Shown here piece after piece: positions 1 to 64,000 of a stretch of DNA of 64,000 nt. Position 1 is the first letter of the stretch. Every line of letters begins with the position of its first letter. The notes under the pieces are model-generated. The model was not told the DNA's origin. It saw nothing but the letters and a program-made list of their open reading frames with translations, and made no database searches. The translations under genes and the position numbers were made by a program. This DNA is from Bradyrhizobium sp. NAS80.1 (GTDB lineage Bacteria > Pseudomonadota > Alphaproteobacteria > Rhizobiales > Xanthobacteraceae). The stretch covers positions 1 to 64,000 of the forward strand of contig NZ_LGHL01000211.1 in the NCBI RefSeq assembly GCF_001908205.1, read 5' to 3'.

Positions 1-544
1 GGATGCCCGCCTGCCGCGCTGCGCGAGCCGCGCGGCTGAGCGCCGTGCGCGCATCTTTCGTTCTGAGCCGCCTGATCGCGATGCCGGCGACGACGAGCTC
101 GCGGACGGCCTGAGACGCAGGCGGGAGCGGGGAGGCCTTGAGCTCGGCCAGCGTGCGCTCGGCCTCGTCGACGCGTCCGACGAGGAGAAGACGGCGGGCC
201 TCGATATGGCCCGCATGCGCCGCATTGGCGAGATCGCCGTGCTTTTCGAGCGTCGCCCGCGCGCCCGCAAGCGTCTTGGCCGGCCAATTCAGGTCGCGTG
301 AGACGAGCGCGATCTCGGCTTCGGCCACCACGCATCTGGCGCGCGCGACCGCCTCGCGCGGACCGAACGCGCGTGCGGCGCTCCGCAGCAGCGTCTTCGC
401 CTTCGCGAGATCGCCGAGCTGCGCCATCGCGATGCCGCGCAGCGCCAGCGACGGCGCATCGTTGCGCAGCGCCACGCGGTTCAGCGCGCCGAGCGGATCG
501 CCGGCTTCGAGCGCGCGTGCTGCCGCCGTGATCAGCGACTCCAT
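1..544 (-). CDS. Partial helical-repeat (TPR-like) protein, N-terminal 181 residues
   Basis: An open reading frame starts at ATG 544 on the minus strand and runs off the window, so only the N-terminus is visible. It begins MESLITAAARALEAG and continues as Ala/Leu/Arg-rich amphipathic helices with TPR-like spacing (for example IAMAQLGDLAKAKTLLRSA and VAEAEIALVSRD). I chose this strand because the overlapping plus-strand frame is Ser/Arg/Ala-rich low complexity, typical of an antisense shadow, whereas this frame reads as a normal globular protein. Similar Bradyrhizobium proteins carry a C-terminal helix-turn-helix domain, but that part would lie outside the window. It is divergent from the DUF899 gene across about 150 bp. 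Function unknown. Confidence 0.6.
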   Translation of the reverse strand, partial: MESLITAAARALEAGDPLGALNRVALRNDAPSLALRGIAMAQLGDLAKAKTLLRSAARAFGPREAVARARCVVAEAEIALVSRDLNWPAKTLAGARATLEKHGDLANAAHAGHIEARRLLLVGRVDEAERTLAELKASPLPPASQAVRELVVAGIAIRRLRTKDARTALSRAARAARQAGI

Positions 545-694
545 GACAATCCCGCCACACTTGTTACTCCCGCACGTCGATCGTCCGGTGCCACAAATAG
601 CTCACGGCCGACGATGTGCGGCGAGGCGCGAGTGAATTCGCGTCTGTCACAGCGAGGCGCGGAACTCCCGCCCAAGCAAGAGGTTTCAAGAGCC

Positions 695-1489
695 ATGACG
701 ACATCAGCGCAAAACGGACGAAACGACGGACAGACCGCCATGCAAACACCGCCAGTGGTATCGCCGCAGGACTGGGAGGCAGCCCGTCAGCAACTGCTCG
801 TGAAGGAAAAGGCGCATACGCGGGCCCGCGACGCCCTGGCTGCCGAACGCCGGCGCATGCCGTGGATGGAAGTGGACAAAACCTATGCGTTCGAGGGGCC
901 CGGCGGCAAGGTCAGTCTGCTCGATCTGTTCCAGGGCCGGCGGCAGTTGATCGTCTACCGGGCCTTCTTCGAGCCGGGCGTGTTCGGCTGGCCCGATCAC
1001 GCCTGCCGGGGCTGCTCCATGGTGGCCGACCAGGTCGCCCATGTCTCGCACCTGAACGCCCGCGACACCACGCTCGTGTTCGCCTCGCGCGCGCCGCAGG
1101 CCGACATCATCAGGCTGAAGAAGCGGATGGGCTGGACCATGCCGTGGGTGACCATCACCGACAGCTTCGACGCCGACTTCGGCGTGGACGAATGGCACGG
1201 GACGAACGTGTTCTACCACGACGGCGACCGCGTGTTCCGTACCTACTTCGTCAAGAGCCGTGGCGACGAGCAGATGGGCGGCACCTGGAACTATCTCGAC
1301 ATCACGCCGCTCGGCCGGCAGGAGGTGTGGGAGGACTCGCCGAAGGGCTATCCGCAGACGCCGACCTACAAATGGTGGAACTGGCACGACAGCTACGCGG
1401 AAGGCGCGGCGCCGGACAAGAAGTGGGTGGAGATCTCGGACGCCGGCGAGAAGGCGTTCCGCGAGGAGTCCGCGGGCGCAAGGAAGTGA
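695..1489 (+). CDS. DUF899 family thioredoxin-like protein
   Basis: A 264-residue protein from ATG 695. The sequence carries DUF899 hallmarks: a YRAFFEPG segment, then a CxxC-type pair in HACRGCSM, then TWNYLDITPLGRQE and a tryptophan-rich KWWNWHDSY near the C-terminus. DUF899 is thought to have a thioredoxin-like fold, and the CRGC pair fits a redox or thiol role, but no substrate is established. An upstream start at 614 would add 27 poorly structured residues; ATG 740 is another possible start. The last codon and stop overlap the GTG start of the next small membrane protein (GTGA), which implies translational coupling. It has no predicted signal peptide and is likely cytoplasmic. Confidence 0.85.
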   Translation: MTTSAQNGRNDGQTAMQTPPVVSPQDWEAARQQLLVKEKAHTRARDALAAERRRMPWMEVDKTYAFEGPGGKVSLLDLFQGRRQLIVYRAFFEPGVFGWPDHACRGCSMVADQVAHVSHLNARDTTLVFASRAPQADIIRLKKRMGWTMPWVTITDSFDADFGVDEWHGTNVFYHDGDRVFRTYFVKSRGDEQMGGTWNYLDITPLGRQEVWEDSPKGYPQTPTYKWWNWHDSYAEGAAPDKKWVEISDAGEKAFREESAGARK

Positions 1490-1758
1490 CCAGTCCTGTC
1501 AGCGTGTCCGCCGGCGTCAGCCGCGACGGCGTCGTGGCCGCGCGTCACATCGCGAGGTGGCTCGGCCTCGCGGCCGCGCCGACCTTCGCGATCATGGCCC
1601 TGCTGACGGCCGTGTTGGGCGGTCCGGCGGACATGCTCTGCTCCGGCGAACACGGGTCTTTGCTGAGCGGGATGGTGCCGATGTATCTCCTGATGAGCGC
1701 GTTTCATTCGACCGCGTGGCTGAAGCTGATTGCGGAGCGGCGCGTCGTCGGTCGATAA
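1486..1758 (+). CDS. Small two-helix inner-membrane protein
   Basis: A 90-residue protein starting at GTG 1486, overlapping the DUF899 stop by 4 bases. Two hydrophobic segments are visible, around LAAAPTFAIMALLTAVLG and GMVPMYLLMSAFHSTAWLKL, separated by a short loop containing a single Cys. The start was chosen because the frame upstream of 1486 only shadows DUF899 and because the 4-base overlap is a common coupled arrangement. I do not recognise the family. Co-translation with DUF899 suggests a joint role, possibly membrane attachment of a redox activity; that is inference. Confidence 0.6.
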   Translation: MTSPVSVSAGVSRDGVVAARHIARWLGLAAAPTFAIMALLTAVLGGPADMLCSGEHGSLLSGMVPMYLLMSAFHSTAWLKLIAERRVVGR

Positions 1759-1772
1759 GCGCCTGCCAAATG

Positions 1773-1799
1773 AAAACGGCCCCGATTTCGTCGGGGCCG
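1773..1799 (-). terminator. Rho-independent terminator of the L,D-transpeptidase gene
   Basis: A perfect 9-bp stem (1777-1785 with 1791-1799, arm CGGCCCCGA) closes a 5-base loop. Read on the minus strand it is followed at once by TTTTCATT, a U-tract. It lies about 25 bp downstream of the stop of the minus-strand L,D-transpeptidase. On the plus strand there is no T-run after the stem, so it serves mainly the minus strand. Confidence 0.8.
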
Positions 1800-1824
1800 C
1801 TCAACACTCGAACCTGTTTGAAAC

Positions 1825-2532
1825 TCAGCGCGTGGCGCCGCCGAGATCCGCGCGGCGTTCCGTCATCGGCAGCACGATCACCTTGGCGCCGACATTGACG
1901 CGGGAATAGAGGTCGGTGACGTCCTCATTCGTCAGGCGGATGCAGCCGGAGGAGACGTGCTTGCCGATGGTGTCGGGCGCGTTGGTGCCGTGGATGCGGT
2001 AGATGGTGCCGCCGAGATACATGGCGCGCGCGCCGAGCGGGTTGCCGGGACCGCCGGCCATGTGGCGCGGCAGATAGGGTTGGCGGGCGATCATCTCCGG
2101 CGGCGGGGTCCAATCCGGCCACTCCGCCTTCTTGGTCACCGACTGCGTGCCGGACCACGTGAAGCCGTCGCGGCCGACGCCGATGCCGTAGCGCATGGCC
2201 TGGCCGTTGCCGAGCACATAATAGAGATAGGTGTTGGGCGTATCGATGATGATGGTGCCCGGCGCTTCGCGCGTCGCATAAGAGACGGTCTGGCGGCGGA
2301 AGCGGGCCGGCATCTCGACCGTGTCCTGATCCTCGGAGGGCGCGGCCTGGTAGGGCGTCGCCTGATAGGGCTGGTAAGGTTGCGGCGCAGCCATCGGCGG
2401 CAGCGGCTGGAGGAAGGGGAAGAGCTGCACGGGCGCGGCCTTGGCCGGACCGGCGAATGCGATTGCGGAGATTGCAACTGCGCCAAAAGCAACGGCGCGC
2501 GAATACGTCTTGAACGTGTCCAGATTGAACAT
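1825..2532 (-). CDS. Secreted L,D-transpeptidase (YkuD/ErfK family)
   Basis: A 235-residue protein. It starts with a signal peptide (MFNLDTFK, hydrophobic VAFGAVAISAIAFAG, cleavage near AKA-AP), then a Pro/Gln/Tyr-rich linker (about residues 35-65), then a YkuD domain. The catalytic signature is intact: HGTNAPDTIGKHVSSGCIRL, with the nucleophile at Cys197. In this family the enzyme makes 3-3 crosslinks in peptidoglycan or anchors lipoproteins to it, in the periplasm. The gene is divergent from the GT4 glycosyltransferase across 270 bp and is followed by a clear terminator, so it is probably monocistronic. Which of the L,D-transpeptidase reactions it performs cannot be told from sequence. Confidence 0.92.
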   Translation of the reverse strand: MFNLDTFKTYSRAVAFGAVAISAIAFAGPAKAAPVQLFPFLQPLPPMAAPQPYQPYQATPYQAAPSEDQDTVEMPARFRRQTVSYATREAPGTIIIDTPNTYLYYVLGNGQAMRYGIGVGRDGFTWSGTQSVTKKAEWPDWTPPPEMIARQPYLPRHMAGGPGNPLGARAMYLGGTIYRIHGTNAPDTIGKHVSSGCIRLTNEDVTDLYSRVNVGAKVIVLPMTERRADLGGATR

Positions 2533-2729
2533 TGATCGCCCCTGTTTGCGCGGTGTTTTTGGTCACCCGGCACCGTTTCGATGCTCCGTTGCCCAAGTCA
2601 CTAACGGCAAGAAGTTTCGGGACGTTTGCGCGAAAAGCCGAAAACGGTTTCGTCGCGGAAAGGATTGTTTCATGACAGTTTCGTGGCCGCGCGGGCTCGT
2701 TAACGAACAAAACAGTGGGCCGACACTTC

Positions 2730-2741
2730 TGTGACGTCACA
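2730..2741. promoter_or_regulatory. 12-bp perfect palindrome in the divergent intergenic region
   Basis: TGTGACGTCACA is perfectly self-complementary and lies 63 bp upstream of the glycosyltransferase start and about 200 bp upstream of the divergent L,D-transpeptidase start. It resembles two CRP/FNR-type half-sites, but with a 2-base spacer instead of 6, so it is not a canonical CRP box. It is best regarded as a candidate operator of unknown regulator. Confidence 0.35.
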
Positions 2742-2803
2742 CGCCTGAAATATCCTTCGTTGATGGTCCTAACCCGAGAATCATCAAACTCTCGGGATTC
2801 CCC

Positions 2804-3856
2804 ATGCGGGTATTAATCGCGACAGACGCCTGGCATCCGCAGGTTAACGGTGTGGTGCGGACGCTGACGTCGCTGGCGAACGCGGCCAAGGCCCTCGATG
2901 TCGAGATCGACTTCCTCAACCCGGAGGGCTTTCCGTCCTGGCCGCTGCCGACCTATCCGGGCCTGCGCATCGCGCTGCCCACGGCTAAGGAGATCGCGCG
3001 GCGGATCGAGAAGGCCGCGCCCGAGGCGCTCCACATCGCGACCGAGGGCCCGATCGGCTGGGCCGCGCGCGCCTATTGCCGCCGCAACCGACTCGCCTTC
3101 ACCACCTCCTACACCACGCGCTTTCCGGAGTATGTCTCGGTGCGAACCGGCATCCCGGCCGCCGTTGGTTACGCGGTGCTGCGCCACTTCCACGATGCCG
3201 CCGCGATGACCATGGTGGCGACGCCCTCGCTGCGGCAGGAGCTCTCCGAGCGCGGCTTCAAGCGGCTCGGCTTCTGGACGCGCGGTGTTAACACCGAGCT
3301 GTTCCACCCCGACACTCCGGCAAATCTCGACCTGCAGCGACCGATCTTCATGACCATGGGACGCGTGGCGGTGGAGAAGAATCTCGAAGCGTTCCTCTCG
3401 CTCGATCTGCCCGGTACCAAGGTCGTCGTCGGCGACGGTCCGCAGAAGGCGGCGCTCGAAAAGAAATATCCGGACGCCGTCTTCCTCGGCGAGAAGAAGG
3501 GCGCGGATCTCACGGCGCATCTCGCGGCTGCCGACGTCTTTGTCTTCCCGAGCCTGACCGACACGTTCGGCGTGGTGCAGCTCGAAGCGCTCGCCTGCGG
3601 CACGCCGGTTGCGGCCTTTCCGGTCACGGGACCGAAGGATGTCATCGCCGATCATCCGATCGGCGCGATCGACCATGATCTGCGTACCGCTTGCCTGCGC
3701 GCGCTCACCATGTCGCGCGAGACTTGCCGTAACTTCGCGCTGGAGCGCTCCTGGGAAAACAGCGCGCGCCAGTTCGTCGGAAATCTCACGTCACTTCAGC
3801 CCAGCCGCATCCTGCGCGCCTCGCCGGTCATGGCGCGGCGGCCGGTGCGCGGTTGA
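2804..3856 (+). CDS. GT4-family glycosyltransferase (MgtA-like mannosyltransferase type)
   Basis: A 350-residue GT-B enzyme. The N-terminus MRVLIATDAWHPQVNGVVRT is the usual acceptor-domain opening of this family. The C-terminal donor domain has TMGRVAVEKNLEAFL, then VVVGDGPQ, then the nucleotide-sugar motif FPSLTDTFGVVQLEAL with the EX7E-type acidic residues. Related proteins transfer mannose or glucuronic acid from a nucleotide sugar to diacylglycerol-type lipids at the inner membrane; the exact donor is not readable here. A PmtA-like phospholipid methyltransferase follows 33 bp downstream on the same strand, which fits a membrane-lipid role. The start ATG 2804 is the natural family start. 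Confidence 0.85.
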   Translation: MRVLIATDAWHPQVNGVVRTLTSLANAAKALDVEIDFLNPEGFPSWPLPTYPGLRIALPTAKEIARRIEKAAPEALHIATEGPIGWAARAYCRRNRLAFTTSYTTRFPEYVSVRTGIPAAVGYAVLRHFHDAAAMTMVATPSLRQELSERGFKRLGFWTRGVNTELFHPDTPANLDLQRPIFMTMGRVAVEKNLEAFLSLDLPGTKVVVGDGPQKAALEKKYPDAVFLGEKKGADLTAHLAAADVFVFPSLTDTFGVVQLEALACGTPVAAFPVTGPKDVIADHPIGAIDHDLRTACLRALTMSRETCRNFALERSWENSARQFVGNLTSLQPSRILRASPVMARRPVRG

Positions 3857-3889
3857 CCGTACCTTTGACCCACAGCGAGAACCTCATCG

Positions 3890-4579
3890 ATGGCTAAGAT
3901 CATGAACCTTGACGGCACCCAGCAGCTTGACCTCACCCGTGGCACGGTCGAGCAGGCCTATGACCGCTGGGCGCCCGTCTACGATCTCGTGTTCGGCGGC
4001 GTGTTCGCAAAGGGCCGGCAGGCCGCGATCGCGGCCACCAACAAGATCGGTGGTCGTGTGCTCGAGGTCGGCGTCGGCACCGGCATCTCGCTGCCGCTCT
4101 ATGCACCCAACCTGCGCATCTTCGGCACCGATATTTCGGAGGCGATGCTCGACAAGGCGCGCCGCCGCGTGACGGCGCAGAAGCTGAAGAACGTCGAGGG
4201 CCTCGCGGTGATGGACGCCGAGAAGCTCGAATTCCCCGACAACTCCTTCGACGTCGTGATGGCGCAGTACGTCGTCACCGCGGTGCCGAATCCGGAGAAG
4301 GCGCTCGACGAATTCGCCCGCGTGCTGCGCCCGGGCGGCGAGCTGATCATCCTCACCCGCGTCAGTGCCGACACCGGCATGCGCCGCTTCATCGAGCAGA
4401 AGCTTCAGCCGGTGGTGCGTCCGCTTGGCTTCCGCACCGCCGAGTTCGCCTGGTCGCGTTATGCGAAGTGGCTGGCCGGTACCAACGGCATCGAGCTCGC
4501 TGAGCGCCGCTTGATTCCGCCGCTCGGCCATTTCTCGCTGGTGCGCTTCCGCAAGGTCGACGTCGCCAAGGCGGCTTGA
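3890..4579 (+). CDS. pmtA: SAM-dependent methyltransferase, PmtA-like phospholipid N-methyltransferase
   Basis: A 229-residue class I methyltransferase. Motif I is VLEVGVGTGISLPLY (about residues 56-70), followed by the acidic FGTDISEAML, then MDAEKLEFPDNSFDVVMAQ and a post-motif VLRPGGELIIL. VGVGTGISLPLY and the preceding YDRWAPVYD are typical of the rhizobial PmtA type, which methylates phosphatidylethanolamine toward phosphatidylcholine at the inner membrane. Bradyrhizobium has several such enzymes with different substrate steps (established), so it might be a paralogue. Phosphatidylserine decarboxylase, which makes its substrate, lies 2.8 kb downstream. The gene probably shares a transcript with the upstream glycosyltransferase. 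Confidence 0.72.
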   Translation: MAKIMNLDGTQQLDLTRGTVEQAYDRWAPVYDLVFGGVFAKGRQAAIAATNKIGGRVLEVGVGTGISLPLYAPNLRIFGTDISEAMLDKARRRVTAQKLKNVEGLAVMDAEKLEFPDNSFDVVMAQYVVTAVPNPEKALDEFARVLRPGGELIILTRVSADTGMRRFIEQKLQPVVRPLGFRTAEFAWSRYAKWLAGTNGIELAERRLIPPLGHFSLVRFRKVDVAKAA

Positions 4580-4621
4580 TCCGAAGCTCACGCGTCGCGT
4601 GCGTCATCGCGCCGCTGCACA

Positions 4622-4635
4622 TTGTCATATGACAA
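4622..4635. promoter_or_regulatory. 14-bp perfect palindrome upstream of the 4705 membrane protein
   Basis: TTGTCATATGACAA is fully self-complementary, about 70 bp upstream of the start codon at 4705. It sits in the only AT-rich stretch between the methyltransferase and this gene. The symmetry and location suggest a binding site for a dimeric regulator; no regulator is assigned. Confidence 0.4.
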
Positions 4636-4704
4636 AATGATGATGTCACACGGCGTACATCGAATCCCTGTAATCCCGTACCCGAAAGCATTTTGGGGGA
4701 GAGC

Positions 4705-5364
4705 ATGATCAAGAATTATCTCGAGCAGCTGCGGATCCAGCGCTGGGATGACCATCGCTACTATCACCACAGCCGCATCAATCAGAGCCTGCACTTCGTT
4801 AGTGCGCTGAGCTTTCTCTTCGCCTATGTCTGGTTGTTCATCGATCCCGTGATCTCGGGTCTGGTCGGCTGGCTGGTCTCGATGACCTCGCGCCAGGCCG
4901 GTCACTTCTTCTTCGAGCCGCACGGCTACGACCACATCAATCAGGCGACCCACGAGCACAAGGAAGAGATCAAGGTCGGCTACAACCTTCAGCGCAAGGT
5001 GGTGCTGATGGCGATCTGGGCGCTGTCGCCGCTGGTGCTGGTCGCCGATCCGACGCTGTTCGGCCTGTTCACGCCCTGGGCGAGCGCGACCGACTTCATG
5101 CGGCAGGTTGCCAAGATCTGGCTCGCGGTCGGTGCCGGCGGTCTTCTGTTCCGCACCGTGCACCTGTTCTTCATCCGCGACGTCGAGACCGGCCTCGTCT
5201 GGATGACCAAGATCCTGACCGACCCGTTCCACGATTTGATGCTCTATCGCAATGCGCCGATGGCGCTGATGCGCGGCGAGCTGATGGATCCCGGCCTGCA
5301 CCTCAACCCCGAGCACACGCTGGGCCTGATCAGCGAGCCCACGCTCGATGAGCAGCACGCCTGA
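4705..5364 (+). CDS. Conserved membrane protein of unknown function
   Basis: A 219-residue protein. The start at ATG 4705 is fixed by a strong GGGGGAGAG ribosome site 4 bases upstream. It has about four hydrophobic segments: LHFVSALSFLFAYVWLFI, then VISGLVGWLVSM, then VVLMAIWALSPLVLVADP, then IWLAVGAGGLLFRTVHLFF. Many His residues lie between them (HHSRINQSLHF, RQAGHFFFEPHGYDHIN, THEHKEEI). The GHFFFE segment recalls DUF962/Mpo1-like Fe(II) dioxygenases, but I am not confident of homology. A histidine-rich membrane metal site is plausible. A palindrome lies upstream and repeats follow, so it is probably its own transcription unit. Confidence 0.7.
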   Translation: MIKNYLEQLRIQRWDDHRYYHHSRINQSLHFVSALSFLFAYVWLFIDPVISGLVGWLVSMTSRQAGHFFFEPHGYDHINQATHEHKEEIKVGYNLQRKVVLMAIWALSPLVLVADPTLFGLFTPWASATDFMRQVAKIWLAVGAGGLLFRTVHLFFIRDVETGLVWMTKILTDPFHDLMLYRNAPMALMRGELMDPGLHLNPEHTLGLISEPTLDEQHA

Positions 5365-5399
5365 GCGCGCCGCTCACACAAAACACTCCGATGTCGATT

Positions 5400-5650
5400 G
5401 GTTACGTCATGCCCGGCCTTGTGCCGGGCATCCACGTCTTGGGGGCTCCTTCGCCTCTCCCCGCGCGCGGGGAGAGGCCGGAGCGCATCGCAGATGCGAT
5501 CCGGGTGAGGGGGAGTCTCCGCGGGGGCGTTGCCAACGGATTGTCCGCTAACCCTCACCGCGCCCGCGGAGAGTCCCCCTCACCCCAACCCTCTCCCCGC
5601 AGGCGGGGAGAGGGGGAGGAGAGGTCATGCCCCGGAACGACGGTGAATGT
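5400..5650. repeat. Compound palindromic intergenic repeats
   Basis: The 302-bp gap between convergent genes holds no convincing gene. It contains nested palindromes: a hairpin GCCCGGCCTTGTGCCGGGC near 5411-5429, a 24-bp perfect palindrome at 5454-5477 (CCTCTCCCCGCG and its complement), and a second copy of the same type at 5589-5614 with a 2-base loop. The segment ends with GTCATGCCCCGGAACGACG, a motif related to other repeats in the window. This looks like a mosaic of dispersed Bradyrhizobium-type repeats. Confidence 0.7.
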
Positions 5651-5666
5651 GGTTGAAGGAAGCGCC

Positions 5667-7331
5667 TCAGCGCCCGAAGCGCTTGGCCAGCATCTCTTTC
5701 AGGATCTGTCGCTTGATGGTCTTGTTGGTGAGCACGCCATCGTGCCACCAGAAGCCGTCGGCCTTCATCTTTTTGGCTGCGCGGACGAAGCGCTCGGCGA
5801 CTTCCGTGAAGTCGGCGTCGGTGTAGTTGAGGCTGAAGATCAGCCGGCCGGTGCCGACCCAGCTCAGCGACAGACCTTCGGCACGCAGGTAATATTGCAG
5901 CATCCAGTTGTAGCGGGACGGCGTGGTGTATTTCACCGTCCAGATCGACGAGAAGTTTGCGAACCGCACCGGCAGGTCGGCATCGGTCATCATCTGGTTG
6001 AGCTTCTGGACACGGCCGTTCCAGGTCGCCTCCAGCCCGTCATAGACGGCGCGGAAGTTCGGGCTGGCGAGACGGCTCAAGAACTCATCCATCGCCGTCA
6101 TGACGTAGGGATGCGAGTTGAAGGTGCCGCGGGCGAAGCAGATGTCGGCGGGCCGGTCGTCGCGGAAGCGGCGCATCAACTCCTTCTTGCCGCAGACCAC
6201 GCCGACCGGCAGGCCGCCGGCAAGGCTCTTGCCGTAGGTCACCATGTCGGCGCGTACGTCGAAATATTCCTGGGCGCCGCCGGCGGCGAGGCGGAAGCCG
6301 ACGAAGACCTCGTCGAAGATCAGCACGATGCCACGCTCGGTGCAGACCTCGCGCAGCTTCTTCAGCCACTCGGTATAGGCCGCGCGGTCGAAATTGCCGC
6401 CGCGGGACGAATCGACCAGCGAGGAATCGCCGGGCGCGTTGGCGTTCGGATGCAGGCCCTGCAGCGGATTGACAAGCACGCAGGCGATGTCGCGGCGCGT
6501 GCGCAGCACGTGCAGCGTCTTCTGCGACATCTCGGCGAGGGTGTAGGTCTCGTGCGCGGCGATCGGGTTGCCGACGCCGGGCTGCACGTCGCCCCACCAG
6601 CCATGATAGGCGCCGGCGAAGCGGACGAGATGCGTGCGCCTGGTGTGGTAGCGCGCGAGCCGCACCGCCTGCATCACGGCCTCGGTGCCGGACATGTGGA
6701 AGGAGACCTCGTCAAGGCCGGAGATCTGGCAGAGCCGCGTCACATTCTCGAGAATGACGGGATGGTACGGACCGAGCACCGGTCCGAGCGCATGTGCGCG
6801 CTTCTCGGATCCCTCGATACACTCTTTGTAGAAGTCGTTGCCGAAGATGTTGACGCCGTAAGAGCCGGTGAGGTCGTAGGAGGTGTTGCCGTCGACATCC
6901 GTGACGGTGACGCCGCTCGAGGACTCCATGAAGGTCGAGGTGCCCAGGTGCTCGCGGACGAGGCGCGAGAACTGGAACGGCACGCGGTAGGTCTCGGTGA
7001 AGTTCAGATCGGAAATCTTCTCTGCCGCTTCCTTCGTCATCGCGCGGCCCTTGGGGTAGCGCTCGGCGTAAAGGCTGGCGAGGCGGAAGAAGCCGTCCTT
7101 GCGTTGCGCCGCGATGTTCGCCGGCGCCCCGTCGCAGGAAAAGTAGTCGTTGTCTCCGAACTCGTAGAACGGGATCAGCCGCGCCACCCGGCGCGACATC
7201 TTGGAATGCCCGGAGAGCGATCGGTGTTTGGCGCGGGACAACTCAATCCGCGCTTTCAGCTTCGGGAAGGCGGCGGCAGCGGACGCTGCGGCGGCCACGG
7301 AAAATGAGAGAATCGGGAGTGTCGTTTCCAT
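5667..7331 (-). CDS. Class III PLP aminotransferase, glutamate-1-semialdehyde aminomutase-like
   Basis: A 554-residue protein, about 120 residues longer than typical glutamate-1-semialdehyde aminomutase. The fold-type I core is clear: GSYGVNIFGND, then FHMSGTEAVMQAVRLAR, then AYHGWWGD, then LIFDEVFVGFR, then the PLP-lysine motif TYGKSLAGGLPVG with Lys368, and FARGTFNSHP. The extra length is an Ala-rich hydrophobic N-terminus (VAAAASAAAAF) and a basic C-terminal tail. The substrate is unknown; it is unlikely to be hemL itself. The start lies 35 bp from the divergent psd start, so the two promoters must overlap, which hints at a lipid-linked role (inference). A 638-residue frame on the opposite strand is an antisense shadow. 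Confidence 0.85.
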   Translation of the reverse strand: METTLPILSFSVAAAASAAAAFPKLKARIELSRAKHRSLSGHSKMSRRVARLIPFYEFGDNDYFSCDGAPANIAAQRKDGFFRLASLYAERYPKGRAMTKEAAEKISDLNFTETYRVPFQFSRLVREHLGTSTFMESSSGVTVTDVDGNTSYDLTGSYGVNIFGNDFYKECIEGSEKRAHALGPVLGPYHPVILENVTRLCQISGLDEVSFHMSGTEAVMQAVRLARYHTRRTHLVRFAGAYHGWWGDVQPGVGNPIAAHETYTLAEMSQKTLHVLRTRRDIACVLVNPLQGLHPNANAPGDSSLVDSSRGGNFDRAAYTEWLKKLREVCTERGIVLIFDEVFVGFRLAAGGAQEYFDVRADMVTYGKSLAGGLPVGVVCGKKELMRRFRDDRPADICFARGTFNSHPYVMTAMDEFLSRLASPNFRAVYDGLEATWNGRVQKLNQMMTDADLPVRFANFSSIWTVKYTTPSRYNWMLQYYLRAEGLSLSWVGTGRLIFSLNYTDADFTEVAERFVRAAKKMKADGFWWHDGVLTNKTIKRQILKEMLAKRFGR

Positions 7332-7366
7332 GACAACAAGCGCTAACCTTGCGAGCTGACAGATTC

Positions 7367-8230
7367 ATGACAGTCAAAGCCCTCATCGCCTCTTTCACCC
7401 AGCAGGAAGACCTCAACTTCCTGTTGACCAACCGCATCCCCCGCGCGGCCCTGACCCGTTTCATGGGCTGGTTTTCCAAGATCGAGAACCCGCTCGTGCG
7501 GGACGGCTCGATCGCGCTGTGGAAGCTGTTCTCCGACCTCGATCTGTCCGAGGCGCGCAAGGACCATTTCAAGAGCTTGCACGATTGCTTCACCCGGGAG
7601 CTCAAACCGGGCCTGCGCCCGTTCGATCCCGATCCTGCGGTCGTCTCTAGCCCGTCCGACGGTATTGTCGGCGCCCATGGCCGGATCGCCGACACCGAGC
7701 TGTTCCAGGTCAAGGGCGCACCTTATTCGCTGCTCGACCTCGTCGGCGATTCCGCGCTGGTTAATCAGCATCGCAACGGCTCCTTCGTGACGCTGCGGCT
7801 GACGTCGAGCATGTATCACCGCTTCCACGCGCCCTATGACGCGCATATCGAACGCGTCACGCTGATCCATGGCGACGTCTGGAACGTCAATCCGATCGCG
7901 CTGAAGAGGGTGGAGCGTCTGTTCTGCAAGAACGAGCGCGCGGTGATCCGTACGCATTTGCCGACCGGTGAGGCCGTGACGCTGGTGCCGGTTGCCGCGA
8001 TCCTGGTTGCGAGCATCCGCCTGCACTTCCTCGACATGGTGCTGAACGCGCAGACCAAGGGACCGGTCAACTTTCCTTGCGACGTCAACGTGACCAAGGG
8101 CGAGGAGCTTGGCTGGTTCGAGCACGGCTCGACCATCATCATTCTGGCGCCGGGCGATTTTACCTTTTGCGACGGTATCGCCGAAGGCACGCGTATTCGC
8201 GCAGGTCAAGCACTGCTAAGGAGAAGGTAA
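7367..8230 (+). CDS. psd: Phosphatidylserine decarboxylase proenzyme
   Basis: A 287-residue protein. Family motifs are in order: FTRELKPGLRPF, SSPSDG (catalytic Asp), MYHRFHAPYDA (catalytic His), VNPIALKRVERLFCKNER, and near the C-terminus HGST, where Ser255 should become the pyruvoyl group on self-cleavage. In the family the beta/alpha subunits decarboxylate phosphatidylserine to phosphatidylethanolamine at the inner membrane. The usual LGST reads EHGST here, but Gly-Ser-Thr is kept. ATG 7367 (MTVKALI) was chosen over the upstream alternative at 7349. It differs from the rhizobial psd-pssA arrangement: the next gene is a Nudix hydrolase and pssA is not in the window. Confidence 0.88.
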   Translation: MTVKALIASFTQQEDLNFLLTNRIPRAALTRFMGWFSKIENPLVRDGSIALWKLFSDLDLSEARKDHFKSLHDCFTRELKPGLRPFDPDPAVVSSPSDGIVGAHGRIADTELFQVKGAPYSLLDLVGDSALVNQHRNGSFVTLRLTSSMYHRFHAPYDAHIERVTLIHGDVWNVNPIALKRVERLFCKNERAVIRTHLPTGEAVTLVPVAAILVASIRLHFLDMVLNAQTKGPVNFPCDVNVTKGEELGWFEHGSTIIILAPGDFTFCDGIAEGTRIRAGQALLRRR

Positions 8231-8293
8231 CCTTCAATCCGCCGCGCCCGCCGCCTATGTCGACGGCGGGGACGATTCGACGACACGGATTTG

Positions 8294-8866
8294 ATGATGG
8301 CACGGGCGCCGGTTATGGCAGCGGGTGGTATTGTGCTGCGGCGTGGCGCCTCGCCGCTGATCGCGGTCGTGCGCCAGCGCAAGCGCAACGAGTGGGTCTT
8401 GCCCAAGGGCAAGCTCGACGCCGGTGAGACTCCGAAGGAAGCGGCTCACCGCGAGGTGATGGAGGAGACCGGCCACGACGTTGCCATGCACGAATTCCTG
8501 GGCACGCTCGTCTATCAGTCCGGCGGGCGCTCGAAAGTCGTGCATTTCTGGCGCATGGAGGCCGAGGGCGGTCCCGTCCGCAAGCTGATGAACGACATCA
8601 AGGCGGTCGACTGGCTGACGCTGGACGACGCAATCGGACGCCTGTCGCGCGAATATGAGCGCGCGTTCCTGATCGAGGTCGGCCCGATCGCGCTCGCAGC
8701 CGCAGGGCTGGCGCCTTCACCCGTTCGCAAGCCGACGCGTTCGCCAGCAACCGACGACATCGATGCAGCCTTGCAGACCCTGACACCGGCCGCCGCCGTC
8801 TCGGTCGATGAATTTCGGCAGGGCTTGTTGAAAAAGGTCAGGGCGTGGCTGCGGGGCGAGGCGTGA
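8294..8866 (+). CDS. Nudix hydrolase
   Basis: A 190-residue protein with a perfect Nudix box (GX5EX7REUXEEXGU) at about residues 39-61, from GKLDAGE to REVMEETGHDV. It hydrolyses a nucleoside diphosphate linked to another moiety, using Mg2+ bound by the box glutamates. The preceding PLIAVVRQRKRNEWVLPKGK fits the MutT/diadenosine polyphosphate-type subfamily. The C-terminal about 45 residues are a variable Ala/Pro-rich linker plus a basic helix. Three start codons stand in a row (TTG 8291, ATG 8294, ATG 8297). Substrate not assignable. Confidence 0.85.
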   Translation: MMARAPVMAAGGIVLRRGASPLIAVVRQRKRNEWVLPKGKLDAGETPKEAAHREVMEETGHDVAMHEFLGTLVYQSGGRSKVVHFWRMEAEGGPVRKLMNDIKAVDWLTLDDAIGRLSREYERAFLIEVGPIALAAAGLAPSPVRKPTRSPATDDIDAALQTLTPAAAVSVDEFRQGLLKKVRAWLRGEA

Positions 8867-8944
8867 GGTCTCGTCGCGCCGCTTGTGCGTGAGGCAGCAT
8901 CCACGCGTTAATGCGTTTGGGAGAACGCCAGCTCGTTCCAGGTC

Positions 8945-9022
8945 GTCATTGCGAGCGCAGCGAAGCAATCCAGAGTCCCTCCACGGAAAGATTCTGGATT
9001 GCATCGCTGCGCTCGCAATGAC
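8945..9022. repeat. Long inverted repeat (REP-like palindrome)
   Basis: Two arms of about 31 bases, GTCATTGCGAGCGCAGCGAA... and its near-perfect complement ending ...CGCTGCGCTCGCAATGAC, surround a short loop; the arms differ at about two positions. The unit sits between the Nudix gene and the convergent FecR-domain gene and has no coding potential. In RNA it would form a long hairpin that could act as a bidirectional transcription stop. Confidence 0.85.
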
Positions 9023-9145
9023 GGAGGGGAGGAGGCTGAGCGAGCTTCTTTCGCACTATTTCCGCGGAAGCAGTCTCTCACTTCAACCTCTTCCCGAAAC
9101 AACGGGGTGAGGGAGCCGCACCGGCAACGCGGCGTGCTCCATGCT

Positions 9146-10657
9146 CTACCGCCGCTCTTTCTTTTCCTTCGGAGCCGGCGCTGGCCTTCGCGGCGCCGCA
9201 GGGCGTTGCACGCCAGGCGGGCGCTGCTGGAATCCGCCTGGGCGCTGCATGCCTGGCTGTTGCGCCGCGGGCGGCTGACCCGGCTGCATGCCGGTGCGCG
9301 GCTGTTGCGGCTGCGGGCCGCGCTGCTGCGGATTGGTCCCGCCCGGCTGCGGCGGCACGGCTCCGCCCGGCTGTGCTGGAATCTGTCCACCGCGGTGCGG
9401 CGGGGTTTGCGGCGCGCCGTTCGGCTGGGTACCTTGTTGAGGGCCTTGTCCAGCACGCGGCGCGTCTGTTGGACGTCCAGCACCTTGCTGCTGGCCGGAT
9501 TTCTGCTGTCCCTGCTGGCCTCGTGGCTGCTGGCCCTGACCCGCGCGCGGCGTACCCGGCTGCGTCGCGCCTCCTTGTCCCTGTCGCTGCGGCGGCTGGG
9601 CACCTTGGCGGTTCGGCGCGCCCGGCTGCTGCTGACCCCGACGGTTGTTCTGGTCGGGCTGGCCGTTCGGCCGCTGCGGCTGCTGACCCGGCGCCGTGTT
9701 CGGCCGCAATTGCTGCTGCTGCGGCTGGAACGGCCGCGGGATGCGCGGGCTCGCGGTCGGATTGGCGCGGCGGAAGTCGCGCTGCTCGGTGACGATCTGC
9801 CGGCCCGCGGTCTGAGCCAGATGCACCTGGCTGACGAAGCCGCGGTCACGCGCGATCTGCTGCGGCGGGATCGTGATCGGCACCGCGGCAAAGCGCATGA
9901 CACCGCCGGGACTGGCTGCGCCCGGTCGGATCGCAAAGCCACTTGATCCCTGCGTCAGCGCACCGAGCCGTGTACCGCTGGCGCGGTCGTCGACGTCGAT
10001 GTGCCCGACGCGGCCGTCGGCATCCGGATAGAGCTTGATGTTGACGTTGTTGGTGCTGTTTGCGGCCGCGCCTTCCGGAACGTCGACAACGCCGGTGGTG
10101 CCGCGGATGCCGAGCGTCGCTGTCGGGGTCGCGATCTTCATGTCGCCGGTCTTCGCCACCGCGGCTGCGACGAAGGCGACCGTGCCTTTGCCGATGTCGA
10201 AGATCGCCGAATTCTGCTTTCCGCCGTCCTCATAGACATAAGTGTCGATGGTGATCTTGGCGCTGGCGGAGAGGTTGAACGTGGTCGCGTCGTTGAAGGT
10301 GATGCCGAGCGAAGAGTTCGACGAGGTCTGCACGACGTCGTTGAGGTAGATGTCGTCGCGCACCTTGAGTGGATACGAATTCCTGTCGCGGATCACGGTG
10401 GCGATCCCCGTCACGGTCGCGACGTTGCCGATCGGCTCGACGGCGGGTTGCGCGTCGGTCGCGGGGGTCGGCGAGGCCGAAGGCGTCGGGGACGATGCGG
10501 GTGTCGGGGAGGCGGCGGGCACCGGCTGCGCTTGTGGCTGTGCTTGTGGCTGTGCTTGGGCAAGCTCGATTGTATCGGAAGCAGATGCCGCGCTTGCGCC
10601 GGCCAGCGACAAGGCCAGCAGCGGAAGCGCGAAGACGACGCGGCGCCAGGCTACCAT
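9146..10657 (-). CDS. Secreted FecR-domain protein with long Pro/Gln/Gly-rich tail
   Basis: A 503-residue protein. A signal peptide (MVAWRRVVFALPLLALSLAGA) is followed by a Gln/Ala/Pro/Ser repeat linker (QAQPQAQPQAQP), then a FecR-type beta domain (about residues 75-215) with the hallmark SSLGITFNDATTFNLSA and ATLGIRGTTGVVDV. The C-terminal half (about 280-503) is low-complexity Pro/Gln/Gly/Arg sequence, ending in a basic APAPKEKKERR. FecR domains sense or bind ligands in the periplasm; the tail suggests a cell-wall-spanning, disordered region. ATG 10657 was chosen because the signal peptide starts there; the frame upstream to 10927 is repeat DNA. The strong AAGGAGGT nearby is on the other strand and does not serve this gene. 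Confidence 0.8.
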   Translation of the reverse strand: MVAWRRVVFALPLLALSLAGASAASASDTIELAQAQPQAQPQAQPVPAASPTPASSPTPSASPTPATDAQPAVEPIGNVATVTGIATVIRDRNSYPLKVRDDIYLNDVVQTSSNSSLGITFNDATTFNLSASAKITIDTYVYEDGGKQNSAIFDIGKGTVAFVAAAVAKTGDMKIATPTATLGIRGTTGVVDVPEGAAANSTNNVNIKLYPDADGRVGHIDVDDRASGTRLGALTQGSSGFAIRPGAASPGGVMRFAAVPITIPPQQIARDRGFVSQVHLAQTAGRQIVTEQRDFRRANPTASPRIPRPFQPQQQQLRPNTAPGQQPQRPNGQPDQNNRRGQQQPGAPNRQGAQPPQRQGQGGATQPGTPRAGQGQQPRGQQGQQKSGQQQGAGRPTDAPRAGQGPQQGTQPNGAPQTPPHRGGQIPAQPGGAVPPQPGGTNPQQRGPQPQQPRTGMQPGQPPAAQQPGMQRPGGFQQRPPGVQRPAAPRRPAPAPKEKKERR

Positions 10658-10780
10658 CAAAATCACAAGGAGGTCCCGGAGAGAATGCGAGGCGAGATCG
10701 GCAGATTTCAGCCGGGGGCAGCTGAATGGCGGATGAACGTGTGTCGCACGGGAGCAGCGAATGTTCAAACGACGCTCTCT

Positions 10781-10882
10781 CCCCTCATGGTGAGGAGCGC
10801 GCTCTTGCGCGCGTCTCGAACCATGCAGACCCGGGCCTCGCCCTTCGAGACGCCTGCTGCGCAGGCTCCTCAGGGTGAGGAG
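10781..10882. repeat. Palindromic repeat, CTCCTCA family
   Basis: Arms CCTCATGGTGAGGAGCGCGC and their imperfect complement ending GGCTCCTCAGGGTGAGGAG, with internal TCTCGAA / TTCGAGA pairing, form a long hairpin. The same family recurs at 45576-45690. It lies in the 308-bp gap between two minus-strand secreted-protein genes; no gene is seen there. Confidence 0.75.
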
Positions 10883-10907
10883 ATAAAGTGAGGTTGTCGC
10901 GCGTAGT

Positions 10908-10935
10908 CCCGGGCCGATGCTTTGCATCGCCCGGG
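10908..10935. repeat. Short GC hairpin
   Basis: CCCGGG-C-CGATGC and GCATCGCCCGGG form a near-perfect stem with a 3-base loop. It lies just downstream of the DUF2147 gene (minus strand) and may end its transcript, although a U-tract is lacking. Confidence 0.55.
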
Positions 10936-10966
10936 ATAATGATCGTTCAGGATGACGCCTTCGGCG

Positions 10967-11770
10967 TCAGCTCACGCGCTTCCAGGTCTGGCCGCCGCAG
11001 AACATGCCGCCGAAGGCGCAGCCCTGCACGCGCATCGCATTCGGGCCCTTCATCGCGATGGTCGAGTCGTAATTGCGGCCGGAGTTGGGATCGTGGATGC
11101 GGCCGCTCCACTTCGAGCCCTCGGGCTTCATGTTGATCAGGATGCGCTCGTTGGTCCTCTCGGCGTAACCGCAGAGATTGGCGCCGCACTGCTCGACGCG
11201 GACATTGCCCTTGTTCTCTTCGGTCGCCCACACGCCGATCGGTGTGTTTGCTGCCGGAGCAGGCGCGGCGGCAACCGGAGCCGGAGCGGGCGCGGGCGCG
11301 ACTGCGACCGGTGCGGGCGCAGTAGCGGGGGCAGGGGCTGCAACAGGCGCCGGCTGCGTCGTCGAATCGGGGCTGACGGATGGAGCGGCTGCGACGGTCG
11401 CAGCTGGAGCGGCAACCGCAGGCGCGGCCGGCGCGGTTGCCTGGACCGGCGCCGGTTGCACGGGCTGCTGCTGCTGCAGTGGAGCCGGCACTGGCTGCGC
11501 GATCGTGTTCGCCGGAGCTGGCGCGGTGTCGACGTCATCGTCCTTGGAGCCGCCGAGGCCGTTGAGGTTGATGTTGATGTTGTTCAGCTTGATCGGCTTG
11601 TTCGACAGGCCCGGCGCGACGATGGTCACGCAGTTCAGCGAAGCGCAGTTGCGCGGCGTCTCGATGCGGATGTGCTCGCCCTCGATCTGGAACGAGATCG
11701 AGTTGCCGGCATGCGCGACGGCGGTCGAAGCTAGGAAGAGCGCGGTGGTGGCGATGTAGAGCCTGTTCAT
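10967..11770 (-). CDS. Secreted DUF2147-like protein with Ala/Pro linker
   Basis: A 267-residue protein. The start at ATG 11770 is supported by an ideal GGGAGG site 7 bases upstream. It has a signal peptide (MNRLYIATTALFLASTAVAHA), an N-terminal domain with a Cys pair (NCASLNC), an Asn-rich ININLNGLGG stretch, an Ala/Pro/Val low-complexity linker (about residues 85-180) and a C-terminal domain GVWATEENKGNVRVEQCG...CGY...GRIHDPNSGRNYDS, which matches DUF2147. Four Cys in the C-terminal domain suggest disulfides in the periplasm. DUF2147 proteins are often next to envelope or lipid genes, but no activity is established. The upstream extension to 11857 lacks a ribosome site. Confidence 0.8.
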   Translation of the reverse strand: MNRLYIATTALFLASTAVAHAGNSISFQIEGEHIRIETPRNCASLNCVTIVAPGLSNKPIKLNNININLNGLGGSKDDDVDTAPAPANTIAQPVPAPLQQQQPVQPAPVQATAPAAPAVAAPAATVAAAPSVSPDSTTQPAPVAAPAPATAPAPVAVAPAPAPAPVAAAPAPAANTPIGVWATEENKGNVRVEQCGANLCGYAERTNERILINMKPEGSKWSGRIHDPNSGRNYDSTIAMKGPNAMRVQGCAFGGMFCGGQTWKRVS

Positions 11771-12066
11771 GACAACCTCCCAAATGCGTGGTCCGGGTAC
11801 AGACCGAAGTCGGTGAAGTCCCGAGCGTGGTTCGACCCTATGCCGGGTCCCTCCCACCTTCTGTGATAGACGTCACAACGGCCCCACCGCCGCCTGGGTG
11901 AGCCAGCGGACATTCAGTCGCGGTTCATGGGCGTAAATCGCGGCACCATCATGCGGGATGTCTGGATCGCGGTAGCGATCGTGCTTCTCGCGAACGGGAT
12001 GGCTAAGCCAACAGCGCGAGCGCGCATCGCGCGGGGCCGGGCGATGGTGTGATGCGGTTGCTGGAC

Positions 12067-12150
12067 TTAGATCATGCCGAGCACGATGGCGCCGACGAAG
12101 GCCATTGCGAGGTACGCGGCGACAACGCTCAGTTTCCCGGCGAACGTCAT
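12067..12150 (-). CDS. 27-residue single-span membrane peptide
   Basis: A short frame starting at ATG 12150 with a good GGGAG site 7 bases upstream. The product, MTFAGKLSVVAAYLAMAFVG followed by AIVLGMI, is one hydrophobic helix with a single Lys near the N-terminus, as in bacterial small membrane proteins. The frame extends upstream without stop, but only this start has a ribosome site. No function can be assigned. The surrounding 11771-12330 region holds nothing else I can support. Confidence 0.5.
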   Translation of the reverse strand: MTFAGKLSVVAAYLAMAFVGAIVLGMI

Positions 12151-12330
12151 GAGGTCGCTCCCTATGTTCGGCCGCTTTGAGCGAACCGTTATGGTTAACA
12201 GAGAGTCTCCGTCCGTAAAAGTCAGCCCTGCTGTCGCGCATCCCGGGCAGGTGCGCGGGCCATCATGGTTAAAAAACACTGAAATCAACCCGTTGAAGAG
12301 TCTTTAAGCAAATTCACCGAACGTGCGCGC

Positions 12331-13533
12331 ATGACGCGCGGAGTTCGTTTGTATCTCGTCGGCTCCATCGTCCTTGTTTCGCTTGCGGGTTGCGGACGTG
12401 GCTGGTTCCAGGCCGAACGTGAACCGTGGCGGGCCGAGGCGGAAGCCGCATGCCTGAAATCGGGCGCAGTGAAAGAGGGGCCCGATCTCGTCCGGATCGA
12501 CCCGATCTCCGGGCCCGGCATGTGCGGCGCCGACTTTCCGCTGAAGGTCGCCGCCATTGGTGAAGCCTCGGGCAGCTATGGCTTTGCCGACGAGGAGTTG
12601 CGCCCGCCGGGGAACGTCGGCAACCAGCCGCGCTGGCCGGTGACGCAGCCGCGGTCGAACTATCCGCAGAGCCAGAACTATCCGGCGTCGTCCTATCCGC
12701 AACAGCCGAACTATCCTGAGAGCGCGGTGCGCCAGCCCTCCGGTTACGGCGCCTCGCCCGGCCCGATGTCGCTGAATGCGCCCGGCGTGGCGGCGCAGGA
12801 GGACGAGATCGACCTGCCGCCCGAGGGCACCGATGCCGCGGGCGCGGCGCGCTACATGAATGCGCCGAGCTATCCGGCGCGGCCGGCGCCTTACTCGCAG
12901 GCGCCCGCGCAGCAACCGCCGCCGCGTCTTGGTCCGGCGCAAGGCAATCCCGTCACCGCCGTCGGCACCGTCGCGGTGAAGCCGACCGCGACGCTGGCCT
13001 GCCCGATCGTGTCCGAGCTCGACCGCTGGCTTGCCGACACCGTGCAGCCGTCGGCGATGCGCTGGTTCGGCGTCCGCGTCGTCGAGATCAAGCAGATCTC
13101 CGCCTATTCCTGCCGCGGCATGAACGGTAATCCGCACGCTCACATCTCCGAGCACGCCTTCGGCAACGCGCTCGATATCGCCGGCTTCGTGCTCGCCGAT
13201 GGCCGTCGCGTCACCGTGAAGGACGGATGGCGCGGCATGCCGGAAGAGCAGGGATTTTTGCGCGACGTGCAGTCGGGCGCGTGCGCGCATTTCACCACCG
13301 TGCTCGCGCCGGGCTCCAACGTCTATCACTACGATCACATCCATGTGGATCTGATGCGCCGTGCCAGCCGCCGCCTGATCTGCCAGCCGGCCGCCGTCTC
13401 CGGCGAAGAGGTCGCCGCGCGCGGGCGATCGCGCAGTCCTTACGCGAATGCGCGCGATCCCTTCGTGACCGGATCGCTCGGCCGCAAGGGCATGACGCGC
13501 AAGCACGAAGAAGACGAGTACGCGGACGATTAA
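12331..13533 (+). CDS. Extensin-like C-terminal domain lipoprotein, M15-like
   Basis: A 400-residue protein. The N-terminus MTRGVRLYLVGSIVLVSLAGCG has a lipobox (LAGC), so it is probably a lipoprotein. Residues about 95-135 contain Tyr/Pro/Gln/Asn repeats (SNYPQSQNYPASSYPQQPNY), followed by a Pro-rich linker. The C-terminal domain (about 225-355) is the extensin-like_C type: ISEHAFGNALDIAGF and YHYDHIHVDL supply the His/Asp/His zinc-type ligands found in M15 D,D-carboxypeptidases and related folds. It probably works on peptidoglycan in the periplasm. The tail is Arg/Glu-rich (KHEEDEYADD). The plant-extensin-like repeats are compositional; they do not imply plant origin. Confidence 0.8.
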   Translation: MTRGVRLYLVGSIVLVSLAGCGRGWFQAEREPWRAEAEAACLKSGAVKEGPDLVRIDPISGPGMCGADFPLKVAAIGEASGSYGFADEELRPPGNVGNQPRWPVTQPRSNYPQSQNYPASSYPQQPNYPESAVRQPSGYGASPGPMSLNAPGVAAQEDEIDLPPEGTDAAGAARYMNAPSYPARPAPYSQAPAQQPPPRLGPAQGNPVTAVGTVAVKPTATLACPIVSELDRWLADTVQPSAMRWFGVRVVEIKQISAYSCRGMNGNPHAHISEHAFGNALDIAGFVLADGRRVTVKDGWRGMPEEQGFLRDVQSGACAHFTTVLAPGSNVYHYDHIHVDLMRRASRRLICQPAAVSGEEVAARGRSRSPYANARDPFVTGSLGRKGMTRKHEEDEYADD

Positions 13534-13553
13534 GTGGACCCAACGTACCTTGT

Positions 13554-13617
13554 AGCCCGGATGAGCGCAGCGACATCCGGGATAGCATTCCCGCATATCG
13601 CTGCGCTCATGCGGGCT
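13554..13617. repeat. Palindromic repeat
   Basis: AGCCCGGATGAGCGCAGCGA and its imperfect complement TCGCTGCGCTCATGCGGGCT flank a core TCCGGGATAGCATTCCCGC. This is a dispersed hairpin repeat 20 bp after the extensin-like gene, between convergent genes, and could work as a bidirectional terminator. Confidence 0.8.
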
Positions 13618-13634
13618 TCTGTAACGGGCCTCAG

Positions 13635-13892
13635 TTAGTCAATCCTTTTTTGCGTGATCTCGTCGCCGGGCACTTGCTTCTGTACGGGATCGGCGCGGTG
13701 GCCGTCGCCACCGCGTTGCCCATAACGCGCGATCAGGTGTTCGTACCGGCGCAGGACCCGGGCTGCAGAACGGCACCGCGACGTGTGAAACGCCGACAGG
13801 ATGAAAGCGAAGAATCCCGGCCGCTCCGATTTTGCGAGCAACCCGCAAGCGTGACGAACGGATTCGGGAGAAGAACGAGTGCTGGTAATCAT
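13635..13892 (-). CDS. Small conserved-looking basic protein, 85 residues
   Basis: Starts at ATG 13892 with a clear GGAGG site 5 bases upstream. The product begins MITSTRSSPESVRHACGLLA, then KSERPGFFAFILSAFHTSRC and AARVLRRYEHLIAR. A basic amphipathic C-terminal helix and a Phe-rich centre are visible. It resembles small unnamed Bradyrhizobium proteins in my recollection, but no domain is known. It is convergent with the extensin-like gene. Confidence 0.5.
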   Translation of the reverse strand: MITSTRSSPESVRHACGLLAKSERPGFFAFILSAFHTSRCRSAARVLRRYEHLIARYGQRGGDGHRADPVQKQVPGDEITQKRID

Positions 13893-14001
13893 TTTGTCCT
13901 CCAATGTTGATCGGCCAGAAAGGGCCTGTCGAATTTTCAGCTCGTTGCAAAAGGCAGATCATCAACGGTCAAAAATGAATCGGGCCGATCGGCCGCTGCG
14001 A

Positions 14002-14124
14002 TCAGGGCACGTTAACTGTGGGCAATGAGCCCGTAGGACGAATTGAGGCCCCGCTTTGCTGCAACTGCCCCAAGGCCGCGAGTGCGACGAAAACAGCAAA
14101 TGCCAGGACAGTTCGCGCAGACAA
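14002..14124 (-). CDS. 40-residue secreted peptide with TTG start
   Basis: A short frame from TTG 14124 to TGA 14002, with an AAGGAG site 6 bases upstream. The product reads MSARTVLAFAVFVALAALGQ, then LQQSGASIRPTGSLPTVNVP: a compact signal peptide plus about 18-20 mature residues. The TTG start is justified by the ribosome site and by the signal peptide, which has the required Arg and hydrophobic core. No function can be assigned. It was missed by ATG-only reading, where another frame covers the region. Confidence 0.5.
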   Translation of the reverse strand: MSARTVLAFAVFVALAALGQLQQSGASIRPTGSLPTVNVP

Positions 14125-14348
14125 GGTGGTCTCCTTGAAATCCCAAGGACGCCGGTGACCGGGTTTTGCGCCGCCCGCCAGATCAATTCCTGCTGTTGAA
14201 TAGGCCAGGCGACGTTAGTGGCCGCGTGAATCCACCGTTATTGCAGCGTAAAAACTGCTCGCGATTCCGCAAAAACATGTAACGTGGCTTTCGGAGCGCG
14301 CTGGAAGCCTGCGGGAAGGCCTTGGATTTCAGGAAAGCCTTGGATTTG

Positions 14349-17300
14349 ATGACGAACGGCGCACCTTCTCCGAGATTCCGCCTGAAGTTGCTGGGGGCAT
14401 TCGAGCTCGTCGGGCCAGACGGCGTTGTTGACTTGTCCAGCAAGAAGCTTGCGGGGGTATTGGCCTATCTGGCTTGCAATGCCTCCCGGCCGTCACCGCG
14501 CGAGAAGCTGTCGGCGTTGCTGTGGGGGTCTTACTTTGACGCGCAGGCCAGGCAGAACCTGCGTCAGGCCCTCTTCCGGCTGCGCAAGGTGCTCGGCCAG
14601 GATGCGATGGGAGGTGACGGCGAGGTCGTATCGCTCGATCCGGCAGCGGTTTTCTGCGATGTCGCGCAGTTCGAGGCCTTGATCCGCGAGGGCAGCCGTG
14701 ACGCGCTGACCGCGGCGGTCGACCTCTATCGAGGCCGGCTGATCGAGGACCTGACGGTCGGCGAAGAGGGCTGGAACGAGTGGCTCTCGGGCGAACGTAA
14801 GCGGCTGGATGAGCTCGCCCTTGGTGCCATGGTGAGGCTCGGCGATCAGGAGTTGGCGGTAGGCCGCGCCGAACATGCTTTGAAGGCTGGCCAGCGCGCC
14901 ATTGCGCTGAACGACATGCGCGAGGACGCCCATCGATTGGTCGTGCGAGCGCTGGCCGCCACCGGACGGAAGGCCGAGGGGCTCAAGCATTATCAAAACC
15001 TCGTCGAGTTCCTCAAACGCGAGCTGAACACGGAGCCTGACGCAGCGACCAGGTCGCTCGCCGCCGAGCTGCGCAACATCCAGCCGCCCGGCGGATCGCC
15101 CGCGGTCAATGAGATCGCGCCGACACAGCCCGAGCCGGTGCTTCCGTTCGTTGATATGGGCGCGGGCCCTGAGCACCCCGCCGGCACCGAGAGCAACGTT
15201 GCGAGAGGCGACGAGGCATCATCTGCGACGATGGTCCGCTCTGGACCGGAGCGGCGGCCGCTGACAGTCCTGGTCTGCAATATCATCGGGTCGGTGCCGC
15301 TTTCGACGCGGCTCGACCCTGAGGACATGCACGATCTCATCGTCCTCTTCCATAAAGCGGTCGCCGACACGGCGTCGCGATTTGGCGGGTTTGTCGCCCA
15401 GTATCTCAGCGACGGGGTGCGTGTTTATTTCGGCTACCCGGCGGCTCACGAGCATGACGCCGAGCAGGCCGTGCGGGCGGGTGCTGCCATCATCGAAATC
15501 GTGGAAACCCTGAGAACGTCGTCCGCCGTGACCCTGCGGGCGAGCGTTGGCATCGCCACGGGTCTCGTCGTCGTCGACGAGAGGCCGGACAAAAGGCAAC
15601 AGGTCGCGATCGGCGAGGCGCCAAACATTGCGGCGAAGTTGCAGGCCCTGGCATCGCCCGGCGAGGTCGTTATCGCCGCCAGCACGCATCGGCTGGTGGG
15701 GCGGATGTTCGACTGCCGCGCACTGGCTGCGATTGAAGTGGAGGGGTTGTCGCAGCCGGTCGAGGCGTGGAAGGTGCGCGGCGAGGCGGCAGGTGTCAGT
15801 CGCTTCGAAGCGCGGCGCCCCAGGGGGCAGTCGAAGCTCGTCGGCCGGCGGGACGAGATCGAGCTGCTGCTCCGCCGTTGGGATCAGGCCAAGGCTGGCG
15901 AGGGAAAGGTCGTGGTGCTTTCCGGCGAGCCCGGCATCGGCAAGTCGCGTATCGCTGAAAGTCTCCTGCTTGAACTGGGCGATCAGCCGCATGCGCGTCT
16001 TCGCTATTTCTGCTCGCCCCATCATACGCAGAGTCCACTCTACCCGCTGATCACGCAGCTCGAGCAAGCTGCCGGATTCGAACCCGGCAGCTCCCCCGAA
16101 GCGAAGCTCGACAAACTGGAGGTCATGCTCCGGCCGACGTCGAAAGATCTGCGACGCGACGTTGCGCTGGTCGCCGAGCTGATTGGAACGCCGGCGGACG
16201 AACGCTATCCGGCCCTGGACGTCAGTCCTCAGCAGAAACGAGAGATGACTCTCGCGGCACTGCTCGACCTGGTCGCAGGGGCGGCGGCGCTGCGCCCCCT
16301 GCTGATCGTATTCGAGGATGCTCACTGGATCGATCCGACCTCACAGGATCTGCTTGATCGAATGGTCGCCCGCATCGCCGGTCTGCCGGTGCTGCTGGTC
16401 GTCACGGTCCGGCCGGAGCTCAAGCCGAGCTGGGTCGGCGAGCCGCAAGTCTCGATGCTGGCCCTGAGCCGGCTCGGCCGCCGCGACAGTTCGGCCATCA
16501 TTGCCGGCGTCGCCCGGGACAAGGCGCTGCCCGACGTGGTCGTCGAGCAGGTGCTTTCGCACACGGATGGCGTGCCGCTGTTCATCGAGGAATTGACCAG
16601 CAACCTGATCGAGAGCGGAGCTCTCCGCGAGACGGCCGCCGGCTACGAGCTCGACGGGCAACTCCCGAAGCTCGCCATCCCGACGACCTTGCAGGCCTCG
16701 CTGCTGGCGCGCCTCGATCGTTTCGCCTCGGTCAAGGATGTGGCGCAGATCGGTGCCGCGATTGGACGCGAATTCTCCCACGAGTTGATCGCGGCGGTGT
16801 CGCCTCTCGCCCCGAACGACCTCGATGCGGCGCTCGAGCGGTTGACGGAAGCCGGCCTCATTGCCCGACGTGGAACGCCGCCGGACGCGACCTATACGTT
16901 CAAGCATGCGCTGGTGCAGGATGCTGCTTACGACACGATGATCAGGAGCCGGCGGCGACCGCTGCATGCGAGCATCGCCAAAGGGCTGGTCGAGCGGTTT
17001 CCGGCGCTGGCCGAAAGCCTGCCTGAAGTCGTAGCCCATCACTTCACCGAGGCGGGGCTCACGGTCGAGGCGATCGCCTGCTGGCTCAAGGCGGGTCGGC
17101 TCGCATCCGCGCGATCCGCCAATCGCGAGGCCGTCAGCTCGCTTGAGCGGGCGCGGAGCCTCATCGACACATTGCCCGAGAGCCGCTCCAGGCTGGAGCA
17201 GGGCTACGATGTCCGTCTCGAGCTGCGTCCGGTGCTGCTCGAGCTCGGCCGAGGCGCGCAAATGCTGGAGTGCCTGCGCGAGGCAGAGGCGCTCGCCGAT

Positions 17301-18347
17301 CAGCTAAACGATGACCGCCGGCGGGGCGGCGTCTATGGATTCATGACGGTGGTCTATTCGTTGGCCGGCGAGCTCGACCAGGCGCTCGCGGCCGGTTCGC
17401 GCGCACTGGAGGTTGCAGGGCGCCTGGACGATCTGCGGCTTCGTATCGTCGCCACCAGCCTTCTCCTGCAGGTGCACCACGCCATGGGGCACTATGACGA
17501 GGTGATCGAGCTCGCGACCGGCAATCTGGCTGCGTTGCCCGGCGAATGGGTCCATGAAACCCTTGGCCTTGGTGGCCCACCCTCGGTCTGGGATCGGGGC
17601 TGTCTGGTCCAGAGCCTTGCCGAGCGCGGCAGATTTGCCGAGGCGGCCGGCCACGAGGCCGAGATGCTCCGTCTCGCCGAGCTGAGCCAGCACTCCTTTA
17701 CGATCAGCATGGCCAATTTCGCATCCAGCGTGCTCCACATCATCAAAGGCGACTGGGCCGAGGCGCACTCACGGATCGAACGCTGGGTCGCGCTGGCCCG
17801 AACGGGGAAATTCTCGTTCCATCTGTCCTGGGGTGTCGCCGCTTCATGCTGGCCGACAGCGCAACTCGGCGAACAGAACGAAGCATCAAACCGGATCACG
17901 GAGGCCGAGGCGCTCCTCGAACGCCTGGCCGCGGGCCGAATCCGTGCGTCTCTCGTCTGGTTCTATTGCTCGGTCGCGCGCGCTTGCCTGTTGCTCGGCC
18001 GGCTCGACGAGGCGAGGCGCCTCGGTTACCGTGCGCTCGACTTCTGCACGCTCCAACCCGGCTTCGAGGCCCATGCGCGGCATCTGCTCGGCGATGTAGC
18101 GACCCATCCCGATCGAATCGATGCCGAGCAAGGCGAAGCTCATTATCACTACGCGCTGGCGCTTGCCGAGCGGCTCGACATGGCGCCAATGATCGCGCAT
18201 TGCCATTTCGGTCTCGCCAAAATCCGATTGCGCAGCGGCGCGCACGAGCAGGCGCAAGTGCATGTCGCGACGGCGGCGACGATGTATCGTGGCATGGGCA
18301 TGACGCACTGGCTGGTGCAGGCGGAAGCGTTGCTGGCTCGACCGTAG
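14349..18347 (+). CDS. Large SARP/BTAD regulator with degenerate class III cyclase, ATPase and TPR domains
   Basis: A 1,332-residue cytoplasmic protein. Domains in order: an N-terminal winged helix plus BTAD (about 8-245; FRLKLLGAFELVGPDG, NLRQALFRLRKVLGQ); a class III nucleotide-cyclase domain (about 300-465); an AAA/STAND-type ATPase with Walker A GEPGIGKS near 526-533 and Walker B LLIVFEDAHW near 651-660; and C-terminal TPR-like helices (about 880-1330). In the cyclase the first metal-binding Asp of the usual CDLVGS is Asn311 (CNIIGS), and the transition-state Arg of NxxxR is Lys430. Asp355 in YLSDGV and Asn426 are kept, so it is likely poor or inactive, possibly a nucleotide sensor. ATG 14349 is preferred over TTG 14322; AGGAAAG lies 11 bases upstream. 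It is convergent with the DyP genes. Confidence 0.85.
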   Translation: MTNGAPSPRFRLKLLGAFELVGPDGVVDLSSKKLAGVLAYLACNASRPSPREKLSALLWGSYFDAQARQNLRQALFRLRKVLGQDAMGGDGEVVSLDPAAVFCDVAQFEALIREGSRDALTAAVDLYRGRLIEDLTVGEEGWNEWLSGERKRLDELALGAMVRLGDQELAVGRAEHALKAGQRAIALNDMREDAHRLVVRALAATGRKAEGLKHYQNLVEFLKRELNTEPDAATRSLAAELRNIQPPGGSPAVNEIAPTQPEPVLPFVDMGAGPEHPAGTESNVARGDEASSATMVRSGPERRPLTVLVCNIIGSVPLSTRLDPEDMHDLIVLFHKAVADTASRFGGFVAQYLSDGVRVYFGYPAAHEHDAEQAVRAGAAIIEIVETLRTSSAVTLRASVGIATGLVVVDERPDKRQQVAIGEAPNIAAKLQALASPGEVVIAASTHRLVGRMFDCRALAAIEVEGLSQPVEAWKVRGEAAGVSRFEARRPRGQSKLVGRRDEIELLLRRWDQAKAGEGKVVVLSGEPGIGKSRIAESLLLELGDQPHARLRYFCSPHHTQSPLYPLITQLEQAAGFEPGSSPEAKLDKLEVMLRPTSKDLRRDVALVAELIGTPADERYPALDVSPQQKREMTLAALLDLVAGAAALRPLLIVFEDAHWIDPTSQDLLDRMVARIAGLPVLLVVTVRPELKPSWVGEPQVSMLALSRLGRRDSSAIIAGVARDKALPDVVVEQVLSHTDGVPLFIEELTSNLIESGALRETAAGYELDGQLPKLAIPTTLQASLLARLDRFASVKDVAQIGAAIGREFSHELIAAVSPLAPNDLDAALERLTEAGLIARRGTPPDATYTFKHALVQDAAYDTMIRSRRRPLHASIAKGLVERFPALAESLPEVVAHHFTEAGLTVEAIACWLKAGRLASARSANREAVSSLERARSLIDTLPESRSRLEQGYDVRLELRPVLLELGRGAQMLECLREAEALADQLNDDRRRGGVYGFMTVVYSLAGELDQALAAGSRALEVAGRLDDLRLRIVATSLLLQVHHAMGHYDEVIELATGNLAALPGEWVHETLGLGGPPSVWDRGCLVQSLAERGRFAEAAGHEAEMLRLAELSQHSFTISMANFASSVLHIIKGDWAEAHSRIERWVALARTGKFSFHLSWGVAASCWPTAQLGEQNEASNRITEAEALLERLAAGRIRASLVWFYCSVARACLLLGRLDEARRLGYRALDFCTLQPGFEAHARHLLGDVATHPDRIDAEQGEAHYHYALALAERLDMAPMIAHCHFGLAKIRLRSGAHEQAQVHVATAATMYRGMGMTHWLVQAEALLARP

Positions 18348-18382
18348 CCCCGGCCACCGGAGCGCGGCGGGCCGATGCTTCG

Positions 18383-19765
18383 TTATGCCGACAGCCCCGC
18401 AACGCGCCGCAGTGTCTTCAAGCTTGGCAGCAGGCAATACGCCGTCCCGCGCGTGACGATGAATTGCGGCAGCTTCGGAATCCTGATTTTCTTCTCTTTT
18501 GTAATCGCAATCGTGAACGATGGATCGATGCCGGGGGCTCCGCGGTTGGCAAGCAAGGCGTCCTGGGTATTCAGGCCGGGGGAAAACACCGCGCTGAAAT
18601 TATTGGTGTTGATCCACCCGTAGAGCAGTTCGAACTGGCCGGCCAGCGCGCCACACAGGAACAGGCCGACCAGGCCGCGCTCGCCTTCGTAATTCGGTGG
18701 CGCAGGCGGCGCACCGTACGGCACACCGCGGCGGATCAGGCGGGGCACTGGCGCGTCCGACGCATACACCGCCTGGTCGCGCGGGTTCGCCACGCGCGTG
18801 TGGGCCGAGTACGGACATCGCAGCCCAGGGCGATCATCCGGCTCATAGCGGAAATCGGTTGCGCCCGCCGTCGCCGGATCCGGCGCATCAGGCGACAGCG
18901 CGAGCGGCGAGCCGTTGCGCCAGCGGCCGACCAACTTGGCCGCCAGCCATTCGCGCGCGTGATCTTCCGAGCCGCCGATCGCCGCGACGACCTCGGGCGC
19001 GGTGTTGGCCAGAAACTGGTCGAAAGCCCCGACATCCTGATAGAGCACGCGAAAGGCGCAGTAACATCCATCCTTGGCGAATTCGCCCGCCTGTCCGACG
19101 TCCGGCCCTGGACCGAATGCCGACCCCGGATAGCCGATCAGGAAGTTGTTGGCGTCGCCCGGGTCGGTGGTTGAGGGATCGGCAGGCCAGCCGAGATCAG
19201 GATTGTCGATTCCGTCGCGGTAGCCGAAGTGAATGAAGTTCTCGAGCGGAGCGTATTGTTGCAGCCGGCCGCTCTGGCCGCTCTCGGGACGGAGCGGCAG
19301 AATCTCGCGCAGCCCATTGTTCGCAGCCGCCTGCGACACCAGCGCGACCAGGCCGTCCAACGCGTCCTGGGTCATCCCGTAGACATGGACGATGCAGTGG
19401 ATGGCCTGCTTGTCCTGGCTGTTCCACCACCTGGCCGGATCGCTCGCGCCCGTGTCGTACAGCGATTGTTGCGAGTCTTCGGACCAGGGACCGGCCTCGA
19501 ACTCGGGCGGAAATTGACGCCCGAAGGCAGGTTCGAAGGTCAGGATCCCGTTGAAGGTAAGGCCGATATTGAGCATTCGCTCCGGCTTGTCGCTCCAGGC
19601 CTCTGCGGATTGGACGTAAGGCAGCAGTGCCCGGACGAATCCGGCCGCACCCCGGCGGCCTGTGAACGAGAACATCAGGTGGCATGAATGCGGATGGGTA
19701 TAGCCGCGCAGGATCAGGCCTTGCACGTTGCCCGGTTGGTACGGCGGCGCGGGGCTGGTCGTCAT
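18383..19765 (-). CDS. DyP-type heme peroxidase
   Basis: A 460-residue protein from ATG 19765. The DyP signature GYRDG is at residues 182-186 (catalytic Asp184), the proximal heme ligand is His322 in SAHTRVANPR, and RRGVPYG and RGLVGLFLCGAL follow as in the family. It uses H2O2 to oxidise dyes, phenolics or other substrates. At 460 residues it fits the longer C/D-type classes, not the 300-residue A/B types. There is no Tat or Sec signal, so a cytoplasmic location is likely, and there is no encapsulin gene nearby. GTG 19831 is an alternative start adding 22 residues. The gene follows the 144-residue protein in the same direction, likely as an operon. Confidence 0.88.
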   Translation of the reverse strand: MTTSPAPPYQPGNVQGLILRGYTHPHSCHLMFSFTGRRGAAGFVRALLPYVQSAEAWSDKPERMLNIGLTFNGILTFEPAFGRQFPPEFEAGPWSEDSQQSLYDTGASDPARWWNSQDKQAIHCIVHVYGMTQDALDGLVALVSQAAANNGLREILPLRPESGQSGRLQQYAPLENFIHFGYRDGIDNPDLGWPADPSTTDPGDANNFLIGYPGSAFGPGPDVGQAGEFAKDGCYCAFRVLYQDVGAFDQFLANTAPEVVAAIGGSEDHAREWLAAKLVGRWRNGSPLALSPDAPDPATAGATDFRYEPDDRPGLRCPYSAHTRVANPRDQAVYASDAPVPRLIRRGVPYGAPPAPPNYEGERGLVGLFLCGALAGQFELLYGWINTNNFSAVFSPGLNTQDALLANRGAPGIDPSFTIAITKEKKIRIPKLPQFIVTRGTAYCLLPSLKTLRRVAGLSA

Positions 19766-19845
19766 GCTGAACCGATTCCGATTGCCGTCGTCATCGGCGA
19801 CCGCGTCAGCGGCCGCCTCGACGCAGGGCACTGTTGCCTGCGGCG

Positions 19846-20280
19846 CTACGCAGATGGCGGGAAGGCAGCCTTGATCTGGCGTACGGTCTGGCCGTATGCC
19901 TGATAAAGATCATCTGACCCGCCGCTCAGATTGTTTGCTTCGATGAAATTCGCGAACTCGGTGAGGGTCTTGAGCGGCGAGGCAGGGGGATGGAGCGCCA
20001 TGGCGGTGATCCCCGCGAACAGCTTCCGAAGCTCCGGGTCTTCCCAGAAAAACCTGAGATAGGGAAGCATCGGGCCGTCGAACGTCGTGATCACGCAGAT
20101 CGCCTGAATGCCTTTCCCGTCGGGATTGGGAATCAACACGAAGCGCGCATAGTGGACGTCCACGAAACGATCGAGCTGCTCCTTGTGCAGGGTCACGAAA
20201 TGATCGTGCGCCTCCTGGGCCGCTTTTTGGATCGCCGGATCCTGCTTGATCGGGATGTAGAGCGTGAGCGGATTGGCCAT
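19846..20280 (-). CDS. 144-residue protein of unknown function, DyP operon partner
   Basis: Starts MANPLTLYIPIKQDPAIQKA with a GGGAGC ribosome site upstream. Visible features are HYARFVLIPNPDGKGIQAIC followed by VITTFDGPMLPYLRFFWEDP, which looks like an alpha/beta domain with conserved His-Tyr-Ala-Arg and Thr-Thr-Phe-Asp-Gly-Pro motifs. The last helices are acidic and Ala-rich. It precedes the DyP gene by about 80 bp in the same direction. I do not recognise a named family. It may form a complex with DyP or supply its substrate; this is inference from position only. Confidence 0.7.
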   Translation of the reverse strand: MANPLTLYIPIKQDPAIQKAAQEAHDHFVTLHKEQLDRFVDVHYARFVLIPNPDGKGIQAICVITTFDGPMLPYLRFFWEDPELRKLFAGITAMALHPPASPLKTLTEFANFIEANNLSGGSDDLYQAYGQTVRQIKAAFPPSA

Positions 20281-20534
20281 TGGACTGCTCCCATGAGGCT
20301 GAAGGGCACCACGTGATCTTTTGGCGATCGGATCGGGATGCCCACATCACGTGCCGCTACGGGCGCAATCCCTAAGACAACTGATTTCTCTTAAAGCGCA
20401 AACGTGTCAGTTGCACTATCGCGAGTCAAGCCGCGGACGTGGCAACTGCTTGCGTTCGTCCGGGACGGGCGTCGTGTCCTGCATGGGTGGTGCAAGATGG
20501 AAGAGATCGGGCGTAGCTCTGCGGAGTTAGCAAG

Positions 20535-20876
20535 TCATGTCGAAGTCGGCTTTGACGGCGTGGGGACCAGTCCCATGCACCGCTGCACCTCGCCGGGGAC
20601 GTTGTAGGTTCGCATGATGTGACGACTGTCGCGAAGGCCAGTCGCCTCACGTTGCACCACGAACATCCAGAGCGCATGGCCAGCCTCTGTCACCAGCTTG
20701 CTCCTGGCCGGCTGTGCCGATGCCGGCGTCTCCTCGCGCACGTGGGCAGCGTCGAACTCGCGCAAGCGTGCAAGCGCTCGTTCGAGTGTGCGGCCCATCC
20801 GTCCAAGCGCAGAGGCCTGTTCCTGGACGATCTCATAGTGGAGGACATCGACAGGCGGGAGACGATCACGGGACAT
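20535..20876 (-). CDS. DUF6665 family protein
   Basis: A 113-residue protein from ATG 20876. The motif VDVLHYEIVQEQASALGRMG, then LVTEAGHALWMFVVQREA and GLRDSRHIMRTYNVPGEV, match what I recall of DUF6665 in Bradyrhizobium. It is mainly helical and has no membrane segment. The frame continues upstream to 21095, but that part overlaps the TetR gene on the same strand and is not protein-like. Function unknown. The 254-bp gap to the left holds only a weak inverted repeat (CAACTGA...TCAGTTG at 20378-20413). Confidence 0.7.
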   Translation of the reverse strand: MSRDRLPPVDVLHYEIVQEQASALGRMGRTLERALARLREFDAAHVREETPASAQPARSKLVTEAGHALWMFVVQREATGLRDSRHIMRTYNVPGEVQRCMGLVPTPSKPTST

Positions 20877-20938
20877 GGCGTCAATATAGCGCCGCGGAAT
20901 CCGTATGCGCAACGCGCGGGACCGGTTCCGGGGCTGCG

Positions 20939-21574
20939 CTACTTCGCCCGGTACGCCGCCAGAAACATCCGCGTTGCGCTGTCGACCACCTCGGTCATGC
21001 GTTCTTCCGACGGCGGCGGCGCGGCCTGAAAGATGAAGGGCAGAAAAAGTGAGGCCTTGCACAGTTCCATGAACTGCGAGGCGGCAAGAACGCAATCGTC
21101 AATCCTTAGATCGCCGGAGGCGACATGCGCTTTGAGATAGTCGGAAAGCCGGTTGATGGTCTTGTCCAGCACGCGCAAATAATAGCGGCGGCCGACATCG
21201 GGCATGCGCTCGGCGATCGCCATCACGGTGCGGATCGCCGATCCGCCGCCGGGCCGGCAGAGCAGGTGAATGTAGGCCTGGCCGAAATCCTTCAGCGTCG
21301 TCTCCGCGTCGCGCGCGGGATCGAAATTGAACACGACCTGGCCGTGCTGGAGTGCCTCCTCCTCGAGGATGGCTTCGAACAGCGCGCATTTGTCGGCGAA
21401 GTAGACATAGAGCGTGCCCTTGGAAACCGCGGCGGCGCGCGCAATCTCGCCCATGCTGGCGCCGTCGAAACCGAGATCCATGAACACCTTGCGGGCGCCG
21501 TCCAGGATCTGGCGACGCTTCGAGCTGTCCTCTTCGGAGACGACATGCAGATGTTCGCGGCCTGCTGCAACCAT
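20939..21574 (-). CDS. TetR/AcrR family transcriptional regulator
   Basis: A 211-residue regulator. The N-terminal HTH is classical: ILDGARKVFMDLGFDGASMG then EIARAAAVSKGTLYVYFADK. The C-terminal ligand domain is helical. ATG 21574 is used; TTG 21592 would add 6 residues. It is divergent from the efflux operon emrA-emrB, and a perfect 23-bp palindrome lies between them, so it most likely represses that operon and itself until an efflux substrate binds. Ligand unknown. Confidence 0.9.
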   Translation of the reverse strand: MVAAGREHLHVVSEEDSSKRRQILDGARKVFMDLGFDGASMGEIARAAAVSKGTLYVYFADKCALFEAILEEEALQHGQVVFNFDPARDAETTLKDFGQAYIHLLCRPGGGSAIRTVMAIAERMPDVGRRYYLRVLDKTINRLSDYLKAHVASGDLRIDDCVLAASQFMELCKASLFLPFIFQAAPPPSEERMTEVVDSATRMFLAAYRAK

Positions 21575-21671
21575 TGGTTTAGCGTCTCGCAAGGTTTTGG
21601 ATCGGGTCCCGGACCATGAAACCCAAATAAAGGATTCGGGCCACTAGGTTCCGGCCGGAAATATTATGTAT

Positions 21672-21694
21672 ATTGACCGAACCGTTCGGTCAAT
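21672..21694. promoter_or_regulatory. TetR-type operator, 23-bp perfect palindrome
   Basis: ATTGACCGAAC-C-GTTCGGTCAAT: two 11-base arms around one central base, perfect. ACCGAACGGT-type cores are common TetR/AcrR operators. It lies between the divergent TetR gene (start 21574) and the efflux genes (start 21772), so it can control both. The TTGACC arms may also overlap promoter -35 elements. Confidence 0.8.
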
Positions 21695-21771
21695 GGTATT
21701 TGGGATGGCGACAGGAAACCGGCCGCGCGGCGGTCGTCCTTGGTCGCGCTTTTGTTGTTGGGGAGGCCTTT

Positions 21772-23094
21772 ATGGCCGTATCGAGAGACCAGGCTGCGCG
21801 CGTCCTTCGCGAGGAAGCGGTGGAGACGACGCCGCTGCTGGCGGGCGGCGAGGCCGCAGCCGAGAAATCTCCAGCCCTCGCCGAGCAGTTGCGCTCTCAC
21901 GTGACCGAGGAAGGCAAGCGCCGCACCAGCGAGGCGCCGGAGAAGCCTGTGTCCGACAAGCCGGCCGAACCTGCGCCGGAGCCGCCCACCGCCGGCGCGC
22001 CGAAATCCGGCAAGCGCAAATTCGTCCTGATGGGCGTTGGCCTGGTGCTGGCGCTCGCGGCCGCGAGCTATGCCGGCTACTACACGCTGGTCGGCCGCTT
22101 CTACGTTTCCACCGACGACGCCTATGTCCGCGCCAACAACACCATGCTGGGCGCCCGCGTTGCCGGCCACATCTCCTCGATCCTCGCCGGTGACAACACG
22201 ACGGTACGGGCCGGCGACATCGTCTTCCGTATCGACGACGGTGACTACAAGATTGCGGTCGATGCCGCCAAGACCAGGATCGCGACCCAGCAGGCCACCA
22301 TCGATCGCATCGGCCGCCAGGTCGCAGCGCTCGACAGCCAGGTCGCTCAGGCCAAGGCGCAGCTCGTTTCCGCCGAAGCGGGCCTCAAGCGTGCCGATCT
22401 CGACTATGAGCGTCAGCAGGCGCTGAGCAGCAAGGGCTTTGCCTCGCGCGCCACCTTCGAAACCTCGGAAGCCGGTCGCGACCAGGGCGCCGCCGCCGTC
22501 AAGGCCGCGCAGGCCGCCTACGACGTCGCCGTCAGCAATGTCGACGTCGCCAAGGCGCAGCAGGCCGAAGCACAGGCGCAACTCGCCGAACTCAAGACCT
22601 CGCTCGCCAAGGCCGAGCGCGATCTCGCCTTCACCGCGGTGCGCGCGCCGGTCGACGGCACATTCTCGAACCGCCTCGTCAGCGCCGGCGATTTCGTTGC
22701 AGTCGGCCAGCGCCTCGGCAACATCGTGCCGCTCGACGACGTCTATATCGACGCCAACTTCAAGGAAACCCAACTCAAGCGCATCCGTCCCGGCCAGCCG
22801 GTGACCATCAAGGTCGATGCCTATGGCATGCGCAAGTTCAGCGGCGTCGTCGACAGCATCGCGGCGGGTTCGGGCTCGGTGTTCACGCTGCTGCCGCCGG
22901 ACAACGCCACCGGCAACTTCACCAAGATCGTGCAGCGCGTGCCGATCCGCATCCGCGTGCCGAAGTCGGTCACCAGGCAGAACCTGCTGCGCGCCGGCAT
23001 GTCGGTCTATGCAACCGTCGACACCAACAAGGGCGCGGCCGACGCCGACAGCGAGATCGATCTCGACGATCCCACCATGATCCATCCGCAGTAA
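21772..23094 (+). CDS. EmrA/HlyD-family membrane fusion protein
   Basis: A 440-residue protein. The start ATG 21772 follows a good GGGGAGG site; the frame upstream to 21673 runs through the operator and was discarded. It has a charged N-terminal cytoplasmic part (about 1-80), one membrane anchor (FVLMGVGLVLALAAASYAGY), then STDDAYVRANNTMLGARVAG, typical of EmrA, long coiled-coil helices (about 155-290), RAPVDGTFSNRLVSAGDFV (lipoyl/barrel half), and a beta-barrel. In the family it bridges the inner-membrane EmrB to an outer-membrane channel. It is followed 31 bp later by the EmrB-like gene. Confidence 0.9.
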   Translation: MAVSRDQAARVLREEAVETTPLLAGGEAAAEKSPALAEQLRSHVTEEGKRRTSEAPEKPVSDKPAEPAPEPPTAGAPKSGKRKFVLMGVGLVLALAAASYAGYYTLVGRFYVSTDDAYVRANNTMLGARVAGHISSILAGDNTTVRAGDIVFRIDDGDYKIAVDAAKTRIATQQATIDRIGRQVAALDSQVAQAKAQLVSAEAGLKRADLDYERQQALSSKGFASRATFETSEAGRDQGAAAVKAAQAAYDVAVSNVDVAKAQQAEAQAQLAELKTSLAKAERDLAFTAVRAPVDGTFSNRLVSAGDFVAVGQRLGNIVPLDDVYIDANFKETQLKRIRPGQPVTIKVDAYGMRKFSGVVDSIAAGSGSVFTLLPPDNATGNFTKIVQRVPIRIRVPKSVTRQNLLRAGMSVYATVDTNKGAADADSEIDLDDPTMIHPQ

Positions 23095-23125
23095 GCGCGC
23101 CTCTCGAGCGCTGCGAGGTCAGACC

Positions 23126-24709
23126 ATGGCCAATGCCACGACCGCTTCACCTGCCATGATGGCCGACCCCGCTTCGGAGCGCATCGCGCCCAAGCGGCTG
23201 ATCGCCTTCATCATCATGGTGTTCGGGATGTTCATGTCGATCCTGGACATCCAGGTCGTCTCGGCCTCCTTGAGCGAAATCCAGGCCGGTCTGTCGGCAA
23301 GCTCGAGCGAAGTCTCCTGGGTCCAGACCGCCTATCTGATCGCCGAAGTCATCGCGATCCCGCTGTCGGGATTCTTATCGCGCGCCTTCGGCACGCGGCT
23401 GCTGTTCGCGATCTCGGCGGCCGGCTTCACCGCATCGAGCCTGCTCTGCGGCTTCGCCACGACGATCGAGGAGATGATCCTCTGGCGCGCGCTCCAGGGC
23501 TTTCTCGGCGCCGGCATGATCCCGACGGTGTTCGCCTCGGCCTACACCGTCTTCCCACGCTCGAAATTCAACGTCGTCGGACCCATCATCGGCCTCGTTG
23601 CGACGCTGGCGCCGACCATCGGGCCGACGGTCGGCGGCTACATCACCGACCTGATGTCCTGGAACTGGCTGTTCTTCATCAACATCGTGCCCGGCATCGG
23701 TATCACCCTCGGTGTGCTGGCGCTGGTCGACTTCGACGAGCCGCATTTCGAACTGCTCGACCGCTTCGACTGGTGGGGCCTGCTGTTCATGGCCGGCTTC
23801 CTCGGCACGCTGGAATATGTGCTGGAGGAAGGTCCGCAATATGAATGGCTGCAGGACACTTCCGTCGCGATCAGCGCCTGGATCTGCGCAATCTCGGCGA
23901 TTGCCTTCTTCTGGCGCGTCTTCACGGTGGCCGAGCCGATCGTCAATCTGCGCACCTTCTCCAATCGCAATTTCGCGATCGGCTGCCTCTTGCAGTTCTG
24001 CATCGGCATCGGTCTCTACGGCATGACCTACATCTATCCGCGCTATCTCGCGGAAGTGCGCGGCTACAGCGCGCTGATGATCGGCGAGACCATGTTCGTC
24101 TCCGGCATCACCATGTTCCTGGTCGCGCCGCTGGTCGGCCGTCTCATGGCGAAGATCGACATGCGCTACATGATCGCGTTCGGCCTCGTCGTGTTCGCGA
24201 TCGGCTCCTACCAGATGACCTGGATCACGCGCGACTTCGATTTCTACGAGTTGCTCGTGCCGCAAATCCTGCGCGGCATCGGCATGATGTTCGCGATGGT
24301 GCCGACCAACAACATCGCGCTCGGCACGCTGGCGCCTGATAGGGTGAAGAACGCCTCCGGCCTGTTCAACCTGATGCGCAATCTCGGCGGCGCCGTGGGC
24401 CTCGCCGTCATCAACACCGTGCTCAATGACCGCACCGACCTCCACATCACGCGCCTGCAGGAGCGCGTGACCTGGGGCAATGCGACCGCGACCGAAACCC
24501 TGACCATGCTCATGCAGAAGTTCCAGGGGCTCGGCGACTCCACGCTGATGGCAATGAAGCAGCTCAGCCAGATCGTACACCGCCAGGCCGTGGTGATGAG
24601 CTTCGGCGATGCCTTCTTCCTGCTGACGGTGTTCTATCTCGGCCTCAGCCTGGTGGTCATGCTCTTGAAGAAGCCGGCCTCGCTGACCGGCGGCGGCGAC
24701 GCTCATTAG
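23126..24709 (+). CDS. DHA2-family MFS drug exporter (EmrB/QacA type)
   Basis: A 527-residue inner-membrane protein with about 14 hydrophobic segments. Motifs: SILDIQVVSASLSEIQAGL (family motif D1), WVQTAYLIAEVIAIPLSGFL, and LQGFLGAGMIPTVFA with GPTVGG. It exports hydrophobic or cationic compounds by proton antiport together with the EmrA-like protein encoded just upstream. Regulation is expected through the TetR operator at 21672. Substrate cannot be predicted. Confidence 0.92.
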   Translation: MANATTASPAMMADPASERIAPKRLIAFIIMVFGMFMSILDIQVVSASLSEIQAGLSASSSEVSWVQTAYLIAEVIAIPLSGFLSRAFGTRLLFAISAAGFTASSLLCGFATTIEEMILWRALQGFLGAGMIPTVFASAYTVFPRSKFNVVGPIIGLVATLAPTIGPTVGGYITDLMSWNWLFFINIVPGIGITLGVLALVDFDEPHFELLDRFDWWGLLFMAGFLGTLEYVLEEGPQYEWLQDTSVAISAWICAISAIAFFWRVFTVAEPIVNLRTFSNRNFAIGCLLQFCIGIGLYGMTYIYPRYLAEVRGYSALMIGETMFVSGITMFLVAPLVGRLMAKIDMRYMIAFGLVVFAIGSYQMTWITRDFDFYELLVPQILRGIGMMFAMVPTNNIALGTLAPDRVKNASGLFNLMRNLGGAVGLAVINTVLNDRTDLHITRLQERVTWGNATATETLTMLMQKFQGLGDSTLMAMKQLSQIVHRQAVVMSFGDAFFLLTVFYLGLSLVVMLLKKPASLTGGGDAH

Positions 24710-24724
24710 GAGAACGGCATACGC

Positions 24725-24830
24725 TCCGTCATCGCCCGCGGAGGCGGGCGATCCAGTATTCTAGAGACGTCAGCCGGTTACGGAGAAGCCGCGGCGTACT
24801 GGATGCCCCGGTCAAGCCGGGCACGACACC
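24725..24830. repeat. Palindromic intergenic repeat
   Basis: Inner perfect hairpin ATCGCCCGC-GGAG-GCGGGCGAT at 24731-24752; an outer ATCCAGTA / TACTGGAT pair encloses it, and a hairpin TGCCCCGGTCAAGCCGGGCA follows. Noncoding. It lies downstream of the efflux genes and probably ends their transcript. Confidence 0.75.
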
Positions 24831-24961
24831 GGAGATTGGGTCAGCAGTGTCGCGAACCAAATTGCAACACTCGTCCGTGATCTCGCACAAGCCCCGTTGC
24901 AAATCGCAAGCGGCACATCTATAAAGCGCGCCTCATTCAATCGAACCGGGGAGAGATTTGC

Positions 24962-25036
24962 ATGATTTCGTCGCATTCGCAGATCGCACGCCCGCGCTCG
25001 ATGATGTTCCGGCTCGGTATGTGCTCGGCCTGTTAG
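24962..25036 (+). CDS. 24-residue candidate leader peptide ending Cys-Ser-Ala-Cys
   Basis: ATG 24962 to TAG 25036, preceded by a strong GGGGAGAG site 6 bases upstream. The product begins MISSHSQIARPRSMMFRLGM and ends CSAC. It is too short to be a domain, and its two terminal cysteines and Met-rich stretch recall regulatory uORFs where ribosome stalling reports amino acid or metal supply. It lies about 150 bp upstream of the ABC exporter. The coding case rests on the ribosome site and on the position after a repeat-marked boundary. Confidence 0.5.
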   Translation: MISSHSQIARPRSMMFRLGMCSAC

Positions 25037-25187
25037 AGGCCACCTCCGCCAGCTTCGATTGGGCTCCAGCGCCCGATCGCTCCGCTTCCCAAGTCAAAGC
25101 CAACTTTAAGTGACGCCGTCTCGGCCCTCGCGGCCGACTGCGTCCATCGATGGAGCCGGCCTGCGCCAGATGCAGCCGGATGATGTC

Positions 25188-26987
25188 ATGACTGCTCTGT
25201 CCAAAAAGCCCGCGGCAATAAGCGTGGTGCTGCCCTTCGTGTTTCGGCACTGGCTGAAGCAGCCGGGCCGCGGCCTCGTCGTCGGCGGCGGCCTGTTAGG
25301 CGCGACAGTCGCCGACCTGTTCATGCCGGTATTCTCCGGGCATCTGGTTGATGCGCTGACGCGCGGCCCATCCGATCCCGATGCGCGTCATGCGGCACTC
25401 GTTGCGTTCGGCGCCATCGTGGCGCTGGGTGCGGCCTCGATGGTGCTGCGGCTCGCGGGCCTGCAGGCGATCGTGCCGTTCACGCTGAAGATCATGTCCG
25501 AGGTCGCGCAGGATGCCTTCATGCGCGTGCAGCGCTTCTCGACCGACTGGCATGCCAACTCGTTTGCGGGCTCGACGGTACGCAAGATCACGCGCGGGAT
25601 GTGGGCGCTCGACCTCCTGAACGACACCATCCTGCTGGCGCTCCTGCCTTCGCTGGTCGTGCTGATCGGATCGATGATCCTGCTTGGCGTGCACTGGGCC
25701 TCGCTCGGCGCGGTGATCGTGCTTGGCGCGCTCGCCTATGTCACGATGACGGTGCTGTTCTCGACGCGCTACATCGCGCCGGCGGCGCGCGTCTCCAATG
25801 CCTGGGACACCAAGGTCGGCGGCACGCTGGCCGACGCGCTGACCTGCAACGCCGTCGTGAAATCCTTCGGCGCCGAGGCGCGCGAGGACGCGCGGCTTGC
25901 CCGAGTGATCAACCGCTGGCGCGTACGGGTGCGGCGAACCTGGTTTCGCTACAACTACACCGCCATGTCGCAGCTCTCGCTGCTGCTGTGCCTGCGTGCG
26001 TCCGTGATCGGCGGCTCGGTGCTGCTCTGGATGTCCGGGCATGCCTCGCCCGGCGACGTCACCTATGTGCTGACGAGCTACTACGTCATCCACGCCTATT
26101 TGCGCGACGTCGGCATGCACATCAACAACCTCCAGCGCTCCGTCAACGACATGGAGGAGCTGGTGGCGATCCATGACGAGCCGATCGGGATTAGTGACGC
26201 GGCCGACGCGCGGCCGATCGCGATCGAGGGCGGCGAGATCGTGTTCGACGATGTCACGTTCCATTACGGCGGCCATCGCGCGCCGCTCTATGACGGGCTG
26301 TCGGTGAGAATCCGTGCCGGCGAACGGGTCGGCCTCGTCGGCCGCTCCGGCTCCGGCAAGACCACCTTCGTCAAGCTGGTGCAGCGCCTCTACGACGTCT
26401 CGGGCGGCCGCGTGCTGATCGACGGGCAGGACATCGCGATGGCCACGCAGCAGTCGCTGCGCAGCCAGATCGCGATCGTGCAGCAGGACCCGATCCTGTT
26501 CCACCGCTCGCTCGCGGAGAACATCGCCTATGGCCGGCCCGGCGCCAGCCTGGAGGCGATCGAGCAGGCGGCGCGGCTCGCCAATGCGCACGACTTCATC
26601 CTGCGCCTGCCGAAGGGCTACGGCACGCTCGTCGGTGAGCGCGGCGTGAAACTGTCGGGCGGCGAGCGGCAGCGCGTGGCGCTGGCGCGTGCCTTCCTGG
26701 CCGATGCGCCGGTGCTGATCCTGGACGAGGCGACCTCGAGCCTCGATTCGGAATCGGAGGCGCTGATCCAGCAGGCCATGGAGCGGCTGATGAAGGGCCG
26801 CACCTCGATCGTGATCGCGCACCGGCTGTCGACGGTGCGCAGCCTCGATCGCATCATGGTGTTCGACCGTGGCGAGATCGTCGAGCAGGGCACCCACGCC
26901 GTGCTCGCAGGCAAGCCCGGCGGCATCTATCGCGGCCTGTTCGAGCGCCAGGTGGTGGAGCTCGGGCACATCGCAGCAGCGGAATGA
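25188..26987 (+). CDS. ABC transporter, fused permease and ATPase (exporter type)
   Basis: A 599-residue half-transporter. The N-terminal membrane domain (about 1-320) has six predicted helices. The C-terminal ATPase domain has Walker A GRSGSGKTT near residue 385, signature LSGGERQRVALARA near 489, Walker B LILDEATSSLDSE near 511, and the H-loop IAHRLSTV. The family works as a homo- or heterodimer that exports lipids, peptides or drugs from the cytoplasm. The true start is uncertain: GTG 25110, ATG 25170 and ATG 25188 are all possible and none has a strong ribosome site. A MATE gene follows 60 bp later on the same strand. Confidence 0.88.
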   Translation: MTALSKKPAAISVVLPFVFRHWLKQPGRGLVVGGGLLGATVADLFMPVFSGHLVDALTRGPSDPDARHAALVAFGAIVALGAASMVLRLAGLQAIVPFTLKIMSEVAQDAFMRVQRFSTDWHANSFAGSTVRKITRGMWALDLLNDTILLALLPSLVVLIGSMILLGVHWASLGAVIVLGALAYVTMTVLFSTRYIAPAARVSNAWDTKVGGTLADALTCNAVVKSFGAEAREDARLARVINRWRVRVRRTWFRYNYTAMSQLSLLLCLRASVIGGSVLLWMSGHASPGDVTYVLTSYYVIHAYLRDVGMHINNLQRSVNDMEELVAIHDEPIGISDAADARPIAIEGGEIVFDDVTFHYGGHRAPLYDGLSVRIRAGERVGLVGRSGSGKTTFVKLVQRLYDVSGGRVLIDGQDIAMATQQSLRSQIAIVQQDPILFHRSLAENIAYGRPGASLEAIEQAARLANAHDFILRLPKGYGTLVGERGVKLSGGERQRVALARAFLADAPVLILDEATSSLDSESEALIQQAMERLMKGRTSIVIAHRLSTVRSLDRIMVFDRGEIVEQGTHAVLAGKPGGIYRGLFERQVVELGHIAAAE

Positions 26988-27047
26988 GGAATGGCGCGTG
27001 GCTGACGGACGAATGTCCGGAGGCTACGTCGCCGGAAATGGAATGAG

Positions 27048-28454
27048 ATGAAGGACCTGACACGCGGCTCCATCGTGAGCCACATCCTCAGCATGGCGCC
27101 TCCGATCGTGGTCGGCATGATCACGATCATGATCTGCCAGCTGGTCGACCTGTACTTCGTCTCGAGCCTCGGCGATGCAGCCGTTGCCGGCGTCGCTGCG
27201 GCCGGCAACGCAGGCTTTCTCGTCAATGCCCTGATGCAGGTGCTCGGTGTCGGCACGGTTGCGCTGATGGCGCATGCCGTGGGACGCAAAGACCACGACG
27301 ATGCCAACCTCGTCTTCAACCAGTCGGTCGTCCTGTCGGTGCTGTTCGGGTTGCTGACCTTGGCGGCGGGCTTTGCGCTGTCGCGCGCCTATATGCGCGC
27401 GATCGCGGCCGACGAGGCCACGATCGAGGCTGGCACGATTTATCTTCTCTGGTTCATGCCGGCGCTGGCACTGCAATTCGCCACGCAGGTAATGGCGTCT
27501 GCGTTGCGGGCCACCGGCATCGTGCGGCCGACCATGCTGGTGCAGGCGCTTGCCGTCGTCATCAACATCGCGCTGGCGCCGGTCCTGATCCTGGGCTGGG
27601 GCACCGGTCATGCGCTCGGTGTTGCCGGTGCGGGGCTCGCAAGCTCGATCGCCGTCTTCGTCGGCGTGGTGATGCTGCTCGCGTATTTCCGGAAGCTGGA
27701 GCGCTATGTCGCATTCCATCCCGCACAATGGCGTCCGCAGCTTGCGCAATGGAGGAGGATCCTCAATGTCGGCCTGCCCGCGGGCGGCGAGTTCGCGATG
27801 ATCTTCATCTTCATGGCCGTGGTCTATTACGTGCTGAGCGATTTCGGCCCGGCAGCCCAGGCCGGATTTGGCATCGGCACGCGCGTCCTCGGCCTGATCC
27901 AGATGCCGGCGCTCGCGGTGGCCCTCGCCGCAGGACCGATCGCCGGCCAGAACTTCGGCGCCGGCAACGGCGCGCGGGTGCGGGAAACCTTCGTCAAGGC
28001 GGCGTTGATCGTCACGGCCGTAATGATCGTCTTCCTGCTTCTTGCGCAGTTCACACCGGGTCTGCTGCTGGCCGGCTTCTCGAACGACCAGGAGACCATG
28101 ACGGTCGCGTTTCTGTTCCTGCGGATCATCTCGTTCAACATGGTCGCACAGGGGCTGATCTTCACCTGCTCCAGCATGTTCCAGGGGCTCGGCAACACCA
28201 AGCCGGTGTTGTGGAGTTCGGCGACGCGAGTCCTGACGTATTCGCTGCCGGCGATCTGGCTCTCGACGCTGCCTGGCTTCCGGATGGAGCACGTATGGTA
28301 CCTGTCGAACGCGGCAACGACGCTGCAGGCCGTACTGAGCTTGTGGTTGTTACATCGCGAATTCGGGAAGCGCCTTGTGTTGCCGCCGCAGGAGAAGGCT
28401 GCGGAGCCGGCGGCCCCGGAGCCGGTTGCGCCTCGCGCTCGCGAGCCTGCGTAG
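27048..28454 (+). CDS. MATE-family multidrug/Na+ efflux transporter
   Basis: A 468-residue membrane protein with about 12 hydrophobic segments. It opens MKDLTRGSIVSHILSMAPPI, typical of MATE/NorM proteins, followed by QLVDLYFVSSLGDAAVAG and the repeated-half FGPAAQAGFGIGTRVLG. It exchanges cationic compounds against Na+ or H+. The ABC exporter ends 60 bp upstream, so the two are likely co-transcribed. The C-terminal tail is Ala/Pro/Glu-rich. Confidence 0.9.
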   Translation: MKDLTRGSIVSHILSMAPPIVVGMITIMICQLVDLYFVSSLGDAAVAGVAAAGNAGFLVNALMQVLGVGTVALMAHAVGRKDHDDANLVFNQSVVLSVLFGLLTLAAGFALSRAYMRAIAADEATIEAGTIYLLWFMPALALQFATQVMASALRATGIVRPTMLVQALAVVINIALAPVLILGWGTGHALGVAGAGLASSIAVFVGVVMLLAYFRKLERYVAFHPAQWRPQLAQWRRILNVGLPAGGEFAMIFIFMAVVYYVLSDFGPAAQAGFGIGTRVLGLIQMPALAVALAAGPIAGQNFGAGNGARVRETFVKAALIVTAVMIVFLLLAQFTPGLLLAGFSNDQETMTVAFLFLRIISFNMVAQGLIFTCSSMFQGLGNTKPVLWSSATRVLTYSLPAIWLSTLPGFRMEHVWYLSNAATTLQAVLSLWLLHREFGKRLVLPPQEKAAEPAAPEPVAPRAREPA

Positions 28455-28467
28455 CGACAGCTTGTTG

Positions 28468-28507
28468 CATCCCCACGGCTCCGGTTGATTGCGGTGCCGT
28501 GGGGATG
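28468..28507. terminator. 12-bp perfect hairpin between convergent genes
   Basis: CATCCCCACGGC (28468-28479) pairs perfectly with GCCGTGGGGATG (28496-28507) around a 16-base loop. It lies between the ends of the MATE gene (+) and the TauE-like gene (-). There is no long T-run, so it may be an intrinsic stop of low efficiency or a transcript-end stabiliser for either strand. Confidence 0.5.
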
Positions 28508-28542
28508 GCCGAAGGAGTGCTCGCACTTCGCTCGAAAACGCG

Positions 28543-29286
28543 CTAATGCGCACCGATGCTGTTCCAGACGAGGCCGAGGCCCGACAGGAACAGCAAGCCG
28601 AGCACGACATCGCCAAAATGCTTGTCGCTCAGCGCATGATAGACGCGCGCGCCGGCCCATGCGCCGATCAGCGTGCCCGGAAACGCGACCAGCGCGAGCC
28701 AGACCACGTTGAACGCCACGAGGCCAGAGGCCGTCTGCAACACCAGCGCAGCGGCGAGCACGGTGAAATTGAAGAGCTGGAAGATGCCGCGCCGCTCGTG
28801 CTTGTTCCAGCCGCGGATGTTGGCCCACAGGATCGGTAGCGGACCCGATAGTCCCGCAAGCCCACCCAGAATGCCGCCGGCAAAGCCGATCGCCCCATCG
28901 GCGATCCGGCCGCCGAACTTGAAGGAAAGCGGCCTCTTGTTCAGGTACAGCGCGCTCGAGAAGATCAGGAGCAGCACGCCGACGCTCAGCTTGAACACTT
29001 TCGGATCGGCGGAGGCGACCATCGTGGTCCCGAGCGGCACGCCGATCAGTCCGCCGATCAGGAACGGCCAGACCAGCGAGAGATCAAAGCTCTTCCACAT
29101 CGACGGCAGCGTCGAGGTCTGCGCGATCACCGAGCAGATCAGCACCAGGGGCACCGCGAGCGAGGGCGGCAGGACGTAGAGCCAGATGCCGAGCGCCATC
29201 AGCGCCGTACCGAATCCGGCCAGCCCCGAGACGAAGCCGCCGGCCAGCGCGCCGAACAACAGCAGCGCGTAAGTGATCGTTTCCAC
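28543..29286 (-). CDS. TauE/SafE-family sulfite/organosulfonate exporter-like protein
   Basis: A 247-residue inner-membrane protein starting at GTG 29286. About eight hydrophobic segments; the two-fold internal repeat is visible in GALAGGFVSGLAGFGTALMA and GGILGGLAGLSGPLPILW, the hallmark of the family. Members carry sulfite, sulfoacetate or other anions; the specific substrate cannot be told. It is convergent with the MATE gene. Confidence 0.88.
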   Translation of the reverse strand: METITYALLLFGALAGGFVSGLAGFGTALMALGIWLYVLPPSLAVPLVLICSVIAQTSTLPSMWKSFDLSLVWPFLIGGLIGVPLGTTMVASADPKVFKLSVGVLLLIFSSALYLNKRPLSFKFGGRIADGAIGFAGGILGGLAGLSGPLPILWANIRGWNKHERRGIFQLFNFTVLAAALVLQTASGLVAFNVVWLALVAFPGTLIGAWAGARVYHALSDKHFGDVVLGLLFLSGLGLVWNSIGAH

Positions 29287-29517
29287 CAGTGAATTCCTGT
29301 CGTTGCCGGCGATGTCCAGGTGTCGACCGCCGTTCGGCGCATAGCACAGATGCAGCCGGGAAGGGCAATTTCAAAACCGCACGCAAGCGTGATGCCCGAG
29401 GACGGGCGTTTGCGGAAGACGCGCCTACATCATGGTCGAACAGCATTTTTGGGGCCCCGCGGCAAGCCACGTCGCGCTTTGGTTGGTCTGTCCCCGATGA
29501 GATGATGGAGCATGATC

Positions 29518-29778
29518 ATGATCCGTACGAACATGGCCGTCGCGGCCGCGCTGCTGTCGGCGGCGGCCTTGATGCCGACTTTCGCGCAGGCGCAGTTTTC
29601 CGAGCCTGCGGCCTATCAGGCCGCCCATCCTGATCGCGACGTGCTGAATGGCGGCCAGCTCACGCCTGCGGCGCGCGCGGCCCGCGGCGAGCCGGTGATG
29701 TCGAGTGATGCCTACGCGGCCTATCCGCCGCCCGTTGCGCCGGTCGTGCGCCCCCGCCATCGCCGTCACCACCAATAG
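29518..29778 (+). CDS. Small secreted protein, 86 residues
   Basis: ATG 29518 was chosen over ATG 29512 because the GGAG site at 29507-29510 is then 7 bases away; the upstream ATG is only 1 base away. A signal peptide (MIRTNMAVAAALLSAAALMP, cleavage after AQA) is followed by a short mature region rich in Ala, Pro and Tyr, ending with a basic His/Arg-rich PRHRRHHQ. It is similar in style to DUF4148-type small periplasmic proteins but not clearly one. Function unknown. It ends 4 bp before the convergent MocR gene. Confidence 0.65.
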   Translation: MIRTNMAVAAALLSAAALMPTFAQAQFSEPAAYQAAHPDRDVLNGGQLTPAARAARGEPVMSSDAYAAYPPPVAPVVRPRHRRHHQ

Positions 29779-29782
29779 CCGC

Positions 29783-31168
29783 CTAGACGATCTGCCTCGT
29801 CTCGGCGGGCTTGTGCAGCGCGCCGACCAGGATGCGCAGCGCCTCCGTCAATTCCGATCTGTTCCGTGCCGCCCCGAGCGAGACCCGCGCCGCATGCGGC
29901 GGTGTCCCGTCGACTGTGAAGGCATCGCCGGCGACGACCGCGAGTCCGTTTCGCAAGAGATGCGCCGCGATGTCGGGTCGCCCCTCCGGCAGCCGCAGCC
30001 AGAGATGATGGGCCGCGGGCTTGGCCAGGAATTGAAAGCCCTTCAGCGCTCGCTGCGCGAGCTGCTGGCGACCGACAGCCTCGTTGCGGATGGCAGTGAT
30101 GATGCGGTCGGCGATGCCGTTCTCGATCCAATGCGTCACCAGCGCGACCATCAGCGGCGCCGGCATCTGCACCGTCGCCTGCAAATGGCTGCGCATCTGA
30201 AGCTGCACTGCGTTGTCGGGCGTCAGCAGATAGGCGACGCGCAGCGCGGGTGCGATGCATTTTGACAGCGTGGTCGCAAGATATGTGCGCTCCGGAATGA
30301 GGTTGGCGATCGGCGATGCCGAGCGGTCGAGCAGCCCGTAGGCATCGTCCTCGATCAGCATCGTATCGGCATCGCGGATGATCTTTGCGATCGCGCTGCG
30401 CCGCTCAGGCGACAGCGTCGCGGTGGTCGGGTTGTGCAGCGTCGGAATGAGATAGACGGCCTTCGCCCTGTGCGTGCCGCAAGCCTTCGCCAGCGCATCG
30501 GGCAGGATGCCGCCGTCATCCATGGCGACACTGATGAGCTTGACGCCGAGTTGCGCTGCGGCGGCCTTGATGCCGGGGAAGGTGAGGGCCTCGGTGAGCA
30601 CGACGTCGCCGGGCCGCGCGAGATGAGCGAGCAGATTGAACAGGATCGTTTGCGCGCCGGGAAAGATCACGAGCTTGTCGGCGTGCGCGTGCGGAACGCG
30701 TGCGCGCATCCAGCGCGCCGCGACCTCGCGTTCATGCGCGCTGCCGCCGGGCGGCTGGTAGTTCAGGAACGCGGTCAGGCCCGATTGCGCGCGAATGGCT
30801 TCCATTCCGGCGATGATGCGCTCGTCAAGCTGCGCTTCGAGCGGATGCGGCGGCACGTTCATCGAGAGGTCTATCGCGACGGGATGCGGCAGGTCGACCG
30901 CGCGGCGCGCGCTGGTCTCCGACACGAACGAGCCTTGTCCGACGCGGGCCTCCATGATGCCGCGGCGCCGCGCCTCGGTGTAGGCGCGCGTCACCGTGGT
31001 GAGGTCGATGCCGAGCGCCTTGGCCAGGGCGCGCTGCGTCGGCAGCTGCTGGCCGCGCACCAGCCGGCCGGCGGCGATGTCGGCTTCCATGGCCTCGACG
31101 ATGCGCTGGTAGCGCGGCCCGCTCAGCTCCGAGATTGTAGGGGTCCAGTCCATGCAATTTAGGCCCAT
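29783..31168 (-). CDS. MocR-family regulator: GntR HTH plus aminotransferase domain
   Basis: A 461-residue fusion. An N-terminal GntR-type winged helix (about 12-85; QLPTQRALAKALGIDLTTVT) is joined to a fold-type I PLP domain. Core motifs: GAQTILFNLLAHLARPGDVV, LIPTLHNPTTATLS, and TTLSKCIAPALRVAYL with the PLP lysine Lys303. MocR proteins use PLP or amino compounds as effector and bind direct repeats to control a neighbouring gene. ATG 31168 follows AAAGGAT closely; ATG 31153 is an alternative. It is divergent from the DUF983 gene. Confidence 0.9.
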   Translation of the reverse strand: MGLNCMDWTPTISELSGPRYQRIVEAMEADIAAGRLVRGQQLPTQRALAKALGIDLTTVTRAYTEARRRGIMEARVGQGSFVSETSARRAVDLPHPVAIDLSMNVPPHPLEAQLDERIIAGMEAIRAQSGLTAFLNYQPPGGSAHEREVAARWMRARVPHAHADKLVIFPGAQTILFNLLAHLARPGDVVLTEALTFPGIKAAAAQLGVKLISVAMDDGGILPDALAKACGTHRAKAVYLIPTLHNPTTATLSPERRSAIAKIIRDADTMLIEDDAYGLLDRSASPIANLIPERTYLATTLSKCIAPALRVAYLLTPDNAVQLQMRSHLQATVQMPAPLMVALVTHWIENGIADRIITAIRNEAVGRQQLAQRALKGFQFLAKPAAHHLWLRLPEGRPDIAAHLLRNGLAVVAGDAFTVDGTPPHAARVSLGAARNRSELTEALRILVGALHKPAETRQIV

Positions 31169-31178
31169 ATCCTTTGAA

Positions 31179-31208
31179 TGTATGGATACAAGATATTATT
31201 GTATGGAT
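31179..31208. promoter_or_regulatory. Putative MocR operator: direct repeat TGTATGGAT x2 plus inverted repeat
   Basis: Two identical 9-mers TGTATGGAT start at 31179 and 31200, exactly 21 bp apart (two helical turns). Across them runs an inverted repeat ATACAA-N7-TTGTAT (31186-31204). MocR regulators usually bind direct repeats, so this is a natural operator for the divergent regulator. It is only 11 bp upstream of the regulator start. Confidence 0.65.
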
Positions 31209-31232
31209 CGTCGAAAAGGAAGAGGTGTGGTC

Positions 31233-31667
31233 ATGGCGACCGGGTCGATCTCTCTGGCGAAGGCGATGTGGCGCGGTTTTCGCGGCAAGTGCCCGAACTG
31301 CGGCGAAGGACATCTGTTCGGCCGTTTCCTCAAAGTGGCCGACACCTGCGACCATTGCGGCGAGGAGCTGTTTCACCAGCGTGCCGACGACTTTCCCGCC
31401 TATCTCGTCATCGTCGTGGTTGGCCATCTCGTGGTGCCTGCGATCCTCGCGGTCGAGACCGCCTATGCGCCGGCCATCTGGCTGCAATTGGCGGTGTGGC
31501 TGCCGGTGACGCTGTTCGCATCGCTCGGGCTGCTGCAACCGACCAAGGGCGCCATCGTCGGACTGCAATGGCAGGTCGGCATGCATGGCTTCGAGGCGAG
31601 CAAGCGTCGCCGCGAAGGCGGTGAGCTTGCGCCGGTGCTGGTCAAAGCGGACACGCGCGCCGCCTGA
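31233..31667 (+). CDS. DUF983 membrane protein with zinc-ribbon-like cysteines
   Basis: A 144-residue protein from ATG 31233, with GGAAGAGG upstream. The N-terminus has two Cys pairs, GKCPNCGEGHLFGRF and CDHCGEEL, likely a zinc ribbon. Two transmembrane segments follow (about YLVIVVVGHLVVPAILAV and LQLAVWLPVTLFASLGLL). DUF983 proteins are sometimes near cytochrome oxidase assembly genes, but none is nearby. It is divergent from a MocR regulator with a shared operator, so it may be that regulator's target. Confidence 0.82.
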   Translation: MATGSISLAKAMWRGFRGKCPNCGEGHLFGRFLKVADTCDHCGEELFHQRADDFPAYLVIVVVGHLVVPAILAVETAYAPAIWLQLAVWLPVTLFASLGLLQPTKGAIVGLQWQVGMHGFEASKRRREGGELAPVLVKADTRAA

Positions 31668-31694
31668 GCGGCCGCGGCGTCGGTTAGTGTTCTC

Positions 31695-31799
31695 CGTCAT
31701 TCCGGGGCTCGCGAAGCGAGAGCCCGGAATCCATTCCTCCACTGACTCTGCGGCCCGATGGATTCCGGGTCCGATGCTGCGCATCGCCCCGGAATGACG
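31695..31799. repeat. Palindromic repeat, GTCATTCCGGGG family
   Basis: Outer arms CGTCATTCCGGGGC and GCCCCGGAATGACG are exact complements; an inner hairpin CTCGCGAAGCGAGAG is nested. It is one of several copies in the window (34051, 49485 and a partial copy at the right edge). Noncoding. Confidence 0.88.
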
Positions 31800-31805
31800 G
31801 TGGCC

Positions 31806-31846
31806 AAAAATGGTGAGGGGTCCGATGCGTCAGCACCGAACCCCTC
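31806..31846 (-). terminator. Terminator of RNase P RNA
   Basis: On the minus strand, a GAGGGGT...ACCCCTC stem (arms 31841-31846 and 31815-31820, extendable) is followed by ACCATTTTT, a U-tract ending at 31806. It lies just downstream of the 3' end of the rnpB gene. Confidence 0.65.
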
Positions 31847-31854
31847 GTTGCAAG

Positions 31855-32287
31855 ATATCAGCCGGCCTGTAAGCCGGGTTCTGTAGGGCACCGTCCGCTT
31901 GCGCGAACGATACGTGACGGCCATTCCTCTGGGACCATGTTTGCACATGGCCTCGAGCAACCTACCCGGACGGCGGGCCTGACATCGCCCCGCGGCGTTA
32001 TCGCTTTCGCGAACAGCCCGCTTAAGCCGTCCCTATTCGGTTTTGCTCCCGGTGGGGTTTACCATGCCGGCTCCGTTGCCGCAGCCGCGGTGCGCTCTTA
32101 CCGCACCTTTTCACCCTTACCTCGCCATGCCACGAAGGGGCGACGGCGGGCGGTTCGTTCTCTGTGGCACTTTCCCTGGGGTTGCCCCCGCCGGACGTTA
32201 TCCGGCACCGCATGTCAAGGGAGCCCGGACTTTCCTCCCCGGCGGCCTTTCGGCACCTGCCGGAGCGGCCGTCCGGCCGACTGACGG
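31855..32287 (-). ncRNA. rnpB: RNase P RNA (class A)
   Basis: Read on the minus strand, the sequence has the invariant GAGGAAAGTCCGGGCTCC near its 5' end and AGAACCCGGCTTACAGGC near the 3' end. The 5' segment CAGTCGGCC pairs with the 3' GGCCGGCTG to form P1. The gene is about 430 bases, typical of alphaproteobacterial type A. It is the catalytic RNA that trims tRNA 5' leaders. The ends are set by P1 pairing and could be off by a few bases. Confidence 0.93.
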
Positions 32288-32434
32288 CTTACGCATGGAG
32301 CATTTGTGACGGTTTCGTCAAGGCGATATCGCCGCGCACGATCTGCCCGAAATAATTTATCCTGAAGATGTCGTTTGGAGCGTGCCCCGTCCGACAGGAT
32401 GTCGGCGATGAAGCCGAACAACAGGAGTTAAGCG

Positions 32435-32788
32435 ATGCAATATCTGCTGATGATCTACCAGAACGAGGTCGAATACGCGAAGAACGATGCTGCCACGGCC
32501 CAGAAGCTGTTAGCCGAATATCAGACCTTTACCCAAAGCATCATCCAGAGCGGCAATTTCAAGGCCGGCGATCGGCTGCGGCCGACCACGACCGCGACGA
32601 CGGTCCGCGTGCGCGACGGCAAGATGTTGACGACCGACGGCCCGTTTGCGGAAACGCGCGAGCAGCTTGGCGGCTACTATCTGATCGAAGCCAAGGATTT
32701 GAACGCGGCGATCGAGATTGCCGCGCGCATTCCGAGCGCGCGCATCGGCTCGATCGAGGTGCGGCCGATCTGGGTCTACGACAAGTGA
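32435..32788 (+). CDS. YciI-related (DGPF) protein
   Basis: A 117-residue protein with a clean AGGAG site before ATG 32435. It begins [14 protein letters not shown] and has the hallmark [21 protein letters not shown], the DGPF motif, then [11 protein letters not shown]. It is a ferredoxin-like YCII/DGPF fold. Genes of this type are repeatedly found beside ECF sigma factors of the ECF42 group; here the sigma gene starts 23 bp downstream. The biochemical role is not established. Confidence 0.9.
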
Positions 32789-32810
32789 CGGCCGGGCCGC
32801 GCATCGACGC

Positions 32811-34046
32811 ATGACCCCGGGCGACATCGACAAGATCTTCCGCGACGAGGCGGGGCGGGCGCTGGCCACGCTGATCCGCCTCGTCGGGGATTTCGATCTC
32901 GCCGAGGACGCGCTGCAGGATGCCTTCGCGGTTGCGCTCGAACGCTGGTCGACGTGCGAGCTGCCCGACAATCCGCGCGCCTGGCTCGTCAATGTCGGCC
33001 GCAACAAGGCGATCGACCGCATCCGGCGGCAGGCCGCCTTTCGCGGCAAGCAACAGGCGCTCCTGCACGAGCTGGAGCTCGATGCGCAAGCGCCTGACGA
33101 GCCGCCGGCGATGCTCGACGACGACATGCTGCGGTTGATCTTCACTTGCTGCCATCCCGCGTTCGCGCCGGAAGTCCAGGTTGCGCTGACGCTGCGCACC
33201 GTCTGCGGCCTCTCGACCGCGCAGGTCGCGCGCGCCTTCCTCGTCGGTGAGGATGCGATGGCGCAGCGGCTGGTCCGCGCCAAGCAGAAAATCAGGCTCG
33301 CAGGCATTCCCTATGAGGTGCCCGAGCGCGCCGCGTTGGCGCCGCGGCTCGATGGCGTGCTCGCCGTGATCTATCTCGTTTTCACCGAAGGCTATGTCGC
33401 AACCTCTGGCGCGGACCTGATGCGGCCGGACCTCGCGGTCGAAGCCATCCGGCTCGGCCGTCTGCTCGACCGGCTGATCCCTGACCGCGCGGGGATCAAG
33501 GGCCTGCTCGCGTTGATGCTGCTGCATGATGCGCGGCGCGCCGGGCGCGAGACCGCGGCCGGTGACATCGTCCTGCTGGAAGAGCAGGACCGCACGCTCT
33601 GGAATCGCGCGCAGATCGAGGAAGGCTCGCGGCTGGTGGACGATGCGCTGCGCGTGCCCGGACGTCCGCACGCCTATGCGGTGCAGGCGGCGGTCGCGGC
33701 GCTGCACGCCCGCGCACCGAGTTTCGAAGAGACCGACTGGCCGCAGATTGCCGGACTCTACGAAGTGCTGCTACGCATCAGCCCGTCGCCGGTGATCGAG
33801 CTCAATCACGCTGCCGCAGTATCGATGGTCGACGGTCCGGCCCGCGCGCTGGATCTGGTCGATGCGATCACCGCGCGCGGCGGGCTGGAGGGCTATGAGA
33901 TGTTGCCGGCGGTGCGCGCGGATCTGTTGCGGCGGCTCGGCCGCAAGGACGAAGCGCGCAAGGCCTATCGCGCGGCGACGGAGGCGACGCAGCTCGAGCC
34001 GTTGCGGCGGCTGTATGCGCGGCGGGTGAGGGAGATGGACAACTAG
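32811..34046 (+). CDS. ECF sigma factor of the ECF42 type with long C-terminal TPR-like extension
   Basis: A 411-residue protein from ATG 32811. Region 2 is visible in [20 protein letters not shown] then [20 protein letters not shown], and region 4 in [19 protein letters not shown] then [14 protein letters not shown]. About 220 residues follow region 4, with TPR-like helices ([40 protein letters not shown]). ECF42 factors carry such a C-terminal regulatory domain in place of an anti-sigma factor. It is paired with the DGPF gene just upstream, which it is likely to control. The frame upstream to 32718 overlaps that gene and was rejected. Confidence 0.88.
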
Positions 34047-34050
34047 TACT

Positions 34051-34149
34051 GTCATTCCGGGGCGATGCGAAGCATCGAACCCGGAATCTCGAGATTCTCA
34101 GGTGCGCAACTGCGCACCATAGTTCGCACTTCGTGCGCCCCGGAATGAC
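34051..34149. repeat. Palindromic repeat, GTCATTCCGGGG family
   Basis: Outer arms GTCATTCCGGGGCG and CGCCCCGGAATGAC are complementary, with nested hairpins GATGCGAAGCATC, GAATCTCGAGATTC and GGTGCGCAACTGCGCACC. It lies between the convergent ends of the ECF42 gene and the amidase gene. Confidence 0.88.
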
Positions 34150-34159
34150 GGCTGCGCCG

Positions 34160-35020
34160 TCACTTCGAAGCCACGGTCGTCTCCGCCGGCAAGCTCGCCA
34201 GCAGTGCCTGCAACGTCGACAGCGTGGAATGGTCCGCGACGCCATCGAGCCGCACCGGGCGGAAGTGGCGCTGGAAGGCGGTGATGACTTCCATCGTCGC
34301 AGCGTCGTATTTGCCGTTGAGGGGAACGCCGTAGCCGTATTTGGCGAGCGCCTGCTGCAGGCTCAGCACCTCGTCGCTGATGGTGCCGAGCATCAGGGTC
34401 TCGCCGCGCACGACCGGCGCGGGCGTCACCCAGTGACCGACGCCGGAATTGGCCAGCGAATGCCATGGAAACTTTTCGCCGGGGTCCTTCTTGCGGGCGG
34501 GCGCAACGTCGGAATGGCCGAGCACGCGGTGTGCCGGCACGTTGCGGCGAAGCATGATGCCGCGGCACAGCGCGATCACGGCGGCGATCTGGCGCAGCGG
34601 AAACTCCGGATAGCCCCAGTCATGGCCGCGATTGATGATCTCGATGCCGATCGAGCAGGAGTTGACGTCATCCTCGCCGGCCCAGGACGACACGCCGGCG
34701 TGCCAGGCGCGCTTGGCTTCGGGCACGCATTGCACGATGCGGCCGTCCTCCAGCACGACGTAATGCGCCGACACTTCGGTGCCCGCCGTGCACAGCCGTG
34801 CCAGCGCACCCTCGACATCGGGCATGCCGGTGTAGTGCAGCACGATCATGTCCGGCAGCCGTCCCTTGTTGCGCTCGCCATGATTCGGCGAGGGGATGAT
34901 GTCGGAGACGATCGAGGAATCCGGCTCGAACGTCCGCATGTTCGCCGCGGCCTTGGGAACCGGGAGAACGCGTTGACGCTTCGAATCAGATCCAGATGGT
35001 TTGGACGAACCAGACGACAT
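34160..35020 (-). CDS. N-acetylmuramoyl-L-alanine amidase with peptidoglycan-binding domain (AmiD type)
   Basis: A 286-residue protein. The amidase_2 domain holds the zinc ligands in MIVLHYTGM, HAGVSSW and HRVLGHSDVAPARKKDPG. Its C-terminal part (about 205-275) is a PG_binding_1 domain (LSLQQALAKYGYGVPLNGKY then FQRHFRP). It cleaves the amide between MurNAc and L-alanine. ATG 35020 starts a Ser/Lys-rich extension with no evident signal peptide; ATG 34939 (MRTFEPDSS) is a good alternative start. It is divergent from rsmH and the dcw cluster across 450 bp. Confidence 0.85.
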   Translation of the reverse strand: MSSGSSKPSGSDSKRQRVLPVPKAAANMRTFEPDSSIVSDIIPSPNHGERNKGRLPDMIVLHYTGMPDVEGALARLCTAGTEVSAHYVVLEDGRIVQCVPEAKRAWHAGVSSWAGEDDVNSCSIGIEIINRGHDWGYPEFPLRQIAAVIALCRGIMLRRNVPAHRVLGHSDVAPARKKDPGEKFPWHSLANSGVGHWVTPAPVVRGETLMLGTISDEVLSLQQALAKYGYGVPLNGKYDAATMEVITAFQRHFRPVRLDGVADHSTLSTLQALLASLPAETTVASK

Positions 35021-35471
35021 AGGCAGCTCAAGGCAGACAGGCAGACAGAAAGGGTAGCAAGCCCTTTTCTTTACTATTCCTTTACCCTCCCGCGTACGCA
35101 ATCGCGCGGCGCGGTTAACCAATGCATTTTGGCGCATGTGTGTGGATGCGGCATCACCGTTCCCGTCACCTTTTCGACTTGTAACGAGTCGATCAACGCT
35201 TTCTTAACGCTAAGGGCCGTTACTGAGACATGAAGAGCCGACCCGCGTCCGGAGGCGGCCAAAGCGTATTTTGGCTCGAAATCCCATGGCTGCCCGTCAA
35301 ATTCCACTGGGAACACTGGGTTTGCGGCCCGGGACGACCGGGCTTGGTAACCGTGCTGGACAAGGGTTGGGTCGTGGAACCGGCGCGACGTGTAATAATT
35401 CGAGGCGTTATGGGCTTGTTCGTCCCCGATCTCGCATGGGCGTCAGGCTGGGTGCTCGGCAGGCGTTTCGC
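35021..35471. other. Intergenic region between amidase and rsmH; no mraZ
   Basis: This gap is where mraZ usually precedes rsmH, but no MraZ-like frame is present. An 81-codon plus-strand frame at 35230-35475 has odd, Trp-rich composition and no ribosome site, so I did not call it. The region holds AT-richer patches, TTAACCAA at 35115-35122 (7 of 8 matches to the CtrA consensus TTAACCAT) and CTTAACGCTAAG near 35202-35213. It probably carries the rsmH promoter. Confidence 0.5.
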
Positions 35472-36461
35472 ATGAGCTCGGTTCCACACATCCCCGTTCT
35501 TGGCCGCGAGGCGGTCGACCATCTCGCTCCGCGCGAGGGCGGTATCTATGTCGACGCCACCTTCGGCGGCGGCGGTTACAGCCGCGCGATTCTCGATGTG
35601 CCGGGAACTCGTCTGATCGCGATCGATCGCGACCGCACCGCTATCGCTGGCGGTGCCGAGCTGGTCGAAGGTTCCGCAGGCCGGCTGACGCTGGTCGAGG
35701 ACCGCTTCTCCAATCTCGCCGAGGTTTGCGCGGCGCAGGGCGTCGATGCCGTCGACGGCGTCGTGATGGATGTCGGGGTGTCCTCGATGCAGCTCGACCA
35801 GGCCACTCGCGGCATTTCTTTCCGCCTCGACGGGCCGCTCGACATGCGGATGGGGCAGGCGGGGCCGACCGCCGCCGATGTCGTCGCGCGTGCCTCGGAA
35901 GGCGATCTCGCCGACATCATCTATCTCCTGGGTGAGGAGCGGCATTCGCGCCGCGTCGCCCGCGCCATCGTGGCGGACCGGCAGGAGACGCCGTTCACGA
36001 CCACGCGCGCGCTCGCCGATCTCGTCGCCAGGGTGGTTCGCTCGAAACCCGGGGACATTCACCCCGCGACGCGGACGTTCCAGGCCCTGCGCATCTTCGT
36101 CAACGAAGAGCTCGAGGAGCTCCAGACCGCGCTGGCCGCGGCCGAACGGGTGCTCAAGCCCGGCGGCCGCCTCGTTGTCGTCTCGTTCCATTCGCTCGAA
36201 GACCGCATCGTCAAGAATTTCCTCGCTGAACGTTCGAAGACCGGCGGCGGCTCGCGGCATCTGCCGGAAGTGGCGCAGGTTCCGCCAAGCTTCCAGCTGC
36301 TGACGCGGCGGCCCGTGATCGCGGGTGAGGACGAGGTCGCGCATAATCCACGCGCGCGCTCCGCAAAACTTCGTGCCGCCGAGCGCACCTGCGCGCCTGC
36401 GCATCACGACGGCGAGCCGTCACCCTGGCCAAAACTCTCCGACGTGATGAGGGGCGGCTAG
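35472..36461 (+). CDS. rsmH: 16S rRNA (cytosine1402-N4)-methyltransferase
   Basis: A 329-residue protein from ATG 35472. Family motifs: [34 protein letters not shown] (motif I), [32 protein letters not shown], and the C-terminal [19 protein letters not shown]. It methylates C1402 in 16S rRNA using SAM. Its position at the head of the dcw cluster is universal. It is followed by ftsL after 3 bp. The upstream frame to 35271 has no ribosome site and is not family-like. Confidence 0.96.
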
Positions 36462-36464
36462 CGC

Positions 36465-36857
36465 ATGCGCATCGTCCACCTTCTCGTCATCGGCGCGCTG
36501 ATCTTCGCGGCCGCCTATGTCTACCGGATCAAGATGGAATCCACGGCGCGCGTGGAAAAAGTGCTGCGGCTGCATGCGGAGATCCGCGAGCAGCGCGATG
36601 CGATCGCCTCGCTGCGCTCCGAATGGGCCAAGCTAGATGCGCCCCTGCGCCTGCAAGGCCTGTCCGAGCGGCATCTGCGGCTCAAGCCGGTCAACGGCAC
36701 GCAATACGACTCGTTGAAGAACCTGCCCGAGCGTCCGCCGCGAATGTTCAGGCCGGGCGAGCCCGATCCGATCGGGGCCATGCTCAACACCATCGAAGCC
36801 GCGAGCGATCCGGATAGTGTGACGGGCTCCGTGCCTCAGCCCGAGGACAAGCAATGA
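36465..36857 (+). CDS. ftsL: Cell division protein FtsL
   Basis: A 130-residue bitopic protein: one N-terminal membrane segment (MRIVHLLVIGALIFAAAYVY) and a periplasmic coiled coil (EKVLRLHAEIREQRDAIASL). It works with FtsQ and FtsB to activate septal synthesis. FtsL is poorly conserved, so position between rsmH and ftsI is a major part of the call. The C-terminal 40 residues are Pro-rich. The stop overlaps the ftsI start (ATGA). Confidence 0.92.
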   Translation: MRIVHLLVIGALIFAAAYVYRIKMESTARVEKVLRLHAEIREQRDAIASLRSEWAKLDAPLRLQGLSERHLRLKPVNGTQYDSLKNLPERPPRMFRPGEPDPIGAMLNTIEAASDPDSVTGSVPQPEDKQ

Positions 36858-38608
36858 GCGCTCCGACTCCGGCCAAACCCACCGCGCGGCCAGCTGAGCC
36901 CTGGCGGCAGCGACTGATCCGCAGCCTGCTCTACGGGCGCAATGTCGATCGCGCCGCGAAGGCGCGCGCGCGCGTTGGCCTTGCGATGCTCGCCTTCGCC
37001 TCGGTCTACGCCCTGATCGGTGGCCGCCTCGTGATGTTCGCAATCGGCGCGGACGCCCACGGCGCGCGCCGTGCGGCGTCGCAGGAGGTGGTCGCGACCG
37101 CGCGGCCCGACATCGTCGACCGCAACGGCGCCATCCTCGCGACCGACGTCAAGGCTTCGAGCCTGTTCGGCGAGCCGCGCCGCATCATCGACAAGGACGA
37201 GGCGATCGAGCTTCTGACCGCCACCGTGCCCGACCTCGACGAGGCCGAGGTGCGCGAGCGCCTGTCGTCGCGCAAGGGGTTCGTCTGGCTGAAGCGCGAG
37301 ATCACGCCGAAACAGCAGCAGGACATTCACAAGCTCGGCATTCCCGGCATCGGCTTCCTGCGCGAGAACAAGCGCGTCTATCCGACCGGCAACGAGGTTG
37401 CCCACCTCATCGGTCTCGTCAACATCGACAACCAGGGCATCGCCGGCATTGAGAAGTGGCTCGACAATCAAGGGCTCGCCGACCTCCACCGCGCCGGCTT
37501 TGCCACCGACCGGCTACAAAAGCCGATCGAGCTCTCGGTCGATCTGCGCGTCGAACACGCGCTTCGCGACGAATTGTTGAAGGCTAAGGAGAAGTTCCAC
37601 GCCAAGGCGGCCTCCGGCATCGTCTCGAATGTGAAGACCGGCGAGATCGTGGCGATGGTCTCCCTGCCGGACTTCGATCCCAACAATCCGAAGGAAGCGC
37701 ACGACCCCGACCGCATCAACCGCCTGACGACGGGCGTCTACGAGATGGGCTCGACCTTCAAGGCGTTCACGCTGGCGATGGCGCTCGATTCTGGAAAGAT
37801 CAATCTAAACTCGTCGTGGGATGCGCGCGGAAACCTGCACTATGGCAAGTTCACCATCCACGACAGCCATCCGCTCGGACGCTTCATCAACACCAAGGAA
37901 GTGTTTACCTATTCGTCCAACATCGGCGCTGCACGGATCGCGCTCGGCCAGGGCGTGGAGGCGCACAAGGCGTTCCTCGCCAAGATGGGCCAGCTGACGC
38001 GGCTGCGCACCGAGCTGCCCGAGAGCGCGGCGCCGCTGATCCCGCGCCGCTGGAGTGAGCTGAACACGGTCACCGCCGCGTTCGGTCAGGGCCTCTCCGT
38101 CGCGCCGCTGCAGGCAGTGATGGGCATCAACGCCCTGGTGAACGGCGGCTACCTGATTCCGCCGACATTCATGAAGCGCAGCGAAGCGGAAGCGGCGGCG
38201 CTGGCCAAGCGCGTGATCAAACAGGACACCAGCGACAAGATGCGGTACCTGATGCGGCTCAATGCCGAAGTCGGTACCGCCAAGACCGCCGACATCAAGG
38301 GCTACTACGTCGGCGGCAAGACCGGTACGTCCGAGAAGGTCATCAACGGCCGCTATGCCAAGAAGCGCGTGCTCAACTCCTTCACGGCGGTCATGCCATG
38401 CGACGATCCGAAATATCACATCTTGATCATGCTGGACGAGCCGCAGGCGCTGCCTGAAACGCACGGTTTCATCACCTCGGGCTGGAACGCGGTGCCGACC
38501 GGCGGCAAGGTGATCGAGCGGATTGCGCCGCTTTTGGGCGTCGAACCGCGGTTTGACCTGCCGCCGTCCGACCGCCTTATTCTTGCAGCATCCAGGACAA
38601 CCCAGTAA
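36854..38608 (+). CDS. ftsI: Penicillin-binding protein 3 (FtsI), septal transpeptidase
   Basis: A 584-residue class B PBP. A short cytoplasmic tail and one membrane helix (about 40-60) are followed by the dimerisation region (RPDIVDRNGAILATDVKASS) and the transpeptidase domain. The active-site motifs are complete: STFK at 300-303, SSN at 354-356 and KTGT at 489-492. It crosslinks peptide stems at the septum with FtsW as its glycosyltransferase partner. It starts within the ftsL stop. Confidence 0.96.
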   Translation: MSAPTPAKPTARPAEPWRQRLIRSLLYGRNVDRAAKARARVGLAMLAFASVYALIGGRLVMFAIGADAHGARRAASQEVVATARPDIVDRNGAILATDVKASSLFGEPRRIIDKDEAIELLTATVPDLDEAEVRERLSSRKGFVWLKREITPKQQQDIHKLGIPGIGFLRENKRVYPTGNEVAHLIGLVNIDNQGIAGIEKWLDNQGLADLHRAGFATDRLQKPIELSVDLRVEHALRDELLKAKEKFHAKAASGIVSNVKTGEIVAMVSLPDFDPNNPKEAHDPDRINRLTTGVYEMGSTFKAFTLAMALDSGKINLNSSWDARGNLHYGKFTIHDSHPLGRFINTKEVFTYSSNIGAARIALGQGVEAHKAFLAKMGQLTRLRTELPESAAPLIPRRWSELNTVTAAFGQGLSVAPLQAVMGINALVNGGYLIPPTFMKRSEAEAAALAKRVIKQDTSDKMRYLMRLNAEVGTAKTADIKGYYVGGKTGTSEKVINGRYAKKRVLNSFTAVMPCDDPKYHILIMLDEPQALPETHGFITSGWNAVPTGGKVIERIAPLLGVEPRFDLPPSDRLILAASRTTQ

Positions 38609-38691
38609 TCAACGGGGTAGGCCATTGCCGCTGCTGAGTCGGATTTTTCCGAAGGTTCGGCTCTCCGGCGCGGCATGTCGACTGGAAGACC

Positions 38692-40149
38692 ATGAAGCTG
38701 CGTGACGTCCTAGGCAATGATGCCGCAATCGAGCCCGCTGCCGCGGCGCTCGAGGTGACGGGGATTGCGCTCGACAGCCGCGTGGTCAAGCCGGGCGATC
38801 TGTTCTTCGCACTCGCGGGCAGCAAGACCGACGGCGCGCGCTTCATCGATGCCGCGATTGCCGCCGGTGCGGTCGCGGTGGTCGGCGACCATGCGCCCGC
38901 GGGAGCCGCGGTGCCGTTTGTCGCCGTCGCCAATCCGCGCCGCTCGCTGGCGCTGGCCGCGGCGAGATTCTTCCCTGCGCAGCCTGCAACCATCGCCGCG
39001 GTGACCGGCACCAGCGGCAAGACTTCGGTGGCTGCGTTCACGCGCCAGATCTGGGAGCGGCTTGGCCATGCCTCGGCCAGCATTGGAACCATCGGCCTCG
39101 TCTCGCCGAAGCGTACCGTCTATGGCTCATTGACGACACCCGATCCGATCGCGCTGCACCGGCAGCTCGATGAGATCGCGCGCGAGGGCGTGACGCATCT
39201 CGCCTTTGAGGCGTCCTCGCACGGGCTCGACCAGTATCGCCTCGACGGCGTGCGTGTCTCCGCCGGCGGCTTCACCAATCTCACGCGCGATCACATGGAT
39301 TACCATCCGACCGTCGCGCATTATCTCGCCGCAAAACTCCGTCTGTTCCGCGAATTGGTCCAGTCGGGCGGCCCAGCTGTGATCTCGGCCGATCATGATT
39401 GTTCGGCGGAGGCGATCGAGGCGGCGACATCGCGCGGCCTGCGCGTGATGGCGGTGGGCCGCAATGGCGACGGCGCAGGCGAGGGCATCCGTCTTGCCAG
39501 CGCCGAGGTCGAAGGTTTTTCGCAAGTGCTCGCGGTCGAGCATCGCGGCAAGCGCCATGCGATCCGGCTGCCGCTGGTCGGGGAGTTCCAGATCGAGAAC
39601 GCGCTGGTGTCGGCCGGTCTTGCGATCGGCACCGGTAGCGATGCCGCCAATGTATTTGCGAGCCTCGAGCATCTCGAGGGTGCGAAAGGTCGGCTCGAGC
39701 GTGTTGGCGAGCGCAATGGCGCGCCGATCTTCGTCGACTACGCGCACAAGCCGGATGCGCTGGCGAAGGCGCTGCAGGCGCTGCGACCCTACGCCAAGCG
39801 CAGGCTGGTCGTCGTGTTCGGCGCCGGCGGCGATCGCGATGCCGGCAAGCGTCCGATCATGGGTGAGATCGCGGCGGAGAATGCCGACGGCGTCATCATC
39901 ACCGACGACAATCCGCGCAGCGAGAAGCCGGAAGCCGTTCGCGCCGCGATCCTTGCGACCGCCAAGGGCGCCAGGGAAATCGGCGACCGTGCCGCAGCGA
40001 TTCGCGCCGCGATCGAGGAATTGGAAGAGGGCGATGCGCTGCTGATCGCCGGCAAGGGACATGAGACCGGGCAGATCGTCGGCAGCCAGGTGCTGCCCTT
40101 CAGTGATCACGAGGCGGTCGCCGCCGCATTAGCGTCGAGGATTGCATGA
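38692..40149 (+). CDS. murE: UDP-MurNAc-tripeptide synthetase (meso-DAP adding)
   Basis: A 485-residue Mur ligase. ATP-binding AAVTGTSGKTSVAAFTRQIW, LAFEASSHGLDQYRLDGV, and the amino-acid specificity motif DNPR in TDDNPRSEKPE, which selects meso-diaminopimelate. It adds the third residue to UDP-MurNAc-L-Ala-D-Glu in the cytoplasm. The stop overlaps murF by 4 bases (ATGA). Confidence 0.96.
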   Translation: MKLRDVLGNDAAIEPAAAALEVTGIALDSRVVKPGDLFFALAGSKTDGARFIDAAIAAGAVAVVGDHAPAGAAVPFVAVANPRRSLALAAARFFPAQPATIAAVTGTSGKTSVAAFTRQIWERLGHASASIGTIGLVSPKRTVYGSLTTPDPIALHRQLDEIAREGVTHLAFEASSHGLDQYRLDGVRVSAGGFTNLTRDHMDYHPTVAHYLAAKLRLFRELVQSGGPAVISADHDCSAEAIEAATSRGLRVMAVGRNGDGAGEGIRLASAEVEGFSQVLAVEHRGKRHAIRLPLVGEFQIENALVSAGLAIGTGSDAANVFASLEHLEGAKGRLERVGERNGAPIFVDYAHKPDALAKALQALRPYAKRRLVVVFGAGGDRDAGKRPIMGEIAAENADGVIITDDNPRSEKPEAVRAAILATAKGAREIGDRAAAIRAAIEELEEGDALLIAGKGHETGQIVGSQVLPFSDHEAVAAALASRIA

Positions 40150-41525
40150 GCGCGCCGATATGGACCGTTGCCGAAGTGGCGCGAGCGCTTGGCGCTGCCG
40201 GATCGTTCCCGGACACGCCGGTCGAGTTCGTTACCCAGGACAGCCGTCTGATAAAGCCGGGCAGCCTGTTCGTCGCGCTGAGCGGCACGCCGAGCGGTGG
40301 CTTCATCTCGGCCTTCGCCAGCGCGCGTGACGGCTGGGAGTTCGCGGACAAGGCCGAAGCGTCAGGGGCGGTCGCGATGATCGTGCCGCACGAGATCGCC
40401 GGCATTCGAATCCCGCAGATCGTCGTGAAGGACACGTTGATCGATGGTCTCTGGGGCCTCGCCCGCGCCGCCCGGGCGCGCTTCAACGGACCGGTGATCG
40501 GGCTCACCGGCAGTGCCGGCAAGACCAGCACCAAGGAATTTCTGGCCGCCTATCCGAATGCCTATGCGAGCCCGTCGAGCTTCAACAATTTCTGGGGCGT
40601 GCCGCTGACGCTCTGCAACGCGCGGCCTGATGCCAGCCTCTGGGTCGTCGAGATGGGCATGAACCAGACCGGCGAGATCGCACGGCTCAGCGAGCTGACG
40701 CGGCCGACGGTTGCGCTCGTCGTCAACGTCCAGCCCGTGCATCTGGAGAAGCTCGGCTCGCTCGAAGCCATCAGGCACGAAAAGGTGTCGATCGCGCTCG
40801 GCCTGCCCGAGGACGGCGTGCTGGTGCTGCCGGCCGGGATCAAGGCGGCCGAATGGAAAGGCAAGGTCGTGCGCTTCGGCGAGCATGCCGAAGTGCACGA
40901 GGTCAAGCACGCGCCGCATGGCGACAGCTGGCAGGTCGTGGCTCGGGTCGGCAAGAAGGAGATCGCGTTCAGCCTGACGCCGGGGGCACCGCATCGGGTG
41001 CAGAACGCGCTGGCCGCGCTCGCCGCGATCCGCGCGGCGAACCTCGATGCCGCGACGCTCGCGATCAAGCTCGACCGGGTCGGCATTATGACCGGCCGCG
41101 GCGTCGAGCAGGCGGTCGGCGGCGTCACCGTGATCGACGATAGTTTCAACGGCAATCCGGCCAGTGTCGCTGCTGCGCTGCAAAGCCTGCAGGCGCGCAA
41201 CGTGACCGACGGCCGCCGCATTGCGGTGCTCGGCGACATGCTGGAACTGGGCGACGACGCGCCAAGCTACCACACCGGCCTCGCCAGGCATCTCGACGGC
41301 ATCGACGGCGTCTACTGCGTCGGGCCGTTGATGCGCCACCTCTATGACGTGCTGCCCGCCGGCAAGGGCCTCGGCTGGCACGACGATCCCGCCACGCTGA
41401 AGCCGGGTGAGGTCGCAAATCTGCTGAAGTCTGGCGATGTCGTGGTTGTCAAGGGCAGCAAAAAGATGTTCTGGGTCAACAAGTTTGTGCCGGGCCTAGT
41501 GGCCGCCTTGCAGGCAAAGGCGTAA
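40146..41525 (+). CDS. murF: UDP-MurNAc-tripeptide-D-Ala-D-Ala ligase
   Basis: A 459-residue Mur ligase. The ATP motif is VIGLTGSAGKTSTKEFLAAY; downstream are SFNNFWGVPLTLC and WVVEMGMNQTGEIARLSELT, typical of MurF, and VIDDSFNGNPASVAAALQSL. It adds D-Ala-D-Ala, made by the downstream ddl product, to complete the pentapeptide. Starts in the murE stop. A 192-bp gap with a small candidate ORF separates it from mraY. Confidence 0.96.
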   Translation: MSAPIWTVAEVARALGAAGSFPDTPVEFVTQDSRLIKPGSLFVALSGTPSGGFISAFASARDGWEFADKAEASGAVAMIVPHEIAGIRIPQIVVKDTLIDGLWGLARAARARFNGPVIGLTGSAGKTSTKEFLAAYPNAYASPSSFNNFWGVPLTLCNARPDASLWVVEMGMNQTGEIARLSELTRPTVALVVNVQPVHLEKLGSLEAIRHEKVSIALGLPEDGVLVLPAGIKAAEWKGKVVRFGEHAEVHEVKHAPHGDSWQVVARVGKKEIAFSLTPGAPHRVQNALAALAAIRAANLDAATLAIKLDRVGIMTGRGVEQAVGGVTVIDDSFNGNPASVAAALQSLQARNVTDGRRIAVLGDMLELGDDAPSYHTGLARHLDGIDGVYCVGPLMRHLYDVLPAGKGLGWHDDPATLKPGEVANLLKSGDVVVVKGSKKMFWVNKFVPGLVAALQAKA

Positions 41526-41621
41526 ACTGCTTGGAAGGCGCTGTTCCCGAATCCCACCCTTTGCGGCGCGAAGCCGACCGGTTTCATAGAGGTCGCCTGG
41601 CCCCGTGATGAAGACCAGCGA

Positions 41622-41717
41622 ATGCGCGTGAGGCACGTTGAGGCCAAGGTCGATGCCAAGATCAATGCGAAGATCGAGACCAGGGCCGCGTACGAAAGGC
41701 GCCATAGGACCGTCTGA
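41622..41717 (+). CDS. 31-codon candidate ORF abutting mraY
   Basis: ATG 41622 to TGA 41717, the stop directly touching the mraY start ATG 41718. The peptide, MRVRHVEAKVDAKINAKIET followed by RAAYERRHRTV, is basic and helical. No ribosome site is seen for it. The abutting stop/start would allow translational coupling to mraY; alternatively it is a chance frame in the 192-bp gap. Confidence 0.25.
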   Translation: MRVRHVEAKVDAKINAKIETRAAYERRHRTV

Positions 41718-42821
41718 ATGTTTTACTGGCTGATCGAGCTCTCCAACACATTTCCGGGTTACGGTGCAGTTCGCACCGTTCTGAACGTCTTCCGCTACAT
41801 CACCTTCCGCACCGGCGGCGCCGTCGTCACCGGCGCGCTCTTCGTGTTCCTGTTCGGACCCTGGATCATCGACCATCTGCGCATCCGCCAGGGCAAGGGC
41901 CAGCCGATCCGCGCCGATGGCCCGCAATCGCATCTTGCCAAGAAGGGCACGCCCACCATGGGCGGGCTGATGATCCTGTCGGGCCTCACGGTCGGCACGG
42001 TGCTGTGGGCCAATCCGCTCAACCCCTACGTCTGGATCGTGCTCGCGGTGACGCTCGGCTTCGGCTTCGTCGGCTTCTATGACGACTATCTCAAGGTGAC
42101 CAAGCAGACCACGAGCGGGTTCGGCGGCAAGCTTCGCCTGCTGATCGAGGCGGCCATCGCGCTCGTCGCCTGCTATGCGCTGGTGCGGCTGAATCGCGAT
42201 CCCGCGTCGACTGCGCTGACGATTCCCTTCCTCAAGGACACCGTGCTGCATTTCGGCTGGTTCTTCGTCGTCTTCGGTGCCTTCGTCATCGTCGGGGCCG
42301 GCAATGCGGTGAATCTTACCGATGGCCTCGACGGTCTTGCCATCGTGCCGGTGATGATCGCGACCGCGAGCTTTGCGATGATCGCCTATCTCGCCGGCAA
42401 CGCGGTGTTCGCCGACTACCTCCAGATCAAATATGTCGCCGGCACCGGCGAGCTCGCGGTGCTTTGCGGCGCGCTGCTGGGCGCAGGCCTCGGCTTCCTC
42501 TGGTTCAACGCGCCGCCGGCCTCGATCTTCATGGGCGACACCGGTTCGCTCGCGCTCGGCGGCATGCTTGGCGCGATCGCGGTCGCGGTAAAGCACGAGA
42601 TCGTGCTTGCGGTGATCGGCGGCCTGTTCGTGCTGGAGGCTGTTTCCGTCATCGTGCAGGTGGTGTCGTTCAAGCTCACGGGCAAGCGCATCTTCCGGAT
42701 GGCGCCGATCCACCACCATTTCGAGCAGCTCGGCTGGACCGAGCCGCAGATCGTGATCCGCTTCTGGATCATCTCGGTGATGCTGGCGCTCGCCGGCCTG
42801 TCGACGCTCAAGCTGCGGTAA
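41718..42821 (+). CDS. mraY: Phospho-MurNAc-pentapeptide-transferase
   Basis: A 367-residue protein with ten predicted membrane helices. Characteristic motifs: [13 protein letters not shown], then [13 protein letters not shown] (catalytic Asp pair), [13 protein letters not shown] (a further catalytic Asp), and [19 protein letters not shown] (the HHH segment). It transfers phospho-MurNAc-pentapeptide to undecaprenyl phosphate to form lipid I at the inner membrane. murD follows 10 bp later. Confidence 0.97.
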
Positions 42822-42831
42822 CGGTTACCCC

Positions 42832-44232
42832 ATGATTCCCGTCACTTCCTTCGCCGGCAAAACGGTCGCGGTGTTCGGCCTTGGCGGCTCGGGGCTCGCC
42901 TCCTGTCACGCTTTGAAGGCCGGCGGCGCCGAGGTGATCGCCGCCGACGACAATGCAGAGAATGTCGCCAAGGCGGCGCAGGCGGGCTTCATCACCGCGG
43001 ATCTGCGCAACGTCTCCTGGACGAATTTTGCTGCCCTCGTGCTCGCGCCCGGCGTACCGCTGACCCATCCGGTGCAGCACTGGAGCGTGCTGAAAGCGCG
43101 CGAGGCCGGTGTCGAGGTGATCGGCGACATCGAGCTGTTCTGCCGCGAGCGGCGGCGGCATGCGCCGAACGCGCCGTTCGTTGCGATCACCGGCACCAAC
43201 GGCAAGTCGACCACGACGGCGCTGATCGCGCATCTGACCAAAGTTGCCGGCTACGACACCCAGATGGGCGGCAATATCGGCACTGCGATCCTGTCGCTGG
43301 AGCCGCCGCGCATGGGCCGTGTCCACGTCATCGAGATGTCATCCTACCAGATCGACCTCACGCCGTCGCTCGATCCCTCTGTCGGCATCCTGCTCAATGT
43401 CGGCGAGGACCACATCGACCGTCATGGCACGATCGAGCACTACGCCGCGGTGAAGGAGCGCCTCGTCGCCGGTGTCCAGGCAGGTGGTACTGCGATCGTC
43501 GGCGTCGACGACGGCTGGTGCCGTAACATCGCCGACCGTCTCGACCGCGCCGGCAAGAAGGTCGAGCGCATCTCGGTCCGGAATCCGCTGGCGAGCGGCA
43601 TCTATGTCGAGCATGGCACCATCGTGCGCGCCTCGGGCGGCGCCCGCAGCGAAGTCGCCATGCTCGGCGGCATCGGCTCGCTGCGCGGCCAGCACAATGC
43701 GCAGAACGCGGCCTGCGCCGCCGCCGCCGCGCTTGCAATGGGTATCAGCCTTGATGTGCTGCAGAACGGCCTGCGCAGCTTTCCGGGCCTCGCGCACCGC
43801 ATGGAGCAGGTCGGCCGCCGCGGCAACGTGCTGTTCGTCAACGACTCCAAGGGCACCAACGCGGACGCCACCGCGCATGCGCTGTCCTCCTTCGCCGACA
43901 TCTTCTGGATCGCCGGCGGCAAGCCGAAGGCGGGCGGCATCACGGGCCTCACCGGCTTCTTCCCGCGCATCCGCAAGGCTTATCTGATCGGCGAGGCCGC
44001 GCAGGAGTTTTCCGGCACGCTCGGCACGCAGGTGGCGCACGAGATCAGCCAGACGCTCGATGTTGCGGTCGAGCACGCCGCATGCGATGCGGAAGCTTCA
44101 GGCTTGACCGACACGGTCGTGCTGCTGTCGCCGGCCTGCGCCTCCTTCGACCAATACCGCAATTTCGAAATCCGCGGCGCTGCGTTTCGCGATCTGGTGC
44201 AGGCGCTGCCGGGTGTGAAGCCGGTGGTGTGA
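42832..44232 (+). CDS. murD: UDP-MurNAc-L-alanine:D-glutamate ligase
   Basis: A 466-residue Mur ligase. N-terminal Rossmann-type [23 protein letters not shown] motif [40 protein letters not shown] and [16 protein letters not shown]. It adds D-glutamate to UDP-MurNAc-L-Ala. A palindromic repeat lies between this gene and ftsW. Confidence 0.96.
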
Positions 44233-44235
44233 AAC

Positions 44236-44337
44236 TCTCGTGCCCCGGACGTAGCGCAGCGCCGGGGCCCATTGCGGTTCGTGGGCCCCGGCTCTGCAGA
44301 GCGTCACTTCGTGCCGCACCGCGTCCGGGACACGAGA
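44236..44337. repeat. Palindromic repeat between murD and ftsW
   Basis: Arms CTCGTGCCCCGGAC and GTCCGGGACACGAG are near complements, with inner GGGGCCCA / TGGGCCCC pairing. A related copy lies at 59329-59436. In the dcw transcript it would form a large hairpin just upstream of ftsW. Confidence 0.85.
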
Positions 44338-44360
44338 CTCTTCAAAACTTGAACGATTCA

Positions 44361-44376
44361 TTAACCTCCCGGTAAC
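44361..44376 (+). promoter_or_regulatory. CtrA-like box upstream of ftsW
   Basis: TTAA-N7-GTAAC matches the CtrA consensus TTAA-N7-TTAAC with one mismatch. It lies 48 bp upstream of the ftsW start, just past the repeat. It is a candidate binding site for a cell-cycle regulator, by analogy with Caulobacter only. Confidence 0.35.
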
Positions 44377-44423
44377 CAACCTCGGCGACCAATGGTCGGA
44401 CCTCTGTCCGAAAGCGGCCGCCC

Positions 44424-45575
44424 ATGCTCTCCCGTGAAGAACGCACCCCCTTTTCCGAGTGGTGGTGGACCGTCGACAAGCCGCTGATGGGCGCCATCCT
44501 GGCGCTGATGCTGACCGGCGTGATCCTGTCGCTGGCGGCGAGCCCGCCGGTTGCGACCCGCATCGGACTCGATCCCTTCCACTTCTTCAGCCGTCACGTG
44601 ATGTTCCTGGCGCCGTCCTGCATGGTGCTGCTCGGGGTGTCCTTCCTGTCGCCGCGATCGATCCGCCGAAGCGCGCTGATCATCTTCGCGGTCAGCATCA
44701 TCCTGATCGTGGTGACGCTTGCGATCGGCCCCGAGGTGAAGGGCTCGCGGCGCTGGATCACGCTGCTCGGCGTCAACATCCAGGCCTCCGAAATCGCAAA
44801 GCCATCATTCGTCGTCATCGCCGCCTGGCTGTTCGCGGAATCGACCAAGCGGCCGGAGATGCCGGCGACCTCGATGGCGCTGGTGCTGCTGCTGATGCTG
44901 GTATCGCTGCTGGTGATGGAGCCCGATTTCGGCCAGACCATGCTGATCCTGATGGTGTGGGGCTCGCTGTTCTTCATCGCGGGCATGCGGATGATCTGGG
45001 TGTTCGGGCTTGCGGGCGCCGCGGCGGCCGGCTTGTTCAGCGCCTATCTGTTCGTTCCGCACGTTGCCGGCCGCATCAAGCGCTTCATGAATCCGGCCTC
45101 CGGCGATACCTTCCAGGTCGATACAGCGATGGAAGCCTTCTACAACGGTGGCTGGTTCGGGCTCGGGCCGGGCGAGGGCATCGCCAAGCGCAGCCTGCCG
45201 GACAGCCACACCGACTTCGTGTTCGCGGTCGCCGCCGAAGAGTTCGGCATCATCCTGTGCCTTGCGATGTTGGCGCTGTTCGCCTTCGTCGTGATCCGCA
45301 CGCTGTCGCGCGCCTATGCCAATGAGGACATGTTCTCGCGCTTCGCGGCCTCCGGCCTTGCGATCCTGTTCGGCGTGCAGGCGGCGATCAACATGTCGGT
45401 CAACCTCCAGCTCATTCCCGCCAAGGGCATGACGCTGCCTTTCATCTCCTATGGTGGCTCCTCGATCGTGTCACTCGCCTATGGCGTCGGCATGATGCTG
45501 GCCCTGACGCGGCTGCGCCCGCGCACCGAGGTCGAGGCGAGTGGCCACGCCGATGCGATGCGCAGCTACGCGTGA
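44424..45575 (+). CDS. ftsW: FtsW septal peptidoglycan glycosyltransferase (SEDS)
   Basis: A 383-residue polytopic protein with about ten membrane segments. SEDS hallmarks: KGSRRWITLLGVNIQASEIA, VMEPDFGQTMLILMV, GLGPGEGIAKRSLPDSHTDF, FAVAAEEFG, and PAKGMTLPFISYGGSSIVSL. It polymerises lipid II at the septum with FtsI. Its start ATG 44424 is preceded by a CtrA-like site and a repeat, so it may have its own promoter. Confidence 0.96.
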   Translation: MLSREERTPFSEWWWTVDKPLMGAILALMLTGVILSLAASPPVATRIGLDPFHFFSRHVMFLAPSCMVLLGVSFLSPRSIRRSALIIFAVSIILIVVTLAIGPEVKGSRRWITLLGVNIQASEIAKPSFVVIAAWLFAESTKRPEMPATSMALVLLLMLVSLLVMEPDFGQTMLILMVWGSLFFIAGMRMIWVFGLAGAAAAGLFSAYLFVPHVAGRIKRFMNPASGDTFQVDTAMEAFYNGGWFGLGPGEGIAKRSLPDSHTDFVFAVAAEEFGIILCLAMLALFAFVVIRTLSRAYANEDMFSRFAASGLAILFGVQAAINMSVNLQLIPAKGMTLPFISYGGSSIVSLAYGVGMMLALTRLRPRTEVEASGHADAMRSYA

Positions 45576-45690
45576 TCCTCACCCTGAGGAGCCGCGCTCG
45601 CGCGGCGTCTCGAAGGGCGAGGCCAAGTGGAAGTTTTGGGCCGGGCCTTCATCCTTCGAGACGCGCGTTCCGCGCTCCTCAGGATGAGGA
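45576..45690. repeat. Palindromic repeat between ftsW and murG, CTCCTCA family
   Basis: Begins at the ftsW stop: ATCCTCACCCTGAGGAGCCG and the imperfect complement CGCGCTCCTCAGGATGAGGA, with internal GTCTCGAAGG / CCTTCGAGAC. Same family as 10781-10882. It lies immediately upstream of murG. Confidence 0.85.
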
Positions 45691-45747
45691 GCTGACGGGC
45701 CGCTCGCGTGGCTCGCAATGACCGCGGAGGCCCTGTACAAGAGAGCC

Positions 45748-46849
45748 ATGGACACGTCCCCCCCTGATTCTTCTCGCCGCGGGTGGCACCGGTGGCCACC
45801 TGTTTCCGGCCGAGGCGCTTGCCGTCGAACTGATCCGGCGCGGCTTTCGAGTCCGGCTCGTCACGGACGACCGGGCGCTGCGCTATAGCGGGCTGTTCAG
45901 CAAGGAGATGATCGACGTCGTCTCGAGCGAGACCGCGCGCGGCCGCAATCCGTTCCAGCTCGCCTATGCCGGTCTCACGCTCGCCGCCGGCACGCTTTCT
46001 GCGTATCGCCTGATCAAGCGGTTAAAGCCTGTCGCCGTCGTCGGCTTCGGCGGCTATCCGACGCTGCCGCCACTGGTCGCGGCGAAATTCGCCGGCGTGC
46101 CCAGCATCATTCACGAGGCCAATGCGGTGCTCGGCCGCGCCAACCGGTTCCTGTCGAGCCGCGTCCGCGCCATTGCGACGTCGTTGCCCGGCGTGCTCGA
46201 CCGCGATCCGGCGCTGGCCGGCAAGACCACGACGGTCGGCACTCCGATGCGCCCGGCAATCCTCGCCGCGGCTGCCGTGAAATATGCCGCGCCTGAAGTG
46301 AACGGCCCGCTGCGCCTGCTCGTCGTCGGTGGCAGCCAGGGCGCGCGCATCATGGCCGACATCGTCCCGGGCGCCATCGAGCGCCTCGAGCCTGCACTGT
46401 GGGGCCGGCTCATCCTCACCCAGCAGGTGCGCGATGAGGACATGACGCGCGTGCGCGCGGTCTACGACAAGCTCAAGATCAATGCGGAACTCGCGCCGTT
46501 CTTCACGGATCTTCCGGCACGGCTCGCCTCCAACCATCTGGTGGTGTCGCGTTCCGGCGCCGGTACCGTGGCTGAGCTCGCCGCAATCGGACGGCCCTCG
46601 ATCCTGGTGCCGCTGCCGGGCTCGATCGACCAGGACCAGTTCGCCAATGCCGGCGTGCTGGCCAAGGTCGACGGTGCGATCCGTATCCCGCAGACCGAGT
46701 TCACCTCGGATCGTCTGGCTGCCGAGATCTCTGACTTTGCCGCCGAGTCTGCGCGCCTCGCGACCATGGCGCAGGCTGCCCGCGGCGCCGGCCGGCTCGA
46801 CGCGGCGGAACGGCTGGCCGATTTGGTGGTCAAAGTCGCGGGAATCTGA
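45748..46849 (+). pseudogene. murG: murG with apparent +1 frameshift near the start
   Basis: MurG adds GlcNAc to lipid I to make lipid II at the inner face of the membrane. The natural start ATG 45748 encodes MDTSP, but a run of seven C (45758-45764) shifts it out of the frame that encodes the rest. Deleting one C gives MDTSPLILLAAGGTGGHLFP, the expected donor-domain start with GGTGGH. The uninterrupted frame starts only at ATG 45908 and would give 313 residues lacking that motif; no in-frame ATG, GTG or TTG lies between the upstream stop (45719) and there. Downstream the gene is intact (GFGGYPTLPPLVAA, IHEANAVLGRANR, VSRSGAGTVAELAAIGRPSI). A sequencing/assembly error or slippage at C7 are the likely explanations, as murG is essential and no other copy is present in this window. 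Confidence 0.85.
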
Positions 46850-46970
46850 CGCGAAAAAAGCCCTTGTCTTCGCCTTCTAAAGCGGGGCATCCAGTACGAA
46901 AGGCGCGGCTGATTTGGCCGTGATCTTCGCCAGACGCCGTCCTTCGGGCGGCGATGTCAGGGAACAGAGC

Positions 46971-48374
46971 ATGAGACTGCCGCGCGAGATCGGACCCATC
47001 CACTTCGTCGGGATCGGCGGGATCGGCATGAGCGGCATTGCCGAGGTGCTGGTCAATCTCGGCTATGCCGTGCAGGGCTCGGACGCCTCCGACAATTACA
47101 ATCTCGATCGGCTGCGCAAGAAGGGCGCAAAGGTCTCGGTCGGCCACAAGGCGGAGAATGTCGACGGTGCCGAGGTCGTCGTGGTGTCCTCCGCGATCAA
47201 GCGGGACAATCCGGAATTGATGGCGGCGCGCGAGCAGCGCATTCCCGTGGTGCGCCGCGCCGAGATGCTGGCCGAGCTGATGCGGCTGAAGAGCTGCGTC
47301 GCCATCGCCGGCACGCATGGCAAGACCACGACGACGACGATGGTTGCAACGCTGCTCGATGCCGGCGGCCTCGATCCCACCGTGATCAACGGCGGCATCA
47401 TCAACGCCTACGGCTCCAACGCGCGGCTCGGCGCCGGCGAATGGATGGTGGTGGAGGCCGACGAGAGCGACGGCACGTTTCTGAAGCTGCCGACGGATGT
47501 TGCGATCGTCACCAATGTCGATCCCGAACATCTCGATCACTTCAAGACCTTCGACGCCGTGCAGGACGCATTCCGCCATTTCGTCGAGAACCTGCCGTTC
47601 TACGGCTTCGCCGTGATGTGCATCGATCATCCCGTGGTGCAGAGCCTCGTCGGCAAGATCGAGGATCGCCGCATCATCACCTATGGCGAAAATCCGCAGG
47701 CCGATGCGCGGCTGGTCGATCTGACCCCGATGGGCGGCGGATCGAAGTTCAAGGTCGCGTTCCGCAATCGCAAGACTGGCGCGGTGCACGAGATCGCCGA
47801 CCTCATGCTGCCGATGCCGGGCCGCCACAACGCCTCCAACGCGACGGCAGCGATTGCAGTGGCGCGCGAGCTCGGCGTCTCCGACGAGGCCATCCGCAAG
47901 GCGATCGCGGGCTTTGGCGGCGTCAAGCGCCGCTTCACCAAGACCGGCGAATGGAACGGCGTCACCGTGATCGATGATTATGGCCACCACCCCGTCGAGA
48001 TCGCGGCAGTGCTGAAGGCGGCGCGGGAATCCACCAACGGCAAGATCATCGCCGTGGTGCAGCCGCATCGCTACACCCGCCTGCAATCGCTGTTCGAGGA
48101 ATTTTGCACCTGCTTCAACGATGCTGATGCAGTGATCGTCGCCGACGTCTATGCCGCAGGCGAGGCCCCGATCGAAGGCGTCGACCGCGATCATTTCGTC
48201 GCGGGCCTGCGCGCGCACGGCCATCGCGAGGTGATCCCGCTGCCGTCGACCTCCGAGCTCGCGGGCATCGTCAAGGGACTTGCGAAGTCTGGCGATCTCG
48301 TCGTGTGCCTCGGTGCCGGCAACATCACGCAGTGGGCGTACGCGCTGCCGGGCGAATTGAAGGCTCTGGGGTGA
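46971..48374 (+). CDS. murC: UDP-N-acetylmuramate-L-alanine ligase
   Basis: A 467-residue Mur ligase from ATG 46971, which has an AGGGAA site and gives the family start [23 protein letters not shown] motif [46 protein letters not shown] and [12 protein letters not shown] are present. It attaches L-Ala to UDP-MurNAc, the first peptide step. The 5' extension to 46914 lacks a ribosome site. Confidence 0.97.
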
Positions 48375-48417
48375 AGTGGTGACTTTGATCGCATCGATTG
48401 CCACACGGCACATCGCG

Positions 48418-48523
48418 CTCCCTCCCCCCTTGTGGGGGAGGGTGGGGGGAGGGGGGTAGCCCCGAGCGAAGTCTGAGTTTGTGGCTACCCCCCTCCCTGA
48501 CCCTCCCCCACAAGGGGGGAGGG
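48418..48523. repeat. Palindromic repeat between murC and murB
   Basis: Arms CTCCCTCCCCCCTTGTGGGG and their complement ...CCCCACAAGGGGGGAGGG flank a GGGGGTAGCC / GGCTACCCCC inner stem. Pairing is nearly perfect over more than 40 bases each side, so the transcript would form one very long hairpin between the two genes. Confidence 0.9.
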
Positions 48524-48561
48524 AACGGAGAGATTGTGCCTTCCTCACTTGAGGATGCCGC

Positions 48562-49482
48562 ATGAGCTTCCCCGACATCACGCCCGATCTCAAAGCCGCG
48601 ATGCCGGAGCTGCGCGGCCGCCTGCTCGCCAACCAGTCGCTCGCCGAGCTCACCTGGTTTCGCGTCGGCGGTCCCGCGCAGGTGCTGTTCACGCCGGCGG
48701 ACGAGGACGATCTCGCTTATTTCCTCGCGCATCTCGCCAGCGACATCCCCGTCTATGTCGTTGGCGTCGGCTCCAATCTGATCGTGCGCGACGGCGGCAT
48801 CGCGGGCGTCGTGGTTCGTCTCGCGCCGCGCGCCTTTGGCGAGGCGAGTGCAAGCGGCGATATCGTCACTGCAGGCGCTGCCGCGCTCGACAAGCGCGTG
48901 GCGGAAGTGGCGGCTTCGGCCAATATCGGCGGGCTCGAATTCTATTTCGGCATTCCCGGCACGATCGGCGGCGCGCTGCGCATGAATGCGGGCGCCAATG
49001 GCGGTGAGACCAAGGACGTGCTGATTGAGGCGCGAGGCGTCGGGCGCGACGGCACGAAGCACGTCTTCTCCAACGCCGACATGAAATTCGTCTACCGCAA
49101 CAGCGGCGTCGATCCCTCGATCATCTTCACCTCCGCGCGCTTCCGCGGCGAGATCAGGGATCCGGAGGCGATCCGCGCGCGCATGGCCGAAGTGCAAAAT
49201 CATCGCGAGACGGCGCAGCCGATCCGCGAAAAGACCGGCGGCTCGACCTTCAAGAATCCGCCCGGCCATTCCGCCTGGAAGCTGGTCGACGCCGCTGGCT
49301 GCCGGGGCCTGCGCGTCGGCGACGCTCAGGTGTCGGAGATGCACTGCAATTTCCTGATCAACACGGGCGAGGCCACCGCGCACGACATCGAGACGCTCGG
49401 CGAGACCGTGCGCGAACGCGTCAAGGCGAATTCCGGAATTGAGCTACACTGGGAAATCAAGCGGATCGGGGTTTCCGCGTGA
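48562..49482 (+). CDS. murB: UDP-N-acetylenolpyruvoylglucosamine reductase
   Basis: A 306-residue FAD protein. Motifs: [61 protein letters not shown] and [20 protein letters not shown]. It reduces UDP-GlcNAc-enolpyruvate to UDP-MurNAc with NADPH. Bounded on both sides by palindromic repeats. Confidence 0.96.
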
Positions 49483-49484
49483 GT

Positions 49485-49580
49485 GTCATTCCGGGGGCTC
49501 ACGAAGCGAGAGCCCGGAATCCATACTCACGATCGTGGTTTTGGATTCCGGGCCTGCGCCTTACGCGCATCCCGGAATGG
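49485..49580. repeat. Palindromic repeat between murB and ddl
   Basis: Arms GTCATTCCGGG and CCCGGAATGGC, with nested CTCACGAAGCGAGAG and ATTCCGGGC elements. Same family as 31695 and 34051. Confidence 0.82.
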
Positions 49581-49604
49581 CGAAGCAGATAGGTAACTGA
49601 GAAC

Positions 49605-50591
49605 ATGGGCATCACCATCCTCTTCGGCGGCTCCAACCGCGAACGTCTGGTTTCGGTCGCGTCAGCCCAGGCGCTGCATCAGGCGCTGCCTGAGGCTGAG
49701 CTCTGGTGGTGGGACGTCGAAGACAAGGTGCATGTCGTTCAGTCCAGGCAGCTGCTCGAACACGCCCGTCCGTTCGAGGACGAGTTCAAGCCCGGCACAT
49801 CAGGCATTCCGCTGGAGCAGGCGCTTGACCGGGCCAAGGCGGAAGACCGCGTGCTGGTGCTTGGCCTGCATGGTGGCCGTGCTGAGAACGGCGAATTGCA
49901 GGTGATGTGCGAGGCGCGCGGCGTGCCCTTCACCGGCTCGGGCTCGGCCTCCTCGCATCTCGCCTTCGACAAGATCGCCGCGAAGCGGTTCGCCGCGCTC
50001 GGCGGCGTGACGCCACCGGCAAACGTTGCTCTGGACAAGATCGACGAGGCCTTCGCCGAATACGGGCGGCTGATCGCAAAGCCGGCGCGCGACGGGTCGA
50101 GCTATGGCCTGATCTTCGTCAATGCGAAGCAGGATCTCGTCGCCGTCCGCAATGCGGCCAAGCACGAAGAGTATGTGATCGAGCCCTACATCGCCGGCGT
50201 CGAGGCGACCTGCGGCGTGCTGGAGCGGCCTGATGGATCGATCGTCTCGCTGCCGCCGATCGAGATCATTCCGGGCGAGGGCAATTTCGATTACGCGGCG
50301 AAATATCTTTTGAAGTCCACCCAGGAGATCTGCCCCGGCCGTTTCGCGCCCGAGATCACCGCCGCGCTGAAGGAGCACGCGATGCTGGCGCATCGCGCGA
50401 TGTCCTGCATCGGCTACTCCCGCTCGGACTTCATCGTCTCGGACAAGGGCCTGGTCTATCTCGAAACCAACACGCTGCCCGGGCTGACCAAGTCCTCGCT
50501 CTACCCCAAGGCGCTGAAAGCCGAGGGCATCGAGTTCGTCGACTTCCTGCGCGGCCTGGTCGAACTCGCGGAACAGCGGGTGCGGAAATAA
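49605..50591 (+). CDS. ddl: D-alanine-D-alanine ligase
   Basis: A 328-residue ATP-grasp ligase. It retains GSGSASSHLAFDKIAAKRFA, RLIAKPARDGSSYGL, FDYAAKYL and FIVSDKGLVYLETNTLPGL. The usual HGxxGEDG start motif reads HGGRAENGELQ: the Glu is kept, but Gly and Asp are replaced by Ala and Asn, so this is a divergent Ddl. It supplies D-Ala-D-Ala to MurF. Placement between murB and ftsQ is classical for dcw clusters. Confidence 0.9.
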   Translation: MGITILFGGSNRERLVSVASAQALHQALPEAELWWWDVEDKVHVVQSRQLLEHARPFEDEFKPGTSGIPLEQALDRAKAEDRVLVLGLHGGRAENGELQVMCEARGVPFTGSGSASSHLAFDKIAAKRFAALGGVTPPANVALDKIDEAFAEYGRLIAKPARDGSSYGLIFVNAKQDLVAVRNAAKHEEYVIEPYIAGVEATCGVLERPDGSIVSLPPIEIIPGEGNFDYAAKYLLKSTQEICPGRFAPEITAALKEHAMLAHRAMSCIGYSRSDFIVSDKGLVYLETNTLPGLTKSSLYPKALKAEGIEFVDFLRGLVELAEQRVRK

Positions 50592-50940
50592 TTAGGACTG
50601 GTTAACGGCCAAACGGGGGAAAGGGCCCGCTTTGGGGCCCAAAACCGGGAAAATGCCGGTCATCGCGGCATAAAGGCCTCAAATTGCGGGGCAAAAAGCG
50701 CCGGACGTTAACGAAGTTTACCTTTTGTTTACCAGGACGTCCGAAGGTTAACGCTGGCGGCGCATATGGCGTTTTGGCTGCCGGCGCGTGAGCTGTCGTG
50801 GGTGATGTCACCTCCAGCGCACGCTTTGAAGGGGAGTGGCTTCTTCTGCTGAAGACCAGCACCCGGCCCGGCAAGTTCGACACGTCATGTTCGCCAGGTC
50901 CCGCGCGATGTCGCGGGCAAACTCTTGACGAGCTCGTGCA
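50592..50940. promoter_or_regulatory. ftsQ upstream region with repeated GTTAAC and GTTTACC motifs
   Basis: A 349-bp gap, AT-richer than its neighbours. GTTAAC occurs at 50601, 50707 and 50747, and GTTTACC is directly repeated at 50716 and 50727 (11 bp apart). TTAAC is the CtrA half-site and CtrA controls ftsQA in Caulobacter (established), so this is a likely cell-cycle promoter region. No gene is visible in it. Confidence 0.5.
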
Positions 50941-51963
50941 ATGGATCGTGCAGGAAGCCTCCCCCGGTCGCTTTTCAGATCGCTGAGGCCCCAAGCTGAC
51001 CTGAAGGCGGCCGCTATTGGAGCGGTCGTGCTTCTGCGCGAGTGGGTGCAGGACAAGCGCATTGAGGCGCGCGCTGCCGCCCAGGCCAGGACCAAGGCCA
51101 GGGCCAAAGCCGTCATCGAACGCGAGCCGCCGCCGCGCGTCGTCGCGCTGGTCGAACGCTATCTGCCGCGCCGGGTCGGAATCAGCATGACCGTGCTGCT
51201 GCTGATCGGAAGCTGCGGCTTCGGCATCGTCAAGGGCGGCCATCTCCAGGACTTCATCACCGCGGTCAGCGACGCCCGGAACGCGATGGCCAATTCCGCC
51301 GGCTTCCGCATCACCTCGGTCGTGATCAACGGCCGCAAGCAGCTCACTCAGGACGAGATCCTCGCGATTGGCGGCGTCAGCGGCCGCTCCTCGCTGCTTT
51401 TCCTCGATGCTGACGCCGTGCGCGACAAGCTCAAGGCCAATCCATGGATCGTGGATGCGACCGTGCTGAAGCTTTATCCGGGCCAGCTCATGATCGAACT
51501 CACCGAGCGCAAGGCGTTCGCGCTGTGGCAGGAGGCCGGCCGGCTCTCCGTCATCGCCGACGACGGCGCCGTGCTCGAACCCTATGTCTCCCGCCGGTTC
51601 CTGTCGTTGCCGCTCGTGGTCGGCAAGGGCGCCGAAACCCAGGCCCGCGACTTCCTCGCCCTGCTGGCCCGCTATCCGCAGGTCAATTCGGTGACCAAGG
51701 CTGCAATCTTCGTCGGCGAGCGGCGCTGGAACCTGAGGCTCAAGGATGGCCTCGACATCCGCCTGCCCGAGCAGGACGTCGGCAACGCGCTCGCGATGCT
51801 CTCCAAGCTCGACAAGGACGACAAGCTGTTCTCCCGCGACATCGTCGCCGTCGACATGCGCCTGCCCGATCGGCTGGTGGTGCAGCTGTCCGACGACGCC
51901 GCCAAGGCGCGCGAGGATCAGTTCAAGGACAAGAAAAAGAAGAAGGCCGGGGATTCCGCATGA
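50941..51963 (+). CDS. ftsQ: Cell division protein FtsQ
   Basis: A 340-residue bitopic protein: a long cytoplasmic N-terminus (about 1-80; Arg/Ala-rich), one membrane helix (MTVLLLIGSCGFGIV), then a POTRA domain (ITSVVINGRKQLTQDEILAI) and the FtsQ beta domain (VTKAAIFVGERRWNLRLKDG). It links FtsL to the Z-ring proteins and recruits other divisome members. The C-terminus is Lys-rich (KDKKKKKAG). Stop overlaps the ftsA start (ATGA). Confidence 0.93.
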   Translation: MDRAGSLPRSLFRSLRPQADLKAAAIGAVVLLREWVQDKRIEARAAAQARTKARAKAVIEREPPPRVVALVERYLPRRVGISMTVLLLIGSCGFGIVKGGHLQDFITAVSDARNAMANSAGFRITSVVINGRKQLTQDEILAIGGVSGRSSLLFLDADAVRDKLKANPWIVDATVLKLYPGQLMIELTERKAFALWQEAGRLSVIADDGAVLEPYVSRRFLSLPLVVGKGAETQARDFLALLARYPQVNSVTKAAIFVGERRWNLRLKDGLDIRLPEQDVGNALAMLSKLDKDDKLFSRDIVAVDMRLPDRLVVQLSDDAAKAREDQFKDKKKKKAGDSA

Positions 51964-53282
51964 CCGGCATCGATCGCACCCAGACGCCGAAGACGCGCCC
52001 GATGCCGCACAAGCGCAGCGGCATCGTCGCCTGCCTCGATATCGGCACCAGCAAGATCGCCTGCATGATCGCACGGCTGAAGCCGTCGGCGCCGAGTGAG
52101 GCCCTGCGCGGCCGCACCCACGCGGTGGAACTGATCGGCTACAGCCAGATCCAGTCGCGCGGCATGAAGGCCGGCGCGGTGGTCGATCTCGCCGAATGCG
52201 AGCAGGCGGTGCGTCAGGCCGTCGGGCTTGCGGAGAAAATGGCCAAGGTGCGGGTCGAGTCCGTGCTGCTGTCGGTGTCCGGCGGCCGGATTACCGGCCA
52301 GTTGGTCGAAGCCGCAGCAGACATCCGCGGCGGGGCGGTGACCCCGGCCGATGTCAGCCGGGTCACCTCCACCGGCATGCGCCACGCCACCGGCGAGGGC
52401 CGCACCGTGCTGCACGCGCTGCCGGTCGGCTACACGCTCGACGGAGTCAAAGGCATCCGCGATCCTCGCGGCATGGTCGCGCATCAATTCGGTGTCGACA
52501 TGAATGTCGTCACCTGTGACGCCACGGTGGCGCGGAACCTGATGCTGGCGGTGGAGCGCTGCCACATCAATGTCGAAGCCATGGCGGCGAGCCCCTATGT
52601 GGCGGGCCTGTCGGTGCTGACCGACGACGAAGCCGATCTCGGCGCCGCTGTCGTCGAGATGGGCGCTGGCACCACCACGATCGCGGTCTATTCCGGCGGT
52701 CGCTTCGTGCATGCGGCGGGTTTTGCGGTCGGCGGGCAACACATCACGATGGATCTCGCGCGCGGACTCTCCGCGACCATTGCCGATGCCGAGCGAATCA
52801 AGACGTTATACGGTACCGTCATCACCGGCGGATCGGACTCGCGTGAGCTGATGTCTGTACCGACAGCCGGTGACGAGCAGGATCTGCCGCAGATCGTCTC
52901 CCGCGCTACCATCGCCAATATCGTCAAGCACCGTGCCGAGGAAGTCTTCGAAATGATTCGGGACAAGCTGAAGGATTCGCCCTTCGCCTCAGAGCCCAAC
53001 GGCCGCGTCGTGCTCTCGGGCGGCGCCTCGCAGCTCACCGGCCTCATCGAACTCGGTACGCAAATTCTCGGCCGGCCCGTGCGGGTCGGACGCCCGCTCG
53101 GTTTCGGCCGGTTGCCCAATGAGGCGAAGAACGCCGCCTTCGCGGTGCCGGCCGGACTCCTCGTCTACCCGCAATATGTTCACCTCGAACATGTCGAACC
53201 GCGGCATACGCGGCAGCAGGTCAGGACAGGGACCGGCGGTTATTTCGGAAAGGTCGGACGATGGCTACGCGAGGGCTTCTGA
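51960..53282 (+). CDS. ftsA: Cell division protein FtsA
   Basis: A 440-residue actin-like ATPase. Phosphate 1 motif IVACLDIGTSKIACMIARL, then ADLGAAVVEMGAGTTTIAVY, and NGRVVLSGGASQLTGLIELG. It tethers FtsZ to the membrane through a C-terminal amphipathic helix (GGYFGKVGRWLREGF). ATG 51960 was chosen because it coincides with the ftsQ stop; the open frame extending upstream to 51444 merely shadows ftsQ. Confidence 0.96.
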   Translation: MTGIDRTQTPKTRPMPHKRSGIVACLDIGTSKIACMIARLKPSAPSEALRGRTHAVELIGYSQIQSRGMKAGAVVDLAECEQAVRQAVGLAEKMAKVRVESVLLSVSGGRITGQLVEAAADIRGGAVTPADVSRVTSTGMRHATGEGRTVLHALPVGYTLDGVKGIRDPRGMVAHQFGVDMNVVTCDATVARNLMLAVERCHINVEAMAASPYVAGLSVLTDDEADLGAAVVEMGAGTTTIAVYSGGRFVHAAGFAVGGQHITMDLARGLSATIADAERIKTLYGTVITGGSDSRELMSVPTAGDEQDLPQIVSRATIANIVKHRAEEVFEMIRDKLKDSPFASEPNGRVVLSGGASQLTGLIELGTQILGRPVRVGRPLGFGRLPNEAKNAAFAVPAGLLVYPQYVHLEHVEPRHTRQQVRTGTGGYFGKVGRWLREGF

Positions 53283-53369
53283 TGACTCCTTTCCGCAATT
53301 CCCGATTTTCACCAACTCCCGCGGCCGCCGGCCGGGGCGAACCCACGCGCGCGTGATCGAGAGGCAACC

Positions 53370-55157
53370 ATGACCATCAGCATCAATGTTCCTGATATTC
53401 ACGAACTGAAGCCCCGGATCACCGTGTTCGGCGTCGGCGGCGCCGGTGGCAACGCCGTCAACAACATGATCACGGCGGGCCTCCAGGGTGTCGATTTCGT
53501 GGTCGCCAACACCGACGCGCAGGCGCTGACGATGTCGAAGGCGCAGCGCATCGTGCAGATGGGAACGGCGGTCACGCAGGGCCTCGGCGCCGGCTCGCAG
53601 CCGAACGTCGGCGCGGCGGCGGCGGAAGAGGTGATCGACGAGCTGCGCGACCATCTCTCCGGCGCCAACATGGTGTTCGTCACCGCCGGCATGGGCGGCG
53701 GCACCGGCACCGGTGCAGCTCCGGTGATCGCCAAGACCGCGCGCGAGATGGGCATCCTCACCGTCGGCGTCGTCACCAAGCCCTTCCACTTCGAAGGCGG
53801 CCGTCGCATGCGCACCGCTGAAGCCGGCATCAACGAGCTTCACAAGGTGGTCGACACGCTCCTGATCATCCCGAACCAGAACCTGTTCCGGGTCGCGAAC
53901 GAAAAGACTACCTTCGCCGACGCCTTCGCGATGGCCGACCAGGTGCTCTACTCGGGCGTCGCCTGCATCACCGACCTGATGGTCAAGGAAGGCCTGATCA
54001 ACCTGGACTTCGCCGACGTCCGCGCCGTCATGCGCGAGATGGGCAAGGCGATGATGGGCACGGGCGAAGCCTCCGGCGACAAGCGCGCGCTGACCGCCGC
54101 TGAAGCTGCGATCGCCAACCCGCTGATAGACGACAGCTCGATGAAGGGCGCCAAGGGCCTTCTCATCTCCATCACCGGCGGCAAGGACCTCACCCTGTTC
54201 GAGGTCGACGAAGCCGCGACCCGCATCCGCGAGGAGGTCGACCAGGACGCCAACATCATCGTCGGCGCCACCTTCGACGAAGCGCTCGACGGCCTGATCC
54301 GCGTGTCGGTCGTCGCCACCGGCATCGAGCAGGCCGCGATCGCCCGCAACAGCCAGGCCTCCAGCGCCCCGGTTGCGAACGCCGCGCCGCAGGTGCAACA
54401 GGCTCCCGCTGCTCCGGCCGCTGCCGCCGAGAGCCGTCTCGCCGACCTGACTGCGCGGCTTCGTGCCGACAACCAGCGTTTGGCCGAACGTGCCCAGAAG
54501 CTGGAAGCGCAGATCCCGGCCGGCGCTCCTGCCGCCGCGCCGCGCCCCAACGTTGAGCGCGCCGCGCTCGCCGCCATCGCCGCGGCCGTCTCGGACGCCC
54601 CGCAGGCGCCTGCGCCGATGCAGACCTACGGCGACGTCACCGTGCGCCCGATCGCACAGAAGCCGACCCTGTTCCCGGAGCCGGAGCAGGCCTCGGTCGC
54701 GATGCAAGAGCCGATGACGCCCGAAAACTTCATCCCGCCGCAGGCCGAGCGTCCGCCGGTTCGTGCGCCGCGGATGCCGCGTCTCGAGGAACTGCCGATG
54801 CCGGCCCAGGCCGAGCTTCGCCAGGCCCGCGGCGAGGTCGAGGAGGAGACCCCCCAGAAGACTCGCCTGTCGCTACTGCAACGCCTCGCCAATGTCGGCC
54901 TCGGCCGTCGCGAAGAGGAGAGCGAGCCGCCGGTCGCAACCCGCGCCGCCGGTCCCGCGATGCCGCCACTGCCTGATCGCCGCCCGCAGAAGACCGTGGC
55001 GCAGCAGATCGCGGCCAGCGAACCGGTATCGGAGTATGCCCGCCGTCCCGCGCCGCAGGGTCTGGACATGCATGGCCGCCCGGCACCTGTTGCGCCGGCG
55101 CCACAGGGCGACGACCATCTTGATATCCCGGCCTTCCTGCGGCGTCAGGCGACCTGA
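53370..55157 (+). CDS. ftsZ: Cell division protein FtsZ
   Basis: A 595-residue tubulin-like GTPase. The GTP signature GGGTGTG (about 108-115) and [18 protein letters not shown] are intact, with NTDAQAL and a synergy-type T7 loop ([11 protein letters not shown]). A 250-residue disordered Ala/Pro-rich linker leads to the C-terminal peptide [12 protein letters not shown], which binds FtsA and other partners. It forms the Z-ring. It lies about 90 bp after ftsA, and a strong terminator follows. Confidence 0.97.
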
Positions 55158-55183
55158 GGATTGTTACAATAAGGCAGACGCAA

Positions 55184-55222
55184 AAAGGTCCCGGCGGGAA
55201 GCTTGCCGGGACCTTTCCTTTT
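55184..55222 (+). terminator. Intrinsic terminator of the ftsZ transcript
   Basis: AAAGGTCCCGGC (55184-55195) and GCCGGGACCTTT (55205-55216) form a perfect 12-bp stem with a 9-base loop, followed by CCTTTTGG. It ends the dcw run, so lpxC must have its own promoter. Confidence 0.85.
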
Positions 55223-55519
55223 GGCCCGGGAATGCCCGAACGGTGCGGTCAAGCAACTGATTTTAAATCATTAATTATATATTCGGTGGTTCAGTAAAGC
55301 TGCCGACAGGGTCCCTGAACTTCGGCGCAATTTGGTTAAGCCTTGGCGCGAATACGGCAGGTTTGGGGTAACAATCGGTAAAAAAGCGTGAGTTGGCGCT
55401 GTTTGAGGCAGTGACTATGGTCTGCCGTGACTTGGGGATACGGAGATTCGCAACCGTCGGCAGTGGCCGGCCAAGCGGGTTCAGTATAAGTCGCGATGGT
55501 CGTAGTGGGGCGGTTCCTG
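55223..55519 (+). promoter_or_regulatory. lpxC promoter region with AT-rich island
   Basis: A 297-bp gap with a strikingly AT-rich run at about 55257-55280 (TTGATTTTAAATCATTAATT) in GC-rich DNA, including the near-palindrome TGATTTAAA/TTTAAATCA. A GGTTAAGCC and a GGTAACAATC element follow. It separates the ftsZ terminator from lpxC and probably holds the lpxC promoter. No ORF is supported here. Confidence 0.45.
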
Positions 55520-56482
55520 ATGAAGTTTAGCCGGCAAACAACGCTTCGTGCGCAAGCCTCTGTGGCAGGCGTAGGCGTTCACTCCGGTCTTCCCGTTACA
55601 CTCACGCTTGGGCCTGCGCCTGTCGACGCGGGTTTTATTTTTGTCCGCACCGGCCTTGAGGGAAGCGACCGCGAAGTTCAGGCGACCGCCGAGCAGGTGG
55701 TCGCGACCGACTTTGCCACCGTCCTCGGCGATCGCGACGGGCCGCTGGTCTCCACCGCCGAGCATGTGCTTGCTGCGCTGCGCGGCATGGGCGTCGACAA
55801 CGCCACAATCGAAATCGACGGGCCGGAAGTGCCGATCATGGACGGCAGCGCCGCAGCCTTCGTTGCAGCGATCGATCAGGCCGGCATCGTCAGCCAGCCG
55901 GCGCAGCGCCGCTTCATTCAGGTTTTGAAGCCGGTTTCGGCCAAGGTCGGCGACTCCTTCGGTGAGATCCGGCCCTATGCCACCGGGTTCCGCGCTGAGG
56001 TCGAGATTGACTTCACCAATCCCGTCATCGGCCAGCAGAGCTACACTTTCGACCTCAATCCGGAGCGTTTCCGCCGCGAGGTTGGCCGCGCCCGGACCTT
56101 CGGCCTGATGTGCGATGTCGCCCGGCTCTGGAGCGCGGGCTACGCACTCGGCGCCTCCTTCGACAACACGGTCGTTTTCGACGACGAGCGGCTGCTCAAC
56201 ACCGAAGGGCTGCGCTACGCCGACGAATGTGCCCGCCACAAGGTGCTCGACGTGATCGGCGACCTCGCGTTGGCCGGCCTGCCGCTGCTTGGCGCCTATC
56301 GCTCGGTGCGCGGCGGCCACAAGCTCAACCACGCTGTCCTGACCGCGCTGCTGGCCGACCGTACAGCCTGGCGGGTGGTCGAGGGCGAGGCGGCCCGCCG
56401 TAGCGCGCGTCCCGTGGGCGAAGTCGGTCGCGGCATCGTCGGCGGCCGGATCGCCGCGGCTTATGGACCGGACGTATCCTGA
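55520..56482 (+). CDS. lpxC: UDP-3-O-acyl-N-acetylglucosamine deacetylase
   Basis: A 320-residue zinc enzyme from ATG 55520. Active-site motifs: STAEHVLAAL with zinc ligand His82, and RHKVLDVIGDL with His240 and Asp244. It commits UDP-acyl-GlcNAc to lipid A. The upstream start 55496 would add 8 residues and has no better ribosome site. It follows the ftsZ terminator by 300 bp. Confidence 0.95.
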   Translation: MKFSRQTTLRAQASVAGVGVHSGLPVTLTLGPAPVDAGFIFVRTGLEGSDREVQATAEQVVATDFATVLGDRDGPLVSTAEHVLAALRGMGVDNATIEIDGPEVPIMDGSAAAFVAAIDQAGIVSQPAQRRFIQVLKPVSAKVGDSFGEIRPYATGFRAEVEIDFTNPVIGQQSYTFDLNPERFRREVGRARTFGLMCDVARLWSAGYALGASFDNTVVFDDERLLNTEGLRYADECARHKVLDVIGDLALAGLPLLGAYRSVRGGHKLNHAVLTALLADRTAWRVVEGEAARRSARPVGEVGRGIVGGRIAAAYGPDVS

Positions 56483-56735
56483 CAGACTGTTGTCGCAGGC
56501 GTCGGTCGCGACTTACCCCCCGGGGAAACTCCTGGTAACCATGATCCGCTAGCATTGCGGCAATTTCGCCTTAATCCGGGCGGAATGCCTGCCTATCCGG
56601 TGGGTTGACGATCGTTTTTCGGTTACACCTGCGTGGTCGCTTGGCAGGCACCACGGTTACATTTCGCGTTCATGACTCACGCCATGGCTCATGGGCTGGC
56701 GGGCACCGCATCACAGGGCGTCAGGTCTTAAATTC

Positions 56736-57638
56736 ATGTCGGCACAGCGTATGACGCGCGGATATCTTTCGGTTTCGCCAAGGGCTTCGATCGGTGCCCG
56801 TAGGCTTCTTCAGGCCGCCACCTTCATCGTGCTGGCGCTGCCGCTGGCCGGCTGCGGTACCGGCTCGCTCTGGGACAAGTTCACCGCCAAGGACGACACC
56901 TTCGTCGAGGAGCCCGCCGACAAGATCTACAATGAGGGCCTGTACCTCATGAACGAGAAGAAGGACATGAAGGCGGCGAACAAGAAGTTCGAGGAGGTCG
57001 ACCGCCAGCATCCCTATTCCGAGTGGGCCCGCAAATCATTGCTGATGTCGGCCTATGCGTCCTACCAGAGCGGCGACTATGACGGCTGCATCGGCGCCGC
57101 CACGCGCTACGTCACGCTGCATCCCGGCAGCCCGGACGCAGCCTATGCTCAGTATCTGATCGCGGCATCCCACTACGACCAGATCCCGGACATCAGCCGG
57201 GACCAGAGCCGCACCGAGAAGGCGATCGCCGCGCTCGAAGAGGTGGTGCGCAAATATCCGAACTCGGAATATGCGACCTCCGCCAAGGCCAAGATCGAGG
57301 GTGCGCGCGACCAGCTCGCGGGCAAGGAAATGAACATCGGCCGCTATTACGCGCAGAAGCGCGACTACACGGCGGCGATCAACCGCTACAAGGCTGTGGT
57401 CACGCAGTACCAGACCACGCGCCATGTCGAGGAGGCGTTGTTCCGGCTCACCGAGGCCTATATGGCGATCGGCATCGTCGGCGAGGCGCAGACGGCGGCG
57501 GCCGTGCTCGGGCACAATTTTCCTGACAGCCGCTGGTACAAGGACGCATATAATCTTGTAAAATCCGGCGGTCTCGAACCGAGCGAGAATCAGGGGTCAT
57601 GGATCAGCCGGACCTTCAAGAAGATGGGCCTCGGCTAG
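56736..57638 (+). CDS. bamD: Outer-membrane assembly lipoprotein BamD
   Basis: A 300-residue protein from ATG 56736. The N-terminus has a signal peptide with the lipobox LPLAGC, so it is anchored to the outer membrane. Five TPR-like repeats follow: DKIYNEGLYLMNEKKDMKAA, RQHPYSEWARKSLLMSAYA, YAQYLIAASHYDQIPDIS, KYPNSEYATSAKAKIEG and VEEALFRLTEAYMAIG. It works in the BAM complex for outer-membrane protein insertion. The upstream start 56691 is not signal-peptide-like. A 253-bp gap before it holds no gene. Confidence 0.94.
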   Translation: MSAQRMTRGYLSVSPRASIGARRLLQAATFIVLALPLAGCGTGSLWDKFTAKDDTFVEEPADKIYNEGLYLMNEKKDMKAANKKFEEVDRQHPYSEWARKSLLMSAYASYQSGDYDGCIGAATRYVTLHPGSPDAAYAQYLIAASHYDQIPDISRDQSRTEKAIAALEEVVRKYPNSEYATSAKAKIEGARDQLAGKEMNIGRYYAQKRDYTAAINRYKAVVTQYQTTRHVEEALFRLTEAYMAIGIVGEAQTAAAVLGHNFPDSRWYKDAYNLVKSGGLEPSENQGSWISRTFKKMGLG

Positions 57639-57651
57639 GAAATCTGATTCC

Positions 57652-59325
57652 ATGCTGGCGCGTCTGTCGATCCGCGACATCGTCCTGATCGAACGGCTTG
57701 ATATCGAATTCGCCACCGGTCTTGCGGTTTTGACGGGCGAGACCGGTGCGGGCAAATCCATCCTGCTCGATGCCTTTGCGCTGGCGCTCGGCGGCCGCGG
57801 CGACGCCGGGCTCGTGCGCCACGGCGCGGAGCAGGGGCAGGTGACCGCCGTCTTCGATATCCCCAAGAATCACCCCGCAGCAAACATCCTCGCCGAGAAC
57901 GGCCTCGACGATACCGGCGAGATGATTCTTCGCCGGGTCCAGCTCGCCGACGGCCGCACCCGGGCCTTCGTCAACGACCAGTCGATCAGCGTGCAGACGC
58001 TGAAGGCGGTCGGCGCCGCCCTGGTCGAGATCCACGGCCAGCACGACGAGCGCGCGCTGGTCGATGCTGCCACCCACCGCCGCCTGCTCGACGCCTTTGC
58101 CGGCCTCGAAAAGGACGTAGCTAGCGTCGAATCGCTCTGGGATGCGCGCCGCACTGCCAACACCGCGCTGGAGGAGCATCGCGCCGGCATGGAGCGTGCC
58201 GCGCGCGAAGCGGATTACCTGCGCCACGCCTCGGACGAGCTGAAGCAGCTCGCGCCCAAGGACGGCGAAGAGACCTCGCTGGCCTCCCGCCGCACCACGA
58301 TGATGCAGGGCGAGAAGATCGCCTCCGACCTGCGCGAGGCGCAGGAGGCGGTCGGCGGCAACCATTCGCCGGTCGCGGCGCTGTCGGCCGCGGTGCGCCG
58401 GCTGGAGCGCCGCGGCGTTAATTCGCCAGCGCTGGTCGAGCCTGCGGTGAAGGCGATCGACACCGCAATCAACGCGCTTGAGGAAGCCGACCAGCACCTC
58501 CAGGCCGCCCTGGCCGCAACCGATTTCGACCCGGCCGAGCTCGAACGCATCGAGGAGCGCCTGTTCAGCTTGCGCGCAGCCTCGCGCAAATATTCGACGC
58601 CGGTCGACGGGCTCGCTGCGCTCGCCGCCAGATATGCCGCCGATGTCGTACTGATCGATGCCGGCGCGACCCGGTTGAAGAAGCTGGAGCAGGCCGCCAT
58701 CGAGGCCGACGCGCGCTACGCCACTGCGGCCAAGAAACTGTCGCTGGCGCGGCAGAAATCGGCGGAGAAGCTCAACAAGGCCGTCAACGCCGAGCTCGCG
58801 CCGCTCAAGCTCGAGCGCGCCAAGTTCATGACCCAGGTCGAGACCGACGAGGCCGCGCCGGGTCAGCAAGGCTTCGATCGCGTCGAGTTCTGGGTGCAGA
58901 CCAATCCCGGCACCAAGCCGGGCCCGCTGATGAAGGTCGCCTCCGGCGGCGAGCTCTCGCGCTTCCTGCTGGCGTTGAAGGTCGTGCTGTCAGACCGTGG
59001 CTCAGCGCCAACCCTGGTGTTCGACGAAATCGACACCGGCGTCGGCGGCGCGGTCGCGGACGCCATCGGTGGGCGCCTGGCGCGCCTTGCCGGCAAGGTC
59101 CAGGTGATGGCCGTGACCCACGCCCCGCAGGTCGCCGCGCGGGCCGACCAGCACCTGCTGATCTCCAAGGACGCCCTCGACAAGGGCAAGCGTGTCGCCA
59201 CCCGCGTCAACGCACTCGCCGCCGATCACCGCCGCGAGGAGATCGCGCGGATGCTCGCCGGCGCCGAGATCACGGCCGAGGCGAGGGCGGCAGCGGAACG
59301 GCTGCTCAAGGCGGCGACGGCTTAG
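57652..59325 (+). CDS. recN: DNA repair protein RecN
   Basis: A 557-residue SMC-like ATPase. Walker A GETGAGKS is at residues 29-36 (AVLTGETGAGKSILLDAFAL), and the C-terminal half has ASGGELSRFLLALKVVLSD (signature) and TLVFDEIDTGVGGAVADAIG (Walker B), with HAPQVAA. The coiled-coil region is between. It helps repair double-strand breaks. Starts 13 bp after bamD, likely co-transcribed. Confidence 0.96.
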   Translation: MLARLSIRDIVLIERLDIEFATGLAVLTGETGAGKSILLDAFALALGGRGDAGLVRHGAEQGQVTAVFDIPKNHPAANILAENGLDDTGEMILRRVQLADGRTRAFVNDQSISVQTLKAVGAALVEIHGQHDERALVDAATHRRLLDAFAGLEKDVASVESLWDARRTANTALEEHRAGMERAAREADYLRHASDELKQLAPKDGEETSLASRRTTMMQGEKIASDLREAQEAVGGNHSPVAALSAAVRRLERRGVNSPALVEPAVKAIDTAINALEEADQHLQAALAATDFDPAELERIEERLFSLRAASRKYSTPVDGLAALAARYAADVVLIDAGATRLKKLEQAAIEADARYATAAKKLSLARQKSAEKLNKAVNAELAPLKLERAKFMTQVETDEAAPGQQGFDRVEFWVQTNPGTKPGPLMKVASGGELSRFLLALKVVLSDRGSAPTLVFDEIDTGVGGAVADAIGGRLARLAGKVQVMAVTHAPQVAARADQHLLISKDALDKGKRVATRVNALAADHRREEIARMLAGAEITAEARAAAERLLKAATA

Positions 59326-59328
59326 GTC

Positions 59329-61639
<2,311 letters not shown>

Positions 61640-61747
61640 GGTGCGGCGGCAAGACGTTGGTCACGATCGGCATGTGCATCAACGATGGCGCCGCCGCGGA
61701 CCGAAGCGCCTCGCTCCGCGGCAGTGACGGCTCGTGCAACACTATCC

Positions 61748-62257
61748 TTACTCGTCGTAATCTTCGGATTCCATACGATGTTCAATCGCATCTCGTATCC
61801 CGGCCATGGCTGCGTAGCTCGCGAAGGCCATCCTCTTCTTCTGATCCGGGTTTAGCGTTTTATAGAGCGGCTCCCAGGCATCGGCGATCTTCTTGAGGTC
61901 GGCCGCGCGTTGACTCAGTCTCTCCGCTCGACGTTGCATGAGTTCGATCGGATTGTGTTGGATGGCCTCCATTGGGTCGCCATCGCGCAGTTCCGCCACC
62001 CGTTCCATCCGGGCTTGCCGGTTCTTTGCTCTCGCGCGGATGGCGTCCTCGACGGGCGGCCAGAGTTTTTCCTGCTCGGGCGTCATCTGCAAGGCCGCCT
62101 TGATGATGCCGACACGCGCATCCGTCAGGGCTTTCAGGTCGGCGGCGCTGGGATGCTTCATTCCTACGGTGGTGGAAGACTTGTCTTCTGCGTAGGCGAG
62201 GGGTGACGCAAGTATGAGAACTGCAGTCGCTGCAACGGCTGTTTTCTTGAGGATCAT
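61748..62257 (-). CDS. Periplasmic LTxxQ (Spy/CpxP-like) protein
   Basis: A 169-residue protein. Signal peptide MILKKTAVAATAVLILASPL, cleavage near AYA. The mature part is helical and has the family motif variants QMTPEQEKLWPP and TLNPDQKKRMAFA. CpxP/Spy-type proteins are periplasmic chaperones or stress sensors; this one lacks the exact LTxxQ but has MTPEQ and LNPDQ. A long charged helix (AIRARAKNRQARMERVAELR) joins the two. It is in the same direction as the MFS gene to its right, with 263 bp between. Confidence 0.82.
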   Translation of the reverse strand: MILKKTAVAATAVLILASPLAYAEDKSSTTVGMKHPSAADLKALTDARVGIIKAALQMTPEQEKLWPPVEDAIRARAKNRQARMERVAELRDGDPMEAIQHNPIELMQRRAERLSQRAADLKKIADAWEPLYKTLNPDQKKRMAFASYAAMAGIRDAIEHRMESEDYDE

Positions 62258-62520
62258 CGCGACCTCCTAGTCTCGAGTCATTCGCCCCCAGGTAGAAGGG
62301 AGCATTGGATCCTGGGATGACTTGACCTACGTCAAGAAGACGCTCACGCGTCGGTGAGTCAGGTCGGCTGACGCACAGGCCGAAAGCGCCTGCGCGTTCG
62401 CGTCGGGCGCGCGCATGCGGTATGGCTGGAACGAGATGTCATGCAGATGTCACGCTAGTGAAAGCCAAATGGGAACAATTGGGGACGCACTAGCGCCGCG
62501 CCAAACACTTTCGGGGCGCG

Positions 62521-63804
62521 TCACATCATCCCGCTCTCTTCTTCCTCAGCCTGCTCGATCAGCGTCTCGCTCACCACGACCTCGCGGCGGGGGACGACGA
62601 AGATCATCATGCAGGCGCAGAGCAGCGAGATGGCGAGGACCGCGGAGGTGAGCGGTAGCGTCGTGGCGGAGTGACCGCCGAGATAAGCGCCGAATTGCGA
62701 CATCAGCGCGCCGATGCCTTGCTGGAGGAATCCCATTGCGCCTGACGCGGTGCCGGCGGCCTCGGGGCGGATGCTGATCGCGCCGGCCGCGGAATTCGCC
62801 ATCACGAAGGCATTGCCGGCCATCACGATCATCTGCGTAACGAACAGCCAGGCGGGCGCCTCGTTCCAGCCGATAAAGCTCCACGTCAGGTTCAACAGGC
62901 TGCCGCAGAGCTGCAGGCCGAGCCCGAGCCAGATCAGCCGTTCCAGCGAGTGCCGCGGCGCAAAGCGCACGCAGAGCAGGTTGCCGACGAGGTATGCAAA
63001 GCCCGTTGTCGCGAACCACGCGCCGTATTCGGCGCTGGTCCGTCCCATCTGCGTCACCACGATGTAGGGGCCGCCGCCGGCGAAAGTGAAGATGATCTGG
63101 GAAGCCAGCACCTGACACATCACATAACCGACGAAAGCGCGGCTTTGGATGAGGACGCTGACGTCGCCGCGAAAGCCGCCGCTGCCGGCGGCGCGGGTGC
63201 GGCGCGTCTCGGGCAGCGCCAGCGCGATGCCGGCCGCCACCGCGATCGCGCCGATCGTGATGGCGTAGAAGATCGCGCGCCAGCCGAACGCGGTTTCGAT
63301 CAGGCCGCCGGTGAGCGGGGAGACCATCTGTCCGATCATCAGGGCCGCGACCACGAGGCTGATCATGGAGGCGACGCGCTCGCGCTCATAGATGTCGCGG
63401 ATGATGGCGCGGCTCACCACCATGCCGGCGGCGCCGCCCAGCGCCTGGAAGAAACGCGCGGCGATCAGTTGCGGCAGGGTTTGCGCGAAGATACAGGCGA
63501 CGCTGGCCGCCACCATCAGGGCGAGGCCCGCAAGCAGCACCGGGCGCCGCCCGAACCTGTCCGACAGCGGTCCCATGATGAGCTGCGACAGCGCGATGCC
63601 GACCATATAGAGCGACACCGTCATCTGTGCGAGCGAGATGTCGCTGCCGAAATTCGTCGCCAGCACCGGCAGCGCCGGAACCAGCATGTAGAGCGAGATC
63701 GGCGCGATCCCGGTCATGGCGACCAGCAACAACAGCACCACGCGCGAGGTCGCGAGGTTCTTGGCGACTGCCGTTTCCGGCGGCTTGCTGATCATGCCGT
63801 GCAT
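62521..63804 (-). CDS. Bcr/CflA-family MFS drug exporter
   Basis: A 427-residue membrane protein with about 12 hydrophobic segments. Family motifs: MLVPALPVLATNFGSDISLA, LSQLIMGPLSDRFGRRPVLL (motif A), ARFFQALGGAAGMVVSRAII. It exports drugs or metabolites with a proton gradient. ATG 63804 (MHGMISKPP) was chosen; ATG 63795 is an alternative. The frame to 63975 upstream has no ribosome site. The C-terminus is Glu-rich. Confidence 0.92.
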   Translation of the reverse strand: MHGMISKPPETAVAKNLATSRVVLLLLVAMTGIAPISLYMLVPALPVLATNFGSDISLAQMTVSLYMVGIALSQLIMGPLSDRFGRRPVLLAGLALMVAASVACIFAQTLPQLIAARFFQALGGAAGMVVSRAIIRDIYERERVASMISLVVAALMIGQMVSPLTGGLIETAFGWRAIFYAITIGAIAVAAGIALALPETRRTRAAGSGGFRGDVSVLIQSRAFVGYVMCQVLASQIIFTFAGGGPYIVVTQMGRTSAEYGAWFATTGFAYLVGNLLCVRFAPRHSLERLIWLGLGLQLCGSLLNLTWSFIGWNEAPAWLFVTQMIVMAGNAFVMANSAAGAISIRPEAAGTASGAMGFLQQGIGALMSQFGAYLGGHSATTLPLTSAVLAISLLCACMMIFVVPRREVVVSETLIEQAEEEESGMM

Positions 63805-63969
63805 GCGTGTCCGTCTCTCGAGGAGTCGAATTTGACTGTAGCGTTCGCACGCAAGACGGATATCGGCGTTTCGGAATGCGGCTATACGGATTCCGGGATG
63901 GTTGTGATGAGGCGCGCGAAGGGCCGGGGATCTACGGAAGTGTGCGCGTTGCTCGCGCCGCATCACAGC

Positions 63970-64000
63970 TGTCATTCCCCGCGAAGGCGGGAATCCGGTA
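63970..64000. repeat. Partial palindromic repeat at the window edge
   Basis: GTCATTCCCCGCGAAGGCGG followed by GAATCCGGTA is the left half of a GTCATTCC-type repeat, cut by the window end. A full copy would continue beyond 64000. Confidence 0.7.

Follow-up and report, generated by a model that had tools for sequence, protein, structure and literature searches.

A degenerate cyclase domain in a predicted BTAD-STAND-TPR regulator of Bradyrhizobium

Gene and domain layout

The window, which is the whole stretch of DNA analysed, spans 64,000 nucleotides of Bradyrhizobium sp. NAS80.1. One reading frame on its forward strand (14322-18347) is open throughout and encodes 1341 aa from a TTG or 1332 aa from the ATG at 14349, from which all residues are numbered here. 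Its features are as follows.

14349..18347, + strand: coding sequence of the putative BTAD-pseudocyclase-STAND-TPR regulator, 1332 aa (other in-frame starts, TTG 14322 and TTG 14340)
14370..14603, + strand: winged-helix DNA-binding part, residues 8-85 (Pfam Trans_reg_C, E 5e-4, under cut-off)
14688..15074, + strand: BTAD, residues 114-242 (Pfam PF03704, E 1.2e-26, over cut-off)
15087..15242, + strand: disordered, near-neutral linker, residues 247-298 (pLDDT <50; dN/dS 0.77)
15246..15794, + strand: degenerate class III cyclase homology domain, residues 300-482 (Pfam, phmmer, Foldseek)
15834..16628, + strand: STAND/AAA_16 ATPase, residues 496-760 (Pfam AAA_16 and AF2 model)
15924..15947, + strand: Walker A GEPGIGKS, residues 526-533 (family alignment)
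16311..16334, + strand: Walker B FEDAHWID, residues 655-662 (family alignment)
17169..18344, + strand: TPR-type helical repeat sensor, residues 941-1332 (AF2 helical hairpins; Pfam TPR_12)

A sequence-only reading had described the fusion of BTAD, cyclase, STAND ATPase and TPR as one large sensor-regulator, which was borne out by Pfam and fold matches. The layout is that of a large SARP, with a winged helix and BTAD, a STAND domain with Walker A and B, and a C-terminal TPR part. Guanylate_cyc (residues 305-473, E 1.6e-9) and AAA_16 (residues 496-684, E 2.1e-21) were both over the Pfam cut-off, and TPR_12 was found in four stretches under it (E 9e-5). The AF2 model of residues 1-500 matched the AfsR SARP domain 8k60_J with a TM-score to target of 0.79 (Foldseek). 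The model of residues 480-1332 (pLDDT 89) shows helical hairpins in its C-terminal part, and its top Foldseek match by E-value was 6mfv, a STAND protein with TPR, although the TM-score was low. G(E/D)(P/A)GIGKS is present in all 41 fused rows that cover Walker A (43 fused rows aligned), and the E, D, W and D of Walker B are invariant in alignment A3 (17 rows).

Several known systems resemble this protein in part. AfsR of Streptomyces coelicolor shares the winged helix and BTAD, the STAND/NOD ATPase and the C-terminal TPR, but the domain list in the excerpted source has no cyclase domain (PMC10936776); with the NCBIfam AfsR model the score was 27.7 bits, far under the cut-off of 1430. The Mclx proteins of Mycobacterium (Rv0386, Rv1358, Rv2488c) join cyclase homology, AAA/STAND and DNA-binding domains in one chain, and canonical cyclase residues are missing in two of the three. 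They differ in phylum and in having a C-terminal LuxR HTH, and no BTAD is named in the excerpt of that source (PMC4452763). No GerE/LuxR family and no kinase family were among the 12 Pfam families listed for the window protein at E up to 1. TOMM_kin_cyc (TIGR03903) has a homologous cyclase-STAND-TPR part, scoring 420.2 bits over residues 281-1152, but this is under its cut-off of 705.75; the match starts at model position 269, and TOMM_kin_cyc carries an N-terminal kinase.

Active site of the cyclase domain

The class III cyclase fold is present (AF2 model against solved cyclases, TM-score to target up to 0.93 in Foldseek) and is the same as that of Cya2 (2w01), CyaB (3r5g), CyaC (1wc1) and RhGC (5oyh). 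The positions that matter for catalysis are the following.

15279..15281, + strand: N311 codon, metal Asp 1 position
15399..15401, + strand: Q351 codon, substrate-specifying position
15411..15413, + strand: D355 codon, metal Asp 2, kept
15624..15626, + strand: N426 codon, transition-state Asn, kept
15636..15638, + strand: K430 codon, transition-state Arg position

The sequence-only reading held that the cyclase had lost two key residues, with N311 for the first metal Asp and K430 for the transition-state Arg, while D355 and N426 remained. In a phmmer alignment with the catalytic homologues 2w01 and 3r5g, N311 and D355 fell on the two metal Asp, N426 on the Asn and K430 on the Arg, which confirmed both substitutions and both retained residues. 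However, a third change had been overlooked at position 351, where the window protein has Gln, the adenylyl cyclase 3r5g has Lys and the guanylyl cyclase 2w01 has Glu. The number of altered catalytic or substrate positions is therefore three, not two, with a metal, the substrate and a transition-state residue differing from those of Cya2 and CyaB. Neither the metal Asp pair (N311, D355) nor the transition-state Asn and Arg (N426, K430) is complete. The degenerate domain is not a chance match, because it is over the Pfam cut-off, its AlphaFold model matches the fold and the site is degenerate in close relatives too. Judging from these alignments, the domain has very probably lost catalysis and yet been retained, and we infer that it is without cyclase activity.

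Another possible explanation is weak catalysis by an unconventional route, with a single metal or other ligands. The window protein does keep Asp2 and N426, and Asn can bind metal weakly. However, both metal Asp 1 and the transition-state Arg are altered, as is the substrate position, and clade mates have varied residues in place of Asp1 (His, Lys, Thr, Ser or Gln), so one common mechanism is hardly possible. We consider residual catalysis of this kind highly improbable.

Distribution, origin and retention of the degenerate site

At least one metal Asp is missing in 44 of the 48 distinct BTAD-cyclase-STAND sequences compared; member counts are lower bounds (at least 48 distinct fused sequences), because only a small number of candidates was scored in each genome. 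Among named genomes, the census covered at least 80 stretches. Both metal Asp are kept in all 37 BTAD-less relatives that show both sites (38 unfused relatives in all). BTAD-less cyclase-STAND-TPR proteins of Bradyrhizobium, 36-54% identical among the genus relatives listed, likewise keep the D/D pair where compared, unlike the window protein. The window's own genome has 54 cyclase-domain pieces, 52 of which show both metal sites; among these 52, the pair is lost in 3/3 fused pieces and kept in 49/49 unfused ones.

Before the class scan, 42 of 43 fused sequences lacked at least one metal Asp. The class scan (385 genomes) added five fused sequences, of which two have lost the pair and three keep it, and a strict rule that BTAD fusion always kills the cyclase was withdrawn. 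Inactivation is not a necessary outcome of fusion because the metal Asp pair is intact in four divergent BTAD-cyclase fusions (L122, L245, L246 and L250). The complete D/K/D/N/R set is found in L246, and L122 has D/R/D/N/R. An order scan (297 genomes) gave two spanning matches outside the genus, L176 and L177, which are identical to L121 and L138; a phylum scan of 398 genomes, at E up to 1e-80, added nothing to the fused set. L176, L177 and L244 (identical to L122) were removed from the added set. L159, L162 and L169, which are BTAD-STAND matches without a cyclase match, were left out of the fused set, and L248 is unfused and was counted as such. L003 is among the 38 unfused relatives and absent from the 36-row unfused alignment set.

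As an exact pair, N311/K430 is not common. Only 1 of the 48 fused sequences, the window protein itself, has K430, which rules it out as a family trait, and N311 is found in 15 of the 34 clade A+B rows. The trait that is widespread is the absence of one metal Asp or of the pair. In clades A+B, Asp1, Asp2 or both are lost, with N, S, K, T, H or Q at site 1 and N, H, S or E at site 2. Clade C has lost Asp2 (T), the Asn (Q) and the Arg (G/A/S).

These patterns bear on the possibility, raised in the sequence-only reading, that the domain has become a nucleotide-binding sensor. Though dead as an enzyme, it would then bind ATP, GTP or a cyclic nucleotide and thereby gate the STAND ATPase. Q351 is fixed in 32/34 clade A+B rows, and F334 and A420 in 34/34, despite variable metal sites, which suggests that a new constraint acts close to the pocket. 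The window protein also retains D355 and N426. The active Rv0386 uses Gln at the position equivalent to 351. On the other hand, F309, S315 and T316, which adjoin metal site 1 and which we take to have a role in phosphate binding, decayed together with the metal site, and this argues against a canonical pocket. Position 426 is D in 13/34 clade A+B rows, and position 430 is Q, K, L or W in 13/34. Clade C, which lacks D355, N426 and R430, keeps K/R at 351, and the alignment did not reveal a conserved canonical nucleotide pocket across clades A+B and C. Mclx2/3, which combine cyclase, AAA and LuxR parts without the canonical residues, have been proposed to respond allosterically to ATP or cAMP, according to the excerpted source (PMC4452763). 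A nucleotide-binding sensor is thus a tentative possibility.

The domain might instead complement another cyclase as a heterodimer, with the regulator controlling or reporting the composite site. Class III active sites form at dimer interfaces, and C1/C2 halves complement each other in animal cyclases. The 49 unfused domains with both metal Asp in the same genome could supply partners, and R430 is retained in 21/34 clade A+B rows. But either composite site would be crippled because the window protein has K430 and lacks Asp1, and clade C is also without the Asn and Arg. Also, no partner gene was common to the family neighbourhoods among the loci compared. We regard such a half-site role as very unlikely.

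The BTAD fusions probably arose, as the trees suggest, in two or more separate events, after which different Asp were lost in different clades. The hypothesis that clades A+B and C go back to one origin was rejected, the constrained tree being 61 log units worse (p-AU 0.002), in a test that left out L003, L138, L199 and L200 and used groups defined after the tree was seen. The BTAD tree likewise separates clades A+B from clade C. L108, L112 and L032 were left out of the trees, being too short or missing the relevant part. Independent fusion contrasts were few, at 4 pairs (sign test p 0.25-0.5), which counts against a general link between fusion and loss.

Pooled over seven hand-picked sister pairs of fused proteins, dN/dS was 0.27 for the cyclase, 0.27 for STAND, 0.19 for BTAD and 0.77 for the linker (residues 244-299); in seven unfused pairs, it was 0.19 for the cyclase. 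Since dN/dS exceeds that of unfused pairs in every domain in common, there is some general relaxation in the fused proteins. R303, G347, F361, G362, E368, G401, G405, G422, A428, T446 and F454 are among the fold residues that stay invariant in clades A+B and C where the catalytic residues decay. By these measures, the degenerate domain is kept by purifying selection.

Some observations would fit a neutral relic or a gene becoming a pseudogene. In two members, the gene is broken into frames that overlap (L045/L108 and L096/L117). A second copy in L111, below our length rule and outside the 48, is 460 aa long, has His in place of Asp1, keeps Asp2 and ends at a stop inside the cyclase domain. There is also a BTAD-TPR family without cyclase and STAND domains that nests, by its BTAD, in clade A. 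However, the degenerate domain has the dN/dS of STAND, far under that of the linker, its fold residues are invariant and the other fused rows among the matches listed are long stop-free frames. Neutral decay is therefore extremely improbable, and decay to a pseudogene was rejected on the dN/dS.

Possible role and targets of the regulator

The window gene probably encodes an AfsR-like SARP-STAND-TPR regulator in which the pseudocyclase serves as an allosteric or dimerisation module. Its function as a regulator is put forward on the basis of homology to AfsR. In AfsR, ATP binding lifts inhibition by the STAND and TPR domains, according to the excerpted source (PMC10936776). In the window protein, the N-terminal winged helix and BTAD would bind DNA and RNA polymerase, the STAND ATPase would gate the BTAD part through ATP binding, and the TPR superhelix would sense an inducer. 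The pseudocyclase, between the DNA-binding part and the gate, has only one of the two metal Asp and no transition-state Arg; the Walker motifs of the protein are intact. The domain most likely works without catalysis, by dimerisation or as an allosteric relay through which the state of the STAND domain would reach the BTAD dimer on DNA. Because the metal site was lost recurrently by different mutations and the domain was kept, it is probably part of a switch and not an enzyme; we infer a non-catalytic relay role.

Two mycobacterial cases of degenerate cyclase domains on DNA-binding STAND-type proteins are described in the excerpted source (PMC4452763), and inactive cyclase domains occur in vWA conflict systems, as stated in the excerpt of PMC7159879. 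Our literature search of openly licensed PMC papers recognised no BTAD-cyclase-STAND proteins of Alphaproteobacteria. The present family is an alphaproteobacterial one in which the catalytic site was lost repeatedly, through different substitutions, and the domain was kept as strictly as the adjoining ATPase. A direct comparison of degenerate members with their intact cousins (L122, L246) makes roles of cyclase domains other than cAMP synthesis testable here. Where a genome encodes dozens of cyclases, proteins of this kind should not be tallied among them.

The one repeat that a search upstream (13900-14380) turned up was a tandem duplication of 18 nt (14314-14349), and a search for SARP-type operators gave nothing usable beyond a 9-nt direct repeat, with a spacing of 13 or 14, at two clade B loci. 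The convergent DyP genes had been named as the nearest candidate targets. They lie tail to tail with the regulator gene and occur in only 2 of 44 loci (1 of the 43 other loci compared, some of which end at contig edges), and DyP was rejected as a target. A broader scenario, which we think unlikely, is that SARP joining turned active cyclases, in several lineages, into pseudoenzymes that directly read purine or cyclic nucleotides and signal to the promoter, with Q351 as a base contact in one large branch, and that one branch controls autotransporters and YadA-like adhesins. A sister clade mostly has divergent autotransporter or YadA-like genes in place of DyP.

Loss of the metal pair in fused cyclases

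The regulator gene encodes 1332 aa from ATG 14349, within a frame at 14322-18347 (+), in a genome of 9.2 Mb and 532 contigs. BTAD, Guanylate_cyc and AAA_16 scored above the Pfam cut-off in its product, and TPR_12 and Trans_reg_C matches fell below it. AlphaFold models, built from alignments of the protein and its relatives, had a mean pLDDT of 80.7 for residues 1-500 and a pLDDT of 89.1 for residues 480-1332, with disorder predicted for residues 247-298. The model of residues 1-500 matched class III cyclases, with TM-scores to target of up to 0.93, and the AfsR SARP domain 8k60_J (TM-score 0.79); for residues 480-1332, the top match by E-value was 6mfv, a STAND-TPR protein, with a low TM-score. 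The start region is spanned by a near-perfect (89%) 18-nt tandem duplication at 14314-14349, which yields the in-frame start candidates TTG, TTG and ATG and a possible GGAA-type ribosome site in each copy.

Class III cyclases rely on two metal-binding Asp, a transition-state Asn and a transition-state Arg. In phmmer alignments to 2w01 and 3r5g, these positions are occupied by N311, D355, N426 and K430, respectively, as the sequence-only reading had assigned them. Its list of lesions was incomplete, however, as it overlooked Q351, which aligns with a Lys of CyaB 3r5g and a Glu of guanylyl cyclase 2w01. Rv0386 of Mycobacterium also has Gln at this substrate position.

A scan of 265 genomes of the genus gave at least 27 rows spanning BTAD and cyclase, including the window, plus one more that is in two pieces. 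The search of named genomes covered at least 70 loci and added members from Tardiphaga, Bosea, Rhodomicrobium and two Rhodospirillales, as well as MAGs of Reyranella, Xanthobacteraceae and Acetobacteraceae. With duplicates removed, the comparison comprised 43 distinct BTAD-cyclase sequences, and one or both metal Asp were gone in 42; the sole keeper of both was L122 (Rhodospirillaceae SYSU D60007). In the 34 rows of clades A+B, the fused group that includes the window, the residues at 311/355 were ND (14), DN (5), HN (4), KD (2), QN (2) and, in one row each, HD, SD, KS, TD, DH, NN and SE. Clade C had DT in 7/7 and L138 had G/D, while relatives without BTAD had DD in all 35 rows with visible sites. 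The N311/K430 pair highlighted by the sequence-only reading did not prove widespread, since K430 was seen once among the fused sequences compared. As a control, cyclase-domain pieces of the window's own genome were taken from stretches fetched after a Pfam search. There were 54, and D/D was present in 49/49 BTAD-less pieces with both sites visible and absent in 3/3 fused pieces; two BTAD-less pieces do not show the sites.

A scan of 385 genomes of the class was run after the rule that BTAD fusion leads to loss of the metal pair had been framed. Five new fused sequences were found. Both metal Asp were lost in L243 (T/N) and site 1 was lost in L247 (G/D), but L245, L246 and L250 kept both, and L246 has the full D, K, D, N, R set. 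The rule therefore failed in part. A phylum scan of 398 genomes found no fused sequence beyond the known ones. In the final tally, at least one metal Asp was lost in 44/48 fused sequences, four divergent ones keeping both, and all 37 visible unfused sequences had both. These four divergent BTAD-cyclase-STAND fusions, L246, L245, L250 and L122, are possibly SARP-linked active cyclases.

Adjoining the Reyranella regulator is a second BTAD-cyclase copy of 460 aa (L111:10911-12290), which ends inside the cyclase domain; its residues at sites 1 and 2 are His and Asp, respectively. Two other family members (L045/L108 and L096/L117) are each split into two overlapping frames by a frameshift or an assembly error.

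Constraint and history of the fusions

Pooled dN/dS was calculated for seven fused sister pairs chosen by the analyst and for seven unfused pairs. Values for the fused proteins were 0.19 (BTAD), 0.77 (linker), 0.27 (cyclase), 0.27 (STAND) and 0.49 (TPR), and those for the unfused were 0.19 (cyclase), 0.16 (STAND) and 0.24 (TPR). The degenerate cyclase domain is constrained as strictly as the adjoining STAND ATPase, although evolution is overall somewhat less restricted in the fused proteins. Variation was found at 309, 311, 315, 316, 355, 426 and 430, which are catalytic and adjacent columns, and fold residues were invariant. Clades A+B have newly fixed F334 and A420 (34/34 each), Q351 (32/34), L467 and G482. 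The Walker A motif was found in all 41 of the 43 fused rows that cover that part.

A tree built from the cyclase and STAND domains, with trait columns omitted, separates clade A+B (32 rows, later 33) from clade C (7 rows), the latter being nested among D/D unfused proteins. Forcing A+B+C into one group was 61 log units worse (p-AU 0.002), in a test that omitted four long rows and used groups picked after the tree was seen. The BTAD tree places clade C beside the Bradyrhizobium proteins L142-L147, of which L144, the one scanned, is BTAD-STAND with no cyclase match, and groups A+B with L122 and L136. The simplest reading of these trees would be two or more BTAD fusions followed by metal-site loss; another possible explanation is that the BTAD part was swapped later. 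Independent contrasts of fusion and loss fall short of significance because there were only 4 pairs (p 0.25-0.5). Nested within clade A by their BTAD are 662-675-aa proteins (L099-L101, L124-L130); L101, the one scanned, has BTAD and TPR, no cyclase or STAND match, and a middle without a Pfam match.

Proposed role of the pseudocyclase

According to PMC10936776, the STAND and TPR parts of AfsR keep it inactive until ATP binding releases it. By analogy, a gate of this type, opened by ATP binding, would be expected in the window protein too. The pseudocyclase would lie between the disordered linker and this gate, and two chains on DNA would readily pair there through a class III dimer. The main rival is that the degenerate domain senses nucleotides. 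Mclx2 and Mclx3 of Mycobacterium are without canonical cyclase residues, and a response to ATP or cAMP is proposed for them in PMC4452763.

Candidate targets among neighboring genes

The sequence-only reading had named the DyP genes as the nearest target candidates. Two observations speak against this choice: the DyP-type gene is convergent to the regulator, and such a gene occurs at only L085 among 43 other loci compared, with flanks that differ and are cut at some loci by contig ends.

18383-19831, - strand: DyP-superfamily relative, downstream neighbor (NCBIfam TIGR01413, E 2.5e-14, under cut-off)

A Pfam search of its product gave no match at 0.001. Together with a same-strand 144-aa neighbor, for which no Pfam or NCBIfam match was found, this peroxidase relative forms a pair (18383-20280) that recurs beside L085.

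Upstream neighbors were compared at 13 clade B loci (Bradyrhizobium, Bosea, AFS057535 and a Hyphomicrobiales MAG) and at Tardiphaga L131, whose position differs between trees. A type V-like surface gene was found at 12 of these 14 loci.

L043:263-3742: divergent autotransporter
L094:9261-12569: divergent autotransporter
L119:2170-5736: divergent autotransporter
L137:1129-5823: divergent autotransporter
L131:523-3927: autotransporter, Tardiphaga
L089:9079-10656: YadA-like gene
L093:8895-10439: YadA-like gene
L121:4000-5901: YadA-like gene

The autotransporters of L043, L094, L119 and L137 match PF03797, as does that of L131, which sits behind a LuxR-type gene; homologues lie upstream in L095 and, as a piece, in L096. 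Divergent YadA-like genes were identified in L089 (YadA_head), in L093 (just under cut-off), in L092 by homology, and in L090 and L121 through YadA_anchor matches at G293:C12:424550 and G557:C3:84720, frames equal in length to the neighbors. L044 and L091 have a different 441-aa protein at this position, the L044 copy without a Pfam match. Autotransporter domains numbered 5-29 per genome in 37 of the 38 genomes searched (26 in the window's genome) and none in one, so a surface-gene neighbor is unlikely to be due to chance, although shared descent makes the loci non-independent. The divergent autotransporter and YadA-like genes are candidate targets of the clade B regulators and of L131. Comparison of clade A neighborhoods revealed no target common to that clade; five related loci (L045, L078-L081) have a divergent LuxR/PAS-type gene in common.

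Two copies of the 9-mer ATCCCCGGC form a direct repeat with a spacing of 13 or 14 at L043:3774-3795 and L094:9207-9229. Lying between autotransporter and regulator, this repeat may be an operator.
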